Assembly (NCBI GenBank): GCA_006739055.1 | Contig: AP019702.1 | Span: 5,419,388-5,483,387, forward strand | Direction: 5' to 3' | Origin: Allostella vacuolata | GTDB lineage: Bacteria > Pseudomonadota > Alphaproteobacteria > ATCC43930 > Allostellaceae | DNA length: 64,000 nucleotides | Shown: one piece after another, positions 1-64,000 of the stretch | How positions within the stretch are numbered: position 1 is the stretch's first letter | Layout of the letters: each line of letters begins with the position of its first letter | Notes under the pieces: generated by a model | What the model was told of the DNA's origin: nothing | What the model saw: the letters and a program-made list of their open reading frames with translations, nothing else | Databases searched by the model: none | Translations under genes and position numbers: made by a program

Positions 1-222
1 CCGCCGCCGCCCGGCATGTTCGAGACCCGCTACGACCCCGCGCTGGCGGAGGTCGGGCCGGACGGCCAGGTCGAGCCGCGGCCGATGCCGCGCCACACGG
101 CGGTCGCCGCCATCGCCAGCATCGACCCCGAAGATCCCGCCACCTGGGGCAAGGTCAACCGCAACGGCGCCTGCCCGTGCGGCAGCGGCAAGAAGTACAA
201 GCACTGCCACGGCCGGCTCTAG
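1..222 (+). CDS. secA: Protein translocase subunit SecA, C-terminal end (partial)
   Basis: This is the last 73 codons of the SecA preprotein translocase ATPase; the gene begins outside the window and is read in frame from base 1. The C-terminus carries the SecA zinc-binding tail, [14 protein letters not shown], with three Cys and His residues that bind zinc and contact SecB. A proline- and acid-rich linker precedes it, as in other alphaproteobacterial SecA proteins. The gene ends ten bases before a strong GC hairpin, so it probably ends its transcript. Confidence 0.95.
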
Positions 223-231
223 GAGCCGGCC

Positions 232-255
232 CGGCGGCCCGGAACCGGGCCGCCG
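232..255 (+). terminator. GC-rich hairpin after secA
   Basis: A perfect 11-bp inverted repeat, CGGCGGCCCGG and its complement, is separated by two bases (in practice a four-base loop). It starts just after the secA stop codon. No T-run follows, so it is a weak intrinsic terminator by the classical definition, or an mRNA 3'-end stabiliser. Confidence 0.55.
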
Positions 256-292
256 CACAAGGCAGGACGGCATTCCCGGAGGAGACAATCCC

Positions 293-1378
293 TTGATCAT
301 CGCCCATGCGCCGCTGGTGCGGCTGGTCGCCGACATTTTCGCCGCCGCCGGCTGTGACCCGGCGGAGGCCGGCCGCATCGCCACGATGCTGGCCGGCGCC
401 AACCTGGCCGGCCACGACAGCCACGGCGTCATCCGCGTGCCCCGCTATGTCGAGACGTTGCAGGGCGGCCGCGTCCATGCCGGCCGGTCGCTGACCCCGG
501 TGGTCGACGGCGGGGCCTTCACGGTCGTCGACGGCAACTACGGCTTCGGCCAGACGGTCGGCCCGCTGGCGGTCGAGCTCGGCATCGAGCGGGCCAAGGC
601 GCATGGCGTCTCCATCGTCGGCCTGCGCCATGCCGGGCATCTCGGCCGCATCGGCGACTATCCCGAGATGGCCGCCGCCGCCGGCCAGGTTTCGATCCAT
701 TTCGTCAACGTCGCCGGCAGCGAGTTGGTGGCGCCGTTCGGCGGTGTCGACCGCCGCTTTTCCACCGCCCCCATCGCCATCGGCCTGCCGGTTGCCGGGG
801 GCGAGCCGATCATCCTCGACTTCGCCACCTCGCTGGTCGCCGAAGGCAAGGCGCTGGTCGCCCATTCGGGCGGCAAGGCGCTGCCGGAAGGCGCCCTGAT
901 CGAGCCGGACGGTACCCTGTCCAGCAACCCCCGGACCTTGTATGGCGACGTCGCCCCGGGGGCCGTGCCCGACCCGCGCCTGGGCGCGGGCGCGCTGCGG
1001 GCATTCGGCGAGCACAAGGGTTCGGGTCTGGCCCTGATGTGCGAGCTGCTGGCGGGCGCCTTCACCGGCTCCGGCTGTTCCGGCCCGGGGCCGCGCCAGA
1101 TCGCCAACGGCATGCTGTCGATCTACATGTCGGTCGGCCGCTTCCATTCCGACGACGGCTTCGCCCGCGAGCTGGCCCAGTATGTCGACTACGTGAAGGC
1201 ATCGCGGCCGGCCGCGCCGGGCGGCGAGGTGCTGGTGCCGGGCGAGCCGGAACGCCGGACGCGGGCCAAGCGGCTGGCCGGAGGCATTCCGCTGGCCGAC
1301 CGTGCCTGGGCCGACATCCTGGCGACCGCCCGCAAGGTCGGGCTGGACGAGGAGCGCCTGCGCGCCGTTTCCAACTGA
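293..1378 (+). CDS. Ldh family oxidoreductase (malate/L-lactate dehydrogenase type 2 fold)
   Basis: A 361-aa NAD(P)-dependent oxidoreductase of the Ldh_2 family, which reduces or oxidises 2-hydroxy/2-oxo acids such as malate, lactate, sulfolactate or ureidoglycolate. The family signature HDSHGVIRVPRY lies at residues 41-52 and holds the catalytic His and Arg. A second conserved block, HAGHLGRIGDY, follows near residue 110. Length is normal for the family. The start is a TTG with a good GGAGGAG ribosome site upstream. It is a single-gene unit between two hairpins, so context does not give the substrate. Confidence 0.85.
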   Translation: MIIAHAPLVRLVADIFAAAGCDPAEAGRIATMLAGANLAGHDSHGVIRVPRYVETLQGGRVHAGRSLTPVVDGGAFTVVDGNYGFGQTVGPLAVELGIERAKAHGVSIVGLRHAGHLGRIGDYPEMAAAAGQVSIHFVNVAGSELVAPFGGVDRRFSTAPIAIGLPVAGGEPIILDFATSLVAEGKALVAHSGGKALPEGALIEPDGTLSSNPRTLYGDVAPGAVPDPRLGAGALRAFGEHKGSGLALMCELLAGAFTGSGCSGPGPRQIANGMLSIYMSVGRFHSDDGFARELAQYVDYVKASRPAAPGGEVLVPGEPERRTRAKRLAGGIPLADRAWADILATARKVGLDEERLRAVSN

Positions 1379-1391
1379 TCCGCCGCGCGCG

Positions 1392-1409
1392 GGCGGGGTT
1401 CGCCCCGCC
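1392..1409. terminator. Bidirectional hairpin between convergent genes
   Basis: Seven-base GC stem GGCGGGG/CCCCGCC closed by a TTCG tetraloop. It lies between the convergent ends of the Ldh-family gene and the antiporter gene and touches the antiporter stop codon. No T-run is seen. Confidence 0.5.
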
Positions 1410-3148
1410 TAGCCGCGCAGCCGGCCGGACCAGGCATCGCGCAGCAGGCTGAGCCGATCGGCCACCGCCTCCTCGCGCATGCCGAGGCCGGCCATGACCC
1501 GGCCGGCCAGCTGCAGGCTCGGCTCCAGCGTCTCGGGGATCACTTCGGTGGCCCCCAGTTCCATGAGCCGCCGGGCATGGACGGCATCCCGCGCACGGGC
1601 ATAGATCGCCAGCCCGGGCCAGCGCCGGCGCGCGGTGCGCACCGTGCGCTCGACCGAACGGGGATCGTCGAGCGTCACCACCAGGGCCTGGCAGGTATCG
1701 GCGCCGGCATGGCGCAGCACCTCGCCGCGGGCCGCGTCGCCGAAATGCACGGCCCGCCCCAGCTTGCGCGCGGCGTCCGCCACCGTCGGATCGAGGTCGA
1801 TCGCGACGAAGGCGATCTTTTCCGCTTCGAATGCCGCTGCCAGCGTCCGGCCCACGCGGCCGAACCCGGCCAGGATGACATGCCCGTCCGCCGGCAGCGC
1901 GATGGCGTCCGTCGCCTCCCGCCGCACCGCGTCCCATCCCGCAAGCTGCCGCGCCAACCGGCCGGCGACGACCGCGACCAGCGGCGTCGCCATCAGGGAC
2001 AGGCCGACCACCAGCAGCACATGGTGGCTGCCGACCCGGTCGAGGATGCCGGCCCCGGCCGCCAGGCCGACCGCCACCAGGGCGAACTCCCCCGCCTGCC
2101 CGAGCAGCAACCCGGCCTCGACCGCGACCCGCCAGGGCTGCCCGAACAGCCGGATCAGGCCGGCGATCAACAGCCCCTTCAGGAGAAACAGGCCGAGCAC
2201 CGCCGCCAGGATCTGGAACGGATGGTTCAGGAAGGCGGCGCCGTTGATGCCCATGCCGACGCCGATGAAGAAGAGCCCGAGGAACAGGCCCTTGAACGGC
2301 TCGATGTCGACCTCGACCTCGTGGCGGAACTCGCTTTCGGCGATCAGGAGCCCTGCCAGGAAGGCGCCCAGGGCCATCGACAGGCCGACGGCCGCCGTCG
2401 CCATCGCCGTGCCGAGCACCACCAGCAGCACGACCGCCATGAACAACTCGGGGCTGCCGGCCCGGGCCGCCGACCGCAGGGCCGGGCGCAGCGCGTAGCG
2501 GCCGAGCAGGCCGATGGCGACGATGAGAAGGGCCGCCTCGCCCAGCGAACGCAGCACCTCGAGTGCCGACGGCTCCACCTCGTTGCCGCCGAGGACGGAG
2601 ATCAGGACCAGGATCGGCACCACCGCCAGGTCCTGGAACAGCAGGATGGCGAAGGCGGTGCGCCCGAGGACGCTGGAGGTGGCGCGGTGCTCGGCCAGCA
2701 GCGGCATCACCATGGCGGTCGACGACAGGGCGAGCGCCAGCCCCAGCACCGATGCCGCCGCGATGCCGAACCCCGCCAGCCAGGCGGCCGCGCCGAGCGC
2801 CAGCGCGCAGGCGACCACGGCTGCCCCGCCCAGCCCGAAGACTGCCATGCGCATGGACAGCAGGCGCCGCGGCGACAGCTCTAGGCCGATCGTGAAGAGC
2901 AGGAAGACGACCCCCAGCTCGGCGATCGAGCGCACCCCGTCCAACTCGACGATCACCAGGTTGCGGACCCAGGGCACCTCGCCCACCAGCCCGCCCAGGC
3001 CGTGCGGTCCGATCGCCACGCCGACCAGCAGGAACCCCAGGACCGGGCTGATCCGCAGGCGATGGAACACGGGCACGACGATCCCGGCCGCGGCCAGGAA
3101 GACCAGCACCTCGCGCAGGTAGGGGATGCCGTGCCCGTCTTCGGTCAT
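1409..3148 (-). CDS. Cation:proton antiporter, KefB/YbaL type (CPA2)
   Basis: A 579-aa inner-membrane protein. Residues 1 to about 385 form a CPA2 exchanger domain of many hydrophobic helices, including the LLFTIGLELSPRRL block and the LLFQDLAVVPI block typical of Kef/GerN proteins. From about residue 405 a TrkA-N (RCK) domain begins with the nucleotide-binding motif GFGRVGR. The architecture matches K+/H+ or Na+/H+ antiporters gated by a cytosolic RCK domain. It lies 63 bases after accA on the same strand and may share its transcript. The transported cation cannot be told from sequence; there is no separate KefG-like subunit nearby. Confidence 0.9.
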   Translation of the reverse strand: MTEDGHGIPYLREVLVFLAAAGIVVPVFHRLRISPVLGFLLVGVAIGPHGLGGLVGEVPWVRNLVIVELDGVRSIAELGVVFLLFTIGLELSPRRLLSMRMAVFGLGGAAVVACALALGAAAWLAGFGIAAASVLGLALALSSTAMVMPLLAEHRATSSVLGRTAFAILLFQDLAVVPILVLISVLGGNEVEPSALEVLRSLGEAALLIVAIGLLGRYALRPALRSAARAGSPELFMAVVLLVVLGTAMATAAVGLSMALGAFLAGLLIAESEFRHEVEVDIEPFKGLFLGLFFIGVGMGINGAAFLNHPFQILAAVLGLFLLKGLLIAGLIRLFGQPWRVAVEAGLLLGQAGEFALVAVGLAAGAGILDRVGSHHVLLVVGLSLMATPLVAVVAGRLARQLAGWDAVRREATDAIALPADGHVILAGFGRVGRTLAAAFEAEKIAFVAIDLDPTVADAARKLGRAVHFGDAARGEVLRHAGADTCQALVVTLDDPRSVERTVRTARRRWPGLAIYARARDAVHARRLMELGATEVIPETLEPSLQLAGRVMAGLGMREEAVADRLSLLRDAWSGRLRG

Positions 3149-3211
3149 CGCCGCAGCCGACTCGGCCGGGGCCTGCGGCGAAGCGACGCGCCCGGACCGG
3201 GCGGCATCGCC

Positions 3212-4165
3212 TCAGATCCCGCTCTGCCCGATCGCCAGGAACTTCTCGCGCCGCCGCAGGCGCAACGCGGCGGCATCGAGCCCGCCGAGGCTGCCGAAGG
3301 CCGCTTCGACCGCGTCGCCCACCGCCAGCACGATCGCCGCCCGGTCGCGATGGGCACCGCCCAGCGGCTCGGGAATGATCTGGTCCGCGACGCCGAGCCG
3401 CAGCAGGTCCTGGGCCGTCAGCTTCAGCGCCTCGGCCGCCTGCTGGGCGTGCTCGCCGCTGCGCCAGAGGATCGAGGCGCAGCCTTCGGGCGAGATCACC
3501 GAATAGACCGCGTGCTCCAGCATCAGCACCGTGTTGGCCGTGGCGAGCGCGATCGCGCCGCCCGAGCCGCCCTCGCCGATGATGACCGAGACGAAGGGCA
3601 CGCCGACGCCGAGACCGCATTCGATCGCCCGCGCGATCGCCTCGGCCTGGCCGCGCTCCTCCGCGCCGATGCCGGGGTAGGCGCCGGCCGTATCGACCAT
3701 GGTCAGGATCGGCAGGCCGAACCGGTCCGCCAGCTCCATCAGCCGCCGGGCCTTGCGATAGCCCTCGGGCCGGGCCATGCCGAAATTGTGCCGCACGCGG
3801 CTTTCGGTGTCCGCCCCCTTCTCCTGGCCGATCACCACCAGCGGCATGCCCCGGAAGCGCCCGAGGCCGCCGATGATCGCGCGGTCCTCCGCAAAAGTCC
3901 GGTCGCCGGCGAGCGGGGTGAAGTCACTGACCAGGGCCGCGACATAGTCCGACAGGTGCGGCCGGTCCGGATGCCGGGCGACCTGCACCTTCTGCCATGG
4001 CGTCAGGCGCGAATAGGTCTGCCGGAGAAGGCGCTCGGCCTTGCCCTGCAGCTTCGCCACCTCGTCGGCAATATTGATGTCGGCAGCGCCGGGCAGGTGC
4101 CGGAGCTCTTCGATCTTGCTTTCCAGCTCGGCGATCGGCTGCTCGAAATCGAGGAAACTGCGCAT
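3212..4165 (-). CDS. accA: Acetyl-CoA carboxylase carboxyltransferase subunit alpha
   Basis: A 317-aa AccA. With AccD it forms the carboxyltransferase that moves the carboxyl group from carboxybiotin to acetyl-CoA to make malonyl-CoA, the first step of fatty-acid synthesis. The N-terminus [18 protein letters not shown] is the family start, so the ATG at 4165 is preferred over an in-frame start 21 bases upstream. The glycine-rich core [12 protein letters not shown] and the [10 protein letters not shown] block are intact. It lies 51 bases after xerD on the same strand and ahead of the antiporter gene. Confidence 0.95.
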
Positions 4166-4216
4166 GATGGGGCGGGGTACTAGCACAGGCAGGGCACGGC
4201 TGGAAACCGACCGCCC

Positions 4217-5167
4217 TCAGGCTTCCTTGCGGCGGCCCGGGCGGCGCGCGAGCGGATGGTGCGACTGCACCAGGCGGGTCAGGCGTTCGTCGGCGACGTG
4301 GGTGTAGATCTGGGTCGTGGCGATGTCGGCGTGGCCCAGCATCCGCTGCACGCTGCGCAGGTCGGCGCCGCCGTCCACCAGGTGGGTGGCGAAGGCGTGG
4401 CGCAGGACATGCGGCGACAGCCGGTCCGGGTCGAGGCCCGCCGCCAGGGCCAGTTCCTTCAGCAGCTGGCCGACGCGCCGGCGGGTGAGGCGCGCATCGG
4501 CGCCGCGGGACGGGAAGAGCCAGCGCTCCGCCGTCGCCCGCAAGGCGCCCTTCGGCAGGAAGGCCGGGCGCACCGCCATGTATGCCCCGACCGCATCGAC
4601 AGCCGAACGGGCCAGGGGCACCACCCGCTCGCGATCGCCCTTGCCGCGCACGACCAGCGTCGTCGATCCCCGCGCGACCGCGTTGACCGGCAGGTCGACG
4701 AGCTCCGACACCCGGAGGCCGCCGGCATAGAGCAGCTCGACGATCGCCACCAGGCGCGTCCCGTCGGGCACCGGCCGCAGCCGGGCCGCCGCCAGCAGGG
4801 CGTCGCATTCGCCGGCTTCGAGGATCTTGGGCAGCGGGCGGCCGAGTCGCGGCGAATCGATCCGGCTGGTCGGATCGTCCGGCCGCAGGCCCTCGGCGAA
4901 GAGGAACTGATGGAACTGGCGGATGGCCGAGAGGCGCCGGGCCGCCGTCCTTGCCGCCATGCCGGCGGCCCCCATGCGCGCCAGGTAGGCACGGATGCCG
5001 TCCTCGCTCGCCGAGTCGAGCCCCTCGCCGCGGGCCGCGAGAAATCCCGCCAGATCCTCCAGGTCCCGGCGGTAGGCGTCGTGGGTATTGCGGGCGGCCC
5101 CGCGCTCGGCCGCCATCATCTCCAGGAAGGTTTCGAGATGGCGACGCGCGAGGCTGGGGCCGGCCAT
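4217..5167 (-). CDS. xerD: Site-specific tyrosine recombinase XerD
   Basis: A 316-aa tyrosine recombinase that resolves chromosome dimers at dif with XerC. The N-terminal SAM-like DNA-binding domain covers about residues 5-95. The catalytic domain carries the Arg of the GGLRVSEL block, the HVLRHAFATHL block, LGH and the nucleophile in TTQIYTHV. The frame stays open 120 codons further upstream, but that stretch is arginine-rich antisense-like sequence; ATG 5167 matches the XerD N-terminus. It starts five bases after the stop of the 600-aa exported protein gene, which suggests co-transcription. Confidence 0.95.
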   Translation of the reverse strand: MAGPSLARRHLETFLEMMAAERGAARNTHDAYRRDLEDLAGFLAARGEGLDSASEDGIRAYLARMGAAGMAARTAARRLSAIRQFHQFLFAEGLRPDDPTSRIDSPRLGRPLPKILEAGECDALLAAARLRPVPDGTRLVAIVELLYAGGLRVSELVDLPVNAVARGSTTLVVRGKGDRERVVPLARSAVDAVGAYMAVRPAFLPKGALRATAERWLFPSRGADARLTRRRVGQLLKELALAAGLDPDRLSPHVLRHAFATHLVDGGADLRSVQRMLGHADIATTQIYTHVADERLTRLVQSHHPLARRPGRRKEA

Positions 5168-5172
5168 GGCGG

Positions 5173-6975
5173 CTAGAGGCCGGCCTGCAGGGCGATCTCG
5201 ACCGCGATGCGCCGGGCTGCCGCCGTCTCCTCGCCCAGGCGCAGGCCGTTGAGGGCGGAGAATGCGGCGAGCGGATGGGGCACCGACTCGCGCCCGAGTG
5301 CGATCAGGGCGAGCGCCACCTGCTCGCCCTGCCGGCTTTCGCGTGCCGCCGCCTCCTGGGCGAACCAGATGGCGGTGACGGAGGCCCGCACCGCGGCAGT
5401 CGGGCCGGCCGGATCCTGCGACAGCGCGATCCACTGATCGCTGGCGGCCAGATCGCCGAGCGAGGCCAGCAGCGCCAGGCCGATCGCGGTGGATGGGGCG
5501 GCCGGACCGCCCATGCCGGCCGACCATCGCGCCACCGCCTCCGCGTTCCAGGCCGGGCCGTCCTCACCCAGGGCCAGACGGAGCAGCGGCGCAGCGGCGG
5601 CTTGGGCCGCCATCGCCCGCTCGTCGCCCGGACGCCGGCCGATCAGGGTCAGCCACCGCATCGCGGTCCGGCTGTCGCCCACGGCCAGCGCGATGCGGAT
5701 CGCGGCCGGCGCATGCTCGGCCAGGTCGAGCGAGGGCGCGATCTCCCGCACCAGGGGTGCAGCGGCGGCACCATAGGCCAGGGCCGCCCCGCCGTGGCGG
5801 GCGTGCTGCCAGCCGGCCGCCAGGCGTTCCAGCCGTCGCGCCGGCACGAGTTCCAGCCGGGCCGCCTGGAACAGGACCGCCCGCCCGTCCGCTCCCGGAT
5901 GCCGGCCGGCATCGGTCACGGCGTCGGACAGCCGCTCGGGGGTGACGGGCAGCCCGGCATAGAGGCCGGCCAGCTGCGCGCCGTCGATCAGCCCAAGCAT
6001 GGCCGCCCGCTCGCCGGCGGCCAGCCGCATCTCGATCGGCAAGCGGTCCGCGCGAGCAACCACGGCCAGCGTCGCGGGCGATGCCCGTGCGACGGCCGCC
6101 GCGTCGATGGGGACGCCGGCATGAAGGGCGAGGAACGTTGTCACCGGATCCAGGTCGGCCAGGGACGCCGGCTTGTCGCCGAGGCCGACCGCGCCCTCGA
6201 CCAGGGCCGTGAACGCACGCCCCGGATCGATCCCCTGGTCGCGCAGCAGGTCGAGGCCGACGCGGACGCGCTCGGCGTGGCCGTCGACGGCATCGCACGC
6301 CAGGAGGAGCCGCCGCCAGAAGAGGTCGGTCAGGTCGATCTCGGCCCGGCGGGCCAGCTTGCAGCTGTCCGCAGCGGCGCCGCCCGCCAGGCCGGCCTCC
6401 GCGGCGGGACGCGCCCGCGGTCCATCGAGGCGCGCCTCCGGCACCGCACGGACGAGCGCCATTGCCGCCGCCCCGTCGCCCAGGGCCAGCAGCCCGGCCA
6501 GCCGGCGTTCCAGGAATGCACCGGCGGGGGCGCCATCGGGGCGCGCGACGGCCGACATCAGCAGGCGCCTGGCGAGGGCATGGCGTGCCGGCGTGCCGGC
6601 CGGGGCCGGCAACCGTTCGAGCAGCCGCCCGGCATTGGCCCAGCCGCTGCCCTGCCACAGGGTTGGGGGAAATCCGCCTTCGGCACGATTCCAGCCGGCC
6701 GATTCATGGTCGAGCGCCGGCAGGGGCCGCGAGGTGACCGTCGGTGGACGGGGGCGCGCCGTGCGCTCCTGCGGCAACGGGGTCGGCAGGGCGCCGGCGG
6801 GGGGATCGATCCGGATGGCCGGTCCCGCCGGCCGCGCGCCGGGCGGGCCCGGCTGCGGAACCGGCGAAGGGCCGGGCTGCGGCCCGAGCAGCGGCGTCGG
6901 CGGCGACTGGGCCCAGGCCGCAGTCGCCGCGCCGATCGCCAGTGTCAGACCCAGGCTAACGCGCCAGCTTGCCAT
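5173..6975 (-). CDS. Conserved-looking exported protein of unknown function (600 aa)
   Basis: I do not recognise this protein. It has a clear Sec signal peptide, about residues 1-23 ending AATAAWAQ, then a proline-rich linker to about residue 85. The rest is an alanine- and leucine-rich, probably all-helical body with TPR-like spacing. No catalytic motif is visible and cysteines are few. Its start overlaps the end of the 47-aa membrane protein gene by 20 bases, and its stop lies five bases before xerD, so the three are probably co-transcribed divergently from aroK. A periplasmic scaffold or binding role is possible but is only inference. Confidence 0.75.
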   Translation of the reverse strand: MASWRVSLGLTLAIGAATAAWAQSPPTPLLGPQPGPSPVPQPGPPGARPAGPAIRIDPPAGALPTPLPQERTARPRPPTVTSRPLPALDHESAGWNRAEGGFPPTLWQGSGWANAGRLLERLPAPAGTPARHALARRLLMSAVARPDGAPAGAFLERRLAGLLALGDGAAAMALVRAVPEARLDGPRARPAAEAGLAGGAAADSCKLARRAEIDLTDLFWRRLLLACDAVDGHAERVRVGLDLLRDQGIDPGRAFTALVEGAVGLGDKPASLADLDPVTTFLALHAGVPIDAAAVARASPATLAVVARADRLPIEMRLAAGERAAMLGLIDGAQLAGLYAGLPVTPERLSDAVTDAGRHPGADGRAVLFQAARLELVPARRLERLAAGWQHARHGGAALAYGAAAAPLVREIAPSLDLAEHAPAAIRIALAVGDSRTAMRWLTLIGRRPGDERAMAAQAAAAPLLRLALGEDGPAWNAEAVARWSAGMGGPAAPSTAIGLALLASLGDLAASDQWIALSQDPAGPTAAVRASVTAIWFAQEAAARESRQGEQVALALIALGRESVPHPLAAFSALNGLRLGEETAAARRIAVEIALQAGL

Positions 6976-7099
6976 CCGGGATCACCTTTTCGATGCGTTT
7001 CGTCGGTGCCGGCATGTCGACGAGCAGCAAGGCGCCGACGGCGGCTGCGGACAGGACCAGGACCACGGACGCGGCGATCCAGATGAACTTGCGGGCCAT
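6956..7099 (-). CDS. 47-aa single-pass membrane microprotein, unknown function
   Basis: A short open frame beginning ATG at 7099 encodes MARKFIWIAASVV at its start, followed by an alanine/leucine-rich membrane helix (about residues 5-27) and a charged tail PAPTKRIEKVIPDGKLAR. The positive N-terminus before the helix and polar tail after it are typical of a small inner-membrane or signal-anchored protein. It overlaps the start of the 600-aa exported protein gene by 20 bases, so translation is likely coupled. Two facts favour a real gene: high-GC codon use and a position at the head of an operon. It is easy to miss because of its length. Confidence 0.65.
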   Translation of the reverse strand: MARKFIWIAASVVLVLSAAAVGALLLVDMPAPTKRIEKVIPDGKLAR

Positions 7100-7123
7100 G
7101 AGGCAACTCCGGCCGCCGGGTGC

Positions 7124-7152
7124 TTGACGACTTCCGACGGCGTCTGTGTTAA
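7124..7152 (+). promoter_or_regulatory. Candidate sigma-70 promoter for aroK-aroB
   Basis: TTGACG, a 17-base spacer, then TGTTAA. The predicted start of transcription falls at about 7159-7161, next to the ATG at 7162. It lies in the 62-base gap between the divergent microprotein gene and aroK. Confidence 0.5.
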
Positions 7153-7161
7153 CTACGCGCT

Positions 7162-7860
7162 ATGGCGGCCGGAGGGCAGAATATCGGCGCCTCGGAGGCG
7201 ATACAACGCCACGAGGCGGATGACCAGCAGTCGGACCCGCCCGGGGACGCGGTGCAGTACGGGGACGGGGGGACGACGGGTTTGGTCGACAGGATGGCAC
7301 TGCCGCGGACGCTGGTGCTGGTGGGCCTGATGGGAGCCGGCAAGACGAGCGTCGGCCGGCGGATCGCGCAGCGCCTGGGCCTGTCCTTCATCGATGCCGA
7401 TGCGGAGATCGAAGCGGCGGCGGGCTGCACCATCGCCGAGATCTTCGCGCGCCATGGCGAGGCCGCCTTCCGCGACGGCGAGCGGCGGGTCATCGCCCGG
7501 CTCCTGGAGGAACCGGTCCATATCCTGGCGACCGGCGGCGGCGCATTCATGGACCCGGCCACCCGGGCCAGCATCCGCGCCCGCGGCATCTCGCTGTGGC
7601 TGCGCGCCGAACTGGACGTGCTGGTGCGCCGGGTCGCCCGCCGCACGCATCGCCCGCTCCTCAACCAGGGCGACCCCAAAGAGATCCTGACCCGCCTCAT
7701 GACCATCCGATACCCTGTCTATGCCGAGGCCGACATCATCGTCGACAGCCTCGACGCGCCGACCGAGACCACGGTGGAGCGCTGCATGGCAGCGCTCTCC
7801 GCCTATGTCGCCCATCCGCCCGCCGAGGCGATGGCGGCCGGCGTCGAGCCCCAGCCATGA
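7162..7860 (+). CDS. aroK: Shikimate kinase
   Basis: Shikimate kinase phosphorylates shikimate at the 3-OH in aromatic amino-acid synthesis. The P-loop [11 protein letters not shown], the DAD shikimate-binding motif, the GGGA block and the lid RTHRPLL are all present. Two starts are possible. ATG 7162 gives 232 aa with an unusual 44-residue polar extension and no Shine-Dalgarno site, but lies at the predicted transcription start. ATG 7294 gives 188 aa, the usual family length, with only a weak upstream purine run. The stop overlaps the aroB start in ATGA. Confidence 0.92.
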
Positions 7861-8996
7861 GCCCGGTGTCCACAAGCGCACCGGCGGCGGTCGACACCGT
7901 CCGGGTCGGGCTGGGCGAGCGCAGCTACGACATCCTGGTCGGGCCCGGGCTGATCGCCGATGCGGGGCCTCGCCTGCGGCCGATCCTGCCATCGCCGCGC
8001 GTCATCGTGGTGACCGACGAGACGGTCGCCGGCCTGCATCTGGCGCCCCTGCAGCGCGCGCTCGACGCCGGCGGGATCCGTCACGACACCATCGTCCTGC
8101 CGCCCGGCGAGGCGACCAAGGACTTCGCCCACCTGCAGCAGCTCTGCGAGCAGGCGTTGACGATGGGCATCGACCGCGGCGCCTCGCTGGTGGCGCTGGG
8201 CGGCGGCGTCATCGGCGACCTGACCGGCTTTGCCGCCAGCATCCTGCTGCGCGGCATCGGCTTCGTGCAGGTGCCGACCACCCTGCTGTCCCAGGTCGAC
8301 AGCGCCGTCGGCGGCAAGACCGCGATCGACATGCCGAGCGGCAAGAACCTGGTCGGCAGCTTCCACCAGCCGCGGATGGTGCTGGCCGACACCGGGACGC
8401 TGGCGACCCTGCCGCGGCGCGAGCGGCTGGCCGGCTATGCCGAGGTGGTCAAGTACGGGCTGCTGGGCGACCCCGCCTTCTTCGACTGGTGCGAGGCGCA
8501 CGGCGCCGCGGTGGTGGCGGGCGAGGCCGAGGCCGCGCGGCACGCGGTGGTCGCGAGCTGCCAGGCCAAGGCCGCCATCGTCGCGCGGGACGAGCGCGAG
8601 ACGGGCGACCGCGCGCTCCTCAACCTCGGCCACACCTTCGGCCATGCGCTGGAGGTCGAGAGCGGCTTCGCCGGCGGCCTGCTGCATGGCGAGGCGGTGG
8701 CGATCGGCACCATCCTGGCCTTCGACCTGTCGGTCCGCCTCGGCCTGTGCCCGGGCCAGGATGCGACCCGGGTCCGCCGGCACTTCGCCGCCGTCGGCCT
8801 GCCGACCGACATCCGTGGCATTCGCGCCGGCCACTGGACGGCCGAACGGCTGATCGCGCACATGGCCCGGGACAAGAAGGCCAAGGACGGCCGCATCACC
8901 TTCATCCTCGTCCGCGGCATCGGCCAGGCGTTCGTCGCGCGCGAAACTGCGATCGGCGAGGTCGCGACGCTGCTGGCCGACGCCATCGCCGCCTGA
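7857..8996 (+). CDS. aroB: 3-dehydroquinate synthase
   Basis: A 379-aa enzyme that cyclises DAHP to 3-dehydroquinate, using NAD+ and a divalent metal. The glycine-rich [14 protein letters not shown] block, the [12 protein letters not shown] block and the metal-binding region GHTFGHALE are intact. The start ATG at 7857 sits in an ATGA junction with the aroK stop and so is translationally coupled; the frame is open upstream but that part is aroK in another frame. The aroK-aroB pair is common in proteobacteria. A CorC-like gene follows after 18 bases. Confidence 0.96.
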
Positions 8997-9014
8997 AGGC
9001 GGGAGAGCCCGATC

Positions 9015-10319
9015 ATGGAGACGCTGTGGCTGTCCGGGCTGGCCATCCTGGCCCTGCTCGTCCTGTCGGCGTTCTTCTCCGCCTCCGAGACGGCGCTGAC
9101 GGCCGCCTCGCGGCCGCGCATGCACACGCTGGCCAAGGAGGGCAACCGCCGGGCGCGGATGGTGGAGGGGCTGCATGCCGAGAAGGAGCGCTTCATCGGC
9201 GCCATCCTGCTCGGCAACAACGTCGTCAACATCACGGCCTCGTCGCTGGCGACCGGGGTGCTGGTCGGCCTGTTCGGCGAACGCGGCGTGGCCTACGCCG
9301 CCTTCGCGATGACGATGCTGGTCCTGGTCTTCGGCGAGATCCTGCCGAAGACCTATGCGATCCATCACCCGGACAAGGCCGCCATGGCCGTGGCGCCGCT
9401 GATCCGCCGGACCGTGCGCCTCTTCTCGCCGGTGACCCAGACGGTCCAGTTCGTGGTGAACGCCGCCCTCGGCCTGTTCGGGATCCATGTTCCCAAGGGA
9501 TCGGGCGTCGGCGTCTCCGTCGAGGAGCTGCGCGGCGCCATCGAGCTGCACGGGCGCGACGACGACGGGCCGAAGGAGGCCAAGCGCGAACGCGCCATGC
9601 TCCGCTCGATCCTGGAGCTGGACGACGTGGCGGTGTCCGAGATCATGATCCACCGGCGCAGCGTGACGACGCTCGACGCCGACCTGCCGGCGGAACGGCT
9701 GGTGGACGCGATCCTGGCCAGCCCGTTCACCCGGATCCCGCTTTGGCGCAGCACGGCCGACAACATCATCGGCGTCCTGCACGCGAAGGCCCTGCTGCGG
9801 GCGCTCAAGGCCCAGGAGGGAAAGGTCGACCGCGTCGACATCTCCGGCATCGCGGCGCAGCCATGGTTCATTCCCGAGACGACGACCCTGCTGGCGCAAC
9901 TGGAGGCGTTCCGCCGGCGGCGCGAGCATTTCGCCATCGTCATCGACGAATACGGCTCGCTGCGCGGGATCGTCACGCTGGAGGACATCCTGGAAGAGAT
10001 CGTCGGCAACATCGACGACGAGCACGACGTGGTCCTGCAGGGGGTGCGGCCGCAGCCGGACGGATCCTACATCGTCGCCGGCACCGTCACCCTGCGCGAC
10101 CTGGCCCGCGAGCTCGACTGGTACCTGCCGGACGAGAACGCCTCCACCATCGCCGGCCTGGTCCTCAACGAGGCCCGGATGATCCCGCACCCGGGGCAGG
10201 TCTTCGCGTTCCACGGCTTTCGCTTCGAGGTCCTGCGCCGCCAGCGCAACCAGATCACCACCCTGCGGGTGACCCCGCCCGCGCCCGGACCATTGACGGC
10301 CGACGACGCTTCGTCTTAG
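9015..10319 (+). CDS. HlyC/CorC family transporter-associated protein (CNNM/DUF21, CBS, CorC domains)
   Basis: A 434-aa membrane protein with the standard three-part layout. A DUF21/CNNM membrane domain covers about residues 1-185 with an N-terminal SAFFSASETALTAASRPRM block. A CBS pair follows, about 205-335, including FAIVIDEYGSLRGIVTLEDILEEIVG. A C-terminal CorC_HlyC domain covers about 350-425. Relatives are linked to Mg2+/Co2+ efflux or are of unknown transport role. It starts 18 bases after aroB and probably reads with it. The aroK-aroB-CorC order recurs in alphaproteobacteria. Confidence 0.9.
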   Translation: METLWLSGLAILALLVLSAFFSASETALTAASRPRMHTLAKEGNRRARMVEGLHAEKERFIGAILLGNNVVNITASSLATGVLVGLFGERGVAYAAFAMTMLVLVFGEILPKTYAIHHPDKAAMAVAPLIRRTVRLFSPVTQTVQFVVNAALGLFGIHVPKGSGVGVSVEELRGAIELHGRDDDGPKEAKRERAMLRSILELDDVAVSEIMIHRRSVTTLDADLPAERLVDAILASPFTRIPLWRSTADNIIGVLHAKALLRALKAQEGKVDRVDISGIAAQPWFIPETTTLLAQLEAFRRRREHFAIVIDEYGSLRGIVTLEDILEEIVGNIDDEHDVVLQGVRPQPDGSYIVAGTVTLRDLARELDWYLPDENASTIAGLVLNEARMIPHPGQVFAFHGFRFEVLRRQRNQITTLRVTPPAPGPLTADDASS

Positions 10320-10392
10320 GTCGGTCCTTCGCTGCGCCGCAACATGGGCGATCCCATATGCATGCGGCCGCCCCGCTTCCGGACCCTGCCCC

Positions 10393-10977
10393 ATGCCGCT
10401 TTCCACGCCCGAACCCCGTGACCACCTTCACACCCGCACCGTCGAATGCCGCGGCTACCATCGCACCGACGGCCTGTGGGACATCGAGGGGCACCTGGTC
10501 GACACCAAGAGCTACCCCTTCGACAGCAATGCCCGCGGGCCGATGCCGCCCGGCACGCCGGTGCACGACATGTGGATCCGGCTGACCGTGGACGACGAGC
10601 TGGTCGTGTGCGCGGTCGAGGCGGTCACGGATTCCAGCCCCTTCCCGGTCTGCCCGGCGATCACCCCGAACTTCCAGCGCCTGGTCGGCCTGTCGATCAA
10701 GACCGGCTGGACCCAGCAGGTGCGCAGCCTGCTGGGCGGGGTGGAGGGCTGCACCCACCTGGTGGAGCTGCTGGGGCCGGTGGCGACCACCGCGTTCCAG
10801 ACGATCTTCCCGTGGCGGGAACGCCAGCGCCGCGCCCAGGCGGCGGCCGGCGCCGCCGGCGGGCCGCAGCGGCGGCCCGCGCATCTCGACACCTGCCACG
10901 CGCTGGCCCTCGACGGGCCGGTGGTGGCCCAGATCTGGCCCGCCTTCTACACCGGTCCCCGCACCGAAAGCGCCTGA
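10393..10977 (+). CDS. DUF2889 domain-containing protein
   Basis: A 194-aa soluble protein that spans a whole DUF2889 domain. Recognisable blocks are RTVECRGYHRTDGLWDIEG near the N-terminus, DTKSYPF, and a central GLSIKTGWTQQVRSLLGG followed by GCTHLVELLGP. No function is known for the family. The conserved Cys and His (CTHL) could bind metal, but this is inference. It stands alone, 73 bases after the CorC-like gene, and the symporter gene starts about 105 bases later. Confidence 0.85.
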   Translation: MPLSTPEPRDHLHTRTVECRGYHRTDGLWDIEGHLVDTKSYPFDSNARGPMPPGTPVHDMWIRLTVDDELVVCAVEAVTDSSPFPVCPAITPNFQRLVGLSIKTGWTQQVRSLLGGVEGCTHLVELLGPVATTAFQTIFPWRERQRRAQAAAGAAGGPQRRPAHLDTCHALALDGPVVAQIWPAFYTGPRTESA

Positions 10978-11082
10978 CCACCAGCCTGCAGGACTGTGCG
11001 ACTGCGGCGCGCCAGGCTTGACGCGGCCGGAAGGCGGGGTCCACGGTGGCCGCCTTCGTTTTCAATCCGGACTGGACGCGGC

Positions 11083-12759
11083 ATGTCGACGACGCATGTC
11101 CTCGTCACCCTTGCGGGTGCCATTGCCCTGCTCCTGTGGGGCATCCACATGGTCCACAGCGGCGTGCTGCGGGCCTTCGGAGCGAACCTCCGCCACCTGC
11201 TGGGCATCGGCCTCCGCACCCGCGTCCGGGCCTTCGCCGCGGGCGTCGCGGTGACCGCCATCCTCCAGAGCAGCACCGCGACCGCGATGATGGCGACCTC
11301 GTTCACGGCCGGGGGCATGGTCGAGCTGGCGCCGGCACTGGCCGTCATGCTGGGGGCCAATGTCGGCACGACGTTGATCCCCCAGGTTCTGGCCTTCGAC
11401 ATCGCGATGGTCTTTCCGGTGCTGCTGGTGGCCGGCGTGGCCGCTTTCCGGCTCGGCCGCCGCAGCCGGACCCGGGATCTGGGCCGGGTGGCGATCGGAC
11501 TGGGACTGATGCTGCTTGCCCTGCATCTCCTGATCGGCACCGTCGAGCCGCTGGAAGCGCTGCCGGGGTTGCGCGCCGTCCTGGCGTCGCTGACCCGGGA
11601 CCCGCTGATGGCCCTGCTGCTGGCGGCGGTGCTGACCTGGGCCGCCCATTCCAGCGTCGCCACCATGCTGCTGATCATGTCCTTGGCGGGCGCCCAGTTG
11701 CTGGCCCCGACGGCCGTCCTGGCCATGGTCCTGGGGGCCAACCTCGGCAGCGCGATCAACCCGCTGCTCGCGGGCGGACGCGGTGGACGGGCGGGCTTGC
11801 GCCTGCCGGTCGGCAATCTCGCCAACCGCCTGCTGGGCTGCATCCTCCTGCTGCCGGTCCTGGGCCCGGCGGCGGACTGGCTGGCCCGCATCTCGCCCGG
11901 TCCGGCACGCGTGGCGGCCAACTTCCACACCGGACTCAATCTCGCGCTGGCCGCCCTCTTCATCCTGCCCCTGCCCTGGATCGCCGCCAGACTGAAGCGT
12001 CTGCTGCCGGACCAGCCGCAAGCGGGCGACCCGGCGCGCGCCCGGCATCTCGATCCCGCCGACATCGCCATGCCGGCCCTGGCCCTGGCCAACGCGACCC
12101 GCGAGCTGCTGCGCATGGCCGACGTGCTGGAGGCCATGCTGCGCGGCTCGCGGGAGGCATTCCGCACCGCCGACCGCAGGCAGGTGGCGGAGATCCGGCG
12201 CATGGACGACACGCTGGATGCCCTCCACGCCCAGGTCCACCGCTATCTGGCGACGATCGGCCATGACGGGCTGGACGATACCGAAGGACGCCGCCTGACC
12301 GAGCTGCTCGCATTCTCGATCAACCTGGAACATGCCGGCGACATCGTCGAAAAGAACCTGATGGAGCTGGCCGCCAAGCGGATCCGGCAGCAGATCGTCC
12401 TGGCCGGCGACGCGGCGGCCGAGATCGACGAGATGCACCGCCGGGTGATCGGCCATGTACGGCTTGCCGTGGCGGTCCTGATGACCGGCGACGCCGGGGC
12501 GGCGCGCCGCCTCGTCCAGGAGAAGGACCGTTTCCGCAACCTGGAACGGGCCGCCACGCGTCGGCTGATCGGCCATCGGCGGCCGGACGGCGCTGTCCGG
12601 CCCGAGAAGGCCGGGGGCGACGCCGGCTGGGTGGAGACGATCGGCCTGCGCCTCGACATCGCCCGCGACCTGAAGCGGGTCGAGGCGCACCTCGCCGCGG
12701 CCGCCTATCCGCTGCTCGAGGAAGCGGGCGCCCTGCGCCCGACCCGGCTGGCCACCTAG
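11083..12759 (+). CDS. Na/Pi cotransporter family protein with C-terminal PhoU-like domain
   Basis: A 558-aa NptA-type protein. The membrane half contains two inverted Na_Pi_cotrans repeats, each with its QSS-like signature: QSSTATAMMATSFTAGG near residue 62 and HSSVATMLLIMSLAG near residue 190. From about residue 330 a helical PhoU-like domain follows, with the repeats typical of this family. Likely role is sodium-driven phosphate export or uptake. ATG 11083 (MSTTHVLVTLAG) is chosen because the upstream 29 codons are arginine-rich and lack family similarity. Its stop overlaps the convergent bolA stop by four bases. Confidence 0.88.
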   Translation: MSTTHVLVTLAGAIALLLWGIHMVHSGVLRAFGANLRHLLGIGLRTRVRAFAAGVAVTAILQSSTATAMMATSFTAGGMVELAPALAVMLGANVGTTLIPQVLAFDIAMVFPVLLVAGVAAFRLGRRSRTRDLGRVAIGLGLMLLALHLLIGTVEPLEALPGLRAVLASLTRDPLMALLLAAVLTWAAHSSVATMLLIMSLAGAQLLAPTAVLAMVLGANLGSAINPLLAGGRGGRAGLRLPVGNLANRLLGCILLLPVLGPAADWLARISPGPARVAANFHTGLNLALAALFILPLPWIAARLKRLLPDQPQAGDPARARHLDPADIAMPALALANATRELLRMADVLEAMLRGSREAFRTADRRQVAEIRRMDDTLDALHAQVHRYLATIGHDGLDDTEGRRLTELLAFSINLEHAGDIVEKNLMELAAKRIRQQIVLAGDAAAEIDEMHRRVIGHVRLAVAVLMTGDAGAARRLVQEKDRFRNLERAATRRLIGHRRPDGAVRPEKAGGDAGWVETIGLRLDIARDLKRVEAHLAAAAYPLLEEAGALRPTRLAT

Positions 12760-13046
12760 AGCCCGCGCGGAGCCTGCTCCCCCTCGCCGGGGGCGAGCGT
12801 GCGCAGTTGCAGGGCGTGGACGCTGTCGGCGAGCTCGGCCGCCAGCGCGGCGTAGACCATCCTCTGGCGCTCGACCCGGGAGCGGCCGGCGAAGGCGGCC
12901 GCCACGATCTCGACCCGGAAATGGGTCTCGCCGCCCGGGCGCGCCCCGGCATGGCCGGCATGGCGGTGCGAATCGTCCTCGATGGCCAGGCGGATTGGCA
13001 CGAATGCCTGCGTCAGCTTGTCGCGGATCGTGTCCTGCATCGTCAT
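12756..13046 (-). CDS. bolA: BolA family protein
   Basis: A 96-aa BolA-type protein with class II KH-like fold. The signature region runs from FRVEIVAAAFAGRSRVERQRMVY to VHALQLRTLAPGE, including the Arg-Val helix. BolA proteins pair with monothiol glutaredoxins to handle Fe-S clusters and can also bind DNA. The start ATG at 13046 has AGGG about seven bases upstream; a second ATG lies two codons on. It is divergent from the J-domain gene, a pairing common in alphaproteobacteria next to cobST. Confidence 0.9.
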   Translation of the reverse strand: MTMQDTIRDKLTQAFVPIRLAIEDDSHRHAGHAGARPGGETHFRVEIVAAAFAGRSRVERQRMVYAALAAELADSVHALQLRTLAPGEGEQAPRGL

Positions 13047-13158
13047 CTTGTCACCCTGTCCTTCAACTTCCTGGATTCTCTACCGCGTGAGGACACCCAG
13101 ACCGGAGCGGCCCGCATCGCGTCGGCGCGGGCACCGGTGAGCCGATCGCCGGCCCGCC

Positions 13159-13187
13159 TTGTCTGGCCGTTCCCGCCCGACCATACT
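13159..13187 (+). promoter_or_regulatory. Candidate promoter for the J-domain/cobST operon
   Basis: TTGTCT, a 17-base spacer, then CATACT. The -10-like box ends seven bases before ATG 13195, and no ribosome site precedes that ATG, so a leaderless transcript is predicted. Confidence 0.45.
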
Positions 13188-13194
13188 TCGCTCA

Positions 13195-13761
13195 ATGAAA
13201 CGACGGTTCGAGCGCGTCGCCCTTGCCCCCGATCCCGAGGAGGCCAGGCACAGACGATCCTGCGAGTGGCCCGGCTGCACCGGCGAGGGGGATTTCCGCG
13301 CCCCCCAGTCGCGCGAGCAGCTGAACCAATATCGCTGGTTCTGCCTCGAACATGTCCGCCAATACAACAGGAGCTGGGACTATTACCGCGGCATGTCGCA
13401 GGACCAGATCGAGGCCGATCTGCGGCGCGACACGGTATGGCAGCGCCCGACCTGGCCGCTCGGCGGGCCGGCGGGCCGGGGCCGGCGCTGGCAGGTCCAT
13501 GACGGGTTCGGCATCTTCGAGGAGGAGCCCCAGCGCAAGGCGGGCGAGACCCGCCGCCCGCCGGTGGAGGCAGCCCACGTCCGGGCTCTGGCGGTGTTCG
13601 AACTGGAACCCCCCGTGACCTTCGAGCGGCTGCGGTCGCGGTACCTGACGCTGGTCAAGCTGCACCACCCGGATGCGAATGGGGGCGACAAGGCCGCGGA
13701 AGAGCGGCTAAAATCCATCAACGAAGCATATGCCACCCTGAAGAACGGCTATTTCGCATAG
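13195..13761 (+). CDS. J domain-containing protein (DnaJ-like), cobST-linked
   Basis: A 188-aa protein with its J domain at the C-terminus (about residues 125-188). The HPD tripeptide that stimulates Hsp70 ATPase lies in [11 protein letters not shown], followed by [14 protein letters not shown]. The N-terminal half carries [15 protein letters not shown] and [16 protein letters not shown], with Cys and His placed as for a small zinc site. Proteins of this layout sit directly upstream of cobS in many alphaproteobacteria, so a role in assembling the cobaltochelatase is reasonable but inferred. Start ATG 13195 lacks a Shine-Dalgarno sequence. Confidence 0.9.
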
Positions 13762-13805
13762 CCCTGTTCTTTCCTGTTGTCTCCAAACGACGAGATGCGA
13801 TCCTG

Positions 13806-14810
13806 ATGGCTACCGCCACGTCACCCCGCGCCGCAGAGGCGGCGCCGAACGGCCTGCCCGACATCAAGGTTTCGGTTCGCGACACCTTCGGCATCGACTC
13901 CGACATGGCGGTGCCGGCCTTCTCCAGCCCGACCGAGCATGTGCCGGACAAGGACGTGGCCTATCGCTTCGACCACGACACCACCCTCGCCATCCTGGCA
14001 GGCTTCGCCTACAACCGGCGGGTCATGATCCAGGGCTATCATGGCACCGGCAAGTCGACCCATATCGAGCAGGTCGCGGCACGCCTCAACTGGCCCTGCA
14101 TCCGCGTCAACCTCGACAGCCACATCAGCCGCATCGATCTCGTCGGCAAGGACGCGATCGTGCTGCGCGACGGCAAGCAGGTGACGGAGTATCGCGAGGG
14201 CCTGCTGCCCTGGGCGCTGCAGCACCCGACCGCGATCGTCTTCGACGAGTACGATGCCGGCCGGCCGGACGTCATGTTCGTCATCCAGCGCGTGCTGGAG
14301 ATCGAGGGCAAGCTGACCCTGCTGGACCAGAACAAGGTCATCCGCCCCCACCCGTCGTTCCGCCTGTTCGCGACCGCGAACACGGTCGGCCTCGGCGACA
14401 CGACCGGCCTCTACCACGGCACCCAGCAGATCAATCAGGGGCAGATGGATCGCTGGAACATCGTCGCCACCCTGAATTACCTGCCGCACGCCGACGAGGT
14501 CGAGATCGTCCTGGCCAAGATGCCGAGCTACCAGACCGACGAGGGCAAGAAGACCATCAGCCAGATGGTCGCCTGCGCCGACCTGACGCGCGCCGGCTTC
14601 ATCAACGGCGACATCTCCACCGTCATGTCGCCGCGCACGGTCATCACCTGGGCCGAGAACACGCGCATCTTCGGCGACATCGGCTTCGCCTTCCGCCTGA
14701 CCTTCCTCAACAAGTGCGACGAGGTCGAGCGCGCGTCCGTGGCAGAGTACTACCAGCGCTGCTTCGGGACCGAGCTCAGGGAAACCGGGGTTCGCGCGAA
14801 GCTGGTGTGA
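13806..14810 (+). CDS. cobS: Cobaltochelatase subunit CobS
   Basis: A 334-aa AAA+ subunit of the ATP-dependent cobaltochelatase CobNST, which inserts Co2+ into hydrogenobyrinic acid a,c-diamide in aerobic cobalamin synthesis. The Walker A motif is in [13 protein letters not shown], Walker B in [10 protein letters not shown], and the sensor region includes [19 protein letters not shown]. The N-terminal recognition segment containing [19 protein letters not shown] is the usual CobS start. cobT begins four bases after the stop. No cobN and no cobalamin riboswitch are visible in this window. Confidence 0.96.
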
Positions 14811-14814
14811 GGCG

Positions 14815-16683
14815 ATGACCCAGGGCAAGGCCGAGACGCCGCTCGAGGCGTTCAAGCGCTCCACGACGGCGGCGTTGCGGGCGATCGCGGAGCGGGACGA
14901 CCTCAACGTCGTCTTCAGCTCCGATCCGCCCGGCGCATCCGGGACGCGGGCACGGGTCCCGCTGCCGTCGCGCGACCTGCCGCCGGAGGAGGCGGCCCAG
15001 GTGCGCGGCGCCGCCGACGCGATCGCGCTGCGCTATCGCCACCACGACGCGCGCCTGCACGCCAAGCGCGCGCCGCCCAGCGAGCTCGCCCGCACCATCT
15101 TCGACGCGGTCGAGCAGGCCCGGGTGGAGGCGATCGGCGCCCGCCAGATGGCGGGGGTGGCCCACAACCTGGCGGCAGCGCTCGACGAGCGCTATCGCCG
15201 GCAGGGCTTCGACCGGATCACCGAGCGCACCGACGTGACCATGGCCGATGCCGTGCGCCTGCTGGCGCGCGAGCAGCTGACCGGCGAACCGCCGCCGGAG
15301 TCGGCGCGCCGCGTCGTCGACCTGTGGCGCCCCTGGGTCCAGGAGAAGGGCGGCGCCGACCTGGCCGACCTCGGCCGGCACATCGGTGACCAGGAAGGCT
15401 TCGGCCAGGCCGTCCGCAAGCTGATCGCCGACCTCGACCTCGACCTTGGCGACACCGAGACCGAGGGGTCCGAGGGCGACGGCGAGAACGACCAGAGCGA
15501 TGCGGCCGACGCCGAAGGGGAGAGCGAGCAGGGCGAAGGCTCCGCGAGCGGCACCCAGTCGACCATGGAATCCGCCCCCGGCGACCCGCGCGAGGACGAT
15601 TCGGGCGAGGCCGCCGAGGAGCAGGACGGCGAGATGATGCCGGGGACCGGCGACGACGACCCCAATCGTCCGGGCCGGCCGGGACAGGTGCCGCGCCCGA
15701 TGTGGGGCGACGGGCCGGAGGCGACCTATCGCGCCTACACCACTCGCTTCGACGAGACCGTCCAGGCCGATGCGCTGTGCGACGCCGACGAGCTGAGCCG
15801 GCTGCGCGGCCTGCTCGACCAGCAGCTGGCCCACCTGCAGGGCGTGATCGGCAAGCTGGCCAACCGGCTGCAGCGGCGGCTGATGGCCAAGCAGACCCGC
15901 TCCTGGGAGTTCGACCTGGAAGAGGGCATTCTCGACGCCGCCCGGCTGTCGCGCGTCATCACCAACCCGACCGTGCCCCTGTCCTTCAAGCAGGAGCTGG
16001 ACACCGACTTCCGCGACACCGTCGTCACCCTGCTGATCGACAATTCCGGGTCCATGCGCGGCCGGCCGATCACCGTGGCGGCGATGAGCGCGGACATCCT
16101 GGCCCGCACGCTGGAGCGCTGCGCGGTCAAGGTCGAGATCCTGGGCTTCACGACCCGGGCCTGGAAGGGCGGCCAGGCCCGCGAACGCTGGATCGCCGAG
16201 GGCAAGCCCGCCAATCCGGGCCGCCTCAACGACCTGCGACACATCATCTACAAGCCGGCCGACGCCCCCTGGCGCCGGGCGCGCAAGAATCTCGGCCTGA
16301 TGCTGCGCGAGGGCATCCTCAAGGAGAACATCGACGGCGAGGCGCTGATGTGGGCGCACAACCGGCTGATCGCCCGGCCGGAGCAGCGGCGCGTGCTGAT
16401 GGTGATTTCCGACGGCGCCCCGGTCGACGATTCCACCCTGTCGGTCAATCCCGGGAACTACCTGGAAAAGCACCTGCGGGAGGCGATCGAGTACATCGAG
16501 ACCCGCTCGCCGGTGGAACTGATCGCCGTCGGCATCGGCCATGACGTCACCCGGTACTACAAGCGGGCCGTCACCATCGTCGATGCCGAGCAGCTCGGCG
16601 GCACGATGACCGACAAGCTGGCGGAACTGTTCGACGAGGACGGTCCGACGCGCCGTCCGGGACGGGCGCGGCGCGCCGCCTGA
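14815..16683 (+). CDS. cobT: Cobaltochelatase subunit CobT
   Basis: A 622-aa subunit that forms a two-tiered hexameric ring with CobS. The N-terminal domain runs to about residue 210. A strongly acidic Glu/Asp/Gly-rich linker follows at about 215-290. The C-terminal VWA domain starts near 400 with the MIDAS motif DNSGSMRG, which coordinates a metal and contacts the chelatase partner. The length matches the family. It is translated right after cobS with a four-base gap, so expression is probably coupled. A long hairpin closes the operon downstream. Confidence 0.95.
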
Positions 16684-16691
16684 CACCCCTG

Positions 16692-16740
16692 CCCGGGGAT
16701 GCCCGAATGCCGCTGAGCCGGCATTTCGGGCCTCCCCGGG
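16692..16740 (+). terminator. Long imperfect hairpin between cobT and tamA
   Basis: A 20-bp stem with one bulged base, one mismatch and a six-base loop. The inner arm is GCCCGAATGCCG (16701-16712) and the outer arm CCCGGGGA (16692-16699). It begins eight bases after the cobT stop. No T-run follows, so it may terminate inefficiently or protect the cobT 3' end. Confidence 0.55.
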
Positions 16741-16861
16741 GAACGATTGCCCACCCCCGATCGTTGTGCGGTCGCACCGACCGAGGAATCCGCGCGTGCG
16801 GGCCCCGGGTTTCCGCCGTTGGCGGAGTTGGTCCCCCGAACGAGAGAGCATCGTTTTCATC

Positions 16862-18688
16862 GTGCGAACACCGCCTGGCCGCCCCCCACCCGGCTGCTCC
16901 GACGATCGACGGCTGGTCGGTGCCGCTCCGGTTCTCGGCCTTCTCCTCGCCGCCCTCGCCTCGCTGCCGGCCTCGGCCCAGGTTCCCTATGCGGCGAGCC
17001 TGGTCGTTTCCACGGGCGAAGACGCGATCGCCGACCAGCTTCGGTCCATCTCCGAGACCCTGAAGCGCAAGGACGAGGCCCCGGCCAGCCGTGCCGCCCT
17101 GGCCCGCCGCGTCGCCGACGATCGCCGCGGGCTGACGGACACCCTGCGCGCCCTGGGCCACTTCGATTCCAAGGTCGAGACGAGCATCGACCGCAATGCC
17201 ACGCCGATCGCGGTCACCATCACCGTCGATCCGGGCCCGCTCTACCTCATCTCCGACCTGGCCATCGCGCTGCCGGCCGGCGCGGCCGCCCTGCCCGCCG
17301 ATTTTCCGTCGGCCGATGGGTTCGGGCTCGCGCTCGGCGACCCTGCGGCCAGCGCGGAGATTCTCGCAGCGGAGCGCCACATCCTCGCCCGCCTCGGCGC
17401 GAATGGCCGGCCGCTCGCCCGCCAGGTCGATCGCCGCATCCTGGTCGACCACGGCCTGCGCGCCGCATCGGTGACCTGGACCATCGATCCGGGCGCACCC
17501 GCCCAGTTCGGCGACACTCTGGTGGAGGGGCTGGCGGATGCCCGCGAGCCCATGGTCCGGCGGCGCATCACCTGGAAGCCGGGCCAGCCCTATGACACGC
17601 GCGAAGTCGAGAAGACCAGAAAGGCCCTCGCGGCGACCGGCCTCTTCAGCTCGGTCCGGGTGACCGGGGCCGAGCAGGTCGCGCCCGACGGTTCGCTGCC
17701 GATGACCCTGACGCTGGTCGAGGGGGAGCGCCGCAGCATCGGCGGCGGCGCGAACTACTCGACCTCCACCGGCTTCGGCCTGGAGGTCTTCTGGGAGCAT
17801 CGCGACCTGCTCGGCAACAACGACCGGCTGCGCCTGTCGGGCACCTTCGCCGAGCAGGAGTTCGGTGCCGACGCCACCTTCCGCCAGCCCTACTTCCTGG
17901 CCGACGAGCAGGACCTGGTGGCCACCATCGCGCTTGCCGACGAGAAGCCGCCTGCGTACGAGAACAAGTACTTCCGGGCGTTCACCGGCCTGGAGCGGCG
18001 CTTCCTCCCGCACTGGACGGTCGGCGCCGGGCTGCAGTACGAGCGCGAGATCGTCACCGCCCAGGACCAGACCAACCGCTACCATCTGGTCAGCGTCCCG
18101 ACCTTCATCCGCCGCGACACCTCCGACGACCTGCTGAACCCGACCCGCGGCTATCGCACGTCGATCACCGCCACCCCGTATCTCGGGGTCCAGGACAGCG
18201 CGCTCGGCTTCTTCAAGCTGCGCATCGACCAGACCGGCTACTGGCGCCTGGACGAGGCCGGCAGCTGGGTGCTGGCGGCCAACGCCAGCCTGGGCAGCCT
18301 GCTGGGCGCGGGCCGCGGCGAGGTGCCGGCGCCGCAGCGCTTCTATGCCGGCGGCGGGGGCAGCATCCGCGGCTTCGGCTACCAGATGGCCGGGCCGGTG
18401 GACAAGGACGACGACCCGATCGGCGGCAAGTCGCTGATCACGGCGGGCGCCGAGCTGCGCATCAAGATCACCGACACGATCGGCATCGTCCCCTTCCTGG
18501 AGGCGGGCACGGTGGCCGATTCGTCGATCCCCGGCTTCGGCGACCGGCTGCTGGTCGGGGCCGGTCTCGGCCTGCGCTACTACACCGGCTTCGGGCCGGT
18601 GCGCCTCGACGTCGGCACCCCGCTCAACCGGCGCAAGGGGGTCGATGACCTGGTCCAGGTCTATATCAGCCTGGGGCAGGCGTTCTAG
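16862..18688 (+). CDS. tamA: Autotransporter assembly factor TamA-like outer membrane protein (Omp85 family)
   Basis: An outer-membrane beta-barrel of the Omp85 family, about 608 aa. The N-terminal hydrophobic segment GAAPVLGLLLAALASLPASAQ is a Sec signal peptide. POTRA domains follow to about residue 290. The C-terminal half is the barrel, with the conserved loop-6 motif GGGGSIRGFGYQ and the C-terminal FGPVRLDVGTPL region. I chose the GTG at 16862 because it gives a normal signal peptide; another GTG at 16766 is possible. It is followed after 17 bases by tamB, the inner-membrane partner. Confidence 0.9.
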   Translation: MRTPPGRPPPGCSDDRRLVGAAPVLGLLLAALASLPASAQVPYAASLVVSTGEDAIADQLRSISETLKRKDEAPASRAALARRVADDRRGLTDTLRALGHFDSKVETSIDRNATPIAVTITVDPGPLYLISDLAIALPAGAAALPADFPSADGFGLALGDPAASAEILAAERHILARLGANGRPLARQVDRRILVDHGLRAASVTWTIDPGAPAQFGDTLVEGLADAREPMVRRRITWKPGQPYDTREVEKTRKALAATGLFSSVRVTGAEQVAPDGSLPMTLTLVEGERRSIGGGANYSTSTGFGLEVFWEHRDLLGNNDRLRLSGTFAEQEFGADATFRQPYFLADEQDLVATIALADEKPPAYENKYFRAFTGLERRFLPHWTVGAGLQYEREIVTAQDQTNRYHLVSVPTFIRRDTSDDLLNPTRGYRTSITATPYLGVQDSALGFFKLRIDQTGYWRLDEAGSWVLAANASLGSLLGAGRGEVPAPQRFYAGGGGSIRGFGYQMAGPVDKDDDPIGGKSLITAGAELRIKITDTIGIVPFLEAGTVADSSIPGFGDRLLVGAGLGLRYYTGFGPVRLDVGTPLNRRKGVDDLVQVYISLGQAF

Positions 18689-18705
18689 GAGAGCAGGCTT
18701 TCCCG

Positions 18706-21700
18706 ATGTGGTGGTTGCGACGGATATTCGGCGCCTCGGCGGCCCTGGTGGTGCTGGCCATGGTCCTGGTCGGCGGCGTGTTCGGCATGGCACAGTCCCA
18801 GATCGGCCGCGACTGGATCGCCCGGACCCTGGCCGGCGCCGCATCGCAGCCGGGCAGCGTCGTCACCATCGGCGGCATCGACGGCCTGGTCCCCTTCGAC
18901 ATGGAGATCCGCGACCTCTGGGTCAGCGACGACGCCGGGCCCTGGCTCGCCATCGACCGCATGCAGATCGACTGGCTGGCGTCCGACATCCTGTCCCGCC
19001 GGCTGCGCCTGGGCCTGATGGAGGCCGACCGGGTCCGCCTCGACCGCCTGCCGGCGAGCCAGCCGGTCACGGAGCCGGCGGGGCCGGCCGGTCCCCCCGG
19101 CCTGCCGCAGCTGCCGGTCGCGCTCTCGCTCGACCGGCTGGAGATCGGCCGGCTGGAGATCGGGCCGGCCGTCGCCGGCGAACCCGTCGCGCTGTCGGTC
19201 AAGGGGGCCGCATCGCTCGAATCGAACCGGGCAGAGGCCACGCTGTCGGTCGCGCGGATCGACGGCGAGCAGGGTTCGGTCGACCTTCGCCTCATCTTCG
19301 CGCCGGACGAGAACCGGCTGGAAGCGAAGCTCGCGGCGAGCGAGCCGTCCGGGCGCCTCAGCGACCGGATCCTCGGCCGGAGTGACGCCCGGCCGTTACG
19401 GCTGACGCTGGACGGCGCCGGCCCGCTTGACCAGTGGGCCGGTCGTCTGGTCGGCACCGCCGGCGACGGCGTCGGGCTCGACATCGGGCTGACCGTGGCC
19501 GGGCTCGATCCGTACCGGCTGCGCGCAGAGGGCGTCGTCCGCATGGCACCGCTGCTGCCGCCGGAATGGCAATCGCTGGCCGCCGACGGCGTGCGCCTGT
19601 CGGCGGACGTCGCGGCCGAGGACGGCGCCACCGTCATCCGGTCGCTGCACGCGGCCATGGGCGACCTTGCCCTCTCGGCCCGCGGCCACGTCGGCGCGGA
19701 TGGCGCGCTCGCCGCCCGGGTCGATGCGACCGTCATCGACCTGGCGCCGATCGGCGCCGCAGCCGGCCAGGCGGTCGGCGGTGCCATCACCCTGGCAGCC
19801 GAGATCGCCGGCACGACCGGCTCGCCGACCGTGGTGCTGTCCGTCGACGCGGCCGACGCCGGCGCCGCCAACGCGGCGGCGGAGTTCCTGTCGCTGCGCG
19901 CCAACGTCCGTCCCGATGGCGACCGCTTCGCCGTGGCCGCGGAAGGCCGGATCGCCGGTGCGACGCTCGACGGCGCACCGGCCCCGATCGCCACCGCCGG
20001 CTGGAGCTTCGCCGGGACCGTCGCCCGCGACGGTCGCACCAGCATCGACCGCGCATCGGTAGCCACCGACGACGGGACCCTGACCGCAGCCGGCACCGTC
20101 GACCCGGCCGGCCCGGTCGACCTGCGCCTGTCCGGCACCGTCGCCGCCGGCCCGCTGCAGCGCCTGGGCGCACCGATCCACGGTCCGGTCACACTGGCTG
20201 GCCAGGTTCGCGGGAACCTGGCCGCCGCCACGGTGGGCGGCGAGCTGACGGCGGAAATGGCCGACCCCCAGGGCGAGGCCGCCCTGGTCGCCCTGCTGGG
20301 GGACCGCCTGCGCCTGTCGGTGACGGCGAGCCGGGCCGCGGATGGGACGGTGGAGGCGAGCACCCTTCAGATCCAGGGCAGCCACGTGCGGCTCGACGGG
20401 CAGGGCAGCCTGGCGGCGGATGGCAACGTGACCGCGACCGCGACCCTTGCCCTGCCGCAGCTCGACGTGCTCTCCCGCCCGCTGGGCAACCCGCTGGGTG
20501 GCTCGCTCGCCATCCAGGCCGAGGCGACCGGCCCCCTGGCGCAGCCCACCGCCACCATCCGGCTGACCTCGCCCGAGCTCCTCGCTGGCGGCCGGCGCTG
20601 GCGCCGGCTGGCAGTCTCGGCCGACGGCGGGCGCGACGGCGAAGGCATCGCGGGCCGGGTGGAAGGCAGCCTCGAGATGGAAGGCGTGCCGGTCACGCTT
20701 GCAGCCCGGATCGCCCATGACGGCGCCCGGCGCATCGCGGTCGACGACCTGCTGGTGACCGCCGCGGGCCAGCGCGTCTCCGGCAGCGCGGTGCTGCTCG
20801 ACGGTCAGCCGGCAACCGCGACGGCCAGGGTGGAGGCGCCCGACCTGGGTCGGCTCTCGCCGCTGCTCGGGGTCGCCGCAACCGGCGCGCTGTCGCTGAA
20901 CGCCCGGCTGGAGCAGGCGGGCCGGACGACCCGGCTGACCGCGGAGGGATCGGCCCGCAACCTGGGCGTCGCCGGGAACCGGGTCCGCACGGCCAGCCTG
21001 AAGGCGGCGGTGGACGATCCGATGGGCAACCCCAGGGGCTCGCTCTCGGTGCAGGCGCGCGGCATCTCGGCGGGCGGCCAGGTGATCGACGTCGCCAGCC
21101 TGGAAGCCGATGGCGACCTCACCCGCCAGATCCGCGCCAGCCTGACGGCGCGGGCGGCACGGCCAAAGCCGGTCGCGGTCGACCTGGCCGCAACCATCGC
21201 CCGCGAGGGCCGCGCGATCGCGGCGACGATCGCGCGCGGCAAGGCCACCATCGACCGGCAGGACATCACCATTGCAGCGCCCCTGCGGCTCAGGCTCGAC
21301 CAGGGAGCGGTGCAGGTCGAGGGGATCGACATCCGCCTGGATCAGGGACGGGTCACCGGCAATGCCCACTATGCCCCCGACGGCATGACCGGGGATCTGG
21401 CCGTGCAGCAGCTTTCCATCGGCGCCCTTGGCCGGCTGGCGGACACGCCCGGCATGCAGGGGCAGATCGACGGCCGGGTGCGGATCGACACGCAGAGCCG
21501 GCAGCCGTCGGGAACCGTGGAGCTGCGCGCCACGGGCATCCGCTGGCGCGGCACCCCGCGCAACCTGCCGCCGCTGGCCATCACCGCCGACGGCCGCTGG
21601 CAGGACGGCCGGGCCACCCTGTCGGCTGCCCTGCGCGACGTGCCCGACGCGACCCTGGCGGTCGAAGCGTCGGTGCCACTGGTCCTCGCGGCACGGCCGT

Positions 21701-22998
21701 TCGGCTTCTCGGTGCCGCCGGACGGCACGATCTCCGGCCGGGCGGACGGCAATGCCGACCTCGCCCGGATCCGCACCTACCTGCCGACCGAGACGCTGAC
21801 CATGACCGGCCGCCTCGAGGCCGCCCTGACGCTGGATGGCACCGTGGCGGCGCCGCGCCCCGGCGGCCGCGCCAGCCTGTCGGGAGCCCGCATCGAGGAC
21901 GGCACCAGCGGGGTGGTGCTGGCCGACCTGCGCGCGGCCATCGTCGGCGACGGCACCCGCTTCCGGCTGGAAAGCCTGGCCGCCACCGACGGAGCGGGCG
22001 GGCGGATCGACGGCAACGGCGTGGCCGAGCGCGGCGCGGCGGGCTGGGGTGGCTCCGCCACCATCGCCGTCGAGCGCTTCCGGGTGCTGGCGAACGATCT
22101 GGGCCGGGCGACCGCCACCGGCCGGATCGAGGCCCGCAGCGGAGCCGATGGCGCGCGCGTGTCCGGCACCGTCCGGGTCGACCAGGGCGACATCGCCCTG
22201 CCCCAATCCTCCCCGTCGGCGCTCACCCCCCTGGCGGTGGTGGAGGTCAACAAGGCGGGCGCGGAACCCGACAGGCCGGCCGCCCCGGCTGCCTCGCCGC
22301 TCGTCGTCGCGCTTGCCGTCGACGTGTCGATCCCGGGAAGGCTCTTCGTCCGCGGCCGCGGGCTCGATTCGGAGTGGCGCGGGGACCTGAAGATCGGCGG
22401 CACTCTGGACGCGCCGCAGGTCACCGGGTCGATCCAGACGGTCCGCGGCCGCTTCGACGTGCTCGGCCGGCGCTTCACCGTGGAACGCGGAGTCATCACC
22501 TTCGACGGCAACCCGACCGACGCACGCCTGGACCTGCTGGCATCCGCCGTCTCCAACCAGCTGCGCGCGACGGTGACGGTTGCCGGCAGCGCCACCCAGC
22601 CGACCCTGACGCTGGGGTCCGACCCGCCCCTGCCCCAGGACGAGGTGCTGGCGCAGGTGCTGTTCGGACGCAGCACCAGCCAGATCACCCCGGGACAGGC
22701 GGTTCAGCTGGCCCAGGCCGCGGCCGAGCTGGCCGGGATCGGCAGCGGGTCCGGCATCGTCGACAAGGTCCGCCAGTCGCTGGGGCTGGATGCGCTCGAT
22801 ATCGGCGGCGACACCGGCACGTCGGTGACGCTCGGCCGCTACGTCACCGACGACGTCTTCGTGAAGGTCAATCCCAACCCGGGCGACGGCGGGTCGGTGG
22901 TCGGGGTCGAGATCCAGGTCATTCCCAATGTCACCGTCGATGCCGGAGTGGGCGGCGACGGCACCAGCATCGGGCTCAAATACCGCTTCGACTATTGA
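18706..22998 (+). CDS. tamB: Translocation/assembly module TamB
   Basis: A 1430-aa AsmA-like bridge protein. An N-terminal anchor (about residues 1-28, MWWLRRIFGASAALVVLAM at its start) is followed by a very long beta-helical periplasmic region of repeated short strands. The C-terminal DUF490/TamB domain has recognisable blocks such as GRFDVLGRRFTVERGVITF, PPLPQDEVLAQVLFGRS and the final VDAGVGGDGTSIGLKYRFDY. TamB works with TamA in outer-membrane protein insertion and, by recent views of AsmA-like proteins, in lipid transfer. It starts 17 bases after tamA. Confidence 0.95.
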   Translation: MWWLRRIFGASAALVVLAMVLVGGVFGMAQSQIGRDWIARTLAGAASQPGSVVTIGGIDGLVPFDMEIRDLWVSDDAGPWLAIDRMQIDWLASDILSRRLRLGLMEADRVRLDRLPASQPVTEPAGPAGPPGLPQLPVALSLDRLEIGRLEIGPAVAGEPVALSVKGAASLESNRAEATLSVARIDGEQGSVDLRLIFAPDENRLEAKLAASEPSGRLSDRILGRSDARPLRLTLDGAGPLDQWAGRLVGTAGDGVGLDIGLTVAGLDPYRLRAEGVVRMAPLLPPEWQSLAADGVRLSADVAAEDGATVIRSLHAAMGDLALSARGHVGADGALAARVDATVIDLAPIGAAAGQAVGGAITLAAEIAGTTGSPTVVLSVDAADAGAANAAAEFLSLRANVRPDGDRFAVAAEGRIAGATLDGAPAPIATAGWSFAGTVARDGRTSIDRASVATDDGTLTAAGTVDPAGPVDLRLSGTVAAGPLQRLGAPIHGPVTLAGQVRGNLAAATVGGELTAEMADPQGEAALVALLGDRLRLSVTASRAADGTVEASTLQIQGSHVRLDGQGSLAADGNVTATATLALPQLDVLSRPLGNPLGGSLAIQAEATGPLAQPTATIRLTSPELLAGGRRWRRLAVSADGGRDGEGIAGRVEGSLEMEGVPVTLAARIAHDGARRIAVDDLLVTAAGQRVSGSAVLLDGQPATATARVEAPDLGRLSPLLGVAATGALSLNARLEQAGRTTRLTAEGSARNLGVAGNRVRTASLKAAVDDPMGNPRGSLSVQARGISAGGQVIDVASLEADGDLTRQIRASLTARAARPKPVAVDLAATIAREGRAIAATIARGKATIDRQDITIAAPLRLRLDQGAVQVEGIDIRLDQGRVTGNAHYAPDGMTGDLAVQQLSIGALGRLADTPGMQGQIDGRVRIDTQSRQPSGTVELRATGIRWRGTPRNLPPLAITADGRWQDGRATLSAALRDVPDATLAVEASVPLVLAARPFGFSVPPDGTISGRADGNADLARIRTYLPTETLTMTGRLEAALTLDGTVAAPRPGGRASLSGARIEDGTSGVVLADLRAAIVGDGTRFRLESLAATDGAGGRIDGNGVAERGAAGWGGSATIAVERFRVLANDLGRATATGRIEARSGADGARVSGTVRVDQGDIALPQSSPSALTPLAVVEVNKAGAEPDRPAAPAASPLVVALAVDVSIPGRLFVRGRGLDSEWRGDLKIGGTLDAPQVTGSIQTVRGRFDVLGRRFTVERGVITFDGNPTDARLDLLASAVSNQLRATVTVAGSATQPTLTLGSDPPLPQDEVLAQVLFGRSTSQITPGQAVQLAQAAAELAGIGSGSGIVDKVRQSLGLDALDIGGDTGTSVTLGRYVTDDVFVKVNPNPGDGGSVVGVEIQVIPNVTVDAGVGGDGTSIGLKYRFDY

Positions 22999-23088
22999 TC
23001 GCGATCACGAGCGCGTGACCGGGCGGGGCCTCCTGCGGTCCTGGAAGCCCATGTATCCTGCGCCCCTCGAACAGGGAGGAGAGCATCC

Positions 23089-23970
23089 ATGCCCGATGAT
23101 TTTGCCCAGGACGCCAAGAGCCTGGTGGCGCGGGTCGACCTCAGCCGGCGCGGCTTCGTCGTCGCCGGCACGCTTGCGACGGGCTTCGCGCTCGCCGCCC
23201 GGCCGGTCGTGGCCCAGAGCGTGATTACCACCGACACGACCGGCCTGACCGCAGGCGAGGTGCAGATCCCGGTCGCCGGCGGGCAGATCCCGGCCTACCA
23301 CGCGATGCCCGCGACCGGGGGTGCCTTTCCCACCGTCGTCGTCATTCAGGAGATCTTCGGCGTCCACGAGCACATCAAGGATGTCTGCCGCCGCTTCGCC
23401 AAGCTCGGCTACCTGGCCGTTGCGCCCGAGATGTATGCCCGCCAGGGGGACGTGTCGAAGCTGACCGACATCCCGACCATCTTCAAGGAAGTGGTCTCGA
23501 AGGTGCCGGACGCGCAGGTGATGAGCGACATCGATGCGGCCGTCGCCTGGGCCCAGGGCACCGGCAAGGCCAACACCGACAAGCTCGGCATCACCGGCTT
23601 CTGCTGGGGCGGCCGGGTGGTGTGGCTCTACGCCGCCCATCAGCCGAAGCTGAAGGCGGGCGTCGCCTGGTACGGGCGGCTGGTCGGCCAGGCGAGCGAG
23701 CTGACCCCGAAGCATCCGATCGATGTCGTCGCGGACCTCAAGGCCCCGGTTCTCGGTCTCTATGGCGGTGCCGACAGCGGCATTCCCAACGACACGGTCG
23801 AGAAGATGCAGGCGGCGCTCAAGGCCGCTGGCAAGCCGTCGGAGATCGTGCTCTACCCGGACACCCCGCATGCCTTCCACGCGGACTACCGGCCGAGCTT
23901 CCGCAAGACCCAGGCGGAGGATGGCTGGGCCCGCCTGCAGGCATGGTTCAAGAAGAACGGAGTGGCCTGA
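23089..23970 (+). CDS. Dienelactone hydrolase family protein, putative Tat substrate
   Basis: A 293-aa alpha/beta hydrolase. The nucleophile elbow GFCWGG has Cys, as in carboxymethylenebutenolidases. The acid lies in YGGADSGIP and the His in [10 protein letters not shown]. The N-terminus has a twin-arginine-like signal, [19 protein letters not shown] at about residues 18-36, so the enzyme may be exported. Start ATG 23089 has an excellent GGGAGGAGAG site. The NIPSNAP gene starts three bases after its stop. The natural substrate is unknown; the name reflects fold, not proof of dienelactone hydrolysis. Confidence 0.88.
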
Positions 23971-23973
23971 GCC

Positions 23974-24288
23974 ATGATCCTCGACGAGCGCACCTACACC
24001 CTGCATGTCGGCCGGCTGCCCGAATTCCTGGCGGCCTACGAAGCCGAGGGCTACCCGGTGCAGACCAAGCATCTCGGCAAGCCGTTCGGCTACTTCGTCA
24101 CCGAGGTCGGGACGATCAACCAGATCGTCCACATGTGGGCCTATGAGAGCATGGCCGACCGCGAGCAGCGGCGCGCCGCCATGCAGGCCGACCCGGCCTG
24201 GCAGGCCTGGGTCAAGAAGGCGGCCCCCTTCTTCTCGCACCAGGAGAACCGCATCCTGAAGAACGTCCCGTTCTTCCCGGGACGCTGA
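23974..24288 (+). CDS. NIPSNAP family protein
   Basis: A 104-aa protein that is one full NIPSNAP domain, a ferredoxin-like dimeric alpha/beta-barrel fold. Typical blocks are ILDERTYTLHVGRLPEFLAAYE at the N-terminus (a little over one motif), LGYFVTEVGTINQIVHMWAY in shortened similar form, and the terminal AP FFSHQENRIL region. Bacterial members have no assigned reaction. The gene is three bases downstream of the dienelactone hydrolase gene, so the two are likely one transcript. A strong hairpin ends the unit. Confidence 0.88.
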   Translation: MILDERTYTLHVGRLPEFLAAYEAEGYPVQTKHLGKPFGYFVTEVGTINQIVHMWAYESMADREQRRAAMQADPAWQAWVKKAAPFFSHQENRILKNVPFFPGR

Positions 24289-24299
24289 GACGATTGGCA

Positions 24300-24325
24300 C
24301 TCTGGCGGCCCCCTGGCCGCCAGAG
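24300..24325. terminator. Bidirectional terminator-like hairpin
   Basis: A perfect 11-bp stem, CTCTGGCGGCC and its complement, closed by CCCT. It lies between the convergent NIPSNAP and vapC genes, 11 and 2 bases from their stop codons. There is no T-run on either strand. Confidence 0.6.
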
Positions 24326-24327
24326 CG

Positions 24328-24765
24328 TCAGTCCGATCCAACCGGTGTGACCCGTATCCCGTTTGCAATAGCAAGCTTCGCCAGGTCGCGATCCGCCGTC
24401 ACGATCGGTACGGACGACCGTTCGGCCAGCGCCAGGTAGAGGCAATCTGCAACGGGATGGCGATGATACAGCGAAAGCTGTAGCGCGCGCTCGATCAGCA
24501 GTTCGTCGTCGGCGAGCGTGATGGCTCCACTGCCAATGATGGCGATCAGCGTGGCCAAGCCGTCGAGGGCAGAGGCGGCCGAAATATCCGCGGCCACCGC
24601 CTTACGCCTCAAGGCAGAGCTGACCTCGGTCACCAGCAGGCGTGGCGCAACCCACGGTCCCCCCTCTGCCAGGAGGGCGAGTGCGGCTTCACTCCCCCGC
24701 TCCCGCGCGATCCACCTTACAGCGACGGACGCATCCAGGACACCGATGGAGCTATAGGCCACCAT
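24328..24765 (-). CDS. vapC: PIN-domain ribonuclease toxin, VapC family
   Basis: A 145-aa PIN-domain toxin. The four acidic residues that bind Mg2+ are visible: Asp11 (VLDASV), Glu47 (VTEVSS), Asp107 (HPVADCLY) and Asp125 (VTADRD). VapC toxins cleave tRNA or rRNA when the antitoxin is degraded; the target here is unknown. ATG 24765 is chosen because the 38 codons upstream are antisense-like sequence overlapping the antitoxin gene. It starts eight bases after the antitoxin stop codon, as expected for a coupled toxin-antitoxin operon. Confidence 0.88.
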   Translation of the reverse strand: MVAYSSIGVLDASVAVRWIARERGSEAALALLAEGGPWVAPRLLVTEVSSALRRKAVAADISAASALDGLATLIAIIGSGAITLADDELLIERALQLSLYHRHPVADCLYLALAERSSVPIVTADRDLAKLAIANGIRVTPVGSD

Positions 24766-24772
24766 ATGGCCG

Positions 24773-25012
24773 CTAACCCATCGCCTCGCGCTCTTCGCGG
24801 ATGATGCGCACGCTGTCGTTCTCTGGAGCACCCGGCTTCTGTAGCGCAAGAATGGCCCGGCAGCGGTCGACCAGCGCATCGCGGCGAACCGCCACCGAGG
24901 CCGTCAGGATTTCGCGCACTTCCTGCTCCAGCGATACCCCATGGCTCCTTGCCCGCGCGCGCAGGGAATCTGCGATCGCATCGTCCAAGTTGCGGACCTT
25001 GATCTCGGCCAT
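24773..25012 (-). CDS. vapB: FitA/VapB-type ribbon-helix-helix antitoxin
   Basis: A 79-aa antitoxin. Its N-terminus, MAEIKVRNLDDAIADSLRAR, is a FitA-like ribbon-helix-helix DNA-binding strand and helix. The SLEQEVREIL block completes the domain, and the C-terminal tail would wrap the VapC active site. ATG 25012 is preceded by AAAGGAG with six-base spacing and is clearly the start. It is followed by vapC after seven bases. A 28-bp perfect palindrome overlaps its predicted promoter, the expected operator for autorepression by the VapBC complex. Confidence 0.9.
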   Translation of the reverse strand: MAEIKVRNLDDAIADSLRARARSHGVSLEQEVREILTASVAVRRDALVDRCRAILALQKPGAPENDSVRIIREEREAMG

Positions 25013-25040
25013 GGCCAACTCCTTTGGCATGCTCATGCAG

Positions 25041-25069
25041 AGCATAGCGTTGCCCCCATATGGGGGCAA
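25041..25069 (-). promoter_or_regulatory. vapBC promoter
   Basis: On the minus strand: TTGCCC (25069-25064), 17-base spacer, TATGCT (25046-25041). The transcript would begin about 20-25 bases upstream of vapB. The -35 box and nearly the whole spacer lie inside the palindrome at 25046-25073. A second inverted repeat, ATGCTC/GAGCAT with a five-base loop (25029-25045), lies just downstream of it. Confidence 0.6.
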
Positions 25070-25073
25070 CGCT
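25046..25073. promoter_or_regulatory. 28-bp perfect palindrome, probable VapBC operator
   Basis: Two 14-base arms (AGCGTTGCCCCCAT and its exact complement) meet with no loop at 25059/25060. It covers the -35 region and spacer of the vapBC promoter, so bound repressor would block RNA polymerase. It also lies 29 bases after the argG stop and could serve as a terminator-like structure for that gene. Confidence 0.7.
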
Positions 25074-25101
25074 GCCGAATGTCAGGTCCGACCGTACGCG
25101 A

Positions 25102-26337
25102 TCAGCCCCGCACCTGGCCCACATGGGCGAGCGCCTTGGCGTGGACGGCCAGCACGCGCAGGAAGCCCTCGGAGTCCTTGTGGTCGAACGAGCCCTCGGC
25201 CTCCATCGAGCCGTCCATGGTGAAGAGGGAGTGGGGAACGGCCTCGCTCTTCACGTAGGAGATCGAGCCCTTGTAGACCTCGACCGAGATCGTGCCGGTC
25301 ATCAGCTGGCTGACCTGGGCCACCGCGGTGCGGATCATGTGCGAGCAGAGGTCGTTGTAGTAGCCCTGGTAGACCTGCTTGGCGAACAGGTCGGACAGGC
25401 TGTCGAACAGCTCGCGGCTGCGCCGGTCGAGCACGAGCTGCAGCAGGAAGCCGTAGCAGGTGCCCAGCAGCTCGATGCCCGGCTGTTCGTAGACGCCGCG
25501 CGACTTCACGCCGACGAAACGGTTCTCGACCATGTGCAGGCCGATGCCGATGCCGTGGCGGCCGCCGATGGCGTTGGCCTGCAGGAAGGCGCCCAGCGTG
25601 TCGACCGGCAGGCCGTTCACCTCGACCGGGCGGCCCTGCTCGAAGCGGACGGTGAAGATCTCGCCCTGGTCGGGGGCGTCCTTGGCCCAGACGCCCATTT
25701 CCGGCGTGACGCGATGGGCCGGCGTCTCCAGCGATTCGAGCTGGCCGCCCTCGTGGGTCAGGCCGAGCAGGTTGGCGTCGGTCGAATAGGGCTTGTCGCG
25801 CGAGGCCTTGATCGGCAGCCCGTGCTGCTCGCAATAGTCGATCATCTGCGCCCGGCCGCCGAAGCGGTTGAGGAACGCCTCATCCCGCCAGGGGGCATAG
25901 ACCTCGATCGAGGGCTCCAGCATGTTGGAGATGAGCTGGAAGCGCACCTGGTCGTTGCCGCGGCCGGTCGCGCCGTGGGCCAGGATGGTCAGCCCCTTCT
26001 TCTTGACCTCGGGCAGAATGCCGGCGGTGGTGGCCTGGCGGCCGAGGCCGGTCACGTTCCAGTAGCGGCTCTCGTAGCAGGACTGGGCCTGGATGCCCTC
26101 CAGGCCGAGGGCCGCGACGTGGCGCTGCAGGTCGACGCCCACGAAGTCGACCGCGCCGCAGGCGCGCATCCGCGTCTCGATGGCGCCGAAATCGGTTTCG
26201 TCCGGCTGGCCCAGGTCGGCGGTGAAGCAGACGACGCCGACATCGTTCTCCTTCAGCCAGTGGGCCACCGTGCAGGTATCGAGCCCGCCCGAGGCGAGCA
26301 GGCCGATCGTCTTGCCCTTGAGGTCGGCAACGTTCAT
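25102..26337 (-). CDS. argG: Argininosuccinate synthase
   Basis: A 411-aa enzyme that joins citrulline and aspartate with ATP in arginine synthesis. The P-loop-type pyrophosphatase motif LLASGGLDTC is near the N-terminus and GATGRGNDQVRF is in the core. Blocks such as YSTDANLLGLTHE, FTVRFEQGRPVEVNG and IGGRHGIGIGLHMVENR resemble the E. coli-type enzyme rather than the shorter type common in alphaproteobacteria. ATG 26337 (MNVADLKGKTIG) is the natural start; the frame is open further upstream but carries no homology. vapBC lies downstream on the same strand. Confidence 0.9.
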   Translation of the reverse strand: MNVADLKGKTIGLLASGGLDTCTVAHWLKENDVGVVCFTADLGQPDETDFGAIETRMRACGAVDFVGVDLQRHVAALGLEGIQAQSCYESRYWNVTGLGRQATTAGILPEVKKKGLTILAHGATGRGNDQVRFQLISNMLEPSIEVYAPWRDEAFLNRFGGRAQMIDYCEQHGLPIKASRDKPYSTDANLLGLTHEGGQLESLETPAHRVTPEMGVWAKDAPDQGEIFTVRFEQGRPVEVNGLPVDTLGAFLQANAIGGRHGIGIGLHMVENRFVGVKSRGVYEQPGIELLGTCYGFLLQLVLDRRSRELFDSLSDLFAKQVYQGYYNDLCSHMIRTAVAQVSQLMTGTISVEVYKGSISYVKSEAVPHSLFTMDGSMEAEGSFDHKDSEGFLRVLAVHAKALAHVGQVRG

Positions 26338-26434
26338 GACAGACTCCAGATATCGGATGGGATCGCCGGACGAAATGGACGTTCCCCGCATGCGATTTCG
26401 CCGACTCTCGCCCCGGGCGAGTTCGACGGGCGCC

Positions 26435-26462
26435 ATACTAGCCATGCCGACCCGGCCCGCAA
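26435..26462 (-). promoter_or_regulatory. Candidate argG promoter
   Basis: Minus strand TTGCGG (26462-26457), 16-base spacer, TAGTAT (26440-26435). It would give a leader of about 95 bases before argG that contains a short GC hairpin (CTCGCC/GGCGAG near 26406-26421). Confidence 0.35.
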
Positions 26463-26501
26463 GGACGCGGATGTCACGGGACAATCGGCGGCAGCGGAGA
26501 A

Positions 26502-27125
26502 TCAGCGTGGGGCCGTCCGGCAGCGGCGATGGCCGCCCTGGAGATCCCGTCTCGCGGTCGGGTGGTAGCGAACCAGGATCCGTGGCCGGGTCGGCATGCC
26601 GCGATACTCTTCCCGCGGGACGTAGAAGGGCCGCTCGATCTCCCGGGACGGGTTCACCCGCAAGGCATCCGCCGAATAGCCGAAGAGCTGGGCATGGACG
26701 GTCGTGACCGGTCCATCCCAGACCAGCGACCCGCCGCGTGGATCGCCGGCGTCGAAGCATTGCCGGGTGGGCGGTCCGAGCTGCCCGACCAGGCCGTTCA
26801 CCACGTCGGCGAAGAGCTGCCCGTCGACGACGCCCGTCCGGCGTTCCACCAGCACCTGTTGCAGGCGTCCGTCAAGGCCGAGCACGAACGACGCGACGAA
26901 CGGCCGGCCGCCCAGCCGGATGTCGGCAAGCGCCGCCTCGACGCGCGCCTCGTGATAGCGGATCGGCCGCTCCGGCCGGCGCAGCCGCCGGCCGTAGATG
27001 CGGTCTATATCCGACTGGGTCATGCCCCAGCGGACCTTGTCCCAGCCGGACAGCGCTTCGTCGGCCCGCATGGCGGGCGACCATGCAAGCGCCAGGAGAA
27101 GGATGATCGTGCGAAGGCGGCTCAC
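26502..27125 (-). CDS. Exported protein of unknown function (207 aa)
   Basis: I do not recognise a named family. The GTG start at 27125 overlaps the rlmN stop as GTGA, a standard coupled junction. The first 22 residues form a signal peptide ([21 protein letters not shown]). The mature protein begins with [19 protein letters not shown], which looks like the short repeat-type domains found in small exported lipid- or wall-linked proteins, and one Cys (TRQCFDAGD) is present. It ends about 40 bases before the argG promoter candidate. Function cannot be given. Confidence 0.75.
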
Positions 27126-28282
27126 GCCGCCGCGACGGCCTCGTCGGAGGCGCTGCGGCCCTCGTCGGCCCTGCGGCGGCGCACGCTGTCCGACTTCAGC
27201 TGGCCGCAGGCGGCCAGGATGTCGCGGCCGCGCGGGGCCCGCACCGGCGAGGCGTAGCCGGCCGCGTTGACGATGTCGCTGAAGATCCGGATGACGTTGT
27301 TCGACGAACATTCGAACGGCGAATTGGGCCAGGGGTTGAAGGGGATCAGGTTGACCTTGGCCGGAATCCCCTCCAGCAGGCGCACCAGGGCCCGGGCATC
27401 GGCCGGGCTGTCGTTGATGCCCTTCAGCATCACGTACTCGAAGGTGATGCGCCGGGCGTTGGACAGGCCGGGGTAGCCGCGGCAGGCCTCCATCAGCTGG
27501 GCGATCGGGTACTTCTTGTTGAGCGGCACCAGCTGGTCGCGCAGCTCGTCGGTGACGGCGTGGAGCGAGATGGCAAGCTGGACCCCGAGCTCGTCGCCGC
27601 AACGCTTGATCATCGGGACCACGCCGGCGGTCGACAGGGTGATCTTGCGCCGCGACACCGACAGCCCCTCGCCGTCCATGGCGATGCGCATCGCCTTGGC
27701 GACATTGTCCCAGTTGTACAGCGGCTCGCCCATGCCCATCAGGACGATGTTGGTGAGCTGGCGGTCCTCCTTGGGCGACGGCCATTCGCCGAGCGCGTCG
27801 CGGGCCGCCATGACCTGGCCGACGATTTCCGCAGGCCCGAGGTTGCGGACCCAGGGCTGGGTCCCGGTGTGGCAGAACTTGCAGGCGAGCGTGCAGCCAA
27901 CCTGGGAGGAGACGCAGAGCGTCCCCCGATCCTCTTCCGGAATGTGCACCGTCTCGGCTTCCTGCCCGTCGATGAAGCGCAGGAGCCATTTCTGGGTGCC
28001 ATCGACCGACTTCTCGGCCCGCGCGACGATCGGCCGGCGCACCGCGAACCGCGCCGCGAGCCGCTCCCGCACGGGCTTCGCCAGGGTGGTCATCAGGGCG
28101 AAGTCGGCAACGCCGCGATGGTAGATCCAGTGCCACAGCTGGCGCGCGCGAAAAGGCTCCAGCCCCTCCTCGGCGAGCACCGCGGTCAGTTCGGCCCGGT
28201 CCAGGCCGATGAGGTTGAGACGCCCGTCGGCAATATCGACGGGCGGGGCAAAGATCTGTGGGACGGGCTTCATGTCGGTCAT
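27122..28282 (-). CDS. rlmN: 23S rRNA (adenine(2503)-C(2))-methyltransferase RlmN
   Basis: A 386-aa radical SAM enzyme that methylates C2 of A2503 in 23S rRNA and A37 of some tRNAs. The [4Fe-4S] motif CTLACKFC (CxxxCxxC) is intact, as are the MGMGEPLYN block, the [17 protein letters not shown] block and the late Cys in PFECSSNN used as the methyl-carrying residue. ATG 28282 matches the family start; the next in-frame ATG is three codons on. The stop overlaps the following exported-protein gene in GTGA. The cytochrome c gene ends 17 bases upstream. Confidence 0.95.
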
Positions 28283-28299
28283 GGCGGCGGCACTATAGT

Positions 28300-28722
28300 C
28301 TATTTGGTCGACTGCTTCAGGAAGTCGATGAGGGCGCGACGATCTTCCGCACGCCGCACGCCGGGGAACGCCATGCGATTGCCCGGCACGGCCCGTCGCG
28401 GGTCGGCCAGGAAGCGGTCGAGGACGGCCTCGTCCCAGACGATGCCGGAGTGGCGGAGCGCGGGAGAGAACGCGAAGCCGGCGAGCGTGCCGGCGGGACG
28501 GCCGAGAAGCCCGTGCAGGCTGGGCCCGGCCATCGGCCCGGCCGCGCGCTCGAGCGCATGGCACGCCTTGCACAGGCTGTAGACCCGCTCGCCCGCAGCG
28601 GCCGAGGCGGTCGTCGCGAGCGGCAGCCAGATGGCTGCGGCTGCGACTCGGACGGCCAGAAGATGTGAAGGCGGACCCAGGCGGTCAGCGCTTGACGTTG
28701 CAGGCCTTGCTGATCGCCGCAT
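28300..28722 (-). CDS. Small c-type cytochrome (class I)
   Basis: A 140-aa exported monohaem cytochrome c. The haem site is CKACH near residue 52, and the axial Met lies in GNRMAFPGV. The fold region [15 protein letters not shown] and the C-terminal [11 protein letters not shown] helix are typical of class I cytochromes similar to cytochrome c2/c550. The signal peptide is long, with a 20-residue polar lead before [21 protein letters not shown]. Its only in-frame ATG overlaps the end of the IalB-family gene by 38 bases, which suggests coupling. Electron donor and acceptor are not evident. Confidence 0.85.
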
Positions 28723-29203
28723 AGGCAGCGGAGAAGCCGATCAGGGAATAGCTGTCGGTGGTGTTCGTCCCACGCGCGGAAACCCCCTTCACCGTGGCCC
28801 GCTGGCCCTTCGCGAACGCCTCGGACATGGCCGTGTCGGTGCGCGAATCGGGCGCCCAGGCCGTCTCCTTGTCGATGAAGAGGCGGAACTTCTGTCCGTC
28901 CACATCGACGTCGACGTCGCTTCCGGGACGCAGCGGATAGCCCATCAGCACGCTGACCACGTCCGTCGCGTTCTCGGCCGGGCGATGGGTCACCAGGACA
29001 TGGATCGGCCCCCGCCGCACATTCTTGGGCTCCGAGGCCGAAGGTTTGGTCTGAACGAAGCACACCCGCTGGCCACGTTCGGAAAAGGCAAAGGCGCTCC
29101 AGTCCTGGAACGTTCCGAGGGTCTCGACTGCCGGGTTGGCGGCAGCAGGACCCTGGCCGACGCCCGCGAGGAGGGCGAAGGCGATGAGGCTCGTTCGCGT
29201 CAT
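28685..29203 (-). CDS. Invasion-associated locus B (IalB) family protein
   Basis: A 172-aa periplasmic or surface protein of the IalB family. It has a Sec signal peptide ending PAAANPA, the conserved QDWSAF block near the mature N-terminus, a Cys in RVCFVQTKP and a second in the C-terminal SKACNVKR, likely to form a disulfide. IalB was named in Bartonella, but most carriers are free-living alphaproteobacteria and the function there is not known. It overlaps the start of the cytochrome c gene downstream. The gene is divergent from the sigma-factor operon. Confidence 0.88.
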   Translation of the reverse strand: MTRTSLIAFALLAGVGQGPAAANPAVETLGTFQDWSAFAFSERGQRVCFVQTKPSASEPKNVRRGPIHVLVTHRPAENATDVVSVLMGYPLRPGSDVDVDVDGQKFRLFIDKETAWAPDSRTDTAMSEAFAKGQRATVKGVSARGTNTTDSYSLIGFSAAYAAISKACNVKR

Positions 29204-29259
29204 CGGCCATACATACCGCCTTGCCGCCGATCATCCAAGCCAACGATGCACTTTCGCCG

Positions 29260-29285
29260 TGATCCAGGCCGGATTGCCGCGCGTA
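29260..29285 (+). promoter_or_regulatory. ECF sigma (RpoE/ChrR-type) consensus-like promoter
   Basis: TGATCC, a 16-base spacer, then CGTA. This resembles the RpoE promoters described in Rhodobacter sphaeroides (TGATCC with CGTA-type -10). It lies 143 bases upstream of the chosen sigma-factor start and fits autoregulation. Confidence 0.55.
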
Positions 29286-29427
29286 GAGGGCCGCGATGAG
29301 CCGCATTGCCATGACCCTGCCCGGGCGATCGATGCCTGCCGCGACGGCGCGGGCGGGCCTGGGCATGATCGAAGCCGGCTGGGCGCGATCGCTTGTCCTG
29401 GCCCGCGCGACCCGCCTAGATACCGCC

Positions 29428-30018
29428 ATGCAGCGGGATTCGGCGCCAGATGTTCGCGCGGTGGAGACGACGGCGGACGGCAGGAGCCTTGCGGCTCTCG
29501 TCGATGCGGTGGCGAGGAACCGCGACCGGCAGGCGTTCGGCGCCCTGTTCGACCATCTGATGCCGCGGGTGAAGGCCTACGCCATGCGACTCGGCGCCAG
29601 CGGGCCGGCGGCCGAGGAGGTGGCGCAGGAGGTCATGCTGCTGATCTGGCGCAAGGCCGACAGCTTCGACCCGGCCCGCGCCACCGTGTCGACCTGGGTC
29701 TTCACGATCGCGCGGAACAAGCGAATCGACCTGCTGCGGCGGGAGAACCGGCCGGCCCTGGATCCCGGCGACCCGATGCTGGTGCCCGATTCACCCCGGC
29801 CGGCGGACGAGACGATCGAACGCGACGCCGCCGAGATCCGGCTACGCGCCGCGATCCGCACCCTGCCGCCCGAGCAGGCGGAACTGTTGTCGATGGCCTA
29901 TTTCGAGGACCGCTCGCACAGCGCCATCGCGGCCGCGACCAACCTGCCGCTCGGCACCGTCAAGTCGCGCATCCGCCTGGCGCTGGACCGGCTGCGGCGC
30001 AGCTTCAAGGACGAATGA
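29428..30018 (+). CDS. rpoE: ECF RNA polymerase sigma factor, RpoE (ChrR-controlled) type
   Basis: A 196-aa group 4 sigma factor. Region 2 holds EEVAQEVMLLIWRKADSFD and VSTWVFTIARNKRIDLLRR; region 4 holds LPPEQAELLSMAYFED followed by the helix-turn-helix LPLGTVKSRIRLALDRLRR. It would direct polymerase to stress genes; in Rhodobacter the homologous pair answers singlet oxygen. ATG 29428 gives a normal length and is preceded by TTGTCC-18-TAGATA, which ends just before the ATG. Start ATG 29296, in the same frame, cannot be excluded. Its stop overlaps the anti-sigma start in ATGA. Confidence 0.9.
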   Translation: MQRDSAPDVRAVETTADGRSLAALVDAVARNRDRQAFGALFDHLMPRVKAYAMRLGASGPAAEEVAQEVMLLIWRKADSFDPARATVSTWVFTIARNKRIDLLRRENRPALDPGDPMLVPDSPRPADETIERDAAEIRLRAAIRTLPPEQAELLSMAYFEDRSHSAIAAATNLPLGTVKSRIRLALDRLRRSFKDE

Positions 30019-30686
30019 CGATGTCGACCCGGCACCCGGACGACGAAATCCTTCTCGCCTATGCGGCAGGCACGGCTTCCCACGGTACCGCGCTGCTGGT
30101 CGCTACGCACATCACCTACTGCCCGCTCTGCCGCGGCAAGCTGCAGGCGATGGAGCAGGTCGGCGGGGCGCTGATGGAGGCGCTGGAACCCGCCGCCGTT
30201 TCGGCCGGAGCCAGGGACCGTGTCATGGCCTTGCTCGACGGCGACCCGCGACTCGGCACGAGCGATTCGCGCCCGCCTGTGACGGCCGTCACAGGACGGA
30301 CCGTCCTGCCGCGCGCCCTGCGCGAGGCGGCCGGCTCGGACGCCGACGGGCTGGCCTGGCAACCGGTGCTGAGCGGCGTCGACCAGGTGTTGATCGGCAA
30401 GGCCGTGCCCGGCGGCGAACGGACCCGGCTGATGCGCATCCGGGCCGGCCGCGCGGTCCCGCGCCATACCCATCGCGGGTCCGAGATGGTGTGCGTGATC
30501 GCGGGCGGATTCCGGGATGTTCTCGGCCATTACGGCCCGGGAGACGTCGCGGTCGCGGACGACGCGGTCGATCACCAGCCGGTCGCCGACGATGACCGCG
30601 ACTGTATATGCCTTGCGGTAACCGAGGCCCCGGTGCGGCTGACCGGCCGCTTCTGGCGCTGGCTGAACCCGTTCGTCCAGTTCTAG
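30015..30686 (+). CDS. chrR: ChrR family zinc anti-sigma factor with cupin domain
   Basis: A 223-aa anti-sigma factor. The zinc-binding ASD is visible: His7, His32, Cys36 and Cys39, matching the spacing in Rhodobacter ChrR. A C-terminal cupin domain (about residues 115-205) has the metal-ligand motif HTHRGSE and a later His in VDHQPVADD. The protein would hold the sigma factor inactive until zinc or cupin metal chemistry changes under oxidants. Translation is coupled to the sigma gene by the ATGA overlap at 30015. Confidence 0.92.
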   Translation: MTMSTRHPDDEILLAYAAGTASHGTALLVATHITYCPLCRGKLQAMEQVGGALMEALEPAAVSAGARDRVMALLDGDPRLGTSDSRPPVTAVTGRTVLPRALREAAGSDADGLAWQPVLSGVDQVLIGKAVPGGERTRLMRIRAGRAVPRHTHRGSEMVCVIAGGFRDVLGHYGPGDVAVADDAVDHQPVADDDRDCICLAVTEAPVRLTGRFWRWLNPFVQF

Positions 30687-30766
30687 ACATGAACTTTCGC
30701 GTTTAGTGATCCTTGGGTAGACTACCGCTGGATTTGCGTCAGGACCGATCTGTTCTACGTTCGTTC

Positions 30767-30796
30767 TTGACACCCATCGACCCGCAAACCTAGCCT
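30767..30796 (+). promoter_or_regulatory. Candidate promoter for the two-helix membrane protein
   Basis: A perfect TTGACA -35 box (30767-30772), 18-base spacer, TAGCCT. The -10-like box ends ten bases before ATG 30807, which has no ribosome site. Confidence 0.45.
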
Positions 30797-30806
30797 TCGT
30801 ATTGCC

Positions 30807-31439
30807 ATGCCGATCCAGCAAGCCAACCGCACCGCCCGGCTCGCCTCGCCAACGCTGCGGCAGGTTGCCCGGACAGTGGCCGAGGTCACCGCCCCGGCCA
30901 GGCCCTATGCGGACCGGGCCGTATCCTCCGCCAGCTTCTTCGGCATCGGCTTCCTGGTCGGTACCGCCTGCTGGCTGATGCTGCGGGAATACATCGCCGG
31001 CCCCGACGGGTTCGCGGGCAGCTGGACCATGGTCATGCTGATGGGTCTGGCGACCGGCACCCTCTGCGGCTTCGCCGCGATGGCGGTGGCGGCGACCATG
31101 CAGGCGGCGCGGGCACGCCCCCCGGCATCGCTCGCCCACCTCCCCGACCCGAGCCCCCTTGCCACGGTGGGCCCGCTGGTGGCGCCGCTGATCGCCGCGG
31201 TCCGCAAGGCATCGGCGGACCTGTGGCGGCGCTTCTCCCTGCGCCGTCAGGCGAGCCTGGCCAGCATCCGGTCCAGGGCCGCCGGATCCTCCCACTCGAC
31301 CCCGACGCGCAGCACCGCCACCCGTGCCCGCCAGGATGGCGGCAAGCGCACGGCATCCTTGTCGGTCGTGACCAGCCGGGCATCGAGCCCGGCGGCCAAG
31401 CCTTCCAGGCGCAAGAGTTCATCGACCCGAAAGCGGTGA
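30807..31439 (+). CDS. Two-helix membrane protein of unknown function; 3' end overlaps lpxK
   Basis: I do not recognise this protein. Two membrane helices are clear, SFFGIGFLVGTACWLML (about residues 44-60) and TMVMLMGLATGTLCGFAAMA (about 74-93), after a polar N-terminus. The frame as written stops at 31439 and would overlap the convergent lpxK gene by 193 bases. Residues from about 148 onward are Ser/Arg/Thr-rich and look like an antisense reading of lpxK. Either the overlap is real or the true coding part ends near 31247 through a change I cannot see. Confidence 0.55.
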   Translation: MPIQQANRTARLASPTLRQVARTVAEVTAPARPYADRAVSSASFFGIGFLVGTACWLMLREYIAGPDGFAGSWTMVMLMGLATGTLCGFAAMAVAATMQAARARPPASLAHLPDPSPLATVGPLVAPLIAAVRKASADLWRRFSLRRQASLASIRSRAAGSSHSTPTRSTATRARQDGGKRTASLSVVTSRASSPAAKPSRRKSSSTRKR

Positions 31440-32200
31440 TGGTCGGGGAAGCCCTGCTCAGCCACCGGATCGGCGCCCAGTCGACGCAAGGTCGCGAAGA
31501 ACTTCTCCGGGCGGCCGATCCCGGCGAATGCCACCAGCGGCGCCAGCGGCGCGAACGCGAGCGGCATCCTCGGCACCAGCCGGGCGGATAGCACGGGAAC
31601 GGGCGAGACCCGGGCGATGCCGTGGCGATCCTCGCCCATGAGGACCAGCGCGTCGGCGCGCGCCAGGCCGCGTGCCACGGGCTCCCGCAGGGGCCCGGCC
31701 GGAAAGACGCGGCCATTGCCGAAGCCGGCCTCGCCATCGACGACGACCAGCGACAGGTCCTTGGCCAGGCCGGGGTTCTGGAAGCCGTCGTCGAGCAGCA
31801 GCAGCCCTGCCCCCGCCCGGACCGCGGCCCGGGCCCCGGCGGCGCGGTCGCGGGCGACCCATGTCGGAGTGCGCCGCGCCAGGAGCAGGGGCTCGTCCCC
31901 GACATCCTCGGCGGAGTGGCGCGCGGGATCGACCCGTTCCGGCCCGGCCAGCCGTCCGCCGTACCCGCGCGTCACGACATGCGGCCGGCGCGCGGCGAGG
32001 CGGCGGGCGAGATCGAGGACGACCGGCGTCTTGCCGGTCCCTCCCAGGGTCAGGTTGCCGATGCAGACGACCGGCACCGGTGCCCGCCAGGGGTGGGCGG
32101 TGCGTTGGCGGACCAGTCCGGCCAGGGCGTAGAGCACGCCCAGGGGGCCGAGGAGCGTCGCAAGCGGGCCGGATCTCCGCCAGAAGTCAGGTTCTCGCAT
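31247..32200 (-). CDS. lpxK: Tetraacyldisaccharide 4'-kinase
   Basis: A 317-aa inner-membrane-associated kinase that phosphorylates the 4' position of the lipid A disaccharide. The Walker A-like motif is CIGNLTLGGTGKTPVV and the DDGFQNPGL block carries catalytic residues. A DPDHHRF-like segment appears as FPDHHRF. ATG 32200 (MREPDFWRRSGP) is the family-type start and overlaps the end of waaA by 14 bases, so the two are translationally coupled. The gene is last in a DUF374-waaA-lpxK operon. Confidence 0.94.
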   Translation of the reverse strand: MREPDFWRRSGPLATLLGPLGVLYALAGLVRQRTAHPWRAPVPVVCIGNLTLGGTGKTPVVLDLARRLAARRPHVVTRGYGGRLAGPERVDPARHSAEDVGDEPLLLARRTPTWVARDRAAGARAAVRAGAGLLLLDDGFQNPGLAKDLSLVVVDGEAGFGNGRVFPAGPLREPVARGLARADALVLMGEDRHGIARVSPVPVLSARLVPRMPLAFAPLAPLVAFAGIGRPEKFFATLRRLGADPVAEQGFPDHHRFRVDELLRLEGLAAGLDARLVTTDKDAVRLPPSWRARVAVLRVGVEWEDPAALDRMLARLA

Positions 32201-33491
32201 TGCAGGTCGCCTCCCGCGCCGCGATCCGGTCGAGCATCGGCGACAGCGCCGACAGGGTCCGGTCGAGGGCGCCTGCCTCCTCCTCGGCGATGCGGCGGGC
32301 GGCATCACCGCGCCGCGCGCGCTCGCCCGGATCCGCCAGCAGCTGCCCGACCGCGCGCGCCAGCGACGGCGCGTCGGCGACCGCCTCGGCCGCCCCGGCG
32401 GCCGCCATGCGCCGCGCCACTCCGGCGAAATTGGCCATGTCGGGACCGTGCAGGATGGCCGCCCCCAGCAGGGCGGGCTCGAGCGGGTTGTGCCCGCCGC
32501 GACCGACCGAGAAGGAACCGGCCACCAGCACGATGGCGGCCAGACGCAGATAGAGCCCCATCTCTCCCAGGGTATCGCCCAGATAGACCGCCGTCGTCGG
32601 CAGGATCCTGTCGCCGCTGGTCCGGCGCACGGCCGCCAGTCCCGACCGGCCGGCCAGGTCCATGATCCCGCCGGCCCGGTCGGGATGGCGCGGCACCAGC
32701 ACCAGCAGCAGGTCGGGCCAGCTCTCCGCCCGCAGTCGCGCATGGGCGGCGAGCGCCACCGCGTCCTCGCCCGGATGGGTGCTGACGGCGAGCCAGCAGG
32801 GACGCCCGCCGATCGCTGCCTGCAAGGCGGCCAGCGCGTCCGGTTCGGCATCGGCGAGCATGGCCGCCGCCTTCAGGTTGCCGACGACGCGGACATCGCC
32901 GGCACCGAGACTGCGAAAGCGCTGCGCCTGGACCTCGTCCGGCACCAGGACCATCGCAAAGCGGCCGATCACGGCCCGGGCCCAGCCGGGAAAGCGCCGC
33001 CAGTTGCCGTGCGAGCGGGCCGACAGCCGGCCGTTCAGCAGGGCCATCGGCACCCGGCGACGGGCGGTTTCGGCGATCAGGTTCGGCCACAGCTCCGATT
33101 CCATCCAGATCGCCGCGTCCGGCCGCCAGTGATCGAGGAACCGCCCGACCCAGGCCGGCCGGTCGACGGGAACATAGGCATGGATGGCGCCGGGCGGCAG
33201 GCGCCCGGCCAGCATCGCCGCCGCGGTCATCGTGCCGGAGGTGACCAGCAGGCCGAGGCCGGGCCGCTCGCGCGCGATTCGCTGCAGCAGGGGCAACGCC
33301 GCCATGGTCTCCCCGACGCTGGCGCCGTGGCACCAGAGCAGCGGCCCCGGCGGCCGCAGCCTGGCAGGAAGGCCGAGCCGTTCCGGGAAGCGCTGCGGAT
33401 CTTCCTTGCCGCGCTCGAGGCGTCGCTGCAGGTACCAGCGGATCGCCGGGCCGCCCAGGATGGTCAGGCTGCGATAGAGGCCGCCGATCAA
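32187..33491 (-). CDS. waaA: 3-deoxy-D-manno-octulosonic acid (Kdo) transferase
   Basis: A 434-aa glycosyltransferase that adds Kdo to lipid IVA at the inner membrane. The N-terminal membrane segment LYRSLTILGGPAIRWYL is followed by the catalytic-base motif in CHGASVGETMAALPLL. Later blocks include YVPVDRPAWVGRFLDHW, ESELWPNLI and RGGHNPLEPALLGA near the C-terminus, as in all KdtA proteins. The start is a TTG at 33491 that overlaps the DUF374 gene stop as TTGA. Its length is normal. Coupled on both sides to lipid A genes. Confidence 0.94.
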   Translation of the reverse strand: MIGGLYRSLTILGGPAIRWYLQRRLERGKEDPQRFPERLGLPARLRPPGPLLWCHGASVGETMAALPLLQRIARERPGLGLLVTSGTMTAAAMLAGRLPPGAIHAYVPVDRPAWVGRFLDHWRPDAAIWMESELWPNLIAETARRRVPMALLNGRLSARSHGNWRRFPGWARAVIGRFAMVLVPDEVQAQRFRSLGAGDVRVVGNLKAAAMLADAEPDALAALQAAIGGRPCWLAVSTHPGEDAVALAAHARLRAESWPDLLLVLVPRHPDRAGGIMDLAGRSGLAAVRRTSGDRILPTTAVYLGDTLGEMGLYLRLAAIVLVAGSFSVGRGGHNPLEPALLGAAILHGPDMANFAGVARRMAAAGAAEAVADAPSLARAVGQLLADPGERARRGDAARRIAEEEAGALDRTLSALSPMLDRIAAREATCNART

Positions 33492-34210
33492 GGCTGGCCC
33501 TTGCGCGGCCGGGCGACCGCCCCGAGCGGGCCCGGCTCGAGCGGTTCCTGGCCGCACAGCCGGTCGGCCGTCGCCGCGAGCGTGTTCATCGCCTCTTCGA
33601 CCCGCAGGCGATGGGCTTCCATGTCGCCCGTGCGCGGCACATGGATCGCCTCGCCCCACAGGAAGACGCCACGGCTGAACGGCAGCGCCAGCACGAACCG
33701 GTCCCAGCTGGAGAGGACGCGGCGCCGGCTGACCGCATAGGTCACCGGAATGATCGGCACCCCCGACAGCCGGGCGGCGGCGACAATGCCGGGCGTCGCG
33801 CGCATGCGCGGCCCGCGCGGCCCGTCCGGGGTGAACCCGATGGAGTTGCCTTCGCCCAGGGTGCGCAGCATGACGCGCAGCGCCTCTGCCCCACCGCGCT
33901 TGGTGGAGCCGGCCCGGGTGCCGATCCCGAAATGCCGCATCGCCTCGGCGATCAGGCGGCCGTCGCGATGCGCGGAGATCAGCATCTGGATCGACATGCC
34001 CTTGCGCCAGGCGAGCGGGATCATCAGCAGCCGGCCGTGCCAGAAGGCCAGGATGAAGGGCCGGCCCGCATCCCATGCGGCCTCGTGGTCGCTCGCCCCA
34101 TGGACGGTCCAGCGCCCCGTCCACCAGATCACGCGGATATAGAGGGCGATCAGCCATCCGAGGATGGCCCGGAACCATGCCTGGGCAGCGAGGGTCTTGA
34201 ATATCCGCAT
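33488..34210 (-). CDS. DUF374 lysophospholipid acyltransferase family protein
   Basis: A 240-aa predicted acyltransferase. Signature blocks are FWHGRLLMIPLAWRKG with the His, ISAHRDGRLIAEAMRHFGI, STKRGGAEALR and FTPDGPRGPRM. In many alphaproteobacteria this gene sits in the waaA-lpxK operon, and it has been proposed to act on envelope lipids; the acyl acceptor is not established. One N-terminal membrane-associated helix is present. Its stop overlaps the waaA TTG start. Upstream 85 bases separate it from the glycosyltransferase gene. Confidence 0.88.
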   Translation of the reverse strand: MRIFKTLAAQAWFRAILGWLIALYIRVIWWTGRWTVHGASDHEAAWDAGRPFILAFWHGRLLMIPLAWRKGMSIQMLISAHRDGRLIAEAMRHFGIGTRAGSTKRGGAEALRVMLRTLGEGNSIGFTPDGPRGPRMRATPGIVAAARLSGVPIIPVTYAVSRRRVLSSWDRFVLALPFSRGVFLWGEAIHVPRTGDMEAHRLRVEEAMNTLAATADRLCGQEPLEPGPLGAVARPRKGQP

Positions 34211-34294
34211 CGTCCAGCGTTCGCGAGGCGCGACCTCCCGGGGTCGCCGAAACGAGCCGGACCATACACGGCTCAGGCGCCGGACGGAAAACCC

Positions 34295-35293
34295 TCAGCG
34301 CACCGGGGCGAGATTGGTGAGGAACTGCTCGGCGCACCGGTCCCAGGAGAATATCTCGGCGTAGGCCCGGCAGCGGTCCGCGGGGATGGCGAGTGCCGAG
34401 CGCGCGGCATGGCCCAGATCCTCGTCCAGCACCCCGACGGGATTGCCGTCGATGACATCGAGCGGTCCCGGAACCGGGAAGGCCGCCACCGGCACGCCGG
34501 CCGCCAGCGCCTCCAACAGCACCAGGCCGAACGTGTCCGTCCGGCTGGGAAAGACGAAGACGTCGGCGGCTGCGAAATGACGCGCCAGGTCCGCGCCCTT
34601 CTTGGTACCGAGGAAGACGGTTCGCGGGTAGCGGCGCTCGAGCTGGGCGCGCTGCGGCCCGTCACCGACGACGACCTTGGTTCCGGGCAGGTCGAGATCG
34701 AGGAATGCCTCGATGTTCTTTTCGACCGCGACCCGCCCGACATTGAGGAAGATCGGGCGCGGCAGGTCGTAGAGATCCTTGGGGCCGGGGTGGAAGAGCT
34801 CGGTATCGACGCCCCTCGACCATCGGCGCAGGTTGCGGAAGCCGTACCCTGCCAGCTCGCGCATCAGGCTGTCGGTCGCGACCATGACGCCGGCGGCCGG
34901 GGCGTGGAAGCGCCGCATCCAGGCATAGAGCCACGCGCGCGGCAGGCCGGTGCGCGCCTCGACATACTCCGGAAACCGGGTGTGGAACGACGTCGTGAAG
35001 GCCAGGCGCCGCCGCCGGCAATAGGCGCGCGCGGCCATGCCGAGCGGCCCTTCCGTGGCGACATGGATCGCATCCGGGGCCATTGCATCCAGGCGTCGCC
35101 GAACGCCGCGGCCCGGCAGGATTGCCAGCCGGATCTCGGGATAGGTGGGGCAGGGGATCGTCCGGAACTGGTCGGGCGCAATCACCTCCACGACGTGGCC
35201 GCGCTTCTCCAGCTCGCCTTTGACGGTGGCGAGGGTCCGCACGACCCCGTTTACCTGGGGGGACCAGGCGTCGGTCACGATGGCGATGTGCAT
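34295..35293 (-). CDS. Glycosyltransferase family 4, MgtA-type (GDP-mannose/UDP-sugar dependent)
   Basis: A 332-aa GT-B glycosyltransferase. The N-terminal block MHIAIVTDAWSPQVNGVVRT is characteristic of the MgtA/SqdD-like group, with SFHTRFPEYVEARTGLP following. The donor domain has FLNVGRVAVEKNIEAFL and the EX7E-type region FGLVLLEALAAGVPVAAF. Such enzymes glycosylate diacylglycerol or other lipids. The gene follows the LpxH-like phosphoesterase by six bases and shares its promoter. The sugar donor and the acceptor are not readable from sequence. Confidence 0.9.
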   Translation of the reverse strand: MHIAIVTDAWSPQVNGVVRTLATVKGELEKRGHVVEVIAPDQFRTIPCPTYPEIRLAILPGRGVRRRLDAMAPDAIHVATEGPLGMAARAYCRRRRLAFTTSFHTRFPEYVEARTGLPRAWLYAWMRRFHAPAAGVMVATDSLMRELAGYGFRNLRRWSRGVDTELFHPGPKDLYDLPRPIFLNVGRVAVEKNIEAFLDLDLPGTKVVVGDGPQRAQLERRYPRTVFLGTKKGADLARHFAAADVFVFPSRTDTFGLVLLEALAAGVPVAAFPVPGPLDVIDGNPVGVLDEDLGHAARSALAIPADRCRAYAEIFSWDRCAEQFLTNLAPVR

Positions 35294-35299
35294 CAGGGA

Positions 35300-36100
35300 T
35301 CAGGCTGCGTTTTCGAGCGCGTCCACGGGCGTCGAGGCCCGCATCGGATCGAGGGCGCGGGCCCGCATCCAATCGATGATTTCCAGCCGGCCGTCGAAAT
35401 GCTCGACGAGCGCGGTACAGCTTTCCACCCAGTCGCCGTCGTTGCAGTAGAGGATGCCGCCGATGCTGCGCATCTCGGCCTTGTGGATGTGGCCGCAGAC
35501 GACGCCGTCCACCATCCGCCGCCGCGCCTCGTCCGCCACCGCCTGCTCGAAACGGCCGACATACTCGACCGCGTTCTTCACCCGCTGCTTCACATAGGCC
35601 GACAGCGACCAGTAGGTGAAGCCGAGCCGGCGCCGCACGACGTTGAAGCCGTGGTTGGCGGCCATCAGCAGGTTGTAGCCGGCATCACCGACCAGTGCGA
35701 GCCATCGGGCGTGTTTCACCACCGCATCGAACCGATCGCCGTGCAGGACCAGGAGGCGCCGCCCGTCCGCCGTGACATGGATCGCCTCGTCGACGACCAG
35801 GATCCCGCCGAACTGGATGTCGAGGAAGTGGCGGAACATCTCGTCGTGATTGCCCGGTACGTAGACGACATGGGTGCCCTTGCGCGCCTTTCGGAGGATC
35901 TTCTGGACGACGTCGTTGTGCGTCTGGTGCCAATACCAGGACCGCTTCAGCCGCCATCCGTCGACGATGTCGCCGACGAGATAGAGATGCTCCGATTCGG
36001 TGTGGCGCAGGAAATCGAGAAGAAATTCCGACTTGCACCCGCGTGTTCCCAGGTGAATGTCGGAGATCCAGATCGTTCGATACTGCAAAACGGTCGGCAT
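35300..36100 (-). CDS. UDP-2,3-diacylglucosamine diphosphatase-like metallophosphoesterase (LpxH family)
   Basis: A 266-aa calcineurin-like phosphoesterase of the COG2908 type. The metal-binding motifs are complete: SDIHLG, GDIVDGW, GNHDE, HGD and GHIHKA. LpxH hydrolyses UDP-2,3-diacylglucosamine in lipid A synthesis; many alphaproteobacteria use LpxI for that step and keep this relative paired with a glycosyltransferase, so the exact substrate is open. ATG 36100 (MPTVLQYRTIW) is preferred; ATG 36109 is three codons upstream. A good promoter lies 51 bases further upstream. Confidence 0.87.
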   Translation of the reverse strand: MPTVLQYRTIWISDIHLGTRGCKSEFLLDFLRHTESEHLYLVGDIVDGWRLKRSWYWHQTHNDVVQKILRKARKGTHVVYVPGNHDEMFRHFLDIQFGGILVVDEAIHVTADGRRLLVLHGDRFDAVVKHARWLALVGDAGYNLLMAANHGFNVVRRRLGFTYWSLSAYVKQRVKNAVEYVGRFEQAVADEARRRMVDGVVCGHIHKAEMRSIGGILYCNDGDWVESCTALVEHFDGRLEIIDWMRARALDPMRASTPVDALENAA

Positions 36101-36150
36101 GTGCGTCATGCCGGCTACCCCGACAAATAGACAGGCATCACTTGCCGCAC

Positions 36151-36178
36151 AGCATACGAAATTCGCTCCTTGCGTCAA
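36151..36178 (-). promoter_or_regulatory. Promoter for the phosphoesterase-glycosyltransferase pair
   Basis: Minus strand TTGACG (36178-36173), 16-base spacer, TATGCT (36156-36151), giving a leader of about 45 bases. It is part of an AT-rich island at about 36160-36260 that is unlike the rest of the window and also lies upstream of the lipid kinase gene on the plus strand, with TTGATA/TATTCT-like elements. Confidence 0.6.
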
Positions 36179-36274
36179 TCGAATTGCAAGACTAATTGAT
36201 TGATATCTATGGTCATTCGGTATTCTTAATTCTTTAATTATTTTGTCATCACGCCAACACTTGGAAAGTCGCAG

Positions 36275-37180
36275 ATGAGCCACTCGACGCGGCCGTCGCC
36301 GGATGGCGGCCACTGGATCCTGATCCACAACCCGACCGCCGGCTGGCGGCGGGCAAGGCGGGTGGCACGGCTGCTGGATGACCTGGCCGCCGCCGGCCGC
36401 GGGGTGACGGTGATGCGGACCGCCAGGCGCGGCGACGCCGAATCATTCGCCCGGGCAGCGGCGGCCGATCACCGCACCGAGGCCCTGATCGTCGCGGGTG
36501 GCGACGGCACCATCAACGAGGCGGTCAACGGCATGGGGGACGCCGGGATGGCGCTCGGCCTCGTGCCCATCGGCACCGCCAACGTGCTGGCGAACGAACT
36601 CGGGATCGGCTCCTCCATGCGCGCGGCCGCCCTGACGCTGGCGGCCGGCAACGCGCGCGCCATTCGCCTCGGGATGGTGAACGGGCGCCGCTTCGCGATG
36701 ATGGCCGGCGTCGGCTTCGACGCCCAGGTCGTGGCCGGCATCGACCCGGCCCTGAAGCGCCGGCTCGGCAAGGGTGCCTACCTCGTGTCGGGCCTGCGCG
36801 CCTTCTGGTCCTATCGGCCGCGGCGCTACCGGGTCGAGGTCGACGGCGCCGAGTACGAGGCGGCCTCGGCCGTGTGCTGCAATGGCCGCTTCTACGGCGG
36901 CCGCTTCGTCCTGGCCGAGGCGGCCCGCCTGGACGACGACCAGCTGCATGTCGTGCTATTCGAACGGTGCGGCCGGCTGGCGATCCTGCGCTATGTCATC
37001 GCCATGGCGTTGGGCATGATCGGGCGTCTCGGCGACGTGCGGGTCGTTCCGGGCCGGCGCATCTCGATCGCGGCGGTCGACGGGTCGGCCGAGCCGGTGC
37101 AGGCCGACGGCGACATCGTGGCATACCTGCCGGCCCAGGTGACGATGGCGGAGGCGGATACGCGCGTCTTCGCCCCGTGA
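36275..37180 (+). CDS. Diacylglycerol kinase family lipid kinase (YegS/DgkB-like)
   Basis: A 301-aa lipid kinase with a DAGK catalytic domain (about residues 10-145) and a beta-sandwich C-terminal domain. The nucleotide-binding GGDGTINEAVNGMGD motif and the PIGTANVLANELGI motif are intact, as is LNPTAG-like HNPTAGWRRARR at the start. It would phosphorylate diacylglycerol, ceramide or a sphingoid-type lipid; the head group cannot be told. It is divergent from the phosphoesterase-glycosyltransferase pair, so the three genes may serve one glycolipid/phospholipid branch. Confidence 0.9.
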   Translation: MSHSTRPSPDGGHWILIHNPTAGWRRARRVARLLDDLAAAGRGVTVMRTARRGDAESFARAAAADHRTEALIVAGGDGTINEAVNGMGDAGMALGLVPIGTANVLANELGIGSSMRAAALTLAAGNARAIRLGMVNGRRFAMMAGVGFDAQVVAGIDPALKRRLGKGAYLVSGLRAFWSYRPRRYRVEVDGAEYEAASAVCCNGRFYGGRFVLAEAARLDDDQLHVVLFERCGRLAILRYVIAMALGMIGRLGDVRVVPGRRISIAAVDGSAEPVQADGDIVAYLPAQVTMAEADTRVFAP

Positions 37181-37185
37181 GGAAA

Positions 37186-37229
37186 CCCGTCTTCCGGACG
37201 GGCCCGCGGGCGGAAGCGGGCCCCGCGGG
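37186..37229 (+). terminator. Double hairpin after the lipid kinase gene
   Basis: First a six-base stem CCCGTC/GACGGG with a five-base loop, then two copies of the self-complementary octamer CCCGCGGG at 37203-37210 and 37222-37229 that can pair with each other. The sequence AGAAAAGGG follows. The second hairpin overlaps the ribosome-site region of the next gene. Confidence 0.4.
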
Positions 37230-37238
37230 AGAAAAGGG

Positions 37239-38039
37239 ATGGGTCATTTCCTGGCGGCGATCCGGCGCCGCGACGACACCGAGCGATCGGCCGCCTTTCC
37301 ATGGACGCTGCCGTTCGCGGCCGCGCTGGACGAGATCCGCTTCGAGACGCCGGTCACCTTCCTGGTGGGCGAGAATGGCTGCGGCAAGTCGACCCTGCTG
37401 GAAGGGCTTGCCGCCGGAATGCGGGCGGTTGCCGCCGGCAGCCGCGACATCGAGCGCGACCCCTCGCTGGGGCCGGCGCGGGCCTTCGCGGCCGGCTTCC
37501 GCTTCGTGCGCCGCCGTCACGCCCGGACCCGCCTCTTCCTGCGCGCCGAGGACGTGCTGGGCTACACCCGCCGGGTCACCGACGATGCGACCGAACTGGA
37601 CGCCATCGCCGACGAGCTGGCCCGCACCCTGCCCGAAGGCGTCGGACGAACCCGGGCGGTCGGCATGGCACGGGCCCAGCGTGCCGCCCTCGTCCGGCGC
37701 TATGGCGAAGACCCGGACGGCCGCTCGCACGGCGAAACCTTCCTGGCGCTGCTGCAGACCCGGCTGGTGCCGAACGGGCTCTACCTGCTGGACGAGCCGG
37801 AGACGCCGCTGTCGCCCGGCCGGATCCTGGCCCTGATGGCGATCCTGAAGGACCGCGTCGCCGCGGGTTGCCAGTTCGTCATCGCCACCCACTCGCCGAT
37901 CCTGATGGCCCAGCCGGACGCGACGATCCTGCACATCGCGGACGACCGCATCGGCCCCGTCGCCTATGACGAGGTCGAGCATGTTCGCCTGACGCGCGCC
38001 TTCCTGGCCCAGCCGGAGCGCTTCCTGCGCGGCCTTTAG
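37239..38039 (+). CDS. AAA family ATPase of ABC/RecF type
   Basis: A 266-aa soluble ATPase. Walker A is GENGCGKST at residues 44-52 and Walker B is LYLLDEPETPLSPGR, followed by the QFVIATHSPILMAQP sensor/His region. There is a Q-loop-like segment but no membrane or DNA-binding domain. Proteins like this are widespread in bacteria as single genes and often lack a known partner. It has AAAAGGG immediately upstream of its ATG. I see no adjacent nuclease gene that would suggest a defence system. Confidence 0.85.
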   Translation: MGHFLAAIRRRDDTERSAAFPWTLPFAAALDEIRFETPVTFLVGENGCGKSTLLEGLAAGMRAVAAGSRDIERDPSLGPARAFAAGFRFVRRRHARTRLFLRAEDVLGYTRRVTDDATELDAIADELARTLPEGVGRTRAVGMARAQRAALVRRYGEDPDGRSHGETFLALLQTRLVPNGLYLLDEPETPLSPGRILALMAILKDRVAAGCQFVIATHSPILMAQPDATILHIADDRIGPVAYDEVEHVRLTRAFLAQPERFLRGL

Positions 38040-38054
38040 GTCGGTGGCGTCCGG

Positions 38055-39401
38055 TCAGCGGCCGGCGATGGTCATCTCGGGAATCAGCACCGTCGGCGCG
38101 TTGGTGCCGTAGCGGAACTCCAGATCGTCGGCCGGCACCAGCGACCGCAGCATGTCCTTGAGGTTGCCGGCGATCGTCACCTCGCTGACGGGGTAGGCGA
38201 TCTCCCCGTCCTCGATCCAGAAGCCGGACGCACCACGGCTGTAGTCGCCGGTCACGCCGTTGACGCCGAAGCCCATCAGGCTGGTGACATAGAGGCCCCG
38301 CCCGGCCTGCCGCAGCAACTCGGCCGGCGTGGCGCCGCCCGGGGCGAGGTAGAGGTTGGTGGTGGTCGGCGACGGGGGCCCGCTGGTGCCGCGCGACGCG
38401 TGCCCGGTCGAGCGCAGGCCGAGCTGTCGGGCAGTGCGCAGATCCAGCACCCACGTCCGCAGCACGCCGTCCTCGACCAGGGCCTGACGGGTGGTGGCGA
38501 TCCCTTCGCCGTCGAAGGGGCGGGAGCGCAGCCCACGCGCCCGCAGGGGGTCGTCGATCACCGACACCCCGGGGGCGAACACCGGGCTGTCCATCCGGTC
38601 CTTGAGGAAGCTGGTGCCGCGGGCGATCGACTGGCCGTTGATCGCGCCGGCGAAATGGCCGAGCAGCCCGCCCGAGACGCGCGGGTCGAACACGACGGGG
38701 GCCTTGGCCGTGGCCGCCTTGCGCGGCTGCAGCCGCCGCACCGCCCGCTCGCCGGCGCTGCGGCCCACGGCCTCGGGACTGCGCAGGTCGGTGCCATAGA
38801 CCGCGGCCGTGAAATCGTAGTCGCGCTCCATGCCCGTGCCCTCGCCCGCCAGGACGGAGACGCTGAGCGACCAGCCCGAGCCTTCATAGCTGCCGGCAAA
38901 GCCGTTGGATGCCACCAGCGCCACCCGGCTGCGCGACCAGCCGGCCTCCGCCCCTTCGGAGTTGGTGACGCCCGGGACGGCGCGCGCCGCCTCCTCGGTG
39001 CGCCGGGCCCAGTCGATCAGCTGCTCCGCGGTCGGCTCGGCCGGGTCGGACAGGTCCATGTCGGCCCAATGCCGGGCGATCGCGTCCGGATCGGCCAGCC
39101 CGCAATGCGGGTCCTCCGGCACCACCCGGGCCATCGCCACCGCCCGCTCCACCAGCTCCTCCAGCGCCTTCGGGGTGTGGTCCGACGACGACACCACGGC
39201 CTGTCGCCGGCCGACCAGCACGCGGAGGCCGAGATCCTGGCCCTCGGCGCGCTCCAGCTTCTCGGTCTCGCCCAGGCGCTGGGCGTGGGAGATGGAGGTT
39301 CCCTCGACATGCACGGCATCGGCCGCGTCCGCACCGGCCCGGCGGGCGCGCGCGATGAGGTCGGACAGCAGATCGAGCGTTGCCTGGGAATCCATCGTCA
39401 T
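38055..39401 (-). CDS. pmbA: TldE/PmbA peptidase subunit
   Basis: A 448-aa member of the TldD/PmbA family. TldE (PmbA) lacks the metal site and forms a heterodimer with TldD, which holds the zinc. The pair degrades or trims unfolded peptides, such as the microcin B17 precursor leader and CcdA. Recognisable blocks are ERAEGQDLGLRVLVGRRQA near the N-terminus, GHASRGTSGPPSPTTTNLYL and LMGFGVNGVTGDYSRGASGFW near the C-terminus. ATG 39401 has GAGG nine bases upstream. The partner tldD is in this window at 61195-62628, not adjacent. It converges with the ATPase gene. Confidence 0.92.
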   Translation of the reverse strand: MTMDSQATLDLLSDLIARARRAGADAADAVHVEGTSISHAQRLGETEKLERAEGQDLGLRVLVGRRQAVVSSSDHTPKALEELVERAVAMARVVPEDPHCGLADPDAIARHWADMDLSDPAEPTAEQLIDWARRTEEAARAVPGVTNSEGAEAGWSRSRVALVASNGFAGSYEGSGWSLSVSVLAGEGTGMERDYDFTAAVYGTDLRSPEAVGRSAGERAVRRLQPRKAATAKAPVVFDPRVSGGLLGHFAGAINGQSIARGTSFLKDRMDSPVFAPGVSVIDDPLRARGLRSRPFDGEGIATTRQALVEDGVLRTWVLDLRTARQLGLRSTGHASRGTSGPPSPTTTNLYLAPGGATPAELLRQAGRGLYVTSLMGFGVNGVTGDYSRGASGFWIEDGEIAYPVSEVTIAGNLKDMLRSLVPADDLEFRYGTNAPTVLIPEMTIAGR

Positions 39402-39578
39402 CGGCGGGGACCTCATGGGGCAATGGGGCGGGGGTCGCGGAGGGTGGATGGGCGACCGGTCGCTTCGATGTGGCCGCTCGGCGCGATGGCGTCAACCGCG
39501 CATGAACCGAACCGGCTCGACCGGCGACCGAAGGCGGTAGAGTCGGGGGCAGCACCGCCCCTGCCGCGAAGGAGTGCC

Positions 39579-40196
39579 ATGGCCATCACCCTCTATGCCT
39601 TGAAGCCGCGCTTCCAGGCATTGCTGCGCCCGGTGGTCCGCGGCATGGCGGGCTCCGGCGTCACCGCCAACCAGGTGACGGTTGCCGCCGCCGCCGGCTC
39701 GGTTGCGCTGGGCACCGTGCTCGCCGTCTGGGGTGCCGGTCGGCCGGTCCTGTTCGCCATGCTGCCCCTGTGGCTGATGCTGCGCATGGGGCTCAACGCC
39801 ATCGACGGCATGCTGGCGCGCGAGTTCGGCCAGAAGAGCCGGCTCGGCGCCCTCCTCAACGAACTGGGGGACGTGGTGTCCGACGCCGCCCTCTACCTGC
39901 CCTTCGCCCTGCTCGCCCCGTTCGGCGCCGGATGGGTCGCGGTCGTCGTCGTCCTGGCGGTGACCGGGGAGCTGGCGGGCGTCCTCGGCCAGACGATCGG
40001 CGCCGACCGCCGCTACGATGGGCCGCTCGGCAAGAGCGACCGGGCGCTGGCCTTCGGGGCGCTCGGCCTGTGGGCGGCAGTGGCACCGATGCCGGCCGCG
40101 CTGGTCTGGACGATGCCGGCATTGGCGGCGCTCGCCGCATGGACCATCGTCAACCGGGTGCGGCGGGCCCTTGCCGCCGCGGGAGAAGGGTCATGA
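39579..40196 (+). CDS. CDP-alcohol phosphatidyltransferase family protein, YnbA-like
   Basis: A 205-aa integral membrane enzyme with the family motif DG-x2-AR-x8-G-x3-D-x3-D, here DGMLAREFGQKSRLGALLNELGD followed by DVVSDAAL (in a slightly spread form). It transfers an alcohol to a CDP-linked lipid. N-terminal ITLYALKPRFQALLRPVV and the SGVTANQVTV and GPLGKSDRALAFGALGLW blocks resemble E. coli YnbA. ATG 39579 has GAAGGAG upstream. The stop overlaps the next gene in ATGA. Head group and product are unknown. Confidence 0.88.
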   Translation: MAITLYALKPRFQALLRPVVRGMAGSGVTANQVTVAAAAGSVALGTVLAVWGAGRPVLFAMLPLWLMLRMGLNAIDGMLAREFGQKSRLGALLNELGDVVSDAALYLPFALLAPFGAGWVAVVVVLAVTGELAGVLGQTIGADRRYDGPLGKSDRALAFGALGLWAAVAPMPAALVWTMPALAALAAWTIVNRVRRALAAAGEGS

Positions 40197-40834
40197 CCGG
40201 TATCGTCGAACGCCTGGCGGCCGCGCTGGTCACCGGGTTTGCCAGGGCCGTCACCGGGGTGCGCGGCGACTGGCGGGACGCGCCGCCCGGGCCCGGCCCG
40301 CATATCTACTTCGCGAACCATGCCAGCCATGGCGATTTCGTCCTGGTCTGGACGGTGCTGCCGCGGGTCCTGCGGCGGACGACGCGCCCGGTGGCGGGTG
40401 CGGACTACTGGGACACGGGCGCCATCCGGCGCTTCTTCGGCCGGCGCGTCTTCCGCGCCGTGCTGATCGACCGGCGGCCCGAGATGCGCACCGGCGACCC
40501 GTTGGAGCCGCTGGCGGCCGCGATCGATTCCGGCCAGTCGCTGATCCTCTTCCCCGAAGGCACCCGCAACCTGACGGAGGCAAAGCTGCTGCCGTTCAAG
40601 AGCGGGCTCTACCATCTGGCGCGCCTGCGGCCGGATGCCGTGCCGGTCCCGGTATGGATCGAGAACCTGAACCGGGTCATGCCGAAGGGGGAGCTGGTGC
40701 CGATCCCGCTGCTGTGTACCGTCACTTTCGGCGCGCCCCTGCCGGTGGCCGCGGGCGAGACCAAGGACGCCTACCTGGCGCGGGCGAGGACCGCCCTGCT
40801 GGCCCTGGCGCCCCGGCCGGAGGCGGTGTCGTGA
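40193..40834 (+). CDS. 1-acyl-sn-glycerol-3-phosphate acyltransferase-like protein (PlsC family)
   Basis: A 213-aa PlsC-type acyltransferase. Motif I is NHASHGDFVL (HX4D) and motif III is LFPEGTRNLTE. An N-terminal amphipathic or membrane-associated stretch precedes it. It would make phosphatidic acid, the substrate for the CdsA-like enzyme coded next, from lysophosphatidic acid. Both ends overlap the neighbours: ATGA with the YnbA-like gene and GTGA with the CdsA-like gene. A tightly coupled three-gene lipid operon is the natural reading. Confidence 0.9.
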   Translation: MTGIVERLAAALVTGFARAVTGVRGDWRDAPPGPGPHIYFANHASHGDFVLVWTVLPRVLRRTTRPVAGADYWDTGAIRRFFGRRVFRAVLIDRRPEMRTGDPLEPLAAAIDSGQSLILFPEGTRNLTEAKLLPFKSGLYHLARLRPDAVPVPVWIENLNRVMPKGELVPIPLLCTVTFGAPLPVAAGETKDAYLARARTALLALAPRPEAVS

Positions 40835-41766
40835 CCGCAGGCTCGGAGGCCCCGATCCTCTTCGCCGGGATCGCGGTCGTCCTGCTGGTGGCGACGCTCG
40901 CCGGCTGGCTGCTGCGCCGGCGCTTCGGCCGCACGCCGACGATCGAGAATCTGGAGACCCGCGTCCGCGCCTGGTGGGTGATGGTCGGCCTGATTGCCGG
41001 TGCCTTCCTGCTCGGCCATGGCGGGGTCATCGTCCTGTTCGCGCTCGCCTCGTTCGCCGCGCTGCGAGAGTTCGTGACCCTCACGCCGACCCGGCGCGGC
41101 GACCACTGGGCGCTCGCCATCGCCTTCTTCGTCGTGCTGCCGCTGCAATACTGGCTGGTCGGGATCGAATGGTACGGACTCTACGCCATCTTCATCCCGG
41201 TCTATGTCTTCCTGCTGCTGCCGATCGTGGCCGCGCTCCGCGGCGACACCACCCGCTTCATGGCCCGGGTGGCGGAGCTGCAGTGGGGCCTGATGATCTG
41301 CGTCTTCTGCGTCTCGCACGTCCCGGCCCTGCTGACCCTACCGATCCCGGGCTTCGAGGGGCGGCACCTGCTGCTGGTCGCCTTCCTGGTCGTGGTCGTG
41401 CAGGCGAGCGACGTGCTGCAGTATGTCTGGGGCAAGCTGCTGGGTCGCCGCAAGATCGCCCCCGCCCTGTCCCCGTCCAAGACCGTGGAAGGGTTCGCGG
41501 GCGGCGTCGCCAGCGCCACGGCGCTGGGTGCGGCCTTGTGGTGGATCACCCCCTTCGCCCCCTGGCAGGCCGCCCTGATGGCGCTGGTGGTGACGCTGAT
41601 GGGCTTCTTCGGCGGCCTGGTCATGTCGGCGATCAAGCGCGATCGCGGGGTCAAGGACTGGGGCCGGATGATCGAGGGCCATGGCGGCATGCTGGACCGC
41701 CTCGACTCGGTCATCTTCGCCGCCCCGGTGTTCTTCCACCTGACCCGCTACTGGTGGTCGATCTGA
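40831..41766 (+). CDS. Phosphatidate cytidylyltransferase, CdsA paralogue (YnbB-like)
   Basis: A 311-aa multi-pass membrane protein of the CdsA family that makes CDP-diacylglycerol from phosphatidic acid and CTP. The signature is SPSKTVEGFAGG and the C-terminal IKRDRGVKDWGRMIEGHGGMLDR block, split by hydrophobic helices. The N-terminal half with QYVWGKLLGRRKI resembles E. coli YnbB. The GTG start at 40831 overlaps the preceding stop as GTGA. The product would feed the YnbA-like transferase, so the three genes can form a closed acyl acceptor-to-phospholipid path. Confidence 0.92.
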   Translation: MTAGSEAPILFAGIAVVLLVATLAGWLLRRRFGRTPTIENLETRVRAWWVMVGLIAGAFLLGHGGVIVLFALASFAALREFVTLTPTRRGDHWALAIAFFVVLPLQYWLVGIEWYGLYAIFIPVYVFLLLPIVAALRGDTTRFMARVAELQWGLMICVFCVSHVPALLTLPIPGFEGRHLLLVAFLVVVVQASDVLQYVWGKLLGRRKIAPALSPSKTVEGFAGGVASATALGAALWWITPFAPWQAALMALVVTLMGFFGGLVMSAIKRDRGVKDWGRMIEGHGGMLDRLDSVIFAAPVFFHLTRYWWSI

Positions 41767-41775
41767 GGCCGGGCG

Positions 41776-43284
41776 TCACCGCCAGATCGGCTTGCCGCTG
41801 CCGGGCAGGCCGTACTGCGCCCATTTCCGGGTGACCGTGTCCACCATCTCGGCGTCCATACGGATCTGCTGGCCCCATTCGCGATGGGTCTCGGGCGGCC
41901 ACTTGTTGGTGGCGTCGAGCCCGATCTTGGAGCCGAGGCCACTTTCGGGGGAGGCGAAGTCGAGATAGTCGATCGGCGTACGCTCGACGATGGTGACGTC
42001 CCGGGCCGGGTCCATGCGGGTCGACAAGGCCCACATCACGTCCTTCCAGTCGCGGGCGTCGATGTCGTCGTCCACGACGATCACCCATTTCGTGTACATG
42101 AACTGCCGCAGGAACGACCACACCCCCATCATCACCCGCTTGGCATGGCCGGGATAGGCCTTGCGCATCGACACCACCGCGATGCGGTAGGAGCAGCCCT
42201 CGGGCGGCAGCCAGAAATCGACGATCTCCGGGAACTGCTGGCGCAGCAGGGGGATGAAGACCTCGTTCAGCGCCTGGCCCAGCACCGACGGCTCGTCCGG
42301 CGGGCGGCCGGTGAAGGTCGAGAGGTAGATCGGGTCGCGGCGCATGGTGATGGCGGAGATGGTGAAGACCGGGAACTGCTCGACCGAGTTGTAGTAGCCC
42401 GTGTGGTCCCCATAGGGGCCCTCGTCGCCGAACTCCTCCAGCGAGACATGGCCTTCGAGCACGATCTCGGCCTCCGCCGGGACCTTGAGCGGGACGGTCC
42501 GGCAGTCGACCAGGTCGACCTTGCGGCCGCGCAGCAGGCCGGCGAACTGGTATTCCGACAGGGTGTCCGGCACCGGTGTCACGGCGGCCAGGATGGTCCC
42601 CGGGTCGGCGCCGATCACGGCCGCGGCTGGCAGCGGGTCGCGCTTCTCGCGCCCCCAGCGGGCATGGTGCTGGGCACCGCCGCGATGGCGCAGCCAGCGC
42701 ATCAGGGTCGTGTTGCGGCCGGTCACCTGCATCCGGTAGATGCCGAGGTTGAAGCCGTCCTCCCGTGCCGACGAGGGCCCGCGGGTCACCACCAGCGGCC
42801 AGGTGATGAGCGGGGCCGGCTCGCCCGGCCAGCAGGTCTGGATCGGCAGCCGGGCGAGATCGATGTCGTCGCCGGTCAGGACCACCTCCTGGCACGGCGC
42901 GCGCGTGGTGGTGCGCGGCTTCATCGCCATCACGGTCTTGAGCAGCGGCAGCATCTCCAGGGCCTCGCGCCATCCGCCCGGCGGCTCCGGCTGCTTCAGG
43001 AAGGCCAGCGTCTCGCCCACCTGGCGCAGCCGGTCCGGGGTGCGGTCCATGCCCCAGGCGACCCGCTCCACCGTGCCGAACAGGTTGACCAGCACCGGCA
43101 TCGGATAGGGGCGCCCGTCCGGAGCGACCACGTTCTCGAACAGCACCGCGGGGCCCTGTTCGGCCAGCAGGCGGGTCTGGATCTCCGTCATCTCCAGCAC
43201 CGGCGAGACGGGGGCGGAGACGCGGACGAGCCGGCCTTCCTGCTCCAGCCGGGTCATGAAGTCGCGCAGCGAGGCATAGGGCAT
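41776..43284 (-). CDS. ubiD: UbiD family decarboxylase (3-octaprenyl-4-hydroxybenzoate carboxy-lyase)
   Basis: A 502-aa prenylated-FMN-dependent decarboxylase in ubiquinone synthesis. The E-x-P-x-GDH motif that holds catalytic Glu and Asp is seen as [16 protein letters not shown], and the RITMRR-like and [20 protein letters not shown] blocks match UbiD. ATG 43284 ([14 protein letters not shown]) is the family start. The enzyme needs UbiX for its cofactor; no ubiX is in the window. It converges with the CdsA-like gene, nine bases from stop to stop. Confidence 0.95.
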
Positions 43285-43442
43285 GGGGCGTATCCGTCGG
43301 GCGGGGCTCGGGCGGCAACTTAGGGCGCCCGGTCGTGCCGTGCGAGGGCCGATGCCGAGCGGCATGAGCGGCGGCGGGTCGCATTGACTTCGGCGCCCCG
43401 CTACCGACATCCAGCATATCCCCACGGAAGGAGATCACGAGG

Positions 43443-43649
43443 ATGGCGTTCTGGGTCATCGGCGGCGAGTACGCGGACACCGAATTCGAGAAGCTGGCCA
43501 AGGGCCGGGCCGAGGAACGGCTGGGGCCGTTCGCGACCTGGGAAGCCGCCCGCAATGCCTGGGCGAGCCGGGCCTTCGCCACCGTCGACGACTGCCACAG
43601 CCGCTATCGCATCGTCGAGGAAGCCGAGGAGCCGGCGCGCACCGCGTGA
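43443..43649 (+). CDS. DUF4170 domain-containing protein
   Basis: A 68-aa protein that is one DUF4170 domain: AFWVIGGEYADTEFEKL at the start, GPFATWEAARNAWASRAFATVDDCHSRYRIV in parts, with one Cys and one His. The family is small, alphaproteobacterial and of unknown function. In relatives it is often found in the lipid A block with pmbA, DUF374, waaA and lpxK; here it is alone. It has a good GGAAGGAG ribosome site. Its stop is four bases from the methyltransferase stop on the other strand. Confidence 0.9.
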   Translation: MAFWVIGGEYADTEFEKLAKGRAEERLGPFATWEAARNAWASRAFATVDDCHSRYRIVEEAEEPARTA

Positions 43650-43653
43650 CCCT

Positions 43654-44310
43654 CTACCCGGTGGCGCCCAGCCGATAGACGATGGTATCGCGGAGGAGCC
43701 GATCCTCCAGTTCCAGGTCGACCGGGACCGCGTAGCGCGCAAGTTCCGTGATGCCCGAAGTCGGAACGTAGGCGCGGCCCGGGTCGGCCAGCAGCACGTC
43801 CGCCCCCCTGGCCGCCAGGGCGCGCAGCCAGGGAACGAGGCGATCCGCCAGCGGCCGCTCGTAGCAGAGGTCGCCGACGAGTACCGTGCCCCACCCGTCG
43901 TCGCGGCCGATCAGGTCCTCCTCGCGCACGTCGAGCGTCAGGCCGTTGGCCGCCGCGTTGAGGGCGATCGCAGCAGCCGCGAAGGGATCGATGTCGGCGG
44001 CCTCGACCCGCGCCGCGCCCGCGAGGCCGGCCGCCAGGGCCACCAGCCCGGAGCCGGAGCCGATGTCGAGCACCCATCGGCCCGCCACCAGCGACGGGCG
44101 GTCGATCAGCAGCCGGGCCAGGGCCTGGCCGCCCGCCCAGGCGAAGGCCCAGTAGGGCGGCGGCACGCCGACCTCGGCCAGCGTCGCCTCGGTCGCCTCC
44201 CACAGGGGCGTGACGGCGACGGCCAGGTGCAGGCGGAGCTCCGGCACGAAGGGCGGCCGCACCAGCGCGGTCTGAGCCCGGACGAAGGCGGCTTGGTTCA
44301 TGCCGGCCAT
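43654..44310 (-). CDS. Class I SAM-dependent methyltransferase, ETFB lysine methyltransferase-like
   Basis: A 218-aa methyltransferase. SAM-binding motif I is VLDIGSGSGLVALAAGLAGA (the core DIGSGSGL), followed by EAADIDPFAAAA and the VGDLCYERPLADRLVPWL region. PPPYWAFAWAGGQALAR before motif I is characteristic of the METTL20/ETFB-KMT and PrmA-like group that methylates protein lysines. The target cannot be told here; the electron-transfer flavoprotein is the best guess by analogy. It converges with the DUF4170 gene. Confidence 0.82.
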   Translation of the reverse strand: MAGMNQAAFVRAQTALVRPPFVPELRLHLAVAVTPLWEATEATLAEVGVPPPYWAFAWAGGQALARLLIDRPSLVAGRWVLDIGSGSGLVALAAGLAGAARVEAADIDPFAAAAIALNAAANGLTLDVREEDLIGRDDGWGTVLVGDLCYERPLADRLVPWLRALAARGADVLLADPGRAYVPTSGITELARYAVPVDLELEDRLLRDTIVYRLGATG

Positions 44311-44656
44311 GGTGCGGCCGCGGCGTGCGCCGCGCCAGCCGCGAAGCGCCGGTGTTCAGCATCCGGATGAATTTAGAGTGACAGCCCCAACATCGCGTGG
44401 CCGAATCGCCTGACGCAGCGCTACTGTTGCAGTGCGATATGGTAACTTGTCGAACAAGGACCATCCCTCCCTGCCGCCGCTCCCCCCGGCGGCCGAGCCT
44501 GGAATTGCCCCGACTTCGGGGCGATGGGCGACGCCGCAGTCGGCAGCCCTTTCCCCGCGACGGCCTTGCACGCCGCCCCCTCGCCCAGCCGGCGATCGGG
44601 CGGCGTGTCGCGTTTCGGGGTGCAGCTTCTTCCCTTCCGCCCGAGAGGAGCCCGGC
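44311..44656. other. 346-base intergenic region between methyltransferase and phoH
   Basis: No convincing gene is seen. From 44365 to 44460 the sequence is less GC-rich and probably holds the divergent promoters. It contains a PHO-box-like element at 44367-44384 on the minus strand (CTGTCAC, four bases, AATTCAT), a short hairpin CTTGT-CGA-ACAAG at 44446-44458, and GC inverted repeats further down such as CCCCGA/TCGGGG near 44511-44524. The phoH ribosome site GAGAGGAG lies at the right end. Confidence 0.5.
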
Positions 44657-45418
44657 ATGGCCAAGCGCATGCGCGCCGACACCCCCGTGAAGACGTTGGA
44701 CCCCAAGCCCCAAAGCCTGTTCGGGGAGCTGGTCGCCCGCTGGGACCCGCTCGGCGCTGCTCCCGGCGACGACGCGGAGGAGCGTCGCGACCAGAGCTAC
44801 GTCCGCAAGGTGCGACCCCAGGGGCCGGGGCAGCGGCGCCTGGTCGACGCGATCGCGGCCCACAGCCTGACCATGGCGCTGGGGCCGGCCGGAACCGGCA
44901 AGACCTACCTGGCCGTGGCTGCCGCCGTGGAGGCGCTGGAGGATGGAAGCGTCGGCCGCATCGTGCTGTCGCGGCCGGCGGTCGAGGCGGGGGAGAATCT
45001 GGGCTACCTGCCGGGCGACATGCACGAGAAGCTGGCCCCGTACCTGCGGCCGCTCTACGACGCGCTGAATGACCGGCTGGGGGCCAAGCGGGTGCGCCAG
45101 CTGGTGGCCGACGGCACGATCGAGATCGCCCCCATCGCCTACATGCGCGGCCGGACCCTCAACAACTGCTTCGTCGTCATCGACGAGGCGCAGAACTGCA
45201 CCTATGGCCAGATCAAGATGCTGCTGACCCGGCTCGGCTGGCACTCAACGATGGTCCTGACCGGCGATCCCGACCAGAGCGACCTGCTGGAAGGCATCTC
45301 CGGGCTGGCCGATGTCGCCCGTCGACTGCGCTCGGTGGCCGGGATCGCGGTCGTGCAGCTGGACGAGCACGACATCGTCCGCCACCCCCTGGTGGCGGAA
45401 ATGCTGACCGTGCTCTGA
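44657..45418 (+). CDS. phoH: PhoH family protein (E. coli PhoH/PsiH-like ATPase)
   Basis: A 253-aa ATPase. Walker A is GPAGTGKTYLAV and Walker B is FVVIDEAQNCT; the LPGDMHEKLAPYLRPLYDAL and IAYMRGRTLNN blocks are PhoH signatures. The length and lack of a KH extension match E. coli PhoH rather than YbeZ. PhoH proteins bind ATP and are linked to RNA handling and phosphate stress. ATG 44657 has GAGAGGAG eight bases upstream. It stands alone between a long leader and a strong hairpin. Confidence 0.9.
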   Translation: MAKRMRADTPVKTLDPKPQSLFGELVARWDPLGAAPGDDAEERRDQSYVRKVRPQGPGQRRLVDAIAAHSLTMALGPAGTGKTYLAVAAAVEALEDGSVGRIVLSRPAVEAGENLGYLPGDMHEKLAPYLRPLYDALNDRLGAKRVRQLVADGTIEIAPIAYMRGRTLNNCFVVIDEAQNCTYGQIKMLLTRLGWHSTMVLTGDPDQSDLLEGISGLADVARRLRSVAGIAVVQLDEHDIVRHPLVAEMLTVL

Positions 45419-45450
45419 CCGGCCCTACGTCTGACGGGACCGACGAAAGA

Positions 45451-45474
45451 CGGCCGCCCCGTGAGGGGCGGCCG
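45451..45474. terminator. Perfect GNRA-loop hairpin between phoH and peroxiredoxin genes
   Basis: A 10-bp perfect stem CGGCCGCCCC with its complement and a GTGA tetraloop. It lies midway between two convergent genes and serves both strands; no T-run is present on either side. Confidence 0.65.
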
Positions 45475-45498
45475 CCATTCCCGGTCCGGTCGGGTCGC

Positions 45499-45981
45499 TC
45501 AGAGCTGCTTCAGCACCGCCTCGGCGCTGGAGACCTCGAACTTGCCCGGCTCCTCGACGCTGATGGCGGAGACGGTGCCGTCATCGACGATCATCGCGTA
45601 GCGCTTGGAACGCTTGCCCATGCCGTTCGGCGTCAGGTCGAGCGTCAGGCCCAGCGACTCGGTGAAGTCGCCGCTGCCGTCGGCCAGCATCAGCACCTTG
45701 TCGCCGACGCTCTGATCCTTGCCCCAGGCGCCCATGACGAAGGCGTCGTTGACGGACAGGCAGGCGATGGTGTCCACGCCCTTGCCCTTCAGCGCCGCGG
45801 AGTGCTGCACGAAGCCCGGCAGGTGCTTGGCCGAGCAGGTCGGCGTGAAGGCGCCCGGCAGGGCGAACACGACGACCTTCTTGCCGCCGAACAGCTCGTC
45901 CGTGGTGATGTCCTTCGGGCCCTCGGCGGTCATGGTCTTCAACTTGCCAGACGGGATCTTCTGGCCGACAGCGATGGTCAT
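45499..45981 (-). CDS. Peroxiredoxin, Prx5 type
   Basis: A 160-aa thiol peroxidase. The peroxidatic Cys49 is in PGAFTPTCSAKHLPGF, the Prx5 motif. The C-terminus has no second conserved Cys at the usual site, so it is probably a one-Cys type reduced by glutaredoxin or glutathione. It removes hydrogen peroxide and organic hydroperoxides. The gene is upstream of nothing obvious on its strand; the DsbD-like gene lies 96 bases further upstream and may share its transcript. The start ATG 45981 has GGAGG upstream. Confidence 0.92.
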   Translation of the reverse strand: MTIAVGQKIPSGKLKTMTAEGPKDITTDELFGGKKVVVFALPGAFTPTCSAKHLPGFVQHSAALKGKGVDTIACLSVNDAFVMGAWGKDQSVGDKVLMLADGSGDFTESLGLTLDLTPNGMGKRSKRYAMIVDDGTVSAISVEEPGKFEVSSAEAVLKQL

Positions 45982-46077
45982 GGCGTGCCTCCTGCAGGGT
46001 ATCGACGAAATGCCTGGATGGCCGTCGGCAGGAACCGCCGCGGCATCCGCCTCAAATAAGGGTTGTCCCCGCCTCTG

Positions 46078-48222
46078 TCATCCCCCGTCGCCTCGCGCAA
46101 GTGCGCGCGCGGGCCCGGTCGCGCGCGTCAACGCCTCCATCACCGTGCTTTCCGTCAGCAGTTCCGGCAGGGCAACGCCATCGGGCGCGCCGGGCCCGTA
46201 GACGATATTGAACGGGATGCCGTACCGCCCATGGTCGGCCAGGAAGCGGGCGATCCCGGCATCGGGACGGGTCCAGTCGGCGCGCATCGCCACCAGCTGC
46301 GGCCGGGCCAGGCGGTCGGCCACCTCGCCACGGTTGAGGACCAGCTTCTTGTTCACCTGGCAGGTGATGCACCAGTCGGCGGTCACGTCGACGAAGACCG
46401 TCCGCCCCTCGGCGACCAGGGTCGCGATCCGCGCACGGTCGAAGGGCTGCCACTGCGCCCCGGCCTCGACCGCGTCCGACACCTGCGGCGGGGCCGACAG
46501 GCGCGGCACCACGGCCACGGCGAAGAGGACCAGCGTGGCGGCCGCGACGCTGGTGCGCCAGGCGGCCGGGAGGCGCGCCAGCGGACCGATCAGCAGCGCC
46601 GCCAGCACCAGGACGAGGCCCAGCCCCGCCGCGGTCCAGACGCCCTGCTGGGCGGCGAGCACGCTCAGCAGCCAGATGCAGGTCAAGAGCATCACGACAG
46701 CCAGGACGCGGCGCACCTTGACCATCCACAGGCCGGGCCGCGGCAGGCGGGTGGCGATGCCGGGGAATGCCGCCACCGCCAGGTAGGGCGACGCCAGGCC
46801 GACGCCGAGTGCCGCGAAGATGGCGAAAATCTCGATCGGGCCGCGCGACAGGGCGAAGCCGATGGCCGTGCCGAGAAACGGCGCCGAGCAGGGGGTGGCC
46901 AGCAGGGCGGCGAAGGCCCCGGTCAGGAAATGTCCGATCAGGCCACGGTGCGGCGCATTGGCCGCGGCCTGGGCGAAGCCCGGCAGCGGAATCTCGAACC
47001 AGCCCCACAGGTTGGCGGCGAAGAGGGCCAGCACCGCCGCCATGCCGGCCAGGAACCAGGGTTCCTGGAACTGGATGCCCCAGCCGGCGGCCATGCCGGC
47101 CGTCTTGAGGGCGACTGCGCCCGCCGCCAGGAGCAGGAACGAGAAGAGGATCCCGGCCGACGAGGCGATGAAGCCCCGCCGCACCTCCGACCGCTCGCGC
47201 CCGCCCGCCTCGACCACGCCCAAGAGCTTCAGCGACAGGACGGGCAGCACGCAGGGCATGAGGTTCAGGATGAGCCCGCCCAGCAGGGCCGTGGCCAGAA
47301 TCGCGAGCCATGCGGACGCCGGCACGGCCGGCAGCGGGGCGGCCGACCCGACGCGCAACTGCGTCTCCAGCGACCGGTCGCCGTCGACCAGCGTCACCGT
47401 GACATCGCGCCCGGCCAGCCGCGCGACAGTCGCCGGATCCCCGGCGATGGGCGTCTCGAGACGCGCGCCACCGGCAATCGGCGTGACCGTCGGTGCGCCG
47501 AAATCGGCCGGTATGGCGGTTTCGACGAACAGGTCGGGCTTCGCCAGCGGCCGATCCGTCTCGACCAGCGCGACCAGCGTACGGGCCTCGGCCGTGCCGC
47601 CCAGACCGACCGACGCGACGCGCAGGCCCGCGGCGACCCCGTCGCCCGGGACGCGGGCCAGGAAGCGCGAAACCAGTTCCGCCTCGGCCGAAGGGCCCGC
47701 CGGACCGGAAGGCAGCTCGAGCCGCAGGTCGGCCTGGTAGGGGATGCAGATTTCCCGGCAGGTCAGGTACTCGACCGCGGCCGCCAGGCGGGCAGGCTCG
47801 CCTGGCCGTTCCAGCCGCATCTCGACCGGAAACACCACCTCGTCGGAATAGCCGAAGCTCTCTATGCCGAGCGCATCGAAGCGCTTGGGCGCCGGCCAGA
47901 CGATGCGCGCCTCGCCGGCATTCTCGGACCCCTGCCAGTCGATGACGGGCGGCAGGCCGCCGGAGCCGGGCGAGCGCCAATAGACCTTCCAGCCCGGCTC
48001 CAGCCGGAAATGCAGGCCGAGCGTAACCGTCTGGCCGCTGCCGACGCCGGACACGGCCGATACCAGGCGCACCGCCGACTGCTCGGTCCGGGCCCATCCC
48101 GACGCGGTGTCGGCCCGGGCCGAACCGCCCGCCGGCAATGCCGCCACCAGCAAGGCCAGCACGGCCCCTTGCAGCCAGGTGGCCAACGAGATTCGGACGG
48201 TACGCTCGATCGCTTTCCGCAT
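46078..48222 (-). CDS. Thiol:disulfide interchange protein, DsbD/ScsB-like
   Basis: A 714-aa inner-membrane reductase that carries electrons from cytoplasmic thioredoxin to the periplasm. A signal peptide is followed by a periplasmic N-terminal domain with CREICIPYQADLRLELP in its core. About eight membrane helices then carry NLMPCVLPVLSLKLL and ATPCSAPFLGTAI, the redox pair of the DsbD membrane domain. A C-terminal thioredoxin domain has CITC (TADWCITCQVNKK). ATG 48222 gives a clean signal sequence. The layout fits ScsB-like DsbD proteins. It is divergent from yqgE. Confidence 0.9.
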   Translation of the reverse strand: MRKAIERTVRISLATWLQGAVLALLVAALPAGGSARADTASGWARTEQSAVRLVSAVSGVGSGQTVTLGLHFRLEPGWKVYWRSPGSGGLPPVIDWQGSENAGEARIVWPAPKRFDALGIESFGYSDEVVFPVEMRLERPGEPARLAAAVEYLTCREICIPYQADLRLELPSGPAGPSAEAELVSRFLARVPGDGVAAGLRVASVGLGGTAEARTLVALVETDRPLAKPDLFVETAIPADFGAPTVTPIAGGARLETPIAGDPATVARLAGRDVTVTLVDGDRSLETQLRVGSAAPLPAVPASAWLAILATALLGGLILNLMPCVLPVLSLKLLGVVEAGGRERSEVRRGFIASSAGILFSFLLLAAGAVALKTAGMAAGWGIQFQEPWFLAGMAAVLALFAANLWGWFEIPLPGFAQAAANAPHRGLIGHFLTGAFAALLATPCSAPFLGTAIGFALSRGPIEIFAIFAALGVGLASPYLAVAAFPGIATRLPRPGLWMVKVRRVLAVVMLLTCIWLLSVLAAQQGVWTAAGLGLVLVLAALLIGPLARLPAAWRTSVAAATLVLFAVAVVPRLSAPPQVSDAVEAGAQWQPFDRARIATLVAEGRTVFVDVTADWCITCQVNKKLVLNRGEVADRLARPQLVAMRADWTRPDAGIARFLADHGRYGIPFNIVYGPGAPDGVALPELLTESTVMEALTRATGPARALARGDGG

Positions 48223-48380
48223 CGTCGACAAATATGGGCGAGTTGCGGCCGAGGGGGAGTCACAAAGCCGTGCCCGGCACCATGCGGCGCCTGCGGCACG
48301 GCGGCGCAGGCCGCGACGCCTGCCGACTTGCTCGCCCCGGCCGGGCACCATATCTCTCCATGGATGAGGATGGACCTGGC

Positions 48381-48956
48381 ATGACGACGAAGGATTCCGC
48401 ATCCGGCTACATGACGGGGCGATTGCTGGTGGCAATGCCGACGATCGGCGACCCGCGCTTCGAAAAGACCGTCATCTACATGTGTGCGCACAACGAGGAC
48501 GGCGCGATGGGGCTCGTCGTCAACAAGCTCCTCGGCGCCCTGACGGTGTCGGAGCTGATGGGGCAGCTGTCGCTCGAAGGCTCGGCCGCGACCGAGCGGA
48601 TGCCCGTCCATTTCGGCGGCCCGGTCGAGACCGGCCGGGGCTTCGTGCTGCATTCGGCGGACCACGTCTACGAGGGCACGCTGCAGATCGACGAGCGCGT
48701 GGCACTGACCGCGACCATGGACGTGCTGAAGGCGATCGCCGCCGGCCAGGGGCCGCGCCGCGCGATGATGGCGCTCGGCTATGCCGGCTGGGGGCCGGGG
48801 CAGCTGGACCAGGAGATCCAGGCCAACGGCTGGCTCCAGGTGCCGGCGGACGACGAACTGGTGTTCGGAACCGCGCTGGAGGCGATGTGGAGCCGCGCGC
48901 TCCAGCGCCTGGGCGTCGATCTCGGCATGCTGTCGAGCGAGGCCGGCCACGCCTGA
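48381..48956 (+). CDS. YqgE/AlgH family protein (UPF0301)
   Basis: A 191-aa protein of the UPF0301 family. Blocks are GYMTGRLLVAMPTIGDPRFEK in part at the N-terminus, VIYMCAHNEDGAMGLVVNK, and the HFGGPVETGRGFVLHS block. The molecular role is not settled; AlgH was named as a regulator in Pseudomonas, but the fold does not show DNA binding. ATG 48381 has GAGGA upstream and lies about 20 bases after a weak TTGCTC-17-TATCTC box; ATG 48360 is also in frame. It is divergent from the DsbD-like gene. Confidence 0.88.
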   Translation: MTTKDSASGYMTGRLLVAMPTIGDPRFEKTVIYMCAHNEDGAMGLVVNKLLGALTVSELMGQLSLEGSAATERMPVHFGGPVETGRGFVLHSADHVYEGTLQIDERVALTATMDVLKAIAAGQGPRRAMMALGYAGWGPGQLDQEIQANGWLQVPADDELVFGTALEAMWSRALQRLGVDLGMLSSEAGHA

Positions 48957-48990
48957 CGGCCGGCCGCGGCCCCGGCATGGATGCCGGACA

Positions 48991-49689
48991 TCAGCGGCTC
49001 TGCCGCCACTCCTCCGCCAGCTGGCCGAACAGGACGTGATCCTGCCAGACGCCGTTGATGCAGAGGTACTTGCGCGCGTAGCCCTCTTCCCGGAACCCGC
49101 ACTTGGCCAGCAGGCGCCGGCTCGCCATGTTCGACGGCAGGCAGGCCGCCTCCAGCCGGTGCAGGTGCAGCCGGTCGTAGGAGAAGGCGAGGACCGCCGA
49201 CAACCCCTCGGTCATGTAGCCCTGGCCGGCATGGGCGGCCCCCATCCAGTAGCCGAGGCTGGCGCTCTGCACCACGCCGCGCCGGACGTTGGCGAGGCCG
49301 ATGCCCCCCAGCAGGGCATCGTCGCCACGGCCGAACAGGAAGAAATTGTACCCGGCATCCTTGCGCCAATCGACGCCATAGGCGGCCAGCCGCCGGCGAT
49401 AGGCACCGCGCGACAGAGCATCGTCGGGCCAGGTGGGCTCCCAGGGAGCCAGGAACGCGCGCGAGCCCGCCCGGACGCGCGCCCAGCCCTCGAAATCCAT
49501 CTGGCGGGGCGGGCGCAGATAGACCCGCTCCCCGGACAGGATCGCCGTATGCGCCTCGCCCAGGAACGGGCCGAGCCACCGTTCCAGCCGGCCGGGCGCG
49601 GGACGCGGCCTGGTCGCCGACGAGGCGAAGGATGAACCGCCGCCAGATGAACTGCCGCCGGGCGATCCGCCGCCAGCCTTCGCGGTCAT
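48991..49689 (-). CDS. GNAT family N-acetyltransferase, RimJ/RimL-like
   Basis: A 232-aa acetyltransferase. The GNAT core begins near residue 50 with LSGERVYLRPPRQMDFEGW and includes the acetyl-CoA loop GYWMGAAHAGQGYMTEGL (Q/R-x2-G-x-G/A type) and the terminal RRLLAKCGFREEGYARKYL. This is the RimJ ribosomal-protein acetyltransferase layout. The first 35 residues are a Ser/Gly/Pro-rich tail encoded by imperfect tandem repeats. The M16 peptidase gene stops ten bases upstream, and thrC is upstream of it; the order thrC-M16-GNAT is common in alphaproteobacteria. Confidence 0.9.
   Translation of the reverse strand: MTAKAGGGSPGGSSSGGGSSFASSATRPRPAPGRLERWLGPFLGEAHTAILSGERVYLRPPRQMDFEGWARVRAGSRAFLAPWEPTWPDDALSRGAYRRRLAAYGVDWRKDAGYNFFLFGRGDDALLGGIGLANVRRGVVQSASLGYWMGAAHAGQGYMTEGLSAVLAFSYDRLHLHRLEAACLPSNMASRRLLAKCGFREEGYARKYLCINGVWQDHVLFGQLAEEWRQSR
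49631..49675. repeat. Three imperfect 15-base tandem repeats in the GNAT N-terminus
   Basis: Three units at 49631-49645, 49646-49660 and 49661-49675 share the form GATGAACCGCCGCCA with a few changes. They encode a Gly/Ser linker on the minus strand, before the acetyltransferase fold. Copy number could vary between strains without breaking the frame. Confidence 0.6.
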
Positions 49690-49699
49690 CGCGAGGGCG

Positions 49700-50959
49700 T
49701 CAGGCGGCGAGCCGGCCGACGATCCGGTCGAACGGCTCGACGCCGCCGATCGGGCCCATCGCGGTCACGGTCGGCCGGCCGCCATGCAGGCGCTGGGCGA
49801 CCCGCGCGACGGCGGCCGCGTCCACCGCCTCCAGCCGGGCCAGCGTCTCCTCGGTCGGGATATGGCCGCCATGGACCAGCATCTGGTGGGCCAGGTGCTC
49901 GGCCCGGGCCGACGTGCTCTCGCGCGACATCAGCAGGCTGGCCCGCAGCTGCGCCTTGGCGCGCGCCAGTTCGCCCGGCTCCAGCCGGCTGCCGATCGCC
50001 AGCACCTCGTCGCACAGGACCGGCAGCAGTTCCTGGACCTCGCGCTCGCCGGTGCCGGCATAGACGCCGAAGACCCCGCCGTCATGGAACGACGAGCTGA
50101 AGGCATAGATCGAATAGACCAGGCCCCGCTTCTCGCGGATCTCCTGGAAGAGGCGGGACGACATGCCGCCGCCCAGGATGGTCGCCAGGACCTGGAAGGC
50201 GTGGTGGTCCGGATCGGTGTGCGACACGCCCGGAAAGCCGACGACGAGGTGGATCTGCTCGAGATCGCGCTCCTCGCGGAAGTCCCCGCCGGCATAGCGC
50301 CCGGCCTCGGCCTTGGGCGCCGGCGCGGCGGGCACGTCGGCGAAGGCGGCCGCCGCCAGATCGACGATCTGCCGATGGTCGACCGCCCCGGCGGCAGAGA
50401 TCACCATGTCCGGGGCGTGGTAGTGGGTGCCCATATAGTCGACCAGTGCCCAGCGGGGCAGCGCCGACACGGTCTCGACGGTGCCGAGGACCGGTCGCCC
50501 CATCGCCTGGCCGGGATAGGCCGTCGCCTGGAAATGGTCGAAGACGATGTCGTCGGGGGTGTCCTCGGCCTGGCCGATCTCCTGCAGGATGACCGACCGC
50601 TCGCGATCGAATTCCGCCTGGTCGAAGGTCGAATGCAGGAGGATGTCGCCCAGGATGTCGATGGCGAGCGGCACGTCGCCCTTCAGGATCTTGGCGTAGT
50701 AGGCGGTCTGCTCGCGTGCGGTATAGGCGTTGAGATGGCCGCCGACCGCCTCGATCTCCTCCGCGATTGCCCGCGCCGTCCGCCGCTCGGTTCCCTTGAA
50801 GGCCATGTGCTCGAGGAAATGGGCGACACCGTTGATGGCCGCGGGCTCGTTGCGCGCGCCTGCATCGACATAGACGCCGACCGACACGGTGGCGACGCCG
50901 TCCATGCGGTCGGTTGCGACCCGCAGGCCGCTGGGAAGCGTGGTGATCTCGACGGTCAT
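49700..50959 (-). CDS. M16 family zinc peptidase (processing-peptidase type)
   Basis: A 419-aa metallopeptidase. The inverted zinc motif HFLEH is at residues 47-51, followed by a Glu about 75 residues on. The later LGGGMSSRLFQEIREKRGLVYS block is the glycine-rich substrate loop of this family. The layout is that of the bacterial homologues of mitochondrial processing peptidase; the bacterial substrate is not established. ATG 50959 overlaps the thrC stop as ATGA, so the two are coupled, and the acetyltransferase gene follows. Confidence 0.92.
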   Translation of the reverse strand: MTVEITTLPSGLRVATDRMDGVATVSVGVYVDAGARNEPAAINGVAHFLEHMAFKGTERRTARAIAEEIEAVGGHLNAYTAREQTAYYAKILKGDVPLAIDILGDILLHSTFDQAEFDRERSVILQEIGQAEDTPDDIVFDHFQATAYPGQAMGRPVLGTVETVSALPRWALVDYMGTHYHAPDMVISAAGAVDHRQIVDLAAAAFADVPAAPAPKAEAGRYAGGDFREERDLEQIHLVVGFPGVSHTDPDHHAFQVLATILGGGMSSRLFQEIREKRGLVYSIYAFSSSFHDGGVFGVYAGTGEREVQELLPVLCDEVLAIGSRLEPGELARAKAQLRASLLMSRESTSARAEHLAHQMLVHGGHIPTEETLARLEAVDAAAVARVAQRLHGGRPTVTAMGPIGGVEPFDRIVGRLAA

Positions 50960-52365
50960 GCCGGCAACTCCTGCCGCGTGGTACGGGCGGCGACGAAATC
51001 CTCGACCACGGCGAGGTCGTTTGGAAGGACGACCACCCGCTCCGGCCGCGACAGCAGGTCGGACAGGCGGCCGGGCAAGGCTGGCCGGATGCCGGTCGCG
51101 CGCTCGACCGCATCCGGGAACTTGGCCGGATGGGCGCAGGCGAGCGCCACCATCGGCACCGCGGGATCGTCGCGGCAGGCATCGGCCGTGGCGACGCCGA
51201 TCGCGCTGTGCGGATCCAGGATCTCCCCGGTCGACTGCCAGACCGAACGGATGGTCGCCAGCGTCCCGGCATCGTCCAGCCGGTGGCCGACGAAACCGTC
51301 CCTGGCCCGCTGCCAGCGCTCCGGGCTGATGGCCAGGACGCCGTCGCGCCGGAAATCGGCCATCGCCCGGCTGAGCGCCGCGCCATCACGGTCGAACAGC
51401 TCGAACAGCAGCCGCTCGAAATTGCTCGACACCTGGATATCCATGCTCGGGCTGAGGCTGGGTTCGACCGTGCCGATGGAGAGGCTGCCCGTTTCCAGGA
51501 AGCGGGTCAGGATATCGTTACGGTTGGTGCCGATCGCAAGGCTGTGGATCGGCAGGCCCATGTGACGGGCGGCGTGGGCGGCGAAGACGTTGCCGAAGTT
51601 GCCGGTCGGGACGGCGAACGATATCGAGCGCGCGGGCGCCCCCAGCGCGACGGCCGCCCAGACGTAATAGGCCACCTGGGCAGCGATTCGCGCCCAGTTG
51701 ATCGAGTTCACCGCGGACAGGTTGTGACGGTCGCGGAAGGCGGTGTCGTTGAACATCGCCTTCACCATGTCCTGGCAATCGTCGAACGTGCCCTTGATGG
51801 CGATCGCATGGACGTTGCCGGCCTCGACCGTGGTCATCTGGCGGCGTTGCACCTCCGACACCCGGCCCTCGGGGTAGAGGATGAAGATGTCGATCGCAGC
51901 GCGGTCGCGGCAGGCCTCGATCGCGGCCGACCCGGTGTCGCCGGAGGTCGCGCCGACGATGGTGACCCGCTGGCCGCGGCGGGCCAGCACATGGTCGAAC
52001 AGCCGGCCGACCACCTGCAGGGCCAGGTCCTTGAAGGCCAGCGTCGGGCCGTGGAACAGCTCCATCAGCCACTGGTTGGCGCCCAGCTGCTTCAGCGGCA
52101 CCACGGCGGCGTGGGCGAAGCCGCGATAGGCGTCGGTCACCAGCTCCGCCAAATCGTCCTCGGCGATGGTGCCGTCGACGAAGGGGGCCATGACCCGGGT
52201 CACGGTTTCGGCATAGTCGGCGCGGGCGAGCGAACGCAGGTCGCCGGCGGTCAGCACCGGCCACGTCTCGGGCACGTACAGGCCGCCGTCGCGCGCGAGG
52301 CCGGCAAGGAGGACATCGTCGAAGGCGAGCGCCGGCGCGGCGCCGCGGGTGCTGACGTAGCGCAA
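50956..52365 (-). CDS. thrC: Threonine synthase
   Basis: A 469-aa pyridoxal-phosphate enzyme that turns O-phosphohomoserine into threonine. The PLP lysine is in FHGPTLAFKDLALQVVG and the phosphate-binding GATSGDTGSAAIEA block is intact. The frame is open well upstream, but YVSTRGAAPALAFDDVLL is the family N-terminus, so the TTG at 52365, with GGAG eight bases before it, is chosen. Its stop overlaps the M16 gene start. The dioxygenase gene is divergent, 188 bases away. Confidence 0.92.
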   Translation of the reverse strand: MRYVSTRGAAPALAFDDVLLAGLARDGGLYVPETWPVLTAGDLRSLARADYAETVTRVMAPFVDGTIAEDDLAELVTDAYRGFAHAAVVPLKQLGANQWLMELFHGPTLAFKDLALQVVGRLFDHVLARRGQRVTIVGATSGDTGSAAIEACRDRAAIDIFILYPEGRVSEVQRRQMTTVEAGNVHAIAIKGTFDDCQDMVKAMFNDTAFRDRHNLSAVNSINWARIAAQVAYYVWAAVALGAPARSISFAVPTGNFGNVFAAHAARHMGLPIHSLAIGTNRNDILTRFLETGSLSIGTVEPSLSPSMDIQVSSNFERLLFELFDRDGAALSRAMADFRRDGVLAISPERWQRARDGFVGHRLDDAGTLATIRSVWQSTGEILDPHSAIGVATADACRDDPAVPMVALACAHPAKFPDAVERATGIRPALPGRLSDLLSRPERVVVLPNDLAVVEDFVAARTTRQELPA

Positions 52366-52552
52366 AGGGGAAAGCTCCGTTCGTCGCAAGCAGGACAGCC
52401 TAGCGGCCGCCCCCCACCATCGCAAGTCGGGGGTCCCGGAGGACATGCCCCATGCGGGCCCGCTGGCGCCGAAGCCGGGTTTGCCGAGGGTGGCCGGCCG
52501 CCCCATGTTCCTGCCGGCGCCGATGGCGCGCCGCCACGCTGGGAGACCGCCG

Positions 52553-53224
52553 ATGCCAATCGACCGACCGCTCGTCCCGCGGGCCGCCCCGCCCGCGATC
52601 ACGCGCCGCCGCGTGCTGGGAGCGGCCTCGGCCCTGGCCGTCGCCGCCACGGCGGCCCCATGGCCGGCTCTGGCGGCCGCCCCGGCCACGCCACGGCAGA
52701 CCGAAGGGCCGTTCTATCCGGTCCGCCTGCCGCTCGACATCGACAACGACCTGGTCCGGGTCACGGGTGCCGCGGCCCGGGCCCAAGGCACGGTCACGCA
52801 CATTGCCGGCCGCGTCCTGGACCTGGAGGGTCGCCCCCTGGCCGGCGCCCGGGTCGAGATCTGGCAGTGCGACGCGAGCGGCCTCTACCTGCATCCCGGG
52901 TCCGGCAATCCGGGCCGCCGCGATGCCGGGTTCCAGGGCTTCGGGGCAACGGTCGCCGCCGCGGACGGCAGCTACCGCTTCCGGACGATCCGCCCGGTAC
53001 CCTATTCGGGACGGACGCCGCACATCCATTTCGCGGTGACGGCGCCCGGTCGGCCGCGCCTGGTGACGCAGATGTACGTGGCCGGCGAGCCCGGCAACGA
53101 CCGGGACATGGTCCTGCGGCGGATCGAGCCTGCGGCCCGCGCGGCCGTTCTCGTCACCCTGGTGCCGGCGCCCGACATCGAGTCGGCCGCACTGGCGGGC
53201 CGGTTCGACATCGTTCTGGCGTAG
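52553..53224 (+). CDS. Tat-exported intradiol ring-cleavage dioxygenase family protein
   Basis: A 223-aa protein with an N-terminal twin-arginine signal, TRRRVLGAASALAVAATAA, then a PCD-like intradiol dioxygenase domain. Fe(III) ligands of the family are visible: Tyr in GLYLHPGS, and Tyr plus two His in VPYSGRTPHIHF. The protein lacks a partner subunit gene. Substrate is unknown; many exported members of this fold are annotated only by family. ATG 52553 has GGGAGA upstream. It lies between thrC and the M32 gene. Confidence 0.86.
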   Translation: MPIDRPLVPRAAPPAITRRRVLGAASALAVAATAAPWPALAAAPATPRQTEGPFYPVRLPLDIDNDLVRVTGAAARAQGTVTHIAGRVLDLEGRPLAGARVEIWQCDASGLYLHPGSGNPGRRDAGFQGFGATVAAADGSYRFRTIRPVPYSGRTPHIHFAVTAPGRPRLVTQMYVAGEPGNDRDMVLRRIEPAARAAVLVTLVPAPDIESAALAGRFDIVLA

Positions 53225-53255
53225 AGATGCCAGCCTTGGACGCGGCCGCCAGGGT

Positions 53256-54743
53256 TCAGCGATCGAGGTAGCGCTGCTCGAGATGGCGGCGGAACAGGTC
53301 GACGTCGAGCGGCCGCCCGGTCGCGCGGCACAGGATCTCGTTCCACGGCAGGGTGGCACCGTGGGCATGGACGTGGCTGCCGAGCCAGCCGAGCAGGGGC
53401 GAGAAATCCCCGGCCGCCAGCCCCTGACCGAGCCCCGGCACGGCGTCCCGGGCCGCGGCGAACAGCTGGGCGGCCATCAGGGCGCCGAAGGTATAGGTCG
53501 GGAAGTAGCCGAAGGCGCCGTCATACCAATGGATGTCCTGGAGACACCCGTCGCGGTCGCCGTCGGGGCGGATGCCCACCAGTTCGACCATCCCCTCGTT
53601 CCAGGCGCCGGGCAGGTCCGGCAGCGGCAGGTCGCCGGACAGCAGCGCCTGCTCCAGCCGGAAGCGCAGGATGATGTGCAGCGGGTAGGCGATCTCGTTG
53701 GCATCCACCCGGATCAGCCCGCGCGACACCCGGGTCACCAGCCGGTGGATGTTCTCCGACGACCAGGCCGGCCCGGTGCCGCCGAAGGCGGCGCGCGCCC
53801 GGGGCGCCATCCAGCCCGTGAACTCCCGGCCGCGGCACGCCTGCATCTCGATGATCAACGACTGGCTCTCGTGCACCGCCATGCCGCGGGCCTCGCCGGC
53901 CGGCTGGTGCCGCAGGTCCCTGGGCAGGCCGCGCTCGTAGAGCGCGTGCCCGGTCTCGTGCAGGACGCCCAGCAGGCCCGTCAGGAAATCACCCTCGTCG
54001 TATCGCGTGGTGATGCGCACGTCGTCCGGGGTGCCGCCGCAGAAGGGATGGGCCGAGACATCGAGCCGGCCGTGGCGGAAGTCGAAACCGAGGGCGGCCA
54101 TCATGGTGCGCGCGAAGTCGGCCTGGCGCGGCACCGGAAAGGGACCGGCAAGCGGCATGGGCGGCGGCGCCAACGCCTGATGATCGATCGCCTGCCCGAG
54201 CAGGTCCGGCAGGAAGGATTGCAGCCGATCGAACACCGCCGCGCAGTCCTGAGCCGTCAGCCCCGGCTCGTAGCCGTCGATCAGCGCATCGTAGGGCGGA
54301 AGGTCGAGCGCCTGGCCCAGGGCGGCCGCCTCGTCGCGCGTACGGGCAAGGACCTCGGTGAAGAACGGCACCACCGCCGCGTAGTCGCCCCCCGCGCGGG
54401 CCGCGCGCCACGCCGCCTCGCACCGGGAGGCGGCGCGCGACAGCGCCGCCACCAGGTCGCCGGGGACGGCCGTCGCCCGCCGCCAGCGCCGCCGCATCAG
54501 GGCGATCCGGCAGCGCCGATCCGGATCGGATCCGGCCGCCTCGGCATCCGCCACCAGATCCCCGGTCTCCGGCGCCACCAGAAGGGCATGCGCCATCTCG
54601 CGCAGGGTCGCCAGTTGCTCGGCGCGGGCTTCGCCGCCGCCGTCCGGCATCACGGCGGCGGCATCCCAGTGCAGCATCCCGGTCGCCTCGCCCAGGATGG
54701 CGATGCGGCGGAAGCGCTCAAGCAGGCGGTCGTAGGCTTGCAT
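53256..54743 (-). CDS. Carboxypeptidase M32
   Basis: A 495-aa zinc carboxypeptidase of the M32 (Taq-type) family. The zinc motif is HETGH in VLHETGHALYERG, and the downstream Glu lies in VHESQSLIIEM. The fold is all helical, with the N-terminal MQAYDRLLERFRRI block. ATG 54743 is preferred, with GGGGGG seven to eight bases before it; the ATG at 54761 overlaps the SURF1 stop (TGATG) and is the alternative. It is coupled to the oxidase operon but has no known oxidase role. Confidence 0.9.
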   Translation of the reverse strand: MQAYDRLLERFRRIAILGEATGMLHWDAAAVMPDGGGEARAEQLATLREMAHALLVAPETGDLVADAEAAGSDPDRRCRIALMRRRWRRATAVPGDLVAALSRAASRCEAAWRAARAGGDYAAVVPFFTEVLARTRDEAAALGQALDLPPYDALIDGYEPGLTAQDCAAVFDRLQSFLPDLLGQAIDHQALAPPPMPLAGPFPVPRQADFARTMMAALGFDFRHGRLDVSAHPFCGGTPDDVRITTRYDEGDFLTGLLGVLHETGHALYERGLPRDLRHQPAGEARGMAVHESQSLIIEMQACRGREFTGWMAPRARAAFGGTGPAWSSENIHRLVTRVSRGLIRVDANEIAYPLHIILRFRLEQALLSGDLPLPDLPGAWNEGMVELVGIRPDGDRDGCLQDIHWYDGAFGYFPTYTFGALMAAQLFAAARDAVPGLGQGLAAGDFSPLLGWLGSHVHAHGATLPWNEILCRATGRPLDVDLFRRHLEQRYLDR

Positions 54744-54760
54744 CGAAGCGGTTCCCCCCA

Positions 54761-55489
54761 TCAGCCGTTCGGCGTGGCGGGCTTCGGACGGTGGTAGACG
54801 ACGTAGATGACGGCCAGCGCGATCGCCAGCATGAACCAGGTCGCCGCATACTGCAGATGGTCGTTCGGCAGGCTGACCCGGGTCTGCCCGCCCAAGGGAT
54901 AGATGCCGGGATTGGGCGACGGCCCGGCCTCGACATAGACCGGCGCCACTTCGGGCAGCCCGAGGGCGGCGGCCATGGCCGGCAGATCCATGGTGAACCA
55001 CAGGTTGCGATCGGGCAGGTTGTCCGGGATGAGCCCGCGGCGCACCTGGCGCAGGCGCGCGATGCCGTCGATCGAAACCACGCCGGGGATCTGGCCGGCC
55101 GCGCGGGTCGCGGCGTCCTTGCGTTCCTTGGGCACCCAGCCGCGGTTGACCAGGACCGGCGGCCCTTCGGCGCGAACGAGCGGGGTGACGATCTGGTAGC
55201 CGTCATTGCCCCGGCGCGAGACGGCGGCCACGAACAGTTCCTGTTCGTGACGGAACGTCCCGGTTACCCGGACGTGGCGGAAGGAGAGCGGCTCCGGGTC
55301 GTCGATCCGGGCCGGCAGTTCGATGGGCGGCGCGGCCATGCCGGCCTCGCGCTCCGCGATCAGCCCCGCCTTCCACTCGTGGCGCTGGAGCTGCCAGACC
55401 GACAGCGCGACCAGGATCAGCAGCGCGGGAATGACGATCAGCGTCGGCCCGCGCTGGGGCGTGAAGCGCCAGGGCCAGCGATCAGTCAT
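54761..55489 (-). CDS. SURF1 family cytochrome oxidase assembly protein
   Basis: A 242-aa SURF1 protein with two membrane helices, one near the N-terminus (PTLIVIPALLILVALSVW) and one near the C-terminus (WFMLAIALAVIYVVYHR). Between them lies the periplasmic domain with GTFRHEQELFVA, the VLVNRGWVP block and GPSPNPGIYPLGGQT. SURF1 helps heme a insertion into subunit I. It overlaps the DUF983 gene by eight bases and the following carboxypeptidase gene at a TGATG. Confidence 0.93.
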   Translation of the reverse strand: MTDRWPWRFTPQRGPTLIVIPALLILVALSVWQLQRHEWKAGLIAEREAGMAAPPIELPARIDDPEPLSFRHVRVTGTFRHEQELFVAAVSRRGNDGYQIVTPLVRAEGPPVLVNRGWVPKERKDAATRAAGQIPGVVSIDGIARLRQVRRGLIPDNLPDRNLWFTMDLPAMAAALGLPEVAPVYVEAGPSPNPGIYPLGGQTRVSLPNDHLQYAATWFMLAIALAVIYVVYHRPKPATPNG

Positions 55490-55844
55490 TCTCGCCCATC
55501 CGGTGTTGGTAGTGCATTGCGACCATCACGCCCTTGAGGGGGCGCAGCATCGCCAGGGCCGCCCCCAGGGTGAAGGGTGTCCACAGGGCGGCATGGACCC
55601 AGAGCGGCGGCTCCCATCGCAGCTCGACCCAGAGCGCGAGGGCGACCACGACCGCCCCCAGGATCAGGATCACGAACACCGCCGGCCCATCGCCCGAATC
55701 ATGCCGGGACAGGTCCAGTCCGCAGACCGGGCAACGCTCGCGGACGGCGAGGAAGCCCTGGAAGAGCGCCCCCTTGCCGCAGCGCGGACAGCGTGCGGCA
55801 AGGCCGGCGGAGAAGGGCGAGATGGCCGTGCTCAGGCCCCCCAC
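55482..55844 (-). CDS. DUF983 domain-containing protein
   Basis: A 120-aa membrane protein found in alphaproteobacterial cytochrome oxidase operons. Two zinc-ribbon-like pairs, CPRCG and CPVCG, precede two membrane helices and the C-terminal PLKGVMVAMHYQHR block. The GTG at 55844 overlaps ctaE by 13 bases; a CTG at 55835 is another option, overlapping the ctaE stop. Role is unknown, but the place suggests oxidase assembly. Confidence 0.85.
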   Translation of the reverse strand: MGGLSTAISPFSAGLAARCPRCGKGALFQGFLAVRERCPVCGLDLSRHDSGDGPAVFVILILGAVVVALALWVELRWEPPLWVHAALWTPFTLGAALAMLRPLKGVMVAMHYQHRMGEND

Positions 55845-56668
55845 CAGTAGATGCAGACGAAGAGGAACAGCCACACCACGTCGACGAAGTGCCAGTACCA
55901 GGCCGCCGCCTCGAACCCGAAATGATGGTCCGGCTTGAAGTGGCCGAGCCACACCCGGTACCAGCACACGGCAAGGAAGATGGTCCCGACGATCACATGG
56001 AAGCCGTGGAACCCGGTCGCCATGTAGAAGGTCGACGAGTAGATGTTCTGGCTGAAGCCGAAGGCCGCGTGGCTGTACTCGTAGGCCTGCAGCGAGGTGA
56101 AGAACAGCCCGAGCAGCACGGTGATACCGAGCGCCTGGAGGACCTTCGACCGATTGCCCTCGATCAGCTCGTGGTGGGCCCAGGTGACGGTGCAGCCGGA
56201 CAGCAGCAGGATCAGCGTGTTCAGCAGCGGCAGGTCGAACGCGTCGAAGGTCTGGATGTCCGCCGGCGGCCACACCCCGCCGATCCCCGCCTTGGGGAAG
56301 AGGCTGGCGTCGAAGAAGGCCCAGAAGAAGGCGACGAAGAACATCACCTCCGAGGCGATGAAGAGCGCCATGCCGTAGCGCAGGCCGATCTGCACGACCG
56401 GCGTGTGGTGACCGCCATACTCGCCCTCGCGGACGACGTCGCGCCACCACAGGGCCATGACGAGCAGAACCGGGATGAAGCCGGCCACCAGCTTCCAGGC
56501 TCCGATCGACTGCACGCCCGGCGCCGCCCCGGCACCCAGCATTTCCGGATGCATGTAGAGCAGCGCCATCGCGGCCAGCCAGAGGGCGGACATGGAACCC
56601 CAGAACGGCCAGGGGCTCGGGTCGACCAGGTGGTACGGGTGGTTCTTGGCGTGGGCGTCGTGGGCCAT
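55832..56668 (-). CDS. ctaE: Cytochrome c oxidase subunit III
   Basis: A 278-aa seven-helix membrane subunit of the aa3-type oxidase. Landmarks are HPYHLVDPSPWPFWGSM at the N-terminus, ASEVMFFVAFFWAFFDASL and the C-terminal HFVDVVWLFLFVCIYWWGA. The glutamate in SEVMFF and a conserved Arg/His set mark COX3. ATG 56668 (MAHDAHAKNHPY) is used; the frame is open further upstream with no homology. The DUF983 gene overlaps its end. Confidence 0.95.
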   Translation of the reverse strand: MAHDAHAKNHPYHLVDPSPWPFWGSMSALWLAAMALLYMHPEMLGAGAAPGVQSIGAWKLVAGFIPVLLVMALWWRDVVREGEYGGHHTPVVQIGLRYGMALFIASEVMFFVAFFWAFFDASLFPKAGIGGVWPPADIQTFDAFDLPLLNTLILLLSGCTVTWAHHELIEGNRSKVLQALGITVLLGLFFTSLQAYEYSHAAFGFSQNIYSSTFYMATGFHGFHVIVGTIFLAVCWYRVWLGHFKPDHHFGFEAAAWYWHFVDVVWLFLFVCIYWWGA

Positions 56669-56732
56669 GGGATCTTCCCGCTCGCGAATGTCGTCGGTTG
56701 CCGCTTGTCTGGACGAGAGTCGAATCTGCAGC

Positions 56733-57305
56733 TCAGTTCGAGACCGGCGCGGCGGTCGGCGCCAGCGCGGCGCGCTGCCCGTTGCCACCGGCGGCCCGGA
56801 AGAAGGTGTAGGAAAGCGTGATGTTGTGGATGTCCCGTGTACCCGGATCCGTAAGGATGGCCGGGTCGACGTAGAATGCCACCGGCATGTCGACCGACTG
56901 CCCCGGCTCCAGCCGCTGCTCGGTGAAGCAGAAGCACTCCGTCTTGGCAAAATAGGGCGCCGCCTTCTCGGGCGTCACATTGAAGGTCGCCGTGCCGACC
57001 AGGGGCTGCGACGACAGGTTGGTCGCACGAAACGCCATCAGCCCGTTCTCGCCGAGTTGCAAGGTCATCGTCGGCACTTCGGGCGCGAACCGCCAGGGAA
57101 GCTGGCTCTGGACCGTGCCGGAGAAGCGCACGGTGACCGTCCCCGCCGCGGTCTGCCGGCTCGGCGCATCGACGCGCATCGGAGTGCCGGCAAACCCGGT
57201 CGCCCGGCAGAACATCTCGTACAGCGGCACGGCCGCGAACGAGGCCCCGATCATCGTGACCACGATGCCCGACAGCAGCAACGCCGTGCGTCCATGCCTG
57301 GTCAT
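56733..57305 (-). CDS. ctaG: Cytochrome c oxidase assembly protein CtaG (Cox11)
   Basis: A 190-aa copper chaperone for the CuB site of subunit I. It has one N-terminal membrane helix (LLLSGIVVTMIGASFAAVPLY) followed by a periplasmic Ig-like domain. The copper-binding CFCF motif is seen in KTECFCFTEQ, and GGTPMRV-like and VDMPVAFYVDP blocks are typical. Its ATG overlaps the stop of the small coxF-like gene (TAATG). It lies in the ctaC-ctaD-ctaB-coxF-ctaG-ctaE order. Confidence 0.94.
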   Translation of the reverse strand: MTRHGRTALLLSGIVVTMIGASFAAVPLYEMFCRATGFAGTPMRVDAPSRQTAAGTVTVRFSGTVQSQLPWRFAPEVPTMTLQLGENGLMAFRATNLSSQPLVGTATFNVTPEKAAPYFAKTECFCFTEQRLEPGQSVDMPVAFYVDPAILTDPGTRDIHNITLSYTFFRAAGGNGQRAALAPTAAPVSN

Positions 57306-57421
57306 TATTGCTGCCCCATCCGCACAAGCGTGACCGCGTAGAACAGCACCACCAGCCCGACCAGGACGGCGAGCATGGCCAAGTTCTTGTTGCGCTGGCG
57401 CCGGCGCTGTTCCGGGGTCAT
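57305..57421 (-). CDS. Small CoxF-like membrane protein (38 aa)
   Basis: A 38-residue protein: MTPEQRRRQRNKNLAMLAVL at the start, then a hydrophobic helix of about 20 residues and a short tail VRMGQQ. It sits between ctaB and ctaG where alphaproteobacteria commonly code a small CoxF-type protein. The gene overlaps the ctaG start by one base (TAATG) and follows ctaB by eight bases. It is below the usual gene-finder cut-off. An oxidase-assembly role is likely from place and shape only. Confidence 0.8.
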   Translation of the reverse strand: MTPEQRRRQRNKNLAMLAVLVGLVVLFYAVTLVRMGQQ

Positions 57422-57429
57422 CGCCGGGC

Positions 57430-58341
57430 TCAGATCGCGGCCCACGCCCGGTCGACCAGGACCATGGCGAACAGCGCGAACAGATAGAGGATCGAGAAGC
57501 CGAACAGGCGCATCGCGCTGCGGTCCGTCGATTCGCGCATCACGCGGATCGCGCCCAGCACGAAGAGGCCGTTCAGGACGATCGCGGCCGCGCCGTAGAG
57601 CGCGCCCAGGAAGCCCAGGAACCAGGGCGCGAGCGTGACCGGGACGAGGACCAGCGTGTAGAGCAGGATCTGCCGCTGGGTCTCGCGCGGGCCGGCGACG
57701 TTGGGCATCATCGGCACGCCGGCGCGGCCGTAGTCGCCCGACCGGTAGAGCGCCAGGGCCCAGAAATGCGGTGGGGTCCAGAAGAAGATGATGGCGAACA
57801 GCAGGACGGGGAAGAGCGAGATGTCGCCGGTCACCGCTGCCCACCCGATCATCGGCGGGAAGGCGCCGGAGGCCCCGCCGATGACGATGTTCTGCGGCGT
57901 CCGCCGCTTCAGCCAGATCGTGTAGACGAAGACGTAGAAGCCGATCGTGAGGGCCAGCAGGGCGGCGGCGGCATAGTTGACCGCGAGTCCCATGATCACG
58001 ACCGAGCCCGCGGCGAGCGCGACCCCGAAGGCGAGGGCCTCTTCCGCCGGCAGCCGGCCGGCCACGATCGGGCGATTCTGCGTGCGCCGCATGACCGCGT
58101 CGATGTCGCGGTCGTACCACATGTTGATGGCACCCGACGCGCCGGCGCCGACCGCGATGCACAGCAGCGCCACGCCCGCAAGCAGGGGGTGGAGATGCCC
58201 CGGCGCCACCAGCATTCCGACGAGCCCGGTGAAGACGACAAGCGACATCACCCGCGGCTTCATGAGCTGGATGAAATCGCCGACCCCCGCCACCTGGGTG
58301 GCGGGGGCGCCGGCTGCCGCTTCGGTCGACAGGTCGGTCAC
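57430..58341 (-). CDS. ctaB: Protoheme IX farnesyltransferase (heme O synthase)
   Basis: A 303-aa UbiA-superfamily prenyltransferase that makes heme O from protoheme. The Asp-rich motif is [19 protein letters not shown] and the second conserved block includes [13 protein letters not shown]. About nine membrane helices are predicted. It lies 35 bases after ctaD and eight before the CoxF-like gene, so it supplies heme for the oxidase coded by the same operon. Confidence 0.95.
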
Positions 58342-58375
58342 GTCAGATACCGATGGCCAGGGTCATCGCGACGCC

Positions 58376-60863
<2,488 letters not shown>

Positions 60864-61194
60864 GTCGTGCGCCTCGTTCCGCATGCCCGCGCGGCCCCAT
60901 TGGCGCGGGGCGGACCGGCAGCCGGAAGGCCACCCGTCCGTCGTCCGCGCGGACCGTACACCCAACCCCGACCCGTCTCAACCCTGGCGCCAGAGGTGCC
61001 CTTGGTTGGCTGTGGGAATTTCATGTTTTCCCCATGAAATCAATGCGATGCGGCCGAATGTCGCATCGCGCGGAGGGGTAGGGGTTCGCCGGGTCGTTCG
61101 CCCATCCGCACCGGTGGCGATTGACCCGGCGGCAACGGGGTCCGATATCTCGTGCCTGCCTCGAGCCCAGCCGGGCCCCTTCGCGGAGACCGCC
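60864..61194. other. 331-base divergent control region between ctaC and tldD
   Basis: No gene is seen. It contains the ctaC promoter candidate (60953-60981), and a short inverted repeat ATTTCAT/ATGAAAT with a nine-base T/C-rich loop at 61018-61040 in a locally AT-rich patch that may bind a regulator. The tldD side has GCGGAGA near 61184-61190 as a ribosome site. Confidence 0.5.
60953..60981 (-). promoter_or_regulatory. Candidate promoter for the cytochrome oxidase operon
   Basis: Minus strand TTGAGA (60981-60976), 17-base spacer, TACGGT (60958-60953). The predicted leader to ctaC is about 80 bases. Confidence 0.45.
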
Positions 61195-62628
61195 ATGACC
61201 GATCGCACCCTCGTCGACGACATCTTCTTCGCCCGCACCGGGATGGATCGCGGCCGCGTGGAACGGGCCGTGGCCGACGCCCTGCAGGGGATGGACGATG
61301 GCGAGCTGTTCCTGGAACATCGCCAGTCCGAGGGGCTGACCTTCGACGACGGCAAGCTGAAGAGCGCCAGCTTCGATACCAGCCAGGGCTTCGGGCTGCG
61401 CGCGGTAACCGGCGAGGCGACCGGCTACGCCCATGCCGCGGAGCTGTCGGAAGCGGCGATCCGCCGCGCCGGCGACACCGTGCGCGCCGTCCGGTCCGGC
61501 CGTTCCGGCATCCTCGCCGCGCCGCCGCCCGGCACCAATCGCGCCCTCTACGGCGACTTCAACCCGCTGTCGCAGGTCGAGTTCTCCGAGAAGGTCCGGC
61601 TCCTGTCCGACGTCGACGCCTATGCACGGGGTCGCGATCCGCGGGTCCGGCAGGTGATGGTGTCCCTGACCGGGTCCTGGCAGGCGGTCTCGATCGTGCG
61701 CCCCGACGGCAGCAGCATCGCCGACGTGCGGCCCCTGGTGCGGCTGAACGTCTCGGTCGTGGTCGGCGACGGCGACCGCATGGAGACCGGGAGCCACGGC
61801 GTCGGCGGCCGCCTGCCCTATGCCCGCTACATCGACCCGACGGCCTGGCGGGCCCAGGTCGACGAGGCGCTGCGGCAGGCACTCGTCAACCTGGACGCGG
61901 TGGACGCGCCGGCCGGGGAAATGACCGTCGTCCTGGGTCCGGGCTGGCCCGGGGTCCTGCTGCACGAGGCGGTCGGACACGGGCTGGAGGGGGACTTCAA
62001 CCGCAAGAAGACATCCGTCTTCTCCGGCATGATGGGACAACGCGTCGCATCCCCGGGCGTGACCGTGGTCGACGACGGCACCATGCCCGACCGCCGCGGC
62101 TCGATCACCGTCGACGACGAGGGCACGCCCAGCGGCCGGACGGTGCTGATCGAGGATGGGATCCTGGTGGGCTTCATGCAGGACCGGATGAATGCCCGCC
62201 TGATGGGGGTGAAGCCGACCGGGAACGGGCGGCGCGAAAGCCATGCCCACGTCATCATGCCGCGGATGACCAACACCGTCATGCTTTCGGGGGACAAGGA
62301 CCCCGCGGAAATCCTGGCCAGCGTGCCGAACGGCCTCTACGCGGTCAATTTCGGCGGCGGACAGGTCGACATCACGTCGGGCAAGTTCGTCTTCTCCTGC
62401 ACCGAGGCCTACCGGATCGAGAACGGGCGGCTCGGGGCGGCGGTGAAAGGCGCGACGCTGATCGGCAACGGACCGGAGGCGATGACCCGGATCGGCATGA
62501 TCGGCAACGACATGCGCCTCGACGACGGCGTCGGCACCTGCGGCAAGGACGGCCAGTCGGTGCCCGTCGGCGTGGGCCAGCCGACGCTGCGGATCGACGG
62601 ATTGACGGTGGGAGGAACCGCCGCGTAA
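61195..62628 (+). CDS. tldD: Metalloprotease TldD
   Basis: A 477-aa catalytic half of the TldD/TldE peptidase. The zinc motif HEAVGHGLEGD (HExxxH) near residue 258 is intact. The later MPRMTNTVMLSGDKDPAEIL block and the GGQVDITSGKFVFSC block, with a ligand Cys, match TldD. It acts on unfolded or leader peptides with PmbA/TldE, whose gene is at 38055-39401. ATG 61195 (MTDRTLVDDIFF) is chosen by family alignment and GGAGA upstream. A small secreted-protein gene follows by 75 bases. Confidence 0.95.
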   Translation: MTDRTLVDDIFFARTGMDRGRVERAVADALQGMDDGELFLEHRQSEGLTFDDGKLKSASFDTSQGFGLRAVTGEATGYAHAAELSEAAIRRAGDTVRAVRSGRSGILAAPPPGTNRALYGDFNPLSQVEFSEKVRLLSDVDAYARGRDPRVRQVMVSLTGSWQAVSIVRPDGSSIADVRPLVRLNVSVVVGDGDRMETGSHGVGGRLPYARYIDPTAWRAQVDEALRQALVNLDAVDAPAGEMTVVLGPGWPGVLLHEAVGHGLEGDFNRKKTSVFSGMMGQRVASPGVTVVDDGTMPDRRGSITVDDEGTPSGRTVLIEDGILVGFMQDRMNARLMGVKPTGNGRRESHAHVIMPRMTNTVMLSGDKDPAEILASVPNGLYAVNFGGGQVDITSGKFVFSCTEAYRIENGRLGAAVKGATLIGNGPEAMTRIGMIGNDMRLDDGVGTCGKDGQSVPVGVGQPTLRIDGLTVGGTAA

Positions 62629-62703
62629 TACTCGATACTGGTCGAGTCAGGCGCCGAGGAACAGGTTTCCGGCGTCCGCGCCGACCATTACAAGGTGAAC
62701 CCG

Positions 62704-62940
62704 ATGCTGCTTCCCAAGAGCCTGCGCGCCGCGGCCGTTGCCGTCGCCGGCGCTTTCCTGCTGTCCGCCCTCCCCGCCGCTGCCGCACCGGTGCTACCGA
62801 CCCAGAAGCCGGCCGGCATGGAGCGGTCCTCGGCCTTCGAACTGGCCGCGACCACCCCCTCCAAGGCCACCCAGGCCAAGAAGAAGAAGACCAGGAAGGT
62901 CACCAAGAAGAAGGCCCCGGTGAAGAAGCAGACCACCTGA
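62704..62940 (+). CDS. Small secreted lysine-rich protein, unknown function
   Basis: A 78-aa protein. Residues 1 to about 25 form a Sec signal peptide (AVAVAGAFLLSALPAAAAP). The mature chain is about 50 residues, short of hydrophobic content, with a C-terminal cationic tail holding KKKKTRK and KKKAPVKK. It has no cysteine. ATG 62704 has AAGGTG seven bases upstream; the GTG at 62695 is in frame. It lies directly after tldD, which makes it a possible peptidase substrate, and a GC hairpin follows it. I do not know its family. Confidence 0.65.
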   Translation: MLLPKSLRAAAVAVAGAFLLSALPAAAAPVLPTQKPAGMERSSAFELAATTPSKATQAKKKKTRKVTKKKAPVKKQTT

Positions 62941-62956
62941 GCTGACGTCGTCATCC

Positions 62957-62990
62957 GGCCCCCGCCGCGGTGCAGCCGCCGGCGGGGGCC
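62957..62990 (+). terminator. GC hairpin after the lysine-rich protein gene
   Basis: A perfect 11-bp stem, GGCCCCCGCCG and its complement, with a 12-base loop that can itself pair (CGG/CCG). No T-run follows; the next gene starts 12 bases on. Confidence 0.5.
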
Positions 62991-63001
62991 GGGTGCCATT
63001 G

Positions 63002-63604
63002 ATGGAAAAGCCGCTGGCCGCCCGCAAGCCCCTGGACATCGATTTCCGGATACGCGCCGCGACGCCGGGTGACGCCGCTGGCATCGCCACGCTGCACGCG
63101 CGCAGCTGGCGCGCCGCCTATCGTGGCATCCTGCCCGACGACTACCTGGACGGGCGCGCGACGGCGGAACTGGCGGCGCACTGGGCCGACATCTTCGAGC
63201 GGCCTCGCGACACCGACATCGTCCTGGTGCTGCAGACGGACGGCGACATCGCCGGCTTCGCCGCAGCCAGGCTCGCCGGCGAAGCCCCCTTCGACGCGGT
63301 CATCGACAACCTCCATCTCGCCCCCGACCAGCGGGGATCCGGGCTGGGCCGTCCGCTGCTCGGGTCGATGGCCCAGGTCCTGGCCGCTCGCGGCGCCGCG
63401 AACGCCTGTCTGTGGCTCTTCGACGGAAACACGGCGGCCGGCCGATTCTACGCCCGGCTCGGCGGCGTTCCGGATGTGGGTGGCTTCGACGAGGTGGACG
63501 GCAGGCCGGTGCCGCACACGCGCATCGTGTTCCAGCCCCTGGCGCGGCTCATCGCGCTTTGCCGCGCGCCGCAAGGGAACCCGGGGGGCATCGACGCGGT
63601 TTGA
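63002..63604 (+). CDS. GNAT family N-acetyltransferase
   Basis: A 200-aa acetyltransferase with an N-terminal block FRIRAATPGDAAGIATLH typical of GNAT, a SWRAAYRGILPDDYLDG segment and the acetyl-CoA loop NLHLAPDQRGSGLGRPLLGS (Q-x2-G-x-G). The C-terminal FYARLGGVPDVGG helix completes the fold. SWRAAYRGIL is seen in small-molecule or aminoglycoside-like GNATs, but the substrate cannot be named. ATG 63002 is used; a GTG at 62993 is also in frame. Confidence 0.85.
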   Translation: MEKPLAARKPLDIDFRIRAATPGDAAGIATLHARSWRAAYRGILPDDYLDGRATAELAAHWADIFERPRDTDIVLVLQTDGDIAGFAAARLAGEAPFDAVIDNLHLAPDQRGSGLGRPLLGSMAQVLAARGAANACLWLFDGNTAAGRFYARLGGVPDVGGFDEVDGRPVPHTRIVFQPLARLIALCRAPQGNPGGIDAV

Positions 63605-63634
63605 CTTTGCGTTGATCCGCAAAGGAGAGTTGCA

Positions 63635-63838
63635 ATGCGTAGTCTGCGTATGATGGCGCTGCTGGCCCCGCTGGCCCTGGCCGCATGCGGCGGCGGCGAG
63701 GACAGGACGGTGGTGGTCAACCCCGCGCCGGCGGCGGCGCCGTCCTCATCGACCATGGTGCAGCCGGGCTCGACGGTCGTGGTCCCGCCATCCGCGACGG
63801 TCACGCGGGTGTGCCCGCCGGGCGCGATCACCTGCTAG
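63635..63838 (+). CDS. Small lipoprotein, unknown function
   Basis: A 67-aa protein with a lipobox LALAAC at residues 13-18, so it should be lipid-modified and anchored in the outer or inner membrane. After the Cys comes GGGEDRTVVV, then a Ser/Val/Pro-rich chain and a C-terminal CPPGAITC with two cysteines that could form a disulfide. It has a strong AAAGGAGAG site upstream of ATG 63635. A TTGACT box lies at 63601-63606. Confidence 0.8.
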   Translation: MRSLRMMALLAPLALAACGGGEDRTVVVNPAPAAAPSSSTMVQPGSTVVVPPSATVTRVCPPGAITC

Positions 63839-63849
63839 GGCCAGACGGT

Positions 63850-63884
63850 CGGGATGCCCGGGCGATACTCGCCCAGGCATCCCG
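63850..63884. terminator. Bidirectional hairpin between lipoprotein and gshA genes
   Basis: A 16-bp stem with one C-A mismatch and a three-base loop (CGGGATGCC then GGGCGA on the left arm). It serves the convergent lipoprotein and gshA genes. No T-run on either strand. Confidence 0.65.
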
Positions 63885-63907
63885 ATCCGGTCGTCGGCAC
63901 CCGCCGG

Positions 63908-64000
63908 TCAGTAGGCCTCTTCGACATAGACCGGGTCGACGGACCCTTTCCAGCGCGTGTGGTACGATTCGAGCAGGTCGTCCGCCGGCGTCCGGCCGCG
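63908..64000 (-). CDS. gshA: Glutamate-cysteine ligase, C-terminal end (partial)
   Basis: The last 30 codons of a minus-strand gene that runs off the right edge. The end reads RGRTPADDLLESYHTRW then KGSVDPVYVEEAY. This is the C-terminus of the alphaproteobacterial/plant-type glutamate-cysteine ligase, which makes gamma-glutamylcysteine in glutathione synthesis. The fragment is short, so the call rests on the tail pattern only. Confidence 0.75.
   Translation of the reverse strand, partial: RGRTPADDLLESYHTRWKGSVDPVYVEEAY

Follow-up and report, generated by a model that had tools for sequence, protein, structure and literature searches.

In the window, by which we mean the whole 64,000-nt stretch of DNA analysed here, two overlapping genes are placed between a divergent gene for shikimate kinase (aroK) and a co-directional gene for a tyrosine recombinase of the xerD type (Table 1). 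The first-pass annotation had described the first of the two as encoding a single helix of 47 aa and as overlapping, by 20 nt, a gene for a 600-aa exported helical protein with a proline linker. We found this description to be exact, including its coordinates, and the ORF positions bear out the proposed placement between aroK and xerD. Its statement that neither protein belongs to a known family agrees with our profile searches, in which neither the small nor the large protein of the window had a Pfam or NCBIfam match at E ≤ 1. The ATG of the large gene is formed by GAT plus G from the codons for Asp42 and Gly43 of the small gene. The large protein has a single match in its 5.83-Mb single-contig genome.

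Table 1. Features of the overlapping gene pair and its neighbours in the window
Feature	Position	Strand	Basis or remark
Small gene: 47-aa single-pass membrane microprotein, predicted N-in/C-out, with a conserved, probably periplasmic tail (here DMPAPTKRIEKVIPDGKLAR)	6956..7099	-	Homologues, predicted helix, pN/pS
Large gene: 600-aa exported protein, predicted alpha-solenoid, without Pfam/NCBIfam family	5173..6975	-	
Overlap of small and large genes, 20 nt	6956..6975	.	
Predicted Sec-type signal peptide of large protein, residues 1-22, AWA|QS	6910..6975	-	Read from translation by eye
Proline-rich low-confidence linker of large protein, residues 23-85	6721..6909	-	pLDDT about 50-67 up to residue 80
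Predicted helical superhelical repeat domain of large protein, residues 86-600	5176..6720	-	Predicted structure
Cys205 of large protein	6361..6363	-	Invariant in alignments A2 and A3
Cys227 of large protein	6295..6297	-	Invariant in alignments A2 and A3
GGAG, putative ribosome-binding site of small gene	7107..7110	-	7 nt before ATG; read from sequence
AAGGTG within small gene, putative ribosome-binding site of large gene	6983..6988	-	7 nt before ATG
xerD-type tyrosine recombinase	4217..5167	-	ATG at 5167, 5 nt past stop of large gene
aroK (shikimate kinase), divergent	7162..7860	+	Family match from residue 47

The aroK ORF carries an N-terminal extension of 44 residues (7162-7293, + strand) ahead of MALPRTL. 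Because the shikimate kinase family match begins only at residue 47, the true start of aroK is probably at 7294, which would leave a gap of about 195 nt to the small gene. The recombinase scored above the cut-off of NF001399 and below the equivalog cut-offs of both XerD (TIGR02225, 313.5 versus 329.6 bits) and XerC (265.4 versus 335.15). On the other side, aroK is followed by a gene that is presumably aroB-like (7859-8996), and beyond it come a CNNM/CorC gene (9015-10319) and then a gene for a DUF2889 protein (10393-10977, + strand). Rfam and tRNA scans of the window gave no matches, and a scan of positions 4100-7400 for consensus promoters and terminators, which says little, gave none of either.

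We noted that the DNA is GC-rich and full of long spurious ORFs (96 of at least 40 aa in 14 kb), among which a 47-codon frame could be a chance ORF or an artefact of annotation. The first-pass annotation had staked the small gene on its frame being conserved in relatives, and it is. Among four genomes of the genus (L001-L004), pooled pN/pS over the 41 codons ahead of the overlap was 0.23, falling to 0.07 in the tail codons 28-41, whereas the other two frames over the same gene gave 1.34 and 4.60. Differences by codon position were distributed 84/33/16 over the third, first and second positions. Because of the low pN/pS, and because many families of the class share the frame, the C-terminal motif and the overlap, the comparison indicates that the small ORF is a real gene; against this conservation, the recurrence of the overlap and the codon-position pattern, a chance origin has practically no probability left. 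Selection also argues that the microprotein is translated.

The AlphaFold model of the microprotein has a helix at residues 2-26 followed by an extended tail modelled with moderate confidence (pLDDT about 66-72). The protein begins with a short positively charged N terminus, and net charge was higher on the N side of the helix in 86 of 87 small proteins, these being the ones among 133 whose matched peptide begins with Met. As the positive-inside rule thus puts the N terminus of the single transmembrane helix inside, the tail is expected to lie in the periplasm. Its consensus, of roughly 20 residues, is W-D-I-P-[AP]-P-x3-[VI]-E-K-V-[IL]-P-[DN]-x-R-F-P-R. When 22 members of the small family were searched against Pfam and NCBIfam, only weak matches were returned, the most frequent being NCBIfam Rv0361_Cterm (7 of 22, best E 0.0026); we took this match, DUF1634, CbiN and others for noise.

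For the large protein, AlphaFold (with 88 relatives) predicted a helical superhelix over about residues 85-600, with pLDDT 89.8 and pTM 0.85; the model comprises 29 helices between residues 112 and 597 and hardly any strand, and residues 1-80 are of low confidence. The invariance of Cys205 and Cys227 would suit a disulfide in an oxidising compartment, and we regard the two residues as a possible disulfide pair. Searches with 26 relatives gave one weak Pfam match, TPR_9 (E 0.0015). The family profile A2 matched no PDB sequence at E ≤ 10, and the PDB matches of the single protein (E 0.28 and above) were taken for noise. In structural searches with the model, the best Foldseek match had an E of 0.0047, with none at E ≤ 0.001, and the best VIA Z score was 8.9, with many rows tied; the top matches were largely of the TPR/PPR type. 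The predicted model does consist of helical hairpins stacked in a superhelix, as in the TPR/PPR solenoid superfamily, and the protein has no TPR/PPR motif recognisable above a Pfam cut-off. Scores at this level are what helical repeats would reach through their common arrangement, suggesting a generic TPR-type likeness.

We found the large family in 258 of 387 sampled genomes of Alphaproteobacteria (174 of 263 genera). In a sample of 199 genomes across the phylum it was present in 28, all 28 of the same class. The small profile at E ≤ 1 matched 343 of the 387 genomes, many of them, we think, through any membrane helix, and small genes were instead accepted by adjacency to a large gene or by a match at E ≤ 1e-5.

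In the first set of loci the small gene lies upstream of the large gene in 29 of 30 (the exception, L009, lies where its contig ends), a count that holds partly by construction, since 22 of these loci supplied the small profile. Among loci found with the large protein only (L031-L059), the small gene was upstream in 20 of 20 after removal of duplicates. A further 100 regions were fetched, 80 picked by a listed small match and 20 by a large match; they are selected samples and give no class-wide rates. The large gene was present in 73 of the 80 and absent from 7 (two at contig ends). The small gene was present in 15 of the 20 and absent from 5 (one at a contig end), and 18 of these 20 had no listed small match (L158 and L159 had one). 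Some of the 80 regions coincide with L031-L059, and so different sequences were counted instead: L001-L159 hold 133 different small genes, of which 126 adjoin a large gene and 7 count as lacking one, L061 and L073 among them merely lying at contig ends.

Both the overlap and the neighbourhood, whose conservation the first-pass annotation had left to be checked, recur at the 126 loci with both genes. aroK is found at 122 of them and xerD at 116. The large gene's in-frame ATG is formed at the Asp/Asn codon of the tail ([GA]AT plus the next G, with rarer residues at that place counted too) in 98 of the 126 small genes, and among these the overlap is 20 nt in 92, 17 nt in 3 and 23 nt in 3. With profile rows excluded, the in-frame tail ATG was present in 77 of 104. 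Four genes (L043, L076, L119 and L138) have a tail ATG that lies outside the open frame of the large gene, and 24 have none. Judged by eye, the tail motif is clear in 19 of these 24 and loose in 5 (L140, L141, L150, L152 and L153); in genes without the tail ATG the Asp/Asn codon is AAC or GAC in 14 of 17. Since the motif persists without the ATG, and the Asp/Asn codon then ends in C, the comparison indicates that the tail is conserved for its amino acids as such and that the third-base T is the trace of the start codon.

A DNA pattern drawn across the tail and the ATG matched at least 119 stretches, and all 119 among the matches listed are small genes. The overlap in these is 20 nt in 114, 17 nt in 4 and 23 nt in 1, although, because the pattern requires the ATG, these figures speak for the family and do not show how often the overlap occurs. 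The large frame that opens at this ATG is complete, at more than 450 codons, in 88 of the 119 matches listed, runs off the locus in 26 and stops before 450 codons in 5 (L165, L168, L218, L246 and L277). Named hosts of the pattern matches include Azospirillum, Skermanella, Sneathiella, Kiloniella, Thalassobaculum, Telmatospirillum, Nisaea, Novispirillum and Oleisolibacter.

The location of the large gene's ATG inside the small gene, together with the SD-like AAGGTG ahead of it in the window, would be expected if the small ORF were a leader peptide, translated only to make the ribosome-binding site of the large gene accessible. Such a leader is hard to reconcile with the selection on amino acids, strongest in the tail, with a tail motif that stays clear in most genes devoid of that ATG, or with the conservation of the small gene where the large gene is absent (see below). 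Furthermore, an SD-like sequence precedes the large-gene ATG at just 52 of 102 loci by a crude test. We consider a leader very improbable. By the same crude test, the idea that the SD-like sequence drives the tail motif was not upheld, and AAGGTG appears to be a putative ribosome-binding site of the window and no general feature.

At the 17 most divergent of the loci retrieved (L310-L326), aroK was upstream in 17 and xerD downstream in 15, and a membrane ORF occupied the same place in 16 (L316 had none). Only L310, L311 and L323 matched the small profile at E < 1e-5, the other membrane ORFs having been called by position and hydrophobicity. The small ORFs of this group keep the membrane helix without the PAP...EKVIPDDRFPR tail. 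In several, the protein closes with Asp/Asn-Ala and one further residue (VVLNAD, VTLDAD) and the overlap is 11 nt; the first in-frame ATG gives an overlap of this length in L312, L318, L321, L322, L324 and L326.

To see the two genes apart, we chose by eye 20 genomes with a small match at E ≤ 1e-5 and no large match, and a larger small profile matched all 20 at E ≤ 0.001. One of them (G218) has the large gene after all (E 7.7e-34); in the other 19, matches to the large profile were no better than E 0.02. Two hits, L294 and L299, were rejected as chance matches, L294 falling in a long unrelated protein. At 12 loci (L279, L280, L282, L283, L287, L289, L291, L293 and L295-L298) xerD comes next after the small gene, leaving no space for the large one, and the divergent aroK is present at 11 of them, L295 having no aroK match. 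The locus ends with the contig in L281 and L284, and L286 and L292 have no aroK or xerD match. Two 1.5-Mb genomes of the genus g173 (G223 and G298; loci L285 and L288) keep the small gene with no large gene, aroK or xerD beside it, and their larger relatives in g173, G362 and G423, have both genes. Conversely, the large gene occurs without the small one in L142 and in genus g68 (L145, L148 and L149); in L143, where the small gene is also missing, the locus is at a contig end.

Two loci without the large gene have oddities of their own. In L065 (G223:C1:453700-458700) no ATG-started ORF of at least 45 codons occurs in the roughly 1 kb after the small gene; of the ORFs past this gap, one is presumably COQ9-like and one presumably like ribosomal protein S21. 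In the small-only locus L297 (G385) a long proline-rich C-terminal extension replaces the usual tail.

Purifying selection acts on the small gene also in the absence of the large one: pN/pS was 0.22, 0.21 and 0.17 in three pairs of such genes, and 1.09 in a fourth, L296/L289, which is distant and was compared without gaps. In a XerD tree of 134 loci (FastTree; 116 with both genes, 12 with the small gene only and 6 with the large gene only, the last including L009 and L143 at contig ends), there are 9 changes in the presence of the large gene, and the small-only label requires no fewer than three on well-supported branches; the tree has long branches, among them that of the small-only L297. Four families (f46, f116, f17 and f59) each contain genomes with and without the large gene, and in all four the small-profile E-values of genomes without it were, by eye, no worse than the range of relatives that have the large gene. 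Since the small gene is kept under selection where the large gene has been lost, we conclude from the comparisons that the microprotein is not merely an anchor or leader of the large protein. The first-pass annotation had proposed a membrane anchor translated together with a periplasmic partner. What stands of this is a conserved pair made of a microprotein with predicted N-in/C-out topology and an exported helical partner. What does not is the role of simple anchor, since the microprotein is maintained by purifying selection without the partner and the large protein in turn persists without the microprotein (in one genus and in L142); the picture is at best half of the story.

The pair might instead belong functionally with xerD, as an envelope element of chromosome-dimer resolution or division encoded in one operon. 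The 5-nt spacing between the large gene and xerD in the window, the xerD match at most loci with both genes, and the 12 loci where the small gene runs into xerD without the large gene are consistent with this, whereas in the two reduced genomes the small gene is retained although no xerD match adjoins it. We judge a link to xerD unlikely. A stronger candidate is that the microprotein serves another widely kept inner-membrane complex as a small subunit or as a regulator, while the solenoid acts elsewhere in the periplasm and the overlap only sets expression, with no contact between the two. Purifying selection in three of the four pairs without the large gene, survival of the small gene in the two 1.5-Mb genomes stripped of its usual neighbours, and the undiminished small-profile E-values in the four mixed families are all as such a subunit would predict. 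Set against it is the fact that, across the class, the two genes stay adjacent in a constant order and for the most part overlap; independent neighbour genes usually stay together less than this pair does. We regard this explanation as quite possible, if on the doubtful side.

The reading we put forward, tentatively and at somewhat less than an even chance, is that the tail of an inner-membrane microprotein binds both the solenoid and at least one other partner. The two proteins would be encoded together, with the overlap coupling their translation, and both would come to lie on the periplasmic side of the inner membrane, since the large one has a signal peptide and the charge of the small one orients it so. 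The helix of the microprotein would span the inner membrane and expose the tail to the periplasm, where the tail, as a peptide ligand, may be bound in the groove of the solenoid and so tether it, as a scaffold, to the membrane. Loss of the solenoid leaves the tail conserved, and for this reason the microprotein would be the core of a module with one or more further envelope partners, and the solenoid an accessory. Several observations speak against this reading: the tail does not look relaxed without the large gene, unlike what would be expected of a sole ligand of the large protein, and the large protein persists without the microprotein in g68 and L142. The pair L296/L289 with its pN/pS of 1.09, the moderate confidence of the modelled tail, the four tail ATGs outside the open frame of the large gene and the five pattern matches whose large frame stops early also count against it.

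A bolder form of the docking reading, which we think rather unlikely, makes the microprotein the ancestral core: a membrane stub carrying, throughout the class, a periplasmic peptide for docking, with a broadly kept envelope machine as its partner and the solenoid as an add-on adaptor. If true, the codons of the docking motif would also hold the start of the adaptor, uniting ligand and translational start in one 20-nt stretch in much of the class.

Overall, the comparisons indicate that the pair is real, old, unnamed and widespread in one bacterial class. In the literature searched, the locus was not found in titles or abstract openings, and claims of novelty are limited to that literature; passages of PMC7901474 treat XerD and vesicle proteins, not this pair. 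A back-translated contig search with the single large protein gave 67 pattern matches and no relative, and a plasmid search with an Azospirillum large protein gave no match. It is of interest that two class-wide families, as represented by their window members, escape Pfam and NCBIfam models despite adjoining two of the best-annotated genes, and that a protein of 46-47 residues has outlasted its larger partner and the adjoining genes, in 1.5-Mb genomes as well. This makes the microprotein a strong candidate for a component of the alphaproteobacterial envelope that has been overlooked, and members in genera with named strains make its function directly testable.

Coupled pairs of overlapping genes are a known kind, and so are small membrane proteins. 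What is new relative to the literature searched is a class-wide unnamed pair, a start codon within a conserved peptide motif and a nearly fixed overlap of 20 nt. As in termination-reinitiation pairs, the genes are co-directional and the stop of one overlaps the start of the other. However, PMC10666635 gives 1 and 4 nt as by far the most frequent overlap lengths, which counts against the docking reading, and here the overlap is 20 nt in nearly all genes with the in-frame ATG, the start codon lying inside a conserved peptide motif. The same paper describes an enrichment of short overlaps among genes for heteromeric-complex subunits, a point in favour of the docking reading.

The microprotein resembles AcrZ, CydX and YohP in having fewer than 50 residues and one helix, and several small membrane proteins of this sort act on larger partners. 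It differs from them in having no family match and in the strong conservation of its tail. The large protein shares its predicted stacked hairpins with the PDB matches LbcA (7rqf), AlgK (3e4b), the repeat domain of BcsC (5xw7), BamD (3q5m) and LapB (9up5), several of which are TPR-type envelope adaptors, and it departs from TPR/PPR alpha-solenoids in lacking a Pfam TPR match. Of these, LbcA of Pseudomonas, the partner of the CtpA protease according to PDB titles, is an exported helical-repeat adaptor of that protease in the envelope, and the large protein is likewise exported and predicted to be a helical repeat. LbcA, however, is a lipoprotein (PDB title), whereas the first cysteine of the large protein is residue 205, far from the signal peptide, and there is thus no lipobox; instead, the gene of a membrane microprotein adjoins that of the large protein.
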